Below are positions 1 to 39,257 of a stretch of 39,257 bases of DNA, piece by piece (position 1 is the stretch's first letter; the number at the start of each line of letters is the position of its first letter). A program made the position numbers and the translations under genes. The notes below the pieces were generated by a model that saw only the letters and a list, made by a program, of their open reading frames with translations, did not search any database and was not told the DNA's origin. Origin of the DNA: Acidobacteriota bacterium (GTDB lineage: Bacteria > Acidobacteriota > Thermoanaerobaculia > Gp7-AA8); NCBI GenBank assembly GCA_019242175.1, contig JAFAVZ010000214.1:1-39257 (forward strand), given 5' to 3'.

Positions 1-2991
1 GCTCCTGTCCCTGCGGAATCGGCTGCCGACGTCGAAACGCCGGTCAGACTCGTATCCGCCATGTGCTGGTTCAGTCTGTCGCCGTTCGATATCCGTTCGA
101 AGGTGGCGCCGCATCGCGTCATTGCGCGCCAAGGCCGGCCGCTGTACCTCAATGTCGAATTGACGGTTCCACGGAATCAGGAGCCGTTTCTGGCGCGTCT
201 GTACGTGCAGTCGGAGCAGCTCAGTACATCCGATTGTCATCCCCATACCCACAGTTCGACCGACGAGAGCGTGTTCGCGTCCGGCGACGTCGTCACGGCC
301 GTCTACAACATCTGGCCGCGTCCCGGACGTACGTGGTCGGCCTCCGACTTTCAGGTCGTCGTCGAATCCGCTGCGGAAGTCGCGGTCGACACGACCTTCC
401 TCAATCAATTCGAGCTCGAATACCTCTCCCTCCCCGACATAGCACTGCCGACGCAGCAGGAAGCATTCGCAGCGCTGCTCCGCGAGACCGCTATCTGGCG
501 CAAAGACCCGGCATCGCGTACGACGTTGTTCGTCGCGCCGCCGGGTGCGGGCAAGTCGCATCTGCTGGGAAAATTGCGTCGCAAGCTCGCGTCCGAGCGC
601 GTCGAGGAGATTTACGTCGATTGCGAGACCGTGCGTGAAGACCGGTCCTTCTTCCGACAGGTGGTGCAGGATCTTCTGCCCCTGCCATCGGCAATTCTCG
701 ATGCGGAGTTGCGCGATTCGATCCGCCACTGGTGTGACGCCGTCGGCATTGGCGCGGATGCCGCCCACGACGTCGTGGAGGATCTCTGTGGAGCGAATGA
801 TCGCGAATCGCGATTAGCCCCACGCCATCGCGCAGAACTCCTGTCGTTGCTCCTCGGCCAGCGCTCCTCAGTCCTGCCACAGGTCCTCATCGTCGAAGAT
901 CTGCATAAAGCAGCGCCATCGCTCCTGAGCCTCCTGTGGCAATTGGCGTCCGCGGTGAGAGACAGCGGACGCGGACGGATCCTGTTCCTCTTCTGCACGC
1001 GGCCGTATGCCAGCGATACGTCCGAGCTCCGCACCGAGTGGCTGTCGCTTCTGGGGAAACTCGCGAAATCCGACACCGCGACGCTTTTGACCCTCGATCA
1101 GCCCACTCGGGGGGCAGCCGAGCGGTTCCTGTCTGCCGTTGTGGAAGGGCTGGAGACGTACCACATCGAGCCGATCATTACAGCGGCCGGCAGTTCGCCC
1201 TACGCACTTCGCGAGGCGCTCCTGTATCTGCTGCTGGAAAACGTGCTGGAAGTCCGCAGCGATGTATCACCAGTGCTGTCGGTGGTGGACCCTCCGCGGC
1301 TCACGAATATCTGCGCCTCGCCGAAACTCCAGCAGGCCACGCAGGAGCGTCTGCAGATTCTCTTTGGAAATCAGCCCGAATGGCTGCGGCGGTTTCTGCT
1401 TGCGGGCGCCGCGTACGGCCGAGCATTCTTGAGTCCCGTCATCGCCCACGCACTCGGCATTCCGGATGACTACGCGCTCGATGAGGCCATCGAGACGTGC
1501 GGTCGGTGGAGCGTGGCCGCCGGATCGACAGACCGGCGGAACTGGATCGAGTTCGATCATGACCTCATTCGTGACGCCGTCCTGCGGATTGCAACGCCGC
1601 GACAACGGCAGCGCGTCAGCGGCGCGCTTTATGAGCAACTGAAGCACGACGCGCCCGAAGGAACGCTGGCACGCATCGCTTATCAGGCCGGGCACGCCGC
1701 TGACGCACTCGAACACGCCCGAAAAGCCGCACGCGAAGCGAAACGCAGCCATCGTCTCGACGACGTCGTCGAGATCAATCAACTCGCGATTCAGACGCTC
1801 GATCCGGACATGGCGCGGCTGTCGGTTCCCGACCCGACTGCGGAATATGGATTCGCGCTCGACAGCGCTATCCGGTTCGCGACACCGGCACGCGTGCCGG
1901 ACATGCAACCCCACGAGGTCGATCGAAGCGTACTGAGTCTCCTCATCGAAAACCTGGATTGTCTCGCGTCGATCGGGAGCGGCAGCAGCGGCCTGTCCGC
2001 GAGCACGCTCTCTGAGGCGTATATGATCGCGGCGCGGGCCGGAGAGGATGAGGCGGAGGCGCATCTCGCCGCGCTCGAAGGCCGAGTCCGCTTTGAACGG
2101 GACGAAGTCGAGAAAGCACTTGAGCTCCATCAGCTCGCCGAACGGCGTTTTGCGCGTGCCGGCGTGAAGCGCAGTCGGGCGCGTGCGGAGAACTTCATTC
2201 GCCTGGCCATCTGCTACCGAACACTAGGCGAGCAGGAGCGTTCCTTCGAGCATCTTCGGCTTGCGATGCGCTCCTGCGTCCGCGCCGATTGGAGCGTTCT
2301 GAACAAAATCCGGAACAATGCAGGCGCGATCTTCCTCAAGCGCGATTGGACGGAAACGCGCGTCCAGTGGGAGAAAGAGCTCGCCCACGCCCGCCGCCAC
2401 CACCTCGACATCCGCGTCGTCCACGCTCTCCTCGGCCTGAGTTTTCTCGATCTGTTCGAACGCGATCTGGAGAACGGCGCGGAGAAGACTCGCCATGCGA
2501 TCGAAATCATTCAGCGGCTCCGGCTCGACAATCAAAGCGTGCGCGCCGCCCTCAATATGTCGGTCTACCATATCATGCGCCGCGACTACGATCAGGCGTT
2601 CGTCTGGCTGCAGGACGGCGAGAAGACAGCGCTGCGCCACCGCATTGGAAGGCGTCTGTGGCGCGTGGTGAGTAACATGGGCACGGTACACGAGCTGCGC
2701 GGAGAGACGAGACTCTGTGTCATACGCGACCGCCAGGCCGCGAATCTGCTGCTGCGGAGCGGTGAAGCGGACGCGCCGGCGCCGCATGGCCGGCAGATCC
2801 TCGCGCTCGTCAATCTCCTCCTGCGCAGAAACAGCGGCATCGGGACAGAGGATCCCGCGCCGCCCTTGCCGCCGGAGACGGGCGATTACGCCGCGATCGT
2901 CGAACGGCAGCGTGCCGGCCAATTGCCGGATCTGATGGGGAACTACTGTGTCGATCTGCCGGTCGGCCCGCGCTTTCTTCTAACCGAGTAG
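1..2991 (+). CDS. AAA/NTPase protein with C-terminal TPR-like helical region (LuxR/MalT- or STAND-like); 5' end open at window edge
   Basis: Walker A motif APPGAGKS and DEAD/hhhhED-type motif VLIVEDLHKAAPS; helical repeat-like C-terminal half. The frame is open from base 1 (APVPAESAADVETPVRLVSAM...), so the annotated ATG at 61 may not be the true start. Confidence 0.7.
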   Translation, partial: APVPAESAADVETPVRLVSAMCWFSLSPFDIRSKVAPHRVIARQGRPLYLNVELTVPRNQEPFLARLYVQSEQLSTSDCHPHTHSSTDESVFASGDVVTAVYNIWPRPGRTWSASDFQVVVESAAEVAVDTTFLNQFELEYLSLPDIALPTQQEAFAALLRETAIWRKDPASRTTLFVAPPGAGKSHLLGKLRRKLASERVEEIYVDCETVREDRSFFRQVVQDLLPLPSAILDAELRDSIRHWCDAVGIGADAAHDVVEDLCGANDRESRLAPRHRAELLSLLLGQRSSVLPQVLIVEDLHKAAPSLLSLLWQLASAVRDSGRGRILFLFCTRPYASDTSELRTEWLSLLGKLAKSDTATLLTLDQPTRGAAERFLSAVVEGLETYHIEPIITAAGSSPYALREALLYLLLENVLEVRSDVSPVLSVVDPPRLTNICASPKLQQATQERLQILFGNQPEWLRRFLLAGAAYGRAFLSPVIAHALGIPDDYALDEAIETCGRWSVAAGSTDRRNWIEFDHDLIRDAVLRIATPRQRQRVSGALYEQLKHDAPEGTLARIAYQAGHAADALEHARKAAREAKRSHRLDDVVEINQLAIQTLDPDMARLSVPDPTAEYGFALDSAIRFATPARVPDMQPHEVDRSVLSLLIENLDCLASIGSGSSGLSASTLSEAYMIAARAGEDEAEAHLAALEGRVRFERDEVEKALELHQLAERRFARAGVKRSRARAENFIRLAICYRTLGEQERSFEHLRLAMRSCVRADWSVLNKIRNNAGAIFLKRDWTETRVQWEKELAHARRHHLDIRVVHALLGLSFLDLFERDLENGAEKTRHAIEIIQRLRLDNQSVRAALNMSVYHIMRRDYDQAFVWLQDGEKTALRHRIGRRLWRVVSNMGTVHELRGETRLCVIRDRQAANLLLRSGEADAPAPHGRQILALVNLLLRRNSGIGTEDPAPPLPPETGDYAAIVERQRAGQLPDLMGNYCVDLPVGPRFLLTE

Positions 2992-4674
2992 AGCAAGGGC
3001 GCGGATGGTGTCTCCGAACGTCCAAAGCCACCGCATCGTCTCGTCCAGCCGCGTCCATTCTCCGCGCATCACGAATACGAGATCTTTGTTGAGGATGAGC
3101 GCGAGAAGCCAGCACGCCGCGAGATAACGCTCGCCGTCATCCGGAATTGCATCGGCCAGTGCGCCGGCGAACGTCGTATCGCGGGCTGCGTCCTGACGCT
3201 CCACGTAATCCCACAGCCAATGCATCATGTCGAGAGGACCGGCGTAATAGCCGGTCTGATCGAAGTCGCACAACAGATAGCGCTCCGGCGGTCCGAGGAT
3301 GTGCTCCACCTTGAGCGATCCATGCGCGAACACGGGCCGCGCCGCAACGAAAGGTCGCAACTGGAGCAGTCTGTGAGTCTCGGCCAGCGCTCGAACGCCA
3401 TAGTGCGGCGGCAGCAGCGGCTGATTCCGTTTAAAGAATTCGGCGATGCGGAACAATTCGATTTGCGGGTGCATGCGGCGGCAGGCGAGCATCCCGTCAT
3501 GGACGGGAGCATGGAGTTTCGCCGCGAGATCGTCATAGCCGCGCAGAGTCGCGCCTGTCACGGCACCCGCATCCGTCGGCAATCGGCCCGTCGCATCGAC
3601 GAAAGCATCAAGCGCATCCGCTGACAGAAGTTCCGTCTCCGCGATTTCTCGTTGCAGGGCGCCGAGGGCGCGGCGGGTCTCGTCGAATGCCAGCGGTGGT
3701 GCGGCGTCGGCCCACTCCTGCAGGATCAACCCAGCGGCATCATCCCGCCCCACGACGGTGGGGACGTACGGCAGCGCGGACAGCCGCGACATGAGACTGA
3801 GCTTGTACAGTGCCGGATCGAGCAGTCGCGGCTCGGCTTGGTCGCCGTGGATCGTGTAGATCGAGGACGGCCGCCTCGAATACTGCTTCGCGTATACCGT
3901 TCCGCTGTCAAAATCGATGCGGAAGCTGAGCGAATGGCTCGAGGTCAGGCTTTGGCAATGCCTCACCGCGCGGCCAGACAGACGCTCCGCAGCCTTGGCG
4001 AGATCTGCAATCGACTGTTCCATGAACAGTTCTTCCGCAGGCGCGGCATCGACGGCTGCAGCGCTAGGCGCCGACGGTTGCAGTGATGCTTCCATCAGGG
4101 GCAGCACACGTGCGGCGTCGAATCTCTCGCGAGCCCATAGGCGGGCGTTCGCGCCGTGCCATGCAGACAATTCCGGCGCATTCACATAAGAGAGGATGCA
4201 CGCCGCGAGTGCCGCGGGATTGCCGGAATCGAACAGCATTCCGGTGTGCCCGCTCACGACGACGTCCTGTAACCCGCCGACGCGTGCTGCCACCACCGCG
4301 CTACCGCACATCATTGCCTCGACGGCCACCATCCCGAACTGCTCGCGAAACGAAGGGACGATCACGATCGTAGATCGGGAGTAGAACTCCGGAAGAGACT
4401 CATGCTCCACGCGTCCCCAGAACGTGACGGCGTCGTTCCGCATGCGCTCCGCCACGCGCGGACGTGCTAATGCGGAGCGCGCGGCAAATCGCACTTCCGC
4501 AGGCGATCCTCCGATGATCCAGACTCGCGCCGGTGCGTCCGGCCGGGCGGCCCAGACGAATTCGAGAGCGTCGAAGAAAAGCTCAATCCCTTTGCGTGAG
4601 TCCCTCAGCCTGCCGGCGTACGTAATCGTCAGCATCACACGGTCTGCGGTAGAAGACATCTCCGTCAGTTGCAT
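2980..4674 (-). CDS. Glycosyltransferase family 4 C-terminal domain fused to an aminoglycoside-phosphotransferase-like domain (3' part of a frameshifted gene)
   Basis: TITYAGRLRDSRKGIELFFDALEF and EQFGMVAVEAMMCGSAVVAARVGGLQDVV (GT4 motifs); C-terminal FAHGSLKVEHIL...YLLCDFDQTGYYAGPLDM resembles APH motifs. Confidence 0.75.
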   Translation of the reverse strand: MQLTEMSSTADRVMLTITYAGRLRDSRKGIELFFDALEFVWAARPDAPARVWIIGGSPAEVRFAARSALARPRVAERMRNDAVTFWGRVEHESLPEFYSRSTIVIVPSFREQFGMVAVEAMMCGSAVVAARVGGLQDVVVSGHTGMLFDSGNPAALAACILSYVNAPELSAWHGANARLWARERFDAARVLPLMEASLQPSAPSAAAVDAAPAEELFMEQSIADLAKAAERLSGRAVRHCQSLTSSHSLSFRIDFDSGTVYAKQYSRRPSSIYTIHGDQAEPRLLDPALYKLSLMSRLSALPYVPTVVGRDDAAGLILQEWADAAPPLAFDETRRALGALQREIAETELLSADALDAFVDATGRLPTDAGAVTGATLRGYDDLAAKLHAPVHDGMLACRRMHPQIELFRIAEFFKRNQPLLPPHYGVRALAETHRLLQLRPFVAARPVFAHGSLKVEHILGPPERYLLCDFDQTGYYAGPLDMMHWLWDYVERQDAARDTTFAGALADAIPDDGERYLAACWLLALILNKDLVFVMRGEWTRLDETMRWLWTFGDTIRALALLG

Positions 4675-5245
4675 ATGGCACGATCCGGCTTTTCGCCGCG
4701 TCGATTTCGGGATAGAGCGTCACGAGCGACTGGAATTCGTCGCGGCACACGCAGATCAGCCGATCCGCCTTCGTGAAGACATGGACTTCGCCGCGGTCGC
4801 GTGCCTCGTCCGATGCATGGGGGGACTCCTTCAATGTGCGCCGCACTCGCCCCAGCGAAAGAATGTGATGAACGTGCGGCCGGAGGCCGGATGCAATGGC
4901 CGCGAGCCCCGAAAGCCAGCTGAAACTGAGAACGCTGTCGAACGGCTTCGCCGACTGAACGATCTCGCAGACGCGCGTCTGGATCTCGTCGGCATGGCTC
5001 CAGAGGTCGTGATGCGAGAGCTCGTGACTCGGACCAATGGGGAACCGCCTGATCTCACAGCGCGAACCGAACGTCTGCCGTAACGGCTTGCCGGGCCGGC
5101 TTTGTCGCGTGACGAACAGAACGAAATGACCGCCCCGAACGAGATGCCGTCCGAGATCGAACATGAACCGCTGTGCGCCGCCATAGCGGTTCTCACCGGG
5201 CGGGTCAAAGGGGTCATCCGTGAGGGTGATGATCAGGACGTTCAC
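4583..5245 (-). CDS. Glycosyltransferase family 4 N-terminal domain (5' part of the same frameshifted gene)
   Basis: MNVLIITLTDDPFDPPGENRYGGAQRFMFDLGRHLVRGGHFVLFVTRQ...VPYATDGDVFYRRP, then reading frame is lost where ORF 2980-4674 continues with the GT4 C-domain. Confidence 0.7.
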   Translation of the reverse strand: MNVLIITLTDDPFDPPGENRYGGAQRFMFDLGRHLVRGGHFVLFVTRQSRPGKPLRQTFGSRCEIRRFPIGPSHELSHHDLWSHADEIQTRVCEIVQSAKPFDSVLSFSWLSGLAAIASGLRPHVHHILSLGRVRRTLKESPHASDEARDRGEVHVFTKADRLICVCRDEFQSLVTLYPEIDAAKSRIVPYATDGDVFYRRPCDADDYVRRQAEGLTQRD

Positions 5246-5328
5246 GATAATCCCGAGTTATCTGCTCTGAAGTTAGCTCTTAGGTTAGAGGGGCCATCGT
5301 CAGAAATTTCCCCCCCCCTCCCTCCGAA

Positions 5329-6660
5329 CTACGAAACCGCCCACCCCACCGCCCCCGCGAGCACCACCATCGCCACCGCCACACCCGACAGCAGCCAGCG
5401 GTCCTGGCGGCGGGCGCGGGCGAGCGCGTCGGCGTAGGGCATCGTTGTGTGGGCGATCATCGTGTACAGGGGGAGCCAGGTTCGGGGGGCGAGGCGGTTC
5501 AGCCACACGTCCAGTCTCTTGCGCAGGACGAAGAGGGGCGACTGCACGCGTTGGCGGAGCTCCACGAAGTTTTCCTTCGAAAGCTCGGCGAGCGTATCGG
5601 TGTGGGGGCGGCGGGAGCGTTCGTAGGAGCGGAACGCGTCGAGGCGCGACGTTGGGTGGGTGGTCGTGAGGGCGGCGGACAGGGCGGAGCAGTCCTCGAA
5701 CGCGCTGTTCATCCCCTGGCCGTAGAACGGGTAGACGGCGTGGCAAGAGTCGCCGATCAGCACGATCCAGTCGTTGAGGTGCCAGGGGGCGGTGCGGGTG
5801 GTCACCAGCGAGCCGACGGGGTGGCGTTCCCACTGCGCGAGGAGCTCGGGCAGTTGCGGCACGAGGTCGGGGAAGTAGCGCGTGAAGAACGACGAGATGG
5901 CGGTGCGGTCGGGCAGCGTCGCGAAGCTGTCGGGGCCTTCGAACGGCAGGAACAGCGTCAGCGTGTGGGAGCCGTTGCGGTTCGCGTGGGACACGATCAG
6001 GCAGTGGCCGCGGGGCCAGACGTGCAGCGCGTTCAGCTTCAGCTGCGACGTTCCGTCGGGGCGGGCGGGGAGGTTCAGCTCCTTGTAGCCCCACTCCAGG
6101 AACTCCTTGCTGAAGTTTGCCCGTTGGCCGCGTTGCATCTCCTCGCGGATCTTCGAGAACGCGCCGTCGGCGCCCACGATCCAATCCGCGGTGATGGGAG
6201 TGACGGTGCCGGTGGCGTCGGCGATCTGGATCGAGCGCGTCGCGGCATCGACGCCGACGCAGCGGTGCTCGAAGTGCAGTTGGACCGAGGGGTGGGCTTC
6301 GGCGCGGTCGAGGAGGAGGTCGTTCAGCTCGTTGCGGTCGATCGAGTGCAGCACTTCCTGGCGGTTCTTCCCGTAGGGCTGGAAGCGCGCGGTGCCGTCG
6401 AGCGTGTGGATCACCCGGCCTTCCATCGGGACGGCGAGCGAGAGCACCTCGTCGCGCAGGCCGACTTCGGACAGCGCGGCGATGCCGCGTTTGGAGAGAC
6501 CGAGGTTGATGGAGCGGCCTTCGGCGCCCCGGCGGGCGCGGGGGTCGGGGCGGCGCTCGTAGACGTCGACGCGGTGCCCCTGTTGCGCGAGGCGCAGCGC
6601 GAAGAGCGAGCCGGCGAGACCGCCGCCGATGACGGCAACGTGATCCTTCCCCTGGTCCAT
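5329..6660 (-). CDS. kmo: Kynurenine 3-monooxygenase-like FAD-dependent monooxygenase
   Basis: MDQGKDHVAVIGGGLAGSLFALRLAQQGHRVDVYERRPDPR (FAD-binding GxGxxG), RSINLGLSKRG, DRNELNDLLL, GDSCHAVYPFYGQGMNSAFEDC; hydrophobic C-terminal tail. Start chosen at 6660, with 2 bp between the upstream stop and this ATG. Confidence 0.85.
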   Translation of the reverse strand: MDQGKDHVAVIGGGLAGSLFALRLAQQGHRVDVYERRPDPRARRGAEGRSINLGLSKRGIAALSEVGLRDEVLSLAVPMEGRVIHTLDGTARFQPYGKNRQEVLHSIDRNELNDLLLDRAEAHPSVQLHFEHRCVGVDAATRSIQIADATGTVTPITADWIVGADGAFSKIREEMQRGQRANFSKEFLEWGYKELNLPARPDGTSQLKLNALHVWPRGHCLIVSHANRNGSHTLTLFLPFEGPDSFATLPDRTAISSFFTRYFPDLVPQLPELLAQWERHPVGSLVTTRTAPWHLNDWIVLIGDSCHAVYPFYGQGMNSAFEDCSALSAALTTTHPTSRLDAFRSYERSRRPHTDTLAELSKENFVELRQRVQSPLFVLRKRLDVWLNRLAPRTWLPLYTMIAHTTMPYADALARARRQDRWLLSGVAVAMVVLAGAVGWAVS

Positions 6661-6662
6661 GG

Positions 6663-7439
6663 CTAGGTCGCGACCTCTTCGGGCGTGCGGATCTCGATCT
6701 CGGCCGTCACGAGCGCGTCGAGGGCGGCGTCGAAGTTGTTGCGGCTGATCTGCGCGCCGAGGCGTCGGAGATAGGAGCGAATGAACTCCGCGCGGATCGG
6801 CGGCGGATAGAGCATCCGCTGCAGGAACGGCAGGTCCGTTTCCACCATGTGGCGGATGGCGAGCGCCGGGATCGGGCTGCGCAGGGGGCGGAAGTCCGCG
6901 TTGCGCAGGCCGGGGCTCTCGTTGCGCTCGTGGAACTCGCCGATCATCAGGCCGGCGTCGACGAAACGCGCCTTCAGCTGCGCCTGCACGTCGTCGATGA
7001 CCCACGCGTCTTCGGTCGCGACGTTCGGGAAGACGATCACCATCGCCTTCCAGCTCGCGTCCTCGCCGCTCTTCGGCTCGAGCTCGAGGAAGAGATCGCG
7101 GAACAGGCCGATGATCTCGATGATGGCCTGGCGGTCGCCGCGGCCGAGGGAGCATTCGGCGAGCCAGATGGTGTCCTGGATGATCGCGCCGGGGACGAAC
7201 GGGCAGACGGCGCCGGGGCGTCCCAGCTCGCGGTGCGGGCGGCCGAGGAAACGGCGCATCCATTGCGCGGTGACTCGCAACGGATGCTCTTCCGCCATCA
7301 GGTTCTCGACCTGCGTGAACGTGAAGAGTTGCGGAGATGCGGGCATCGGGGGCGCTTCCGACTGGATGGACAGTCCGGCTGCGCGTGCCGCGTGCGGGCA
7401 ACCGGCGGCTAGTGCTTTTTCGTGAAGGTCGTCGCTCAT
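6663..7439 (-). CDS. Conserved protein of unknown function, DUF6875-like
   Basis: MSDDLHEKALAAGCPHAARAAGLS...WMRRFLGRPHRELGRPGAVCPFVPGAIIQDTIW...; the LGRPGxVCPFVP segment matches my recollection of DUF6875. The family name needs a profile search. Confidence 0.5.
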   Translation of the reverse strand: MSDDLHEKALAAGCPHAARAAGLSIQSEAPPMPASPQLFTFTQVENLMAEEHPLRVTAQWMRRFLGRPHRELGRPGAVCPFVPGAIIQDTIWLAECSLGRGDRQAIIEIIGLFRDLFLELEPKSGEDASWKAMVIVFPNVATEDAWVIDDVQAQLKARFVDAGLMIGEFHERNESPGLRNADFRPLRSPIPALAIRHMVETDLPFLQRMLYPPPIRAEFIRSYLRRLGAQISRNNFDAALDALVTAEIEIRTPEEVAT

Positions 7440-7455
7440 CGTGAGTTCTCCGGAG

Positions 7456-8762
7456 TCATGCAGCGACCGCCGGCGCTGGTTCGACCGGCGCGTCGGCGAG
7501 ATCCGTCTCGACGTTGCGCAGTCCGCGCAACGCGTAGCCGGCGAGGCCGACGAGGGCCATGGCCAGTCCCGAGACAATGAAAATCAAGGCGATGCCGCGG
7601 CCGGCGCCAACGCCGATCACGCGGCCGACGGAGCCGGCCAGCGCGCCGCCGGGCATCAGCAGCGGCTCGAAAACGCGGTCCGCAAGCGGGCCGGCGATGC
7701 AGAAACCGATCGGCATCGCAGCCTCGGAAAGCACGCGCTGGATGGCGAAACATCGGCCCTGCAGCGCAGGCGGCACTTTGGTCTGCCAGATCGCGTCCTG
7801 CGACGCATTCATCACCGGCAGCGAGATGAAGAAGAGGAAGCCCATCGCGGAGAGGAACCAGATGTCCGCGCGGAGGCCGTGGCCGGCGAGCATGACGCCG
7901 GCGAAGGCGGTGAAGGCGAGCACGCCGTGGATGCGTTTCTTCGGACCGCCCCACGCGCTCATGAGGATGCCGCCGAGGAGGAGGCCGCAGCCGCCGATGG
8001 ACATCTGCATGCCGAGGGCAGCGGCGTTTGCGAACGCGAGGACCATCGGCGTGATGAGGATGCTGACGATGCCGAAGAGGAAGTTCGTGAAACCGAAGAT
8101 GCCGAGGAGGCCGAGCAGGCCGGCGCGTTCGCGGACGAACCGCCAGCCTTCCGCGGCTTCCGTCCACAACGCGCCAGGTTGCTCGTGCTCGGCCCCTGCG
8201 GGGCGGGGAATCTCGACGAGGGCGAGGGCGATGATGCTGGCGACGAACGTCACGAAGTCGACGAACAGCACGCCGTAGAGCGAGATCGTGCTCACCAGCA
8301 CGCCGGCGAGTGCGGGACCGATGATCTGCGCCGCGGCGAACGCCGTCTGCACCATTCCGTTCGCGCGGGCGAGATGCTCCTTCGGCACGAGCAGCGGGAT
8401 ACTCGCCATGTACGCGGGCATCTGGAAGCCGACGGCGACCGCCTGCAAACCGGCGGCGAGATAGATCTCCCAGATCGATAGCGCGCCGAGGGAGAGGAGG
8501 ATGCCGAGGCCGAGGACGGTGAAGGCGGCGAGGGCGTCGGCGGCGATCATCACCTTGCGCCGATCCCAACGGTCGACGAGCGCGCCGGCGAACGGCGCGA
8601 GCAGCAGCGCCGGCACGGCCATGCAGATGAAGATGAACGCGTACTGCGTCGTCGATCCGGTCTTCTGCAATACCCAGATGCCGACGGCGAACGTCGATAG
8701 GCGCGTGCCGATCACGGAGATCAGCTGGCCGATCCAGATCCAGAGAAATGCGCGGCGGCGGG

Positions 8763-8766
<4 letters not shown>
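7456..8766 (-). CDS. MFS transporter (EntS-like efflux family)
   Basis: MTRRRAFLWIWIGQLISVIGTRLSTFAVGIWVLQKTGSTTQYAFIF...FAGALVDRWDRRKVMIAADAL; about 12 hydrophobic segments; ATGA overlap with the upstream NRPS stop. Confidence 0.85.
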
Positions 8767-13097
<4,331 letters not shown>

Positions 13098-13099
13098 GG

Positions 13100-16000
13100 C
13101 TACGCCTGCCCCCCGAGCAGCGCCTGCAGCTCGTCTTCGCTGAGCGCGCTGAGCGTCTGTTCCATCTCCGCGACGAGGAGCGGCGCGAACGCGGCGACGG
13201 TTGGCGCCTCGAACAGACGGCGCAGCGGCATGTCGACGCCGAACGTGCGGCTGACGCGGGCGATGAGCTGCGTGGCGAGCAGCGAGTGTCCGCCGAGGGA
13301 GAAGAAGTCGTCTTCGATGCCGACGTTGGGGACGCCGAGGACGTCGGCCCAGATCTCGACGAGCTGCTCTTCTTCGGCGGTGCGCGGGGCGACGGGCGCC
13401 GATTCCTGGACGTCGAGGAGATCGGGGACGGGCAACGCGCGACGATCGACTTTGCCGTTCGGCGAGATCGGCAGCTTCGCCAGGGTCACGAAGGCCGAGG
13501 GGATCATGTAGTCGGGCAGGACGGCGCGGAGATGCGCGCGCAGCTCGGCCGTCGTCGGCGCCGCGTCGTTCGGAACGACGTAGGCGACGAGGCGTTTATC
13601 GCCGGGACGGTCTTCGCGAAGGATGACCACGGCCTGGCGCACGGACGCGTGCTCGCGCAACGCGCCTTCGATCTCGCCCAGCTCGATGCGGAAGCCGCGC
13701 AGTTTGACCTGGTTGTCGGCGCGGCCGAGGATCTCCAGGCGGCCGTCGCGACGCCAACGCGCGATGTCGCCGCTGCGATAGAGCCGAGAGCCTTCGACAT
13801 CGCTGAAGGGATCGGCGATGAAGCGGTCGGCGGTGAGCTCGGGGCGGTTGATGTAGCCGTGGCCGAGGCCGATGCCGCCGATGAGGAGCTCGCCCGGAAC
13901 GCCGTCCGGCACGAGCTGCAGCGTCGCCGGATCGGCGACGTACATGCGCATGTTCTGGATCGGCTTGCCGATCGTGATCGGCTCGTTCGGAAGCACGCGG
14001 TCGATCACCGACCACACCGTGGTTTCGGTCGGGCCGTAGACGTTCCACAGCTCCGCGCAGCGTTCGAGGAGGCGGTCGGCGAGATCGCGCGGGAGCGGCT
14101 CGCCGCCGATGAGGATGCGCAGGCCGTCGATGCCTTCCCACCCGGCGTCGAGGAGCATGCGCCACGTGGCGGGCGTCCCCTGCGCGACCGTCGCGCCGCT
14201 GGTCTTCAGGAACTGCGCGAGGCGTTTGCCGTCCTTCGCCGTGCCGCGATCGCTGACCGCGGCCTTCGCGCCGCAGATGAGCGGCAGCAGTAGCTCCAGC
14301 ACGGAGATGTCGAAGGAAAGGGTGGTGATCGCGCAGACGGTGTCGGCCGCGGTAAGGCCCGGCTCCTTCAGCATCGCGAGAAGGAAGTTCGCCGCGCCGC
14401 GATGCGGGATCTGCACGCCTTTCGGCTTGCCGGTGGAGCCGGAGGTGAAGATGACGTACGCGGTGTCGGCCGGCCCCGGGCCGGTGCGTTGGTCGGCAAA
14501 GCCTCGGCGGCCATTCTCGGTGTCATCCTGAGCCGCGGAGACGGCGAAGGATCCGTACCGATCTCGCGCTGCGCCCGAAGGTACGGATCCTTCGCTGCGC
14601 TCAGGATGACACTCGTCCACGAAGAGCAGCTCGACATCCGTCGCCGGCACTTCGTCGCGGAGGGCTTGCTGGGTCACGACGAGGCGGACGCCGGTGTCGC
14701 TGAGCATGAACGCGAGGCGTTCGCGGGGATACGTCGGATCGAGCGGGAGGTACGCGGCGCCGGACTTCAGGATGCCGAGGACCGCGGTCATCATTTCCGG
14801 TCCACGGTCGGTGTAGATGCCGACCAACTCGCCCGGTTTCGCGCCGTGCGCGCGCAGCTCGATGGCGAACGCATTCGCGGCGTCGTCGAGCTCGCGGTAA
14901 GTGAGTTTGCGATCGGGGAAGATGAGCGCAACGTCGTCCGGCGTGCGTGTGACCTGCGCCTCGATGAGCGCCGTGAGCGTCGTCGGCGGCGTGTCGACGA
15001 CGTTCGCCACGCGGTCCACGAGCAGCGTGTGGCGCTCGGCTTCCGTCAGCAGCGGCAGCTCGCCGATCTTCGTCTCGGGATGCTCGACCGCGCCGCGGAA
15101 AAGGACGGCGAAATGCTCGCCGAAGGCGCGTACCGTCTCCGCTTCGAAGAGGTCGGTGCTGTATTCCAGGAGAAGGTCGAGCCGGTCGTCGTTTTGCTCC
15201 ACAAACAACGCGAGGTCCGTGCGCGCGGTCGCGGAGTTGATCTCGTCCATCTGCAGCGGCGTCAGCGTGATGCCGGGCAGGTCGAGACGCTGGTGAGGCA
15301 TGTTCTGGAAGAACACCATCACCTGGAAGAGCGGCGAGTGGCCGAGGGAACGGTCGACTTGCAGCTCTTCGATGAGGCGCTCTACGGGAAGGTCCTGATG
15401 CCCGTACGCGCCGAGCGTCGTCTCCTTGATGCGGTCGAGCAGCTCGCGGAACGTCGGGTTGCCGGAGAGCTCGGTGCGGAGCGCGAGCGTGTTGACGAAG
15501 TAGCCGACGAGTGGCTCGAGCTCCTCGCGGTTGCGACCGGCGATGCCTGAGCCGACGACGACGTCGGTCTGGCCCGTCGTCCGGAACAAAAGCGTCTTCA
15601 GCGCTGCAAGAAAGGTCATGAACAGCGTGACGCCTTCCTCCCGGCTGCGCTGCTTCGCCGCCTCGACCAGCTCGGGCGGAATGGTGATGCGCACGACGTC
15701 GCCGCGATACGACTGCTTCGCCGGACGTGGACGATCGGCGGGGATCTCCAGGATCGGGAGGTTGCCGGCGAGACGCTCCGTCCAGTAGTCGAGCTGCCCT
15801 TTGAGGACGTCGCCCTGCAGCCACTCGCGCTGCCAGAGCGCGAAGTCGGCGTACTGGATCGGCAGCTCCGTGAGCGGCGACGGTTTCCCTTGTTGATACG
15901 CCTCGTACAACGCGCCGAGCTCGCGGTAGAGGACGGAGAACGACCAGCCGTCGACGGCGATGTGATGGAAGTTGAAGACGAGCAGGTGCTCCTCTTCGGA

Positions 16001-16471
16001 CAGGCGCACGACGACCGTGCGCATCAGCGGTCCCTTCACCAGATCGAAAGGACGGCGCGCTTCGGCGTTCCCGATCGCGAGTGCCTCCTCGCGCGACGAA
16101 GCATGGAGCAGCGGCAGATCGACGCTGCCTCGTTCGGCGATGACTTGCCGCGGACGGCCGTCCGTCGCCGGCACCGTCGTGCGCAGCGGCTCGTGGCGCT
16201 GCACGAGCGTTTCGAGGCAGCGCCGGAGGATGTCGAGATCGAGCTTGCCGCGCATCCAGGCGCCGGCCGGCACGTTGTAGCTCGCGGAGTCGGGCTCGAG
16301 CTGATCGAGGAGCCAGAGGCGCTGCTGGGCGAACGACGTCGGCAGCGGATCGGGGCGTTCGCGGCGCGTGATGCGTCCGCGCGCGGCCTTCTCCTTCGCC
16401 AGCTGTTGCAGCAGGAGCGCGCGTTTCTGCGGCGAGAGATCGGCGATGCGTTGCTGGTTGACGTCGCTCAT
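13100..16471 (-). CDS. NRPS module C-A-PCP (glycine-like A-domain code)
   Basis: C: HHIAVDGWS; A: VIFTSGSTGKPKG, NVYGPTETTVW, YRSGD, PNGKVDRRALP; PCP: LGGHSLLATQL. ATGA overlap with the NRPS1 stop. Confidence 0.93.
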   Translation of the reverse strand: MSDVNQQRIADLSPQKRALLLQQLAKEKAARGRITRRERPDPLPTSFAQQRLWLLDQLEPDSASYNVPAGAWMRGKLDLDILRRCLETLVQRHEPLRTTVPATDGRPRQVIAERGSVDLPLLHASSREEALAIGNAEARRPFDLVKGPLMRTVVVRLSEEEHLLVFNFHHIAVDGWSFSVLYRELGALYEAYQQGKPSPLTELPIQYADFALWQREWLQGDVLKGQLDYWTERLAGNLPILEIPADRPRPAKQSYRGDVVRITIPPELVEAAKQRSREEGVTLFMTFLAALKTLLFRTTGQTDVVVGSGIAGRNREELEPLVGYFVNTLALRTELSGNPTFRELLDRIKETTLGAYGHQDLPVERLIEELQVDRSLGHSPLFQVMVFFQNMPHQRLDLPGITLTPLQMDEINSATARTDLALFVEQNDDRLDLLLEYSTDLFEAETVRAFGEHFAVLFRGAVEHPETKIGELPLLTEAERHTLLVDRVANVVDTPPTTLTALIEAQVTRTPDDVALIFPDRKLTYRELDDAANAFAIELRAHGAKPGELVGIYTDRGPEMMTAVLGILKSGAAYLPLDPTYPRERLAFMLSDTGVRLVVTQQALRDEVPATDVELLFVDECHPERSEGSVPSGAARDRYGSFAVSAAQDDTENGRRGFADQRTGPGPADTAYVIFTSGSTGKPKGVQIPHRGAANFLLAMLKEPGLTAADTVCAITTLSFDISVLELLLPLICGAKAAVSDRGTAKDGKRLAQFLKTSGATVAQGTPATWRMLLDAGWEGIDGLRILIGGEPLPRDLADRLLERCAELWNVYGPTETTVWSVIDRVLPNEPITIGKPIQNMRMYVADPATLQLVPDGVPGELLIGGIGLGHGYINRPELTADRFIADPFSDVEGSRLYRSGDIARWRRDGRLEILGRADNQVKLRGFRIELGEIEGALREHASVRQAVVILREDRPGDKRLVAYVVPNDAAPTTAELRAHLRAVLPDYMIPSAFVTLAKLPISPNGKVDRRALPVPDLLDVQESAPVAPRTAEEEQLVEIWADVLGVPNVGIEDDFFSLGGHSLLATQLIARVSRTFGVDMPLRRLFEAPTVAAFAPLLVAEMEQTLSALSEDELQALLGGQA
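14466..14618 (-). repeat. Family A palindrome plus GLANRRSGP-like element within the A domain
   Basis: tgtcatcctgagccgcggagacggcgaaggatccgtacc...ggtacggatccttcgctgcgctcaggatgaca (14521-14611); translated CHPERSEGSVPSGAARDRYGSFAVSAAQDDTENGRRGFADQRTGPGPA. Confidence 0.92.
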
Positions 16472-19400
16472 GACAGCTGGCTCCGGAGCAGCAGCGCCTC
16501 TTCATCCGACAAGCCTTCGAGCTGGCTGAGGAGGTCGTCGAGGTTCTCGGTCTCGAGGCTCGCGGCGCGCGCGTTGGTGATGTGCCCGGCGAGCGTCGCG
16601 ACGGTCGGCGCGTCGAAGAGGACCCGCAGCGGGACTTCGATGCCGGTCGATTTCTCGATCCGGGCGAGGAGCTGCATCGCGAGGAGCGAGTGGCCGCCGA
16701 GGTCGAAGAAGTTGTCGTCGCGGCCGATGTCAGTGCGGCCGAGGAGATCGGCCCACAACATGGCAATCATCTGTTCGTCGGGCGTCTGCGGCGCCTCGGC
16801 CACCGTCTTCGCGAACGCTTCCGGCGCGGGGAGCGCGTGGCGATTCACCTTGCCGTTCGGCGTCAGCGGGAACTTCTCCAGCGCGACGAACGCCGCGGGG
16901 ATCATGTAGTCGGGGAGCGACTTGCGGAGGTGCGTGCGCAAATCATCAGCGTTCGCGGTTCCCGTCGTGTACGCGACGAGGCGCTTGTCGCCGGGGCGGT
17001 CTTCGCGGCAGTGCACGACGGCCTGTTCGACGTCTTCGTGATGCGCGAGCACCGCCTCGATCTCGCCGAGCTCGATGCGAAAGCCGCGGAGCTTCACCTG
17101 GTGATCGATGCGGCCGAGGACTTCGAGCTGGCCGTCCGGACGCCAGGCGGCGAGATCGCCAGCGCGGTACAGCCGCGCGTTCGGGCGTTCGGAGAACGGA
17201 TCGGCGACGAACTTCTCGGCGGTGAGGTCGGGGCGACCGAGGTAGCCGCGGGCGAGGCCGTCGCCGCCGATGAGGAGCTCGCCCGGGACGCCCGGCGGGA
17301 GCAGCTGGAGGTGGCGGTCGACGATGTGAATCTGCGTGTTGGCGACCGGACGCCCGATCGGGATCGGGCCGCTGCCCGACTCGATGCGGCCGAGGGCCGA
17401 ATAGACCGTGGTCTCCGTCGGGCCGTAGAGGTTCCACAGCTCGCGGCCGCACGGGATCAGACGCTCGGCGAGCTCGCGGGGGAGCGCTTCGCCGGTCGAG
17501 ATGATCTTCAGGCCCGGCTTCCCGGTCCAGCCGATGTCGAGGAGCATGCGCCACGTCGCGGGTGTGGCCTGGAGGATCGTGACGTCGTTCTCGGCGACGA
17601 GGCGCGCGAGAGCGTTGCCGTCGCGGACGGTGTCGCGGTCGGCGAGGAGGATGTGCGCGCCGACGGTGAGCGGCAGCACGAGCTCGAAGAGGGCGATGTC
17701 GAAGGAGAGCGTGGAGACGGCGCAGACCGTGTCCTGCGCGGTCATGCCCGGCGCCTTGGCGACGGAGGCGAGGAGGTTCGCCGCGGAGCGCTGCGTGATC
17801 TGCACGCCTTTCGGGCGGCCGGTGGAGCCGGAGGTGAAGATGACGTAGGCGAGGTCGTCGGGGGAGGAAATGTGGGCGCCGGCTTCAGCCGGCCGCCGGG
17901 ACCGGCTGAAGCCGGTCCCCACGTTTTCCTCTACATTCACCACCTCGAGGCCCGCGACCGGCACGCGGTCGCGCAGCTCAGGCTGCGTCACCACGACGCG
18001 CGCTTCGGCGTCGCCGAGCATGAACGCGAGGCGTTCGGCCGGATACGACGGGTCGAGCGGGACGTAGGCGCCGCCGGCTTCGAGGATGGCGACGATGCCG
18101 ATCACCATCTCCAGCGAGCGTTCCACGAAGAGGCCGACGAGCGAGCCGGGGCCGACGCCTTTCTCGCGCAGTTCCGCGGCGAGCGCGGAGGCGCGGGCGC
18201 GGAGCTCGGCGTAGGTCAGCGTGACGCCGCGGAACGTGATCGCCGGCTTGTCGGACGGAGGCTGGATCAGATCGATGAGCGGGCCGGGCGTGTAGTCGGC
18301 GCGCGTGTCGTTCCACTGCGCGAGCTGCGCGCGTTCGGCGTCCGTCAACAGAGGCAATGCGGCGAGCGGCGTCGAGGCGTCGGCGATCGCGGCGCGGAGG
18401 AGCACGACGAAGTTGCCGGCGAGGCGTTCGATCGTCGCGCGGTCGAAGAGGTCGGTGCTGTACTGGAAGAGCAGCTCGCCCTGCTCCTCCTGATTCACGA
18501 ACAGCGCGATGTCCGTCTGCGCGGAGCCGGGGTGCACCTGGTCGAGCGGCACGCGCGAGACGCGCAGGCCGTTCATCGCGATGGGATCGCGCGCGTAGTT
18601 CTGGAAGAACATCATCACCTGCACGAACGGCATGTGACTCGCGGCGCGGTCGATCTTCATCGACTCCAGGACGCGGCTGAGCGGCGCATCCTGATTCGCC
18701 TGCGCGCCGAGCGTGGTTTCGCGAACGCGCGCCAGCAGATCGCCGAACGTCATCGCATCGGCAAACTGCGCGCGGAGCACGAGCGTGTTCACGAAGAAGC
18801 CGACGATCGACTCCAGCTCCGCGCGCGGGCGGTTCGCCAGGCCGACGCCGATCGGCAGATCGTCCTGTCCGGTGAGGCGATGCAGCAGCGTCGTCCAGGC
18901 GGCGAAGAGCGTCATGAACGGCGTGACGTTCTCCTTCCGGCTGAACTGCTCCATCGCCTCGTACACGTCGGGCGGGATGAGGTGACGCACGAGCGAGCCT
19001 TTGAACGACTGCACGGGCGGGCGGGCGTGGTCGGCGGGAAGGTCGAGCGTCGAAGGGCAGCCCTCGAGATGCTCGCGCCAGTGCGCGACCTGGCGGTCCA
19101 TCCGTTCGCCTTCCAGCCACTCGCGCTGCCAGAGCGCGTAGTCGGCGTACTGCAGGCGCACGGGCTCGAGCGCCTCGCCGTTGTAGAGCCGGGCGAGCTC
19201 GCCGAGGATGACGTTGATCGACCAGCCGTCGATGAGCAGGTGATGGACGGCGATCGCGAGCAGGTGATGCTCACCGCTCACCTGCACGAGCAGCGCGCGG
19301 ACGAGCGGACCGCGCGCGAGGTCGAACGAGGCGGCGATCGACGCGCTCGCGATCTGCAGCGCTTCGTCGTCACTCGCGGCATTCGCGCGGACGAGAGGCA

Positions 19401-19749
19401 CCGACAGTGAAGGAGCGATGCGTTGGAATCCGCGGCCGTCTTCCGACGGAACCGAGGTGCGCAGCGACTCGTGGCGGCGCACCACTTCGTCGATCGCGCG
19501 TTGGAGCGCGTCGACGTCGAGCGCGCCCTCGAGCCAGAGCGCGATCGACTCGTTGTACGCGGCGCTGCCGGGCGCGAGCTGCTCGACGACCCACAGCCGC
19601 TCCTGGCCGAAAGACAGCGGAATGCGCTCGGGGCGCGGACGAGGCCGCACCTCCCCTGCCGCGGCGCGCCGTTCGGCGACGAGTTTTTCGAGCAGCGCGC
19701 GTTTGGCGCTGGAGAGTCCGGCGAGACGTTCGTTGTTGTCGTTGGTCAT
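16468..19749 (-). CDS. NRPS first module C-A-PCP
   Basis: C: HHLLIDGWS; A: VIFTSGSTGRPKG, NLYGPTETTVY, YRAGD, PNGKVNRHALP; PCP: LGGHSLLAMQL. Confidence 0.93.
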   Translation of the reverse strand: MTNDNNERLAGLSSAKRALLEKLVAERRAAAGEVRPRPRPERIPLSFGQERLWVVEQLAPGSAAYNESIALWLEGALDVDALQRAIDEVVRRHESLRTSVPSEDGRGFQRIAPSLSVPLVRANAASDDEALQIASASIAASFDLARGPLVRALLVQVSGEHHLLAIAVHHLLIDGWSINVILGELARLYNGEALEPVRLQYADYALWQREWLEGERMDRQVAHWREHLEGCPSTLDLPADHARPPVQSFKGSLVRHLIPPDVYEAMEQFSRKENVTPFMTLFAAWTTLLHRLTGQDDLPIGVGLANRPRAELESIVGFFVNTLVLRAQFADAMTFGDLLARVRETTLGAQANQDAPLSRVLESMKIDRAASHMPFVQVMMFFQNYARDPIAMNGLRVSRVPLDQVHPGSAQTDIALFVNQEEQGELLFQYSTDLFDRATIERLAGNFVVLLRAAIADASTPLAALPLLTDAERAQLAQWNDTRADYTPGPLIDLIQPPSDKPAITFRGVTLTYAELRARASALAAELREKGVGPGSLVGLFVERSLEMVIGIVAILEAGGAYVPLDPSYPAERLAFMLGDAEARVVVTQPELRDRVPVAGLEVVNVEENVGTGFSRSRRPAEAGAHISSPDDLAYVIFTSGSTGRPKGVQITQRSAANLLASVAKAPGMTAQDTVCAVSTLSFDIALFELVLPLTVGAHILLADRDTVRDGNALARLVAENDVTILQATPATWRMLLDIGWTGKPGLKIISTGEALPRELAERLIPCGRELWNLYGPTETTVYSALGRIESGSGPIPIGRPVANTQIHIVDRHLQLLPPGVPGELLIGGDGLARGYLGRPDLTAEKFVADPFSERPNARLYRAGDLAAWRPDGQLEVLGRIDHQVKLRGFRIELGEIEAVLAHHEDVEQAVVHCREDRPGDKRLVAYTTGTANADDLRTHLRKSLPDYMIPAAFVALEKFPLTPNGKVNRHALPAPEAFAKTVAEAPQTPDEQMIAMLWADLLGRTDIGRDDNFFDLGGHSLLAMQLLARIEKSTGIEVPLRVLFDAPTVATLAGHITNARAASLETENLDDLLSQLEGLSDEEALLLRSQLS
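17872..17926 (-). repeat. Family B palindrome within the A domain
   Basis: gtgggcgccggcttcagccggccgccgggaccggctgaagccggtccccacg; translated NVGTGFSRSRRPAEAGAHI. Confidence 0.9.
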
Positions 19750-19751
19750 GA

Positions 19752-22001
19752 TCAGAACCGGAGGAGGTAGCTCACCTTCATGAAGTACTGGCGAGCGGTC
19801 GGGTTGAGCGCGGACTGCGTGGCCACCACCTGCGAGGGCGGGCCGCTGAGCAGCGCGACGTTGTCGTAGTTGTCGGAGTAGCCGAGGTAGAGAACGGTGC
19901 CGGGGTTGAGGACGTAGCTGAAGAGGACGTCGCCCGTGACGTGCTTCGTCCGGGGGAGCGCCACGAGCGATTCATCCGGCGTGATCGCGTGCGTGTCGAC
20001 GATCAGCCGCAGCGCGAGGTAGCGGCTGAACTGCATGTTGATCTTCGTGCGGGAGATCGGGTTGCGGAACACGAGGCTGCCGTCGCCCACGCTGCCGACG
20101 GAGCCGCGCGTGTAGAGGTCGTCGTAGATGAGCGTCTCGTCGATGCGCAGCCGGGAGAAGGGGCTGAGCGTGAAGCCGACCTGGATCAGCTTGCGGTCGC
20201 CGAGGAACGGGTCGAGGCCGGCGCCCGGGAAGTAGTTGACCGCGCTGCCTTGCGAGTAGCTGAGCGAGGCGGTGAGCCACTTCCACCACTCGGTGCGCGC
20301 GGCGACGGTCTCGAGATGCTTGCGGAAGTCGAGGCCGGCGAACAGCTCGTACGACTGCTCGGTGGTCAGCGTGAGCGACGTGCCGCCGACCCAGTTCCAG
20401 TTCATCGACGCGGAGCCGAGCCAGTCCTGCAGCTCGCCGCCGTGATCCCACGTCGCCAGGCCGGTGACGCTCGGGCCCCAGCTGAAGAGCTTCGTCCCCT
20501 CCGACCAGCGCTTGAGGCTCGCCGTGTGCTCGGTCTGGCGGATGTCCGTCCGCGGAATGAATCCGAGCTCGCTGATGAAGTTGCGGCTGATGTCGCGGTA
20601 CTGCCCTTCGTAGTTGAAGACCTTGCCGGCGCGGCCGACGTCGAGATAGCCCATCGAGCCGTCGACGTCGCCGAAGAGTCCTCCGCGGTTCCAGCTCTTG
20701 CCGATCTGGCCGGTGGCCGTCCAGTTCTCGCCGATGCGGATGCGGCTGTCGACGGCGGCGGTGCGGTTGGAGACGCCGCCGATGTCTTTGCTCGTGAGGA
20801 GAAAGCCGGCGTTCGACTGCTGGCCGAAGTCGCGTTGCAGGCGCGCGACGCCGATGTTCGCGCGTTGCCCGAACTCGGGATGCTCGACGGGCAGTCCGAG
20901 CCCGCCTTCACGATCGTCGATGGCCAGGCCGCCGAGGGCCCAGCGGCCGACGCGGCCGGTCATGCGCGCGCCGATGCGCGGATCGGCGATGCGCCGGGAG
21001 AAGAAAAGGCTCATCGGCGTCTGGAAGAAGCCGGCGTTTTCGAGGAAGAACGGTCGCTTCTCGGGGAACAGCACCTCGAAGCGCTGGTTCACGATCACCT
21101 GCGGCTCATCCGACTCGACTTCGGAAAAGTCGGGATTCACCGTGACGTCGGCGGCGAGCGACTCGCGCAGTACGAACTTGCCGTCGAGGCCCACGCGGCC
21201 GGGCGTCGTGTTCGTGTAGCCGGCCGGACGCACCGTGCCCGGACCGCCCGGTTCGAGCAGGCGCGAATGCGTCAACACCGAGTACGGGATGAACTGGTAG
21301 TTGCGGCCCGGCGAGATCGTGTCGTCGATCTCCAGCGTCGCGAACTGGGGGACGAAGCCGGCCACGCGGTCGGTGATCCACGGCCAGTAAACGAACTCGT
21401 TCTTGCGCGGGATGATGCGGCTGAGCGAGACGCCCCAACGCTGCGTCGGCCCCGGCGCGAAGCGGATGCTCTTGAACGGGATCGTCATCAGGACCGCGAA
21501 GCCGTCTTTCGTGATGCGGCCTTCGGAGTACCAGAGCGTGTCGAAGTTGAAGTCGTAGCCCTGGCCTTCGGTCGTGATGCCGTCCAGCTGGACGCCGAAG
21601 GGATTCGCGGCGAAGACGTACGCGCGCTGCTTGTCGTGGAAGGTGTCGAGGAAGATCTGCACGCCTTCGTCGCCGAAGATGTCCTCGCGCCGCGTGACGC
21701 GCGCGCGCACTTTGTCCGGCTCGTCCTGGCAAATGAAGGCGACGTAGAGGTTCACGTCGTCGTAGCCGAGGTAGACGGCGGTGTTGAGCGTGGCCGGCTC
21801 GCCGTCTTTCGGCGTGTTCTGGCGCATGTCGGTGACGCGCTCCATCCCCGCGGCGCCGGCCGGGATGATGTCCTGCAGATGCGGCTGCACGGCGAGGCGC
21901 GGCACGCGCAGGACGGCCGTGGAGTCGGGGATCTTCTGGGCGAACGCGGGAAGGGAAAGGAACAACAGCGCGGCGAACGCGCCTCGCAGATGCTTGGTCA
22001 T
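19752..22001 (-). CDS. DUF5916/CBM9-like N-domain protein, predicted outer-membrane beta-barrel
   Basis: Signal peptide MTKHLRGAFAALLFLSLPAFAQ; YLGYDDVNLYVAFICQDEP...VFAANPFGVQLDG...FPEKRPFFLENAGFFQTP; terminal FMKVSYLLRF (barrel-like C-terminal Phe). Confidence 0.8.
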   Translation of the reverse strand: MTKHLRGAFAALLFLSLPAFAQKIPDSTAVLRVPRLAVQPHLQDIIPAGAAGMERVTDMRQNTPKDGEPATLNTAVYLGYDDVNLYVAFICQDEPDKVRARVTRREDIFGDEGVQIFLDTFHDKQRAYVFAANPFGVQLDGITTEGQGYDFNFDTLWYSEGRITKDGFAVLMTIPFKSIRFAPGPTQRWGVSLSRIIPRKNEFVYWPWITDRVAGFVPQFATLEIDDTISPGRNYQFIPYSVLTHSRLLEPGGPGTVRPAGYTNTTPGRVGLDGKFVLRESLAADVTVNPDFSEVESDEPQVIVNQRFEVLFPEKRPFFLENAGFFQTPMSLFFSRRIADPRIGARMTGRVGRWALGGLAIDDREGGLGLPVEHPEFGQRANIGVARLQRDFGQQSNAGFLLTSKDIGGVSNRTAAVDSRIRIGENWTATGQIGKSWNRGGLFGDVDGSMGYLDVGRAGKVFNYEGQYRDISRNFISELGFIPRTDIRQTEHTASLKRWSEGTKLFSWGPSVTGLATWDHGGELQDWLGSASMNWNWVGGTSLTLTTEQSYELFAGLDFRKHLETVAARTEWWKWLTASLSYSQGSAVNYFPGAGLDPFLGDRKLIQVGFTLSPFSRLRIDETLIYDDLYTRGSVGSVGDGSLVFRNPISRTKINMQFSRYLALRLIVDTHAITPDESLVALPRTKHVTGDVLFSYVLNPGTVLYLGYSDNYDNVALLSGPPSQVVATQSALNPTARQYFMKVSYLLRF

Positions 22002-23542
22002 GACTGAGCGGGCTCCTGAATCAGATCGGTAGCGGGGCGCGCGGCGCGGCGAAGAATCGGCGCGGCGGTGAAAGCGACGGCGATGAGCTGGACGAGAAAT
22101 CCGAGAAAGAGCCGCAGACGGCCGTCGGTCGCGAGCGGACCCATGAACGGCAGGACGAGGGAGAGGGGGATGTAGAGCAGGAGGCACGTGAGGGCGGGCT
22201 TCATCCCGCCCTGGGACCGGCTGAAGCCGGTCCCCACGTTTTCTCGCCAGTACTGCGGCATCACGAGGCTCCACAGCCAGAGCACCGGCGGCAGCGCGTA
22301 GGTATCGGGCACGAAGGGGCTGCGCAGCGCGGCGAGGGCGATGAGCGCGATCCAGAGCTGGGCCTGCGTCAGGCGGTCTTCGCGGCCGATGCGCAGGCCG
22401 ACGACGACCGCGATCCCAAGCACGATCAGGCTGTAGACGAGCGAGACCTTCTGCACGGCGTCGTGCATCGCGAAGGCGACGCCGAGGTCGTGGAGCTTGA
22501 GGGCGAGGCCGGGGATGCCCTGATTGATGGCGACGACCTGGTGGATGATGGGGATGTCGAGCTCCATGAAGCTCCACGCCTCCCCTTTCGTGATGCGGGG
22601 CAACCCGTAGCTGAGGAACTGGCGCAACGGATTCGTGCCCATCCAAAGGACGGAGACCGCGGTGTAGAACGCGCTGAAGCCGCACGTCCAGATCACCGCG
22701 CGCCATCGTTTCTGCAGCACGAGCGGGACGAGGACGATGCCGGGGAAAATCTTGAAGACGGCGAAGCCGAGGAGCGCGCCGCCGGCGGCGTTGCGTCCGC
22801 GGGCGAAGCTCACCAGCGCGATCATCGTCATCGCGATCGCCGCGAGCTGGAAGTTGCCGATCTGCAGCGTCAGGAGGATCGGCGTCGCCAGCGCCAACGC
22901 CGGCGTGAGGAAGAGCGCGCGTTTGCCTTCCTCGCCGCCGACCCACTTCGCCACGATCACCACCGCGGCGCCGAACGTCGCGGCTTCGAGCGCGAACCAC
23001 GCGGTGCGCAGCGTCATGAACCCCTTCGTGAACGCCAGCCCGATGCGCGGCAGAAGCATGAAGGACGACGGATAGAGGAACTCGTCCATCGTGAAACGGC
23101 CGAGGAAGCTCTGGTAGAGATCCGTGTCGTAGAGCTCCGACTGGTAGGGATTCGGCGCGCCTTCCATCGCCAGCTTCGCCGAGAGGTACAGCGAGGAGAA
23201 GCAGCTGTGGCGGATGTAGAAGGGATCGAACCAGAGCACCGAGAGCTCGGCGTGGCTCGAGTCCATCATGAACCAGGCGAGTCCCCACAAACGGACGGCG
23301 GCCAGGACGCCGACGACGAGGAACGCGACGCGTGCGGGCGTTCCGACTTCGGGCAATGGCAACGCCGCGGCGATGCGGTCACGCGCGGCGTAGAAGCCCG
23401 CGCACACGACGAGCGCCGCGACGGCGAGCGCCGCGAGAGGGACGAGCCCGAGAGCGGAGAGCGCGGCTGCGGCGACGGGAATCGCTAGCAGCGCGCTCAC
23501 AACAAGGAGATAAGAATCGTGAGTCCGGATCACGCTTAACAC
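21998..23542 (-). CDS. GT87/DUF2029-like polytopic membrane glycosyltransferase
   Basis: Polytopic protein with WFDPFYIRHSCFSSLYLSAKL..PNPYQ..LYPSSFMLLPRIGLAF..GFAVFKIFPGIVLVPLVLQKRW; GTG start at 23540-23542; ATGA overlap with the downstream gene. Confidence 0.7.
   Translation of the reverse strand: MLSVIRTHDSYLLVVSALLAIPVAAAALSALGLVPLAALAVAALVVCAGFYAARDRIAAALPLPEVGTPARVAFLVVGVLAAVRLWGLAWFMMDSSHAELSVLWFDPFYIRHSCFSSLYLSAKLAMEGAPNPYQSELYDTDLYQSFLGRFTMDEFLYPSSFMLLPRIGLAFTKGFMTLRTAWFALEAATFGAAVVIVAKWVGGEEGKRALFLTPALALATPILLTLQIGNFQLAAIAMTMIALVSFARGRNAAGGALLGFAVFKIFPGIVLVPLVLQKRWRAVIWTCGFSAFYTAVSVLWMGTNPLRQFLSYGLPRITKGEAWSFMELDIPIIHQVVAINQGIPGLALKLHDLGVAFAMHDAVQKVSLVYSLIVLGIAVVVGLRIGREDRLTQAQLWIALIALAALRSPFVPDTYALPPVLWLWSLVMPQYWRENVGTGFSRSQGGMKPALTCLLLYIPLSLVLPFMGPLATDGRLRLFLGFLVQLIAVAFTAAPILRRAARPATDLIQEPAQS
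22186..22241 (-). repeat. Family B palindrome within the GT87-like gene
   Basis: cgtgagggcgggcttcatcccgccctgggaccggctgaagccggtccccacg; translated NVGTGFSRSQGGMKPALT. Confidence 0.85.
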
Positions 23543-23604
23543 CTTTTTGCAAGGGGTTGCTGGGAAATGTCCGGTGAACCTTCTGTTTCAGGACTGAGCG
23601 GCGG

Positions 23605-23633
23605 ATATTAGAAGGAAAAGCGGAGACGCGCAA
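23605..23633 (-). promoter_or_regulatory. Candidate sigma70-like promoter for the NRPS operon
   Basis: On the minus strand TTGCGC-N17-TAATAT, about 60 nt upstream of the GTG start, with AAAAAGG near the start codon. Confidence 0.35.
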
Positions 23634-23714
23634 TAGTGTCTTTCCTTGCCTCCACCGTTGCACGTGGGCGTCAGGACGGAGGCACGCATCGCCATACGCG
23701 GCCGAAAAGGTACG

Positions 23715-24290
23715 ATGCGCGCGATGCAGGAAGACGTCATGGTCGTTCCCCGCGCCGACCTCCCGATGCTCGACGAGCACCGCGCGGATCTCATCGTCGG
23801 CGACGCCGAGGCGATCCTCGAGTCGATCGCCACGAAACACCTGTTTCTCCCTCGCCCCGAAGCGGAGAAGTCGCCTGCTTTCAAGCAGATCATTCCGTAT
23901 GTGGTGATCCGCTCCGGCGGCCATTACTTCCTCTTGCGGCGCACGCCGAAGCAGTCCGAAACGCGCCTCCACGACAAGCTGTCGCTGGGCATCGGAGGGC
24001 ACATCAATCCCGGCCACGACCTCCTCGCCGGGCTGCGCAAGGAGCTGTTCGAGGAGGTCGAGATCGACGACGATTTCGAGCTGACGTTCGCCGGCATCCT
24101 GAACGACGATTCGACCGAGGTCGGGCAGGTGCATCTGGGCGCCGTCTACATCCTGGAGACTTCGCGCAACGTGCGCGTGCTGGAAACGGAGAAGATGTCC
24201 GGCTCCTGGGTCACGCGCGAGGCGCTCGCTCCGCTGCGCGAGGCGATGGAGACGTGGTCGCAGATCGTCTATGACCGGCTCATTGCTTAA
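23715..24290 (+). CDS. NUDIX-domain hydrolase
   Basis: MRAMQEDVMVVPRADLPMLDEHRADL...LSLGIGGHINPGHDLLAGLRKELFEEVEI (Nudix-box-like). Start chosen at 23715; 23724 is also possible. Confidence 0.7.
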   Translation: MRAMQEDVMVVPRADLPMLDEHRADLIVGDAEAILESIATKHLFLPRPEAEKSPAFKQIIPYVVIRSGGHYFLLRRTPKQSETRLHDKLSLGIGGHINPGHDLLAGLRKELFEEVEIDDDFELTFAGILNDDSTEVGQVHLGAVYILETSRNVRVLETEKMSGSWVTREALAPLREAMETWSQIVYDRLIA

Positions 24291-25122
24291 AGCGACCGCG
24301 GTCGCGTTGCAGGTGTTGCTCCTCGGCACGGGCTATCCACGCCCGGATCCGAACCGCGCCGGCCCGTCGACGGCGATCGTGGCCGGCGACCGCTGGTTCG
24401 TGGTCGACGCCGGCCGCGGCGCGACGCTGCGCATCGCGGCGACGGATCTCGAGTACAAGAACCTGCGTGCGGTCTTCCTGACGCACTTCCACTCCGACCA
24501 CACCGCCGGCCTCCCCGACGTCTTCGACACGTCGTGGCAGTTCGGGCGCAAGGCGACGCCCCTCCAGCTCTACGGCCCTTCCGGCACGAAGCGCCTCGCG
24601 GACGCGATGCTGCAGTTCTTCGCCGACGACATCCACTACCGCCGCGATCTGCTGGAGAAGCACCCCGCCGCCGGCGCGCGCATCGAGACGCACGTCGTCA
24701 AGGAAGGCGTGGTGTACGACGACGGGACGGTGCGCGTGATCGCGTTTCCCGTCGATCACGCACCGGTCGTCCCGGCGTTCGGCTATCGCTTCGAGTCGAA
24801 GGGCGAGGTGGTCGTCGTCTCCGGCGACACGCGGCCGTGCGCGTCTCTGCTGAAGTACGTGAAGGGCGCGGACGTTCTGGTGCAGGAGGCTTATCTGCCG
24901 GAGTGGTTCGACAAGGTCGACACGCCGGAAGTCGCCGCGCGGCTGAAGCACTATCACACGAGCGCCGAGGAGGCGGGCGAGGTCGCCGCGGCGGCCGGCG
25001 TGAAGACGCTCGTGCTGACGCATCTGATCCCGGGCAACGACGAGGGGGTGTTCCGCGAACGCGCCGCGCGCAAGTTTCACGGAACGATCGTCGTCGGGCG
25101 CGATCTGCTTCGCGTGCCCTGA
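24271..25122 (+). CDS. MBL-fold metallohydrolase (RNase Z/arylsulfatase-like)
   Basis: LTHFHSDHTAGLPDVFDTSW, VVVVSGDTRPC, LTHLIPGNDE; overlaps the Nudix gene end. Confidence 0.85.
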   Translation: MTGSLLKATAVALQVLLLGTGYPRPDPNRAGPSTAIVAGDRWFVVDAGRGATLRIAATDLEYKNLRAVFLTHFHSDHTAGLPDVFDTSWQFGRKATPLQLYGPSGTKRLADAMLQFFADDIHYRRDLLEKHPAAGARIETHVVKEGVVYDDGTVRVIAFPVDHAPVVPAFGYRFESKGEVVVVSGDTRPCASLLKYVKGADVLVQEAYLPEWFDKVDTPEVAARLKHYHTSAEEAGEVAAAAGVKTLVLTHLIPGNDEGVFRERAARKFHGTIVVGRDLLRVP

Positions 25123-25167
25123 GGACTGACACGATGTGACGATCATCGAGCGATTGAGGCGGCCCTG

Positions 25168-25869
25168 ATGTTTAGCTTCGGCGCGAAACCGCAATGTCCC
25201 TGCTACCCGCTCGCGAAGGAGTGGGTCGAGCAGCGCCTCGGCTGGATTCGCGGGCAATTCGGCACGACGATCTTCGACGATCGCCCGCTCGTGTTCCCGA
25301 CTGACGACTTCTTCCCTGACGACTACGACGGGACGGATGACGCAGCGCGCGCCGTCCTGCGCCGCGTGGCCAATCTGATGGACGTGCCTTCGGACCGCGT
25401 CGCCCTGCGCATCGACGACGCCGGCTTCCCCACCGACTTCGGGAAACGATGGACGATCACGATCGACCGCCGCGAGCTCGGGAGGCCGCACCGCCTCATC
25501 ACGATCTTCGCCTCCGAGCTCGCCCAGGGCCGCCTGTTCGTCGAGGATCGCGCGGACGATGCCTTCGACGCCGACCTCCTCACGGACCTCACCGCCTCGG
25601 CCCTCGGCTTCGCTCTTTTTCTCGCCAACGCGGCGCAGTCACTCGAAAGCTCTTCGTTCTGGCCCGGCACGCGGCTGTCGCGGCCCGCGTCGATGACGCC
25701 GCCGATGTTCGGCTGGATGCTCGCCCACCTCGCCTGGTTCGAAAACGATCCGAAGCCGGGCTGGGAAAAGTACCTCGGCAACACCAGCAAGACGGATTTC
25801 CGCGAGGGCGTGCGCTATCTGTTCGCGACGGGGGATACGACGTTCCGCCCGCGGGCGGTGTCATCCTGA
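25168..25869 (+). CDS. Hypothetical protein; its stop codon lies within a palindromic repeat
   Basis: MFSFGAKPQCPCYPLAKEWVEQRLGWIRGQFG...; coherent ORF ending ...RPRAVSS* where GTG TCA TCC TGA is the repeat edge. Confidence 0.6.
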   Translation: MFSFGAKPQCPCYPLAKEWVEQRLGWIRGQFGTTIFDDRPLVFPTDDFFPDDYDGTDDAARAVLRRVANLMDVPSDRVALRIDDAGFPTDFGKRWTITIDRRELGRPHRLITIFASELAQGRLFVEDRADDAFDADLLTDLTASALGFALFLANAAQSLESSSFWPGTRLSRPASMTPPMFGWMLAHLAWFENDPKPGWEKYLGNTSKTDFREGVRYLFATGDTTFRPRAVSS

Positions 25870-26016
25870 GCCCCGCAGAGAGCGAAGGATCTCCCAGCCT
25901 GGACGCCGATCGCCATATCAGGAGATCCTCCCCGTCTCCGCGGGTCAGGATGACACTCGGCGCACGCTCCGCCTGAAGGTACGGATTCTTCGCCGTCTGC
26001 GCGGCTCAGAATGACA
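25859..26016 (+). repeat. Family A palindromic repeat (one full copy plus a half copy)
   Basis: tgtcatcctgagccccgcagagagcgaaggatctcc...ggagatcctcc...gggtcaggatgaca, then ggtacggattcttcgccgtctgcgcggctcagaatgaca. Confidence 0.85.
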
Positions 26017-26017
26017 C

Positions 26018-26698
26018 CTAGCTCGGCCGAAATACGAACGAGTCGCCCATCAACGGGCCCTCGCTCTTCGCGCGGTTGACCTCCGTCCACCCGCACCTCT
26101 CCACGAGCGCGGTCAGGAACGCTGGGTTGTAGAAGCAGAAGCCGCCGTTGCGTTGCGGGCTGCGATCCTCGAACGACTCGATCGCCTCATCGAGGAAGCA
26201 CGTGAAGAAGAGATGGCCGTTCGGCGCCACATAGCGGCGCAGCAGGCGGAAGATGCTCGCTGCATCGTCGGGGTTCTGATGAGTGATGACGGAGAACATC
26301 GAGACGACGTCGAACGCCCCCTCGGCGAACGGCAGCCGCGTCGAGTCGCCGAGCGGGATGCCGTCCGGGTTGTACAAAGGATGGCGCGCGTTGAGGAACG
26401 CGAACGAGAAGCGCGGATCGCGTACCGATCGTTGCAGAAACTCGATCATCTCCCGGTAGTTGTCGACGCCTGCGTACTCGCGGATCGGCAACCGCCGATT
26501 GACGATCGCCTGCGTGAAGCGAACGCCGCAGCCGAAGTCGAGCAGGCGGACATCCGCATACGACGCGAACCCGATGCGGTCTCGCATCCGGTCGAGCAGC
26601 AGACGTCCGCTGTCCTCCGCGGGCATGAGCGCGCTCACGCGCGCGGAGTTGCGATTGAACTGCTCCGGAACACGCAGCTTTCGGCGGAAAAACAGCAA
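26018..26698 (-). CDS. Class I SAM-dependent methyltransferase
   Basis: VRLLDFGCGVRFTQAIVNRRLPIREYAGVDNYREMIEFL...FDVVSMFSVITHQNPDDAASIFRLLRRYVAPNGHLFFT. Confidence 0.8.
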   Translation of the reverse strand: MLFFRRKLRVPEQFNRNSARVSALMPAEDSGRLLLDRMRDRIGFASYADVRLLDFGCGVRFTQAIVNRRLPIREYAGVDNYREMIEFLQRSVRDPRFSFAFLNARHPLYNPDGIPLGDSTRLPFAEGAFDVVSMFSVITHQNPDDAASIFRLLRRYVAPNGHLFFTCFLDEAIESFEDRSPQRNGGFCFYNPAFLTALVERCGWTEVNRAKSEGPLMGDSFVFRPS

Positions 26699-26710
26699 AC
26701 GCCGCCGATG

Positions 26711-26941
26711 CTACTCGATCTCGCCGGTATCAACTGTCGGGCGCTGTTCCTCGTGCAAGCCCTCGCCGTACGTGCCGCCGCCGGTCGTGCCGAACACGCC
26801 GACCTCCCCTTCCCGCCGCCCATACGCGCCGCCGCGATGCGCAGCCTCGTCGTAGCCCTCGTTCGTCGGATCGTCCTTCTCATGCGGCGGCGTCGAGCCC
26901 TCGGCGTCGTAGTCGATGTCGTCCTTTTCGTTCGTAGCCAT
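26711..26941 (-). CDS. Small acidic, probably disordered protein
   Basis: MATNEKDDIDYDAEGSTPPHEKDDPTNEGYDEAAHRGGAYGRREGEVGVFGTTGGGTYGEGLHEEQRPTVDTGEIE; low-complexity but not repeat-derived. Confidence 0.4.
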   Translation of the reverse strand: MATNEKDDIDYDAEGSTPPHEKDDPTNEGYDEAAHRGGAYGRREGEVGVFGTTGGGTYGEGLHEEQRPTVDTGEIE

Positions 26942-26987
26942 ACGGCGGAACTAAGCGCGAAGCGTGCCTAGCGGCAATGGTGGTGCG

Positions 26988-27799
26988 TGTCATCCTGAGC
27001 CGCGCAGACGGCGAAGGATCTCCTGATGCGGGCGGAAAGCGCACGTGCCGGGAGATCCTTCGCTGCGCTCAGGATGACAGCGGGAAGCCGCACGCCGTGT
27101 CATTCTGAGCCGCGCAGACGGCGAAGAATCCGTACCTTCAGGCGCTGCGCGAGATCGGTACGGATCCTTCACAGTCTTCGCTGTTCAGGATGACACCGCG
27201 ACGGAGGCGACTAGCGAGCTGCTCTGTCATCCTGAGCCCCGAAGAGGGCGAAGGATCTCCTAATGCGGGCGGAAAGCGCACGTGCCGGGAGATCCTTCGC
27301 TGCGCTCAGGATGACAGGGGGAAGCCGCACGCCGTGTCCTTCTGAGCCGCGCAGATGGCGAAGAATCCGTACCTTCAGGCGCTGCGCGAGATCGGTACGG
27401 CTCCTTCACAGTCTTCGCTGTTCAGAAGGACACCACGATGGAGCCGAGTAGCGAGCTGCTCTGTCATCCTGAGCCCCGCAGAGGGCGAAGGATCTCCTGA
27501 TGCGGGCGGAAAGCGCACGTGCCGGGAGATCCTTCGCTGCGCTCGGGATGACAGGGGGAAGCCGCACGCCGTGTCATTCTGAGCCGCGCAGATGGCGAAG
27601 GATCCGTACCTTCAGGCGCAGTGCGAGATCGGTACGGATCCTTCACAGTCTTCGCTGTTCAGGATGACACCGCGACGGAGGCGAGTAGCGAGCTGCTCTG
27701 TCATCCTGAGCCCCGCAGAGGGCGAAGGATCTCCTGATGCGGGCGGAAAGCGCACGTGCCGGGAGACCCTTCACAGTCTTCGCTGTTCAGGATGACACC
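26988..27799 (+). repeat. Tandem array of a composite palindromic repeat, 237-bp period, three full units plus one partial
   Basis: tgtcatcc begins at 26988, 27225, 27462, 27699; atgcgggcgg begins at 27026, 27263, 27500, 27737; cacgccgtgtc begins at 27091, 27328, 27565. All intervals are exactly 237 bp. Confidence 0.97.
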
Positions 27800-27801
27800 G
27801 C

Positions 27802-29805
27802 CTAAGGCGTGCGCCGCCGCCACGTCTCGGCGAGCTGCTTGTCGCCGAGCTCGCTGAACGTCTTCACCGCGATGGCGAAGCTCGACTTCTGCGGATTCGC
27901 CACCACGAGCCTCTCCATCGTCCGCTCCGCCTCGGCGCGCCGCCCGGTCAACAGATACAGCACGGCGAGATTCGCGTACGCCTGGCGGTCATCGGGATAG
28001 TGCTGGATCTCCGATTCGAATGCGGCGATCGCCTGCGGCACCTGCTCGCGCCGCGCGAAAAGATCGCCGCGAGCGAAGTCGAGATTCGGCGTCGACGGAG
28101 GTAACGAATTGATGATCGACTCGGCGTTCGCGAAGTCACCCTTCAACGTCGCGGCGCGGGCGAGGATCAGCCGCGCGCCGTTCGGATTCGTCTTCATCGC
28201 CAGCTCCGCATGCGCGATCGCCTCGTCCGCGCGGCCGAGCTGCAGCGAGTCGGCGGCGATGAGCAGAGCCGCGTCGGCGGCCATCGACGGCGCGAGCTGC
28301 ACCGCGCGTTGCCGCGCCTCGATCGCCTCCACATACTTTCCGTGCTGCTCCAGCGTCTTCGCCAATAGCGTCCACGCGTCGGTGAACTTCGGATTGCGCT
28401 GCAGCACGCCGCGATAGACGTCGATCGCCTCGTCGAGCTTCCCCTTCGCCGCGAGATCGCCGCCCTGCCGCAGCACGCCGACGTCGGCAATGCCGTCCTT
28501 CGGATCGGGCAACGGCCCGTCGGAAGGCGACGTCGAAGCGCTGAGGTATCCGAGCGCGGCGAGCTTCTTCGCCTCCTCCGGATCGATCGGCGCCGGCGCG
28601 GGAAGCGTCCGGCTGATCGGCTCCAGCTCCGCGCGCATCGCCGCCGCGACGCGTCGGTTGTCCGGCAGGACGTTCGCCTTCTCCGCCGGCTCCGTAATCG
28701 CGTAGAGCTCCGCGCGCGGCGCATCGATGTAATGGAACTGATCGTCGACGAGTGAGCGCAGCTCGGACCATCCGAGGTGGATGCGCGGGTAGAAGGTCTC
28801 GGAGTAGATGCGCCGCGACTTCGGCGCATCGAGCAGCGAATGACCTTTCGCGCCGGCGACCTCGACCCCCGTCACGGCGGCGATCGTCGGCGCGACGTCG
28901 ATCAACTGCACGGGCGACTCGACGGTCTCGCCGCGGCGCGCGCCCTTCGGCAGCTTCACCATCAACGGCACGTGCAGGTCCTCCATGTAGAGAAAGATGC
29001 CGTGCTCGTCTTCGCCGTGGTCGCCAAGGCCTTCGCCGTGGTCGGAGAGGAGGATGATGAGCGCGCGGTCGTAGAGGCCGCTCTTCTTCAGCGAGTCGAG
29101 GAATCGGCCGACGACCGCGTCGGCGGCGGCGATCTCCCCGTCGTAAGGCTTCGAGGCGTACTGCGTCTTGAACGGCTCCGGCGCGTCGTACGGCGCGTGC
29201 GGCTCGAACAGATGGAGGAAGTAGAAGAATGGTTGCGACGCGTGCTCGCCGATCCACTGCTCCGCGAGCTGTTCCGTTTCAGGGCCGGGTCGCGCGAGGC
29301 GTCCCTGCGCGACGCCCGAGACCGCGGCGATCTTGTCGTCGTAGGCGTCGAAGGCGGCGGAGAGGCCCGTGTTGCCGCGCAGGACGTACGCCGAGACCGC
29401 GGCGCCGGTCGCGTAGCCGCGCGCCTTCAAAAGCGACGAGATCGCGGGATGCTGCGCCGCGTCGTAATGGAAACCGATGTTGTTGCGCACGCCGTTGTCG
29501 TACGGCAGCTGCCCGGTCAGCAGCGAGACGTGCGACGGCAGCGTGAGCGGCACGTGCGCATACGCGTGGCGGAAGAGGATCGAATCGGCCCGCAGCGCGT
29601 CGAGGTGCGGCGTCTGCACGCCGGTGTAGCCGTACGCCGGCAGATGATCGGCGCGCAGCGTGTCGATGGAGATCAGGATGACGGGCGGCTGGTCGCCGGT
29701 CGCGCGCGTTTCGCGTTTTCCGCACGCCGCGAGGAGAAGAAAAAGGAGGATGAGAGAGCGGCGCAAGAGCGGTACGGATCCTTCGGCGTCTTCGCGCCTT
29801 CTCAT
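27802..29805 (-). CDS. Sulfatase (alkaline phosphatase superfamily) with TPR region, lipoprotein
   Basis: PPVILISIDTLRADHLPAYGYTGVQTPHLDAL, HVPLTLPSHVSLLTG, LLSDHGEGLGDHGEDEHG; lipobox LLAAC. Start uncertain because the ATG lies in a repeat; TTG at LRRSLILLF is an alternative. Confidence 0.85.
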   Translation of the reverse strand: MRRREDAEGSVPLLRRSLILLFLLLAACGKRETRATGDQPPVILISIDTLRADHLPAYGYTGVQTPHLDALRADSILFRHAYAHVPLTLPSHVSLLTGQLPYDNGVRNNIGFHYDAAQHPAISSLLKARGYATGAAVSAYVLRGNTGLSAAFDAYDDKIAAVSGVAQGRLARPGPETEQLAEQWIGEHASQPFFYFLHLFEPHAPYDAPEPFKTQYASKPYDGEIAAADAVVGRFLDSLKKSGLYDRALIILLSDHGEGLGDHGEDEHGIFLYMEDLHVPLMVKLPKGARRGETVESPVQLIDVAPTIAAVTGVEVAGAKGHSLLDAPKSRRIYSETFYPRIHLGWSELRSLVDDQFHYIDAPRAELYAITEPAEKANVLPDNRRVAAAMRAELEPISRTLPAPAPIDPEEAKKLAALGYLSASTSPSDGPLPDPKDGIADVGVLRQGGDLAAKGKLDEAIDVYRGVLQRNPKFTDAWTLLAKTLEQHGKYVEAIEARQRAVQLAPSMAADAALLIAADSLQLGRADEAIAHAELAMKTNPNGARLILARAATLKGDFANAESIINSLPPSTPNLDFARGDLFARREQVPQAIAAFESEIQHYPDDRQAYANLAVLYLLTGRRAEAERTMERLVVANPQKSSFAIAVKTFSELGDKQLAETWRRRTP

Positions 29806-29810
29806 GACAT
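29771..29810 (+). repeat. Family A half-copy at the 5' end of the sulfatase gene
   Basis: ggtacggatccttcggcgtcttcgcgccttctcatgaca. Confidence 0.65.
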
Positions 29811-29830
29811 CGTCAGATGTCCACCTTCAC

Positions 29831-29907
29831 CAAGGCCGGCGAGGACGCGAAACTTTGTGAAGGCTTGGCCAACAAGCGCAGCGGGCCGTGCCCGCCTCAG
29901 GATGACA
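29831..29907 (+). repeat. Family C repeat
   Basis: tgaaggcttggccaacaagcgcagcgggccgtgcccgcctcaggatgaca; close copy inside the NRPS terminal-module gene at 11629-11705. Confidence 0.75.
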
Positions 29908-29938
29908 CACGGAGGGCACGTTTCATAATGCGGCGCTC

Positions 29939-31993
29939 ATGCTACCGGTCGACCGGCACATCCCCGAAATCCTGGCCACGGTGCGCGAGCGCCGCGCGGC
30001 GGTGATCGTGGCGCCGCCCGGCTCCGGCAAAACCACCCGCATCCCGCCCGCCCTCGCACCCCTGGGCAAGACCATCCTGCTCCAGCCGCGACGCGTCGCC
30101 GCCCGCGCGCTCACGCGTCGCATCGCCAGCGAACAGCGTTGGACCATCGGCGAGGAGATCGGCTGGCAGATCCGTTTCGAGCGCCGGTTCTCCGACCGCA
30201 CGCAGCTCCTCGTCGCGACGGAAGGCATTCTCACCGCGCGCCTCCAATCGGATCCGCTGCTGAGCGACTTCCAGGTCGTCATCCTCGACGAGTTCCACGA
30301 GCGGAGCATCCACGCCGACGTCGCGCTCGCGCTCGTGAAGCAGGCGGCCGAGGCTCGGGACGATCTCGCGATCGTGGTGATGTCGGCGACGATGGACGCC
30401 ACCACGGTCTCCCGTTTTCTCGGTGACGCGCCGATCATCAACATCGAGGCGAAGCGCTTTCCGATCGACGTTCGCTATCGCGCCGGCGCGAGCATCGGCG
30501 CCGCGGTGCGCGAGACGTTGCAGGATGCGAAGGGCGACGTGCTCGCGTTCCTTCCCGGAGCGCGCGAGATCGAACGCGCGGCCGCGGAGCTGGCGGGCAT
30601 CGACGCGCTCGTGTTGCCGCTCCACGGCTCGCTCGAAGTCGACGCGCAGGAACGTGCGCTCGCGCCGGCCTCGCGGCGCAAAGTCATCCTCTCGACGAAC
30701 GTCGCCGAGACGTCGCTCACCGTGGAAGGCGTCACCGACGTCGTCGACGCCGGCCTGCACAAAGTCCTGCGCTTCGATGCCGAGACCGCCGTCGATCACC
30801 TCGTGCTGGAAAAGATCTCGCTCGACTCCGCGGAGCAGCGGGCCGGACGCGCAGGCCGCACGGCGCCGGGTCGCGCGACGCGCCTGTGGGATCCGCGCGA
30901 CATCCTGCGCGAGCATCGCGAGCCGGAAGTGCGCCGCATCGACCTGACGTCGACCGTGCTCGACATCCTCTCCTGGGGCGGCGATCCGCGCACGTTCGAA
31001 TGGTTCGAGAAGCCCGATCCATCGCGCATCGAAGCCGCCCTCGACCTCCTCCGCCTCCTCGGCGACACCAAAAACCTCCGCCGCTTTCCGCTGCATCCTC
31101 GGCTCGCGCGTCTCGTCCTCGCCGCACACGGCGCGCGCGACGCGATCGCGCTGGCCGTCGAGCTCTCCGGCGGCGCGCCGAACGAGATCCGCGAGCTCGC
31201 GAACATCGCCCGCCGCATCCTCGGCGACGCCTACCGCGAAGCGATCGACGACGAGACGTTCCGCCGTGCGGTGCTCGCCGGCTATCCGGATCGCGTCGCG
31301 ATGCGCCGCGGCACCGGTTTCACGCTTGCGACGGGGACTGGCGCGCAACTCGCGCGCGGCGTCGCCGATCCGGGCGGCGATTTCCTCGTCGCCCTCGACG
31401 TCACCGGCGACCAGATCCGGCGTGTGATCAAGATCGATCGCGACTGGATCGCGCCGACGCACCGCGACGTGGTCCATGCGATCGACGGCAACCGCGTCCG
31501 CGCCACCGAACGCGTCTGGCACCAGAAGCTGCTGCTCCGCGAGCAACAGGTGCCTGCCGATCCGGAGGAAGCGAAGCGCCTGCTCGCCGCGAACGCGAAG
31601 CCCGATCCGGTGCTCGCCGCGCGCCTCGCGTTCGCCGGCCTTTCCTCCGTCGACAAACGCCTCGACCAGATCGCCCCGACGTCGATCAAGTTGCCGAGCG
31701 GACGCAGCGCCAACCTCGAATACCGCGAAGACGGCAGCGTCGTCGCCTCGGCCAAACTGCAGGAGCTCTTCGGCCTCGCCGAAACCCCGCGCCTCGGCCC
31801 GAAACAGACGCCGATCACGTTTCAACTGCTCGCACCAAACGGCCGCCCCGTGCAGGTGACGCGCGACCTGCGCAGCTTCTGGAACAACACGTACCCCGAG
31901 GTACGGAAGGAGCTCCGCGGGCGATACCCGCGGCATCCCTGGCCGGACGATCCGTGGACCGCAGAAGCGACGCACCGCACGAAGAGGCGGTGA
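29939..31993 (+). CDS. hrpB: ATP-dependent helicase HrpB
   Basis: APPGSGKTTRIPPALAP, ILDEFHERSIHADVAL, VMSATMDATTV, SLDSAEQRAGRAGRTAPG, C-terminal NNTYPEVRKELRGRYPRHPWPDDP. Confidence 0.92.
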   Translation: MLPVDRHIPEILATVRERRAAVIVAPPGSGKTTRIPPALAPLGKTILLQPRRVAARALTRRIASEQRWTIGEEIGWQIRFERRFSDRTQLLVATEGILTARLQSDPLLSDFQVVILDEFHERSIHADVALALVKQAAEARDDLAIVVMSATMDATTVSRFLGDAPIINIEAKRFPIDVRYRAGASIGAAVRETLQDAKGDVLAFLPGAREIERAAAELAGIDALVLPLHGSLEVDAQERALAPASRRKVILSTNVAETSLTVEGVTDVVDAGLHKVLRFDAETAVDHLVLEKISLDSAEQRAGRAGRTAPGRATRLWDPRDILREHREPEVRRIDLTSTVLDILSWGGDPRTFEWFEKPDPSRIEAALDLLRLLGDTKNLRRFPLHPRLARLVLAAHGARDAIALAVELSGGAPNEIRELANIARRILGDAYREAIDDETFRRAVLAGYPDRVAMRRGTGFTLATGTGAQLARGVADPGGDFLVALDVTGDQIRRVIKIDRDWIAPTHRDVVHAIDGNRVRATERVWHQKLLLREQQVPADPEEAKRLLAANAKPDPVLAARLAFAGLSSVDKRLDQIAPTSIKLPSGRSANLEYREDGSVVASAKLQELFGLAETPRLGPKQTPITFQLLAPNGRPVQVTRDLRSFWNNTYPEVRKELRGRYPRHPWPDDPWTAEATHRTKRR

Positions 31994-31996
31994 GCC

Positions 31997-32080
31997 TGTC
32001 ATCCTGAGCCGCGAAGACGGCGAAGGATCTCCCGGTTCTTGCCAGGAGATCCTTCGTCCTCTTCGGGACTCAGGATGACA
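31997..32080 (+). repeat. Family A palindromic repeat between hrpB and the peptidase gene
   Basis: tgtcatcctgagccgcgaagacggcgaaggatctcccggttcttgccaggagatccttcgtcctcttcgggactcaggatgaca; long inverted arms. Confidence 0.9.
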
Positions 32081-32099
32081 TCTGTATCCTTCCCCTCGC

Positions 32100-34094
32100 A
32101 TGCAATCGCTCGTGCTCGCCCTTGCCCTCACGCTGCCCATCGACAAAGTCCAGACGGAGCTCGTCGCGAAGTACGGCGAGGCCCAGCGGCCGCGCATCGA
32201 GCGCGGCGTGCGCCAGGTCGCCGATTTCTGGCGCGCGGAAGACGGCGACGCCGCAGCGTTCGAGAGCTTCGCAACGACGAACTATCAACCGGACGGCGAG
32301 CCGCTCGACGCGCTCTTCAACCGTCTGCAGTTCACGTTGGAGTCGGTCGATGGCCACATGGCGGAGGTCTCGCGCGACTGGAAATGGCAGTCCGACCTCG
32401 ACGTCGGCACCGTCTATCCATTCGACGAGATCCAGGCGGGCTACGAGCCGTCCGCGCATCTCAATGAAGACCTCTTCGAGAACAAGCTCGCGCAAGTCGT
32501 GCTGCTGAACTTCCCGCTCACGACGCTCGAGCAGCGATTGAACGAAGGCGACAAGTGGTCGCGTCGCCAGTGGGCGGAGGCGAAGCTCGCCTTGCGTTTC
32601 TCGCGGCGCGTGCCGTCGCAGGTCAACGTCGAAGCGGGACGCGCGATCGCCACCGCCTCGCAATTCGTCGCCACGTACAACATCTGGATGCACCACGTCC
32701 TCGGGCCCAAAGGCGAGCGCCTCTTCCCGAAAGAGATGCGCCTCCTCGAGCACTGGAACCTGCGCGACGAGATCAAAGCCGACTACAGCGACGCGCAGAA
32801 CGGCATCGCCAAGCAGCGCATCCTCAAACGGGTCATGGAGCGCATCGTCGACGGCACCATTCCCTCGATTGTGGTCGACAATCCACGCGTCGACTGGAAC
32901 CCGTTCACGAATGAGGTGAAGCCGTCGACGATCGTCGATTACGACGCGGCGTCGCTCAGCAAACCGTCCGACGCCGGCGACGCGCCGCGTTACGCGATGA
33001 TCCTGTCGACGTTCCGCGCCGCGAAGCTCGCCGATCCGTATTCGCCAACCGCGCCGACGCACATCCAGCGCAAGTTCGATGAGGACCGCCAGCTGCCCGA
33101 GGCTCGGGTGAAGAAGATGCTGGAGGACATCGTTTCGTCGCCACTCGTCCCCCGAGTCGCGAAGCTCATCGAACAGCGCCTCGGCCGCAAGCTCGAGCCT
33201 TTCGACCTCTGGTACAACGGCTTCCGTCCGCGCGCGCAATACACCGAGGCGCAGCTCGACGAGATCGTGCGCAAACGCTATCCGACGGCTGACGCATACG
33301 CCAAGGACATGCCGCACTTGTTGGAGCAACTCGGCTTCACAAAGGAGCGCGCGCAATACCTGTCCGCGCGCATTGCGGTCGATCCCGCGCGCGGGTCGGG
33401 CCACGCACTGCCGGCATCGCATCGTGGAGACAAACCGCGTTTGCGCACGCGCGTCGGCAAGAACGGGATGGACTACAAAGGCTTCAACATCGCCGTGCAC
33501 GAGATGGGGCACACGGTCGAGCAGGTGTTCTCGCTCAATGACATCGATTACTACTCGCTGTCGAGCGTGCCGAACAACGCTTTCACCGAGGCGCTGGCGT
33601 TCGTATTCCAGGCGAAGGATCTGGAGCTGCTCGGATTGGATAAGCCGGCCGACGCGCGCAAGATGCAAACGCTGAACGATTTCTGGGGGACTTATGAAAT
33701 CGCTGGCGTGGCGCTCGTCGAGATGCAGATGTGGCATTGGATGTACGACCATCCGAATGCCACGCCGGCGCAATTGCGCGATGCGACCGTCGCGATCTCC
33801 AAGGACATCTGGAACCGCTATTACGCGCCGATCTTCGGCGAACGCGACGTCACGCTCCTCGGCGTCTACGCGCACATGGTCAATTACATGATGTATCTGC
33901 CTGATTACCCGATCGGCCACATGATCGCGTTCCAGATCGAGGAGCAGATGGAGAAGGCGGGCAACATCGGCGCGGAGTTCGAACGGATGTCGAAGTTCGG
34001 CAGCGTGACGCCCGATCTCTGGATGCGTCACGCTGCCGGTGCGCCCGTCGGTCCCGAAGCGCTGTTGGCGGCTACGGAGCGGGCACTGCGCTAG
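32100..34094 (+). CDS. Zinc metallopeptidase-like protein (gluzincin type)
   Basis: HEMGH zinc motif in KGFNIAVHEMGHTVEQVF followed by NNAFTEALAFVFQ (candidate third ligand Glu). Confidence 0.7.
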   Translation: MQSLVLALALTLPIDKVQTELVAKYGEAQRPRIERGVRQVADFWRAEDGDAAAFESFATTNYQPDGEPLDALFNRLQFTLESVDGHMAEVSRDWKWQSDLDVGTVYPFDEIQAGYEPSAHLNEDLFENKLAQVVLLNFPLTTLEQRLNEGDKWSRRQWAEAKLALRFSRRVPSQVNVEAGRAIATASQFVATYNIWMHHVLGPKGERLFPKEMRLLEHWNLRDEIKADYSDAQNGIAKQRILKRVMERIVDGTIPSIVVDNPRVDWNPFTNEVKPSTIVDYDAASLSKPSDAGDAPRYAMILSTFRAAKLADPYSPTAPTHIQRKFDEDRQLPEARVKKMLEDIVSSPLVPRVAKLIEQRLGRKLEPFDLWYNGFRPRAQYTEAQLDEIVRKRYPTADAYAKDMPHLLEQLGFTKERAQYLSARIAVDPARGSGHALPASHRGDKPRLRTRVGKNGMDYKGFNIAVHEMGHTVEQVFSLNDIDYYSLSSVPNNAFTEALAFVFQAKDLELLGLDKPADARKMQTLNDFWGTYEIAGVALVEMQMWHWMYDHPNATPAQLRDATVAISKDIWNRYYAPIFGERDVTLLGVYAHMVNYMMYLPDYPIGHMIAFQIEEQMEKAGNIGAEFERMSKFGSVTPDLWMRHAAGAPVGPEALLAATERALR

Positions 34095-34097
34095 TCG

Positions 34098-34712
34098 TTA
34101 CTTCTTCGCGCCCGTTTCGAGGTTGATCTCGATGTGCACGTCGTCGCCGACGAGAACGCCGCCGTTGTCCAGCGCCTTGTTCCAGTTGACGCCGTAGTCC
34201 TTGCGGTTGACGGTCGTTTCCAGCGCGAAGCCGGCCTTGGTGTTGCCCCACGGATCCTTCTGCGTGCCGAGGAACTGGACCGGGAGCGTGACGCGCTTCG
34301 TGACGCCGTGGATGGTGAGGTCGCCGGTGACGGAGTAGAGATCCTTCGTCTTCGTCGGTGCGATCGAAGTGCTCTTGAACGTGATGTCCGGGTACTTGTC
34401 GGCGTCGAAAAAGTCGGCGGTGCGAAGGTGCTTGTCGCGGTCGGGCGTGTTCGTGTTGATGCTGGCCGTCTTGATGGTGAACTCCACCGAAGACGCGGCC
34501 GGCTTGGCCGGATCGGCGACGATCGTGCCGCTGAAGTCGTCGAAGCGGCCGCGCACCTTCGACATCATGTGCCGCACGTCGAACGTGACCTCGGAGTGGT
34601 TTTTGTCGACGACCCACGTCTGCGGCGGGGCGGCGGCCTGTTGTTGCGCGGCGAGCGGCAGCGCGGCGGTGACGGCGAGAGCGGCGGTGAGGATGAATTT
34701 ACGCATAGTCAT
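34098..34712 (-). CDS. YceI-family protein
   Basis: Signal peptide; TWVVDKNHSEVTFDVRHMMSKVRGRFDDFSGTIVAD...DKYPDITFKST...GDLTIHGVTKRVTLPVQF. Confidence 0.93.
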   Translation of the reverse strand: MTMRKFILTAALAVTAALPLAAQQQAAAPPQTWVVDKNHSEVTFDVRHMMSKVRGRFDDFSGTIVADPAKPAASSVEFTIKTASINTNTPDRDKHLRTADFFDADKYPDITFKSTSIAPTKTKDLYSVTGDLTIHGVTKRVTLPVQFLGTQKDPWGNTKAGFALETTVNRKDYGVNWNKALDNGGVLVGDDVHIEINLETGAKK

Positions 34713-35197
34713 TGACCTCCATCGAAAAACGAATGCATTCCATCGCGCAGCCGGTCGAGGATGGCGACCAGCTGCGCAAGCTCTTTTTTCGTGACTCCGG
34801 ACAGGGCGTCGGTTTGGGCCGCGGCGGCCGGCGCGTCAATGCTCGCCAGGAGCGAGAGCCCATCCGGCGTAATGCGGCAGAAGACCTGACGGCGGTCGGT
34901 CGGGCAACGCTCCCGGCCGACGAGGGCCTTCGCCTCGAGGCGATCGATCAGGCGCGTGATGCCCGGCGTCTGCTCGATCATCCGTTCCGCGATCTCCAAC
35001 GTCGGCAGACCATCGGCTCCCGCGCCGCGCAGAATGCGCAGCACGTTATATTGCTGGACGGTGATGCCCAGCGGCTCTACGAGATCGCTCATCACTCGCC
35101 GGACGAGATCGGCCGTGCGCAGAAGCGCAACCGCTGCTTCCGCGGTGCGGGAGGGGAACGGACGCTGCTGTTTCAGCTCCTTCTGGATGCTGGCCAC
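34709..35197 (-). CDS. MarR-family transcriptional regulator
   Basis: LVEPLGITVQQYNVLRILRGAGADGLPTLEIAERMIEQTPGITRLIDRLEAKALVGRERCPTDRRQVFCRITPDG; GTG start; overlaps the YceI start. Confidence 0.9.
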   Translation of the reverse strand: MASIQKELKQQRPFPSRTAEAAVALLRTADLVRRVMSDLVEPLGITVQQYNVLRILRGAGADGLPTLEIAERMIEQTPGITRLIDRLEAKALVGRERCPTDRRQVFCRITPDGLSLLASIDAPAAAAQTDALSGVTKKELAQLVAILDRLRDGMHSFFDGGQ

Positions 35198-35203
35198 GTC
35201 GAT

Positions 35204-35232
35204 ACATTACAGGACAATAGTTGATGTGTCAA
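35204..35232 (-). promoter_or_regulatory. Sigma70-like promoter with inverted repeat over the -35 element (candidate MarR operator)
   Basis: Minus strand TTGACA-N17-TAATGT; TTGA-cACA-TCAA-type inverted half-sites at 35221-35232. Confidence 0.55.
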
Positions 35233-36012
35233 GTAATCGACGAGCCATTACAATTGCCACACATGTTTCCCCACGAATTTGCGGATCTCCTGAACGCGCG
35301 CGGCCGTCGCCTGATCGACTCCCCTCAGCGTTTCGACGTCTTCCACAAGCGCGGCGAGACGCCGGTGATCGTGTTGTCGGATCTCATTGACGATGCGACC
35401 GCAAAGCGCTGCATCCAGACGCTCGACCAGGCCTTCTATCCGCTGCTGCGCCGCATGCACACGCCCATCCCGCGCGAGGCGATCACCGGGATGAAGAAGA
35501 ATTACAGCGACACGCTGCGCAAGACCGTGCGCGTGAAGACGGCGACGCTGAATTCGCGGAAATCGCAGGCGCTCGACGCCGGCCGATCCACGGGCCTCAG
35601 CCAGATGATGGAGTCGCAGAGCTTCCTCCGCTTCGCCGAGTGCATCGTCGGCGCGCCGCTGAACGACGCGCATTGGGGCCGCCAGGTGATCTGCTACGAA
35701 CGCGGCGACTACAGCGGCCCGCACAACGATCACCACCCCGAGTCGCCCGTGGCCCGCAACGGCTTTGTGGACCTGCACATCATGTTCTCGAACGACGCCG
35801 TGCAATCGCAGTGGCTCGTCTACGAGGAACGCGGCTTCCTGTCCCAATCGCACGAGGTAGGAACGACGTCCGGCATCGCCGTCTATCGCCTCCCCTTCTG
35901 GCATTACACGACGCCGCTCGTCGCACGGCCGGGGCGGGAGAAGGATGCGAGACGGTGGCTGCTGCTCGGGTCGTTCGACTTCGACCCGCCGTTGAAGAAG
36001 CTGCAGTACTAG
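35221..36012 (+). CDS. Putative 2OG-Fe(II) oxygenase-like protein (true start may be ATG 35263)
   Basis: YERGDYSGPHNDHHPES (H-x-D), distal WHYTTPLV...RRWLLLGSF (candidate His/Arg). Confidence 0.5.
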   Translation: MMCQVIDEPLQLPHMFPHEFADLLNARGRRLIDSPQRFDVFHKRGETPVIVLSDLIDDATAKRCIQTLDQAFYPLLRRMHTPIPREAITGMKKNYSDTLRKTVRVKTATLNSRKSQALDAGRSTGLSQMMESQSFLRFAECIVGAPLNDAHWGRQVICYERGDYSGPHNDHHPESPVARNGFVDLHIMFSNDAVQSQWLVYEERGFLSQSHEVGTTSGIAVYRLPFWHYTTPLVARPGREKDARRWLLLGSFDFDPPLKKLQY

Positions 36013-38210
36013 CGATCCTGAACGTGGGGACCGGCTTCAGCCGGTCCCGGAACGGGCTGAAGCCCGTTCCCACGTCGTAGCAAGTCCGCCACGATCCGCC
36101 GCAGCTCCTCCGGTTCCACCGGTTTTGCCACGTACGCCGTGAACCCGGCGCGCATCGCGGCCTCGCGGTCCTCGGGGCGGGCGTATGCGGTCAGCGCGAC
36201 GACGGGCATCGTCGAGCCGCGGGCGCGCAGGCGGCGTAGCAGTTCGTAGCCATCCATGTCGGGCATGCCGAGGTCGGTGATCACGGCGTCGGGCGTCCAG
36301 TCTTCGAGCGTCGCCAGCGCCTCGGTCGCCGAGGAGAGGATGCGGATGTCGGCGCCGGCCATGCGGAACACGGCGAGCGCGTAAGTCCGCACGGACTCCT
36401 CGTCGTCGACGGCGAGGATGCGCGCGCCGCGAAGGCTGCCGCCGTCAAACTCGGGCTGCGTCTCGTCCTTCGGCCGCACCTCGGGCGAAAGCAGCGGGAG
36501 GCGAACGCGGAACGTCGCGCCGCGGCCCTCCCCTTCGCTCGCCGCTTCCACGCGGCCGCCGTGCATGTCGACGAGATGGCGCACGATCGCCAGGCCGAGT
36601 CCGAGGCCGGTGTAGGCACGGGTCATCGAGCTGTCCGCCTGGCGGAAACGCTCGAACACGTGCGGCAGGAACGCGGGCTCGATGCCCTGGCCGGTATCGG
36701 CCACCTCGAGCAACGCGAACGGACCTTCGGAGCGCATGGTCACGCGCACGCGGCCGTCGCGCGGCGTGAACTTCACCGCGTTCGAGAGCAGATTCCAGAG
36801 CACCTGCTGGATGCGATGCGCGTCGCCGTTCACGATCAGCGGCTCGGTGGAGAGCGCGCGGTCGACGCGCACGCCTTTGGCCTCCGCGACCGGCGTCACC
36901 GAGTTGATCGCCGCCGCGACGACCGGCCCGAGCTCCATTGGCCGCGGCTCGAGGTGCATCTTGCCGGCGGTGATGCGCGAGACGTCGAGCAGATCGTCGA
37001 TCAGCTGGGCCTGGGCGCGGGAGCTCTTCTGGATCGCATCGATCGCCGTCTTGTTCGTTTCCTCGTCGAGATCTTCTTCCCCGAGTAGACGGGCCCACCC
37101 GATGATCGCCGTCATCGGCGTGCGCAGCTCGTGCGACAGCGTCGCCAGGAACTCGTCCTTCGCCTGATTCGCGCGCTGCATCTCCGCCTCCGACCGGCGC
37201 AGCCGTTCCGCCGTCGCTTCGGCATCCGCGCGGCCGCGCGTCTGGAGCCGGACGAGCGTGAAGATGAGGAACGTGATGATCAGGCCGCCGGCGAGCGTTG
37301 CGAACGCGAGCACCGAGGCCGTGTTCGCGCCGTCGCGACGAAAGACGAGCGTCCAGTGCCGTCCGGCGACGACGACGTCGAGCTGGCGGCGGAAGTGGCC
37401 GTCCGTCGCCTCTCCGGTGCGGAAGAGCAGATGCTGCGGATCGAGCTGCGTGCCGTCGTAGATCTCGATCGCGTCGATGTCGCGTCGATGCTGCGCGTCG
37501 ATGAGATCCGACAGCAGCTCCTCGGAGCGGAACGGCGCGTAAACCCAGCCATAGAGCGTCTCCCGCCGTTTCTCCGGCTCCTCCGGGATCTCGCGCGTCG
37601 TGTAGATCGGCGTGAAGATCGCGAAACCGACGCGCTGCGGCTCGCCGGCCGGACGCAGGAGAAGGAGGCGGCCCGTCGCGGTCGCCTGGCCCGAGTCGCG
37701 GGCACGGATCATCGCTCCACGCCGGGTAGGATCGGTCAACATGTCGAAGCCGAGGACCATGCGGTTGCGCATCTCCGCGGGCTCGAGGACGATCACCGCC
37801 GAATACTCATCGCGGTCGCTTTCGGGCCAGACACGGAAGTCCGGATAGCTCTCCGTGTGCATCGTGTTGACGACGTCGCTCAGCCGGTCCTTCGGGAAGC
37901 GGAGGATGAGACCGACGCCTTGCATGCCGGGAAAGTTCTTCGGCACGTCGAGATGGCGAACGTAGTCGCGGAACTCGTCCTGCGTCACGCTTTGCTCGGC
38001 GGCGAAGAGGCTGTTCGCGGCTTTGAGCGTGCTGATGTCCGTGAGGATGCGGCTCTGGATCGCATCGCGGGCCATCTGCGACGCGCTCTCGAAACGGGCG
38101 CGCACCGCCAGCTCCGCCATGCGCGAGACGTACACCGTCGCAATGCCCGTCAACAGCAGGAAGACGGCGAGCACGAGCCACGGGGCGAACCGGTCGGGAG
38201 AGCGGGACAT
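36009..38210 (-). CDS. CHASE-domain hybrid sensor histidine kinase with C-terminal receiver
   Basis: TM then CHASE-like region GLILRFPKDRL...; LATLSHELRTPMTAIIGWARLL (HisKA); VADTGQGIEPAFLPHVFERFRQ (HATPase); RILAVDDEESVR...DLGMPDMDGYELLRRLR...AKPV (receiver). Confidence 0.92.
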   Translation of the reverse strand: MSRSPDRFAPWLVLAVFLLLTGIATVYVSRMAELAVRARFESASQMARDAIQSRILTDISTLKAANSLFAAEQSVTQDEFRDYVRHLDVPKNFPGMQGVGLILRFPKDRLSDVVNTMHTESYPDFRVWPESDRDEYSAVIVLEPAEMRNRMVLGFDMLTDPTRRGAMIRARDSGQATATGRLLLLRPAGEPQRVGFAIFTPIYTTREIPEEPEKRRETLYGWVYAPFRSEELLSDLIDAQHRRDIDAIEIYDGTQLDPQHLLFRTGEATDGHFRRQLDVVVAGRHWTLVFRRDGANTASVLAFATLAGGLIITFLIFTLVRLQTRGRADAEATAERLRRSEAEMQRANQAKDEFLATLSHELRTPMTAIIGWARLLGEEDLDEETNKTAIDAIQKSSRAQAQLIDDLLDVSRITAGKMHLEPRPMELGPVVAAAINSVTPVAEAKGVRVDRALSTEPLIVNGDAHRIQQVLWNLLSNAVKFTPRDGRVRVTMRSEGPFALLEVADTGQGIEPAFLPHVFERFRQADSSMTRAYTGLGLGLAIVRHLVDMHGGRVEAASEGEGRGATFRVRLPLLSPEVRPKDETQPEFDGGSLRGARILAVDDEESVRTYALAVFRMAGADIRILSSATEALATLEDWTPDAVITDLGMPDMDGYELLRRLRARGSTMPVVALTAYARPEDREAAMRAGFTAYVAKPVEPEELRRIVADLLRRGNGLQPVPGPAEAGPHVQDR
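36022..36075 (-). repeat. Family B palindromic repeat encoding the C-terminal tail of the kinase
   Basis: acgtggggaccggcttcagccggtcccggaacgggctgaagcccgttcccacg; translated tail RGNGLQPVPGPAEAGPHVQDR. Confidence 0.85.
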
Positions 38211-38211
38211 G

Positions 38212-39257
38212 CTATGCAAGACGCGCAGCGTGGATCCCGGCGAGACGGCCGCTCGTCCAGGCCCACTGAAAGTTGTACCCGCCGATTTTCCCATCGACAT
38301 CGAGGATCTCGCCGCAGAGAAAAAGCCCGTCACACTTTCGCGACTGCATGGTAGAGACGTCGATCTCCGCCAACGGCACGCCGCCCGCCGTCACCTCCGC
38401 GAAGTCGAAACCGCGATCGCGAGTCACGGGGAGCCGGCGTTCCGTCATCTCTTGGACGAGTCGGCGGCGCTCGTCGCGGCTGATGCGACCGAGGGTTTTG
38501 TCGATGTTTGCGAAAACGTCGACGAGGCGGTCGGGCAGGCGGCGCTTGAGAAAGCCCGCCGCGGTCACGTGCGGATTGCGTTTCGCCGCGTCGAGGAGGG
38601 CAGCGGCGAGATCCACGTCCGGTAGAAAGTTTGCGAAGAGCGACGCCGGCTGATAGGCGATCCAGTGGCGGCTGATGTCGAGCACCGCGGGACCGCTGAT
38701 GCCGAAGTGCGTGAAGAGCATCGGCCCGCGCTCGCGATGGAGCACGCGGCCCGTTTCGGAACGGACGCTCAACTCCGCCTCGACGCTCGTGCCGGAAAGC
38801 GGCGGCGGATCGGCGAGGAGGAGCGGGACCAGAGCGGGGAAGAGATCCGTCACGGAGTGGCCCACGCCGCGGACGAGGGCGTAGCCGCTGCCGTCGCTGC
38901 CGGTTTTCGGGACGCTGCGCCCGCCCGTCGCGAGGATCACGCGCTTCGCCAACGCAAATGCGTCGTCGAGCGAGGTGATGCGCTGGCCGGTGCGGATCTC
39001 CACCTTGCCCGCGGCACGGAGCAGCGCATCGACGACCGTGCGCGCCTTGTCCGAGACGGGGAAGAGCTTGCCGCCTTCCTCCCGCTTCAGTCTCACGCCG
39101 AGCTCCTCGAAGAAAGCGGTCGTTGCCGGCACGTCGAACGTGCGCAACACCTTCGCGATCGCGTTGCGATTGCCGTTGAAGTCGTCGGGACGGACGACGT
39201 CGTGCGTGACGTTGCAACGGCCGCCGCCGGAGATGAGGATCTTCGCGCCGATGCGCG
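38212..39257 (-). CDS. YhiN/HI0933-like FAD-binding protein (5' end outside window)
   Basis: Open frame to window edge: KILISGGGRCNVTHDVVRPDDF...; LFPVSDKARTVVDALL; FTHFGISGPAVLDISR; CGEILDVDGKIGGYNFQWAWTSGRLAG. Confidence 0.9.
   Translation of the reverse strand, partial: RIGAKILISGGGRCNVTHDVVRPDDFNGNRNAIAKVLRTFDVPATTAFFEELGVRLKREEGGKLFPVSDKARTVVDALLRAAGKVEIRTGQRITSLDDAFALAKRVILATGGRSVPKTGSDGSGYALVRGVGHSVTDLFPALVPLLLADPPPLSGTSVEAELSVRSETGRVLHRERGPMLFTHFGISGPAVLDISRHWIAYQPASLFANFLPDVDLAAALLDAAKRNPHVTAAGFLKRRLPDRLVDVFANIDKTLGRISRDERRRLVQEMTERRLPVTRDRGFDFAEVTAGGVPLAEIDVSTMQSRKCDGLFLCGEILDVDGKIGGYNFQWAWTSGRLAGIHAARLA

Follow-up and report, generated by a model that had tools for sequence, protein, structure and literature searches.

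Three families of hairpin repeats (A, B and C) appear to insert throughout the genome of an acidobacterium, and the copies that survive inside genes are in frame and apparently neutral in loops and linkers of NRPS proteins; we give this reading a probability of about 0.85. These REP-like families would multiply and insert mostly between genes, and an intragenic copy would survive only if it is in frame, contains no in-frame stop and lies in a loop or linker of the protein. The permissive NRPS sites would be the a2-a3 loop of the A domain (which joins the strand ending LLF/VVN to the P-loop strand of A3) and the linker between the C and A domains, where the insertions in modules 1 (B), 2 (A+C) and 3 (A+B+C), called m1, m2 and m3 below, would be independent and apparently neutral events that add disordered stretches to the protein outside its catalytic core. 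The window is the whole 39,257-nucleotide stretch that was analysed; it belongs to a draft metagenome assembly (686 contigs, 86% complete, 5% contamination), for which a scan of genome contigs found no close relative. The NRPS genes in the window are as follows:

16468..19749, minus strand, m1 gene, C-A-T, 1093 aa (Pfam Condensation, AMP-binding, AMP-binding_C, PP-binding)
13100..16471, minus strand, m2 gene, C-A-T, 1123 aa (Pfam)
8763..13097, minus strand, m3 gene, C-A-T-reductase, 1444 aa (Pfam Condensation, AMP-binding, PP-binding, NAD_binding_4)

All three modules hold repeat-derived inserts, located as follows, and a Pfam search found no domain within them:

17869..17925, minus strand, family B insert of 19 aa, NVGTGFSRSRRPAEAGAHI, in frame in the m1 a2-a3 loop (nhmmer E 6e-11)
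14521..14611, minus strand, family A head-head dimer in the m2 A domain, read as CHPERSEGSVPSGAARDRYGSFAVSAAQDDT (nhmmer)
14466..14512, plus strand, family C element (GCCGGCCCCGGGCCGGTGCGTTGGTCGGCAAAGCCT...), the tail of the m2 insert, read on the minus strand as GRRGFADQRTGPGPA (BLAST)
11442..11705, minus strand, composite in-frame insert in the m3 C-A linker (nhmmer/BLAST)

The m1 insert (N609-I627) is 57 nt long, with the family B element proper at 17870-17924. The m2 insert (C621-A668, 14468-14611) comprises 144 nt, or 48 codons, between VDE and DTAYVIFTSGSTG, and is made up of family A (31 aa) and family C (15-17 aa) sequence; its family A dimer has a short arm of 26 nt, a spacer and a long arm of 33 nt. 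The tail at 14466-14518 was also considered as native loop, and this was rejected when BLAST identified it as a third repeat, family C, with matches that include copies in m3 and COX15. Both inserts begin at an aligned position after VEE/VDE, just upstream of A3, and their insertion points agree within about 1-3 codons, and nhmmer and BLAST found no repeat that they have in common. Translations of the minus-strand genes confirm the 48-aa and 19-aa segments as quoted in the sequence-only reading, both in frame, and its proposal of unrelated families at one aligned loop position holds, with A+C in m2 and B in m1. Its account of two modules was right that both segments are real and incomplete in missing the composite insert of m3. 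That insert consists of C (about 11634-11706), B (11552-11601), C (11491-11520) and two A arms (11518-11544 and 11455-11487), about 75-88 extra codons in all (net about 75 aa relative to the orthologue described below).

Because different families occupy one aligned point, copying of one insert between modules is ruled out, and the earlier argument that recombination between modules is not the simple explanation stands. NRPS modules do recombine frequently (PMC8097286), and module duplication or gene conversion, with shared flanks, is probably how two repeat copies in Aminicenantes NRPSs (L138 and L226) spread, but an origin of the present inserts by such a route is already contradicted by B in m1, A+C in m2 and a composite at another site in m3.

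Families A and B form hairpins whose stems show compensatory changes. With each palindrome scored on both strands, the family A core had 427+420 matches in its own genome (about 850, as one pattern) and the family B core 187+185 (about 190), and reversed controls gave 0; nhmmer found no family A match and no significant family B match in the reversed 1.19 Mb. Family C has 36 copies (control 0) in the sample of about 1.19 Mb, which is biased to repeat-bearing and NRPS contigs. The family A stem is 97% paired, versus 30-42% when slid, and compensatory pairs are present; the corresponding family B values are 96% and 26-53%. The long arm of family A has nine pairs split 5+4 by a conserved GA/GA and a loop of 6, and the short arm has 5+2 pairs and a loop of 3. 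The tandem GA/GA mismatch is present in 182 of 184 long arms and the TGTC tag in all 184, although TGTC was also the start of the search profile; the stem opens with A-T and T-A (pairs 5-32, 97%, and 6-31, 100%), and arms end in C and then variable letters. Among family A pairings, 94 have the tags outside (mostly 32-33 bp apart), versus 35 with tags inside and 17 in tandem. The distribution of the family A pattern is patchy: it is absent from the genome of another genus (G015) and from 63 of 63 searched genomes outside the family, and has 165 matches in genome G008, where the NRPS region looked at holds one weak A arm. Rfam had no match in the window, and a literature search with the repeat's letters returned no relevant paper.

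Elsewhere in the window, elements of families A and B lie at the following positions:

25859..26016, strand not given, family A elements between convergent genes
26988..27797, strand not given, family A dimers arrayed in tandem, 3.3 copies of a 237-bp period
31997..32080, strand not given, family A dimer between two same-strand genes
22186..22239, strand not given, family B element
36022..36075, strand not given, family B element between convergent genes

We located 131 repeat blocks, about 118 of them classifiable; only nine lie inside genes and are open throughout, and all nine are in phase, while the stop-containing blocks that we examined separate different genes. Three of the nine belong to m1-m3. 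The COX15 insert is in an inter-helix loop, where relatives match in two pieces, one on either side, and orthologues have no insert; further intragenic sites are a PKS ACP-KS linker and an Hpt-kinase linker, and further host genes with such inserts are GH3-like, PAP2-like and kinase genes. An assembly artefact, in which repeat reads were joined chimerically into the NRPS genes, might be suspected in a draft this fragmented, as such repeats break assemblies, but it would require three separate chimeras that are all in frame, stop-free and at loops, and nine of nine in-frame copies genome-wide have a chance of (1/3)^9 = 5e-5. We regard it as very improbable.

Comparison with the orthologous NRPS of G015 (65, 56 and 57% identity) bears on this as well. 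Its three insert sites are empty, so that the possibility raised earlier, orthologues keeping the segments as conserved non-repeat sequence, is not what was found. The A2-A3 spacing is 92 in m2 and 44 in its G015 counterpart, exactly the m2 value minus the 48-aa insert, which again speaks against a chimeric assembly. The m1 loop is 67 aa versus 61 in G015; with a difference of just 6 aa, family B sequence may have taken the place of loop residues instead of extending the loop. At 56-65% identity, this sole NRPS orthologue with empty sites is too distant to reveal the exact insert boundaries or any target duplications. The a2-a3 segment of m3 is unusually short (23 aa), as might be expected if the NRPS were a dying pseudogene that accepts anything, but that of the G015 orthologue is also short (35), the genes are three long ORFs with intact catalytic motifs in the C, A, T and reductase domains (those of m1 by inspection of its translation), and the insert in each module is in phase and stop-free. 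Decay of this kind thus seems most improbable.

AlphaFold models, the check suggested with the sequence-only reading, were run for the m1 and m2 A domains. Core pLDDT is mostly about 85-95, and the insert regions, below 50, are the only stretch under that value in both models; each insert is modelled as a disordered loop with core strands on both sides, and the model of m2 agrees with solved A-domain structures. Together with the empty G015 sites and a natural A2-A3 spacing range of 23-92 among 84 A domains, this predicted disorder makes tolerance of the loop for inserts the best supported part of our interpretation; the proposal of an insertion-tolerant site is supported and not new. From these patterns we infer mobility of the repeats, neutrality of the inserts and retained enzyme activity, and any identity given to a mobilising enzyme would likewise be inferential. 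A link to a Y1/RAYT transposase was unsupported for the Y1_Tnp type: the genome has two such genes, neither with an A or B block within about 4 kb, and among relatives the numbers of Y1_Tnp genes and of family A matches are uncorrelated.

Could the coincidence of the m1 and m2 sites instead come from the insertion mechanism, with the elements favouring a DNA feature near the loop, such as the A3 codons or local structure? Agreement within about 1-3 codons has a chance of about 0.6% if all positions are equal and about 6% if a tenth of positions are tolerant, and A and C frequently adjoin and are sometimes apparently nested, both of which would suit a target preference. However, m3 has the same A3 motif and carries its insert in the C-A linker, and the other intragenic copies are at loops of unrelated genes. 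In addition, Aminicenantes NRPSs, where cases were found by inspecting the a2-a3 loop only, have a different palindromic repeat in this same loop (163 matches, control 0), and families A and B and the Aminicenantes repeat have no ends in common. With only two events at the loop in the host genome the two readings are hard to tell apart, but this unrelated family favours tolerance, and we consider target-site preference unlikely. More tentatively, and at slightly short of even odds, the a2-a3 loop may be a place where unrelated palindromic repeats have landed repeatedly in different phyla (A+C, B and the Aminicenantes repeat), a source of extreme a2-a3 length variation and possibly raw material of interrupted A domains.

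The segments or their mRNA hairpins might also be useful, for example in translational pausing between domains or in A-domain dynamics. The hairpins predicted with DNA parameters are strong (z -7.7, over 105 nt of the m2 family A region, and -5.9), and all three modules of one cluster are decorated, three of nine intragenic copies against 0.09 expected under random tolerance (post hoc P about 1e-4, from a non-random sample), an excess that also counts against the preferred reading. But the inserts have three compositions at two sites, similar ones occur in the COX15, GH3-like, PAP2-like and kinase genes, the G015 orthologue has none, and the other NRPS contigs of the host genome hold no in-frame insert in NRPS modules. 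We consider such exaptation improbable, somewhat more so than target preference. Under the preferred reading of tolerated insertion, the genes amount to an insertion experiment performed by nature on an assembly-line enzyme, in which DNA tags mark the a2-a3 loop and the C-A linker as taking 19-88 residues, and these positions suggest sites for tags or domain insertion. As a caution, peptides like CHPERSEGS and NVGTGFSR, when met in predicted proteins, derive from the repeats and should not be taken for conserved enzyme sequence.

Family A most resembles the CGTC-tagged REP superfamily (Di Nocera et al. 2013, PMC3733652), which includes Neisseria dRS3 and Rickettsia RPE-4/RPE-6 and has an unpaired terminal CGTC tag (or TGTC/CCTC), a stem of 8-9 bp starting A-T, T-A, a loop of 4-5, a 3-bp tail that is mostly CCA, a predominance of HH dimers (tags outside) and no associated transposase. 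Family A shares a listed tag variant (TGTC), the stem start, predominant HH dimers, and hundreds of mostly intergenic copies with some in-frame intragenic ones, and may likewise have no dedicated transposase; it differs in its GA/GA-split stem, in loops of 6 or 3 (long and short arm), in often being clustered and in its association with family C. Paired inverted hairpins and high copy number liken the repeats to REP/BIME with RAYT (Y1), whereas family A has TGTC in place of GTAG and neither Y1_Tnp gene has an A or B block nearby. Rickettsia palindromic elements (RPEs; Ogata and co-workers, as cited in PMC3767692) are in-frame palindromic repeats in unrelated proteins; RPE-4/6/7 have a common ATGAC motif, the complement of GTCAT, and different RPE groups can neighbour each other in one gene. 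The NRPS and COX15 inserts are like these in being palindromic repeats in ORFs with frame kept and empty orthologues; they are unlike them in the organism, in two unrelated families at one aligned loop of paralogous modules and in composites of three families. TioN and MarQ also have extra sequence between a2 and a3, namely methyltransferase domains with adenylation retained (PMC11355689), but those are folded and functional, while the m1 and m2 inserts are 19-48 aa, repeat-derived and predicted to be disordered. Intragenic REPs, Rickettsia RPEs and a2-a3 tolerance (TioN, MarQ) were thus already known; the repeat families, the decoration of all modules and the recurrence at one loop are new.

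The three-module NRPS in the window is encoded by three minus-strand genes (Pfam) on one contig (C8) of a 5.6-Mb draft genome in 686 contigs that is 86% complete. HHxxxDG, A3, YGPTE, NGKVDR/NGKVNR, GG(H/D)SL and reductase GATGFLG motifs were read by eye in the translations of these genes, m1, m2 and m3, and since these motifs are present the genes are not evident pseudogenes. The genes and their repeat-derived inserts are as follows:

16468–19749, minus strand: m1 gene, C-A-T (Pfam)
13100–16471, minus strand: m2 gene, C-A-T (Pfam)
8763–13097, minus strand: m3 gene, C-A-T-reductase (Pfam)
17869–17925, minus strand: m1 insert NVGTGFSRSRRPAEAGAHI, 19 codons, flanks VNVEE and SSPDDLAYVIFTSGSTG
14468–14611, minus strand: m2 insert CHPERSEGSVPSGAARDRYGSFAVSAAQDDTENGRRGFADQRTGPGPA, 48 codons, flanks LLFVDE and DTAYVIFTSGSTG
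11442–11705, minus strand: m3 in-frame insert, ~75–88 residues, between the C and A domains

The sequence-only reading had placed two repeat families in the same A-domain loop of m1 and m2, and both the translations and an alignment of the two modules with their orthologues bear this out, the inserts starting directly past the aligned VDE/VEE. By nhmmer/BLAST the m2 insert is made of families C + A, the m1 insert of B, and the m3 insert of C, B, C and A. The repeat inserts are a real feature that was rightly interpreted and is larger than was noted, as the m1 and m2 segments stand but the inventory lacked the m3 insert in the C-A region. The m1 B element is bracketed (17864–17931) by an inverted repeat, GAGGAAA...TTTTCCTC, that was not seen at the other B copies listed.

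The family A arm is ~33 nt long (TGTC-ATCCT-GA-GCCG-N6-CGGC-GA-AGGAT-C) and is mostly accompanied by an inverted second arm 32–33 bp off; of 146 adjacent pairs, 94 are oriented with their tags outside. Across the genome, 427 forward and 420 reverse hits fit its core pattern, and a backwards-read control gives none. The stem as drawn is 97% paired, versus 30–42% with one side slid (70 distinct arms), several stem pairs show compensatory changes (G-C/A-T/C-G, C-G/G-C/T-A), and the GA/GA mismatch is conserved in 182 of 184 copies. Family B is 54 nt of two abutting 10-bp hairpins with ends ACGTGG...CCACGT, 96% paired versus 26–53% when slid, and its core palindrome has ~187 matches in the genome. 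Family C, a small hairpin followed by TGCGYTKGTYGGCCAAGCCT, has 36 copies in a 1.19-Mb sample (control 0), 16 of which adjoin A or B blocks. At L056:12626, L067:10896, L114:8281 and window positions 29861 and 11660 its hairpin directly follows a TGTCATCCTGAG-like head, looking as if nested in, or built upon, a family A arm. Family A dimers also form a tandem array at window 26988–27797 (period 237 bp, 3.3 copies), and copies with similar spacing lie on another contig (L089/C105). A search of 80 relatives located the family A pattern solely in members of the same taxonomic family, and there patchily: some genomes carry 165, 137, 53 and 44 matches, others 0. No A or B block was found adjoining two Y1-transposase-like genes (L009/C12, L010/C210).

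Comparison with homologues, a check proposed with the initial claim, yielded an orthologous three-module NRPS in G015 (same family, other genus; 65, 56 and 57% identity to m1, m2 and m3) whose alignment shows no insert segment in any of the three genes, and the G015 genome has 0 family A matches. The A2–A3 spacing of m2 is 92 residues, and subtraction of the 48-codon insert gives 44, exactly that of G015 m2. For m1 the spacing is 67 versus 61 in G015, and 48 without the B element; its loop may have been short beforehand, or part of it may have been replaced by the element. The median spacing among 84 A domains is 64 (range 23–92), m2 being the longest and m3 (window 11100–11250; 23 residues, versus 35 in its G015 orthologue) the shortest.

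AlphaFold models of the two A domains, predicted from a shallow alignment of 16 sequences, are both good (mean pLDDT 85.8 and 86.2), and the sole stretch below pLDDT 50 in each falls within the insert region: residues 137–172 of the m2 model, between strands 125–128 and 181–187, and residues 130–143 of the m1 model, between strands 123–126 and 154–160. The m2 model resembles solved A domains (e.g., 4d56, TM 0.86 by target), and gaps open at the insert position in a phmmer alignment to a solved A domain. Both inserts are thus predicted to form disordered stretches lying outside the A-domain core.

The same a2–a3 loop holds repeat-encoded peptide in three Aminicenantes A domains:

L138:16391–16540: repeat-built a2–a3 loop, peptide SEIRISKSETNPND...FEFRASNL
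L226, around 1501: repeat-built a2–a3 loop
L197, around 1743: repeat-built a2–a3 loop

The peptides in these three loops come from an unrelated A+T-rich palindromic repeat (163 matches in one of the genomes, 0 read backwards). The L138 and L226 inserts probably descend from a single insertion, since their flanks are shared. These cases were found by inspecting this loop and so demonstrate recurrence rather than an unbiased rate.

We classed 131 repeat blocks by the codon statistics of their flanks in the 1.19-Mb sample, which is non-random in that some contigs were chosen for carrying repeats or NRPS genes. About 118 blocks lie clear of contig ends, and only nine of these have same-strand coding flanks with an open frame across; as a bacterial genome is mostly coding, copies within genes are strongly depleted. 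All nine are in phase, and no block is open yet out of phase. Blocks containing stops are in phase in 9 cases and out in 14, about the 1:2 of unrelated neighbour genes, and their tested flank pairs are different genes (one pair of five lacks a Pfam match on one side). In-frame hosts outside the NRPS are COX15, a GH3-like protein, a PAP2-like protein, a membrane protein without Pfam match, a PKS ACP-KS linker and an Hpt-kinase linker, including:

L071:11184–12227 (C141): COX15/CtaA, in-frame A+B(+C) insert in an inter-helix loop
L082:3348–3394 (C310): family B in-frame insert in the PKS ACP-KS linker of an AprA-like hybrid cluster

COX15 of most same-family relatives matches as two pieces flanking the insert, and in G005 (L228; another genus) an unrelated long loop, a ~40-aa insertion, occupies the same place.

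We infer mobility of the elements from their copy number and patchiness. Most likely, such REP-like elements insert widely across the genome, and intragenic insertions are purged unless length, frame and site permit a functional protein; the permissive sites would be the predicted disordered loop between two A-domain strands and the C-A linker. Tolerance at a2–a3 is plausible because this site accommodates whole methyltransferase domains in TioN and MarQ (PMC11355689). Two families occupy the same point, and a single cluster contains three of the nine intragenic copies (post hoc P ~1e-4, non-random sample), so the elements may also prefer certain insertion sites or the constraint may be relaxed.

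In the literature, partially covered, we found no description of families A, B or C or of REPs in NRPS A domains. Family A resembles the CGTC superfamily in its tag, A-T stem start and HH dimers but lacks that superfamily's stem-loop geometry, and it is therefore called CGTC-like and is not filed as a member. REPs inside ORFs have been listed and suggested to be possibly neutral in flexible linkers or loops (PMC3733652), and in-frame RPEs have been described and hot spots discussed (PMC3767692); intragenic REPs and RPEs are thus already known, and the NRPS inserts are a fresh instance with an unusual and useful pattern.
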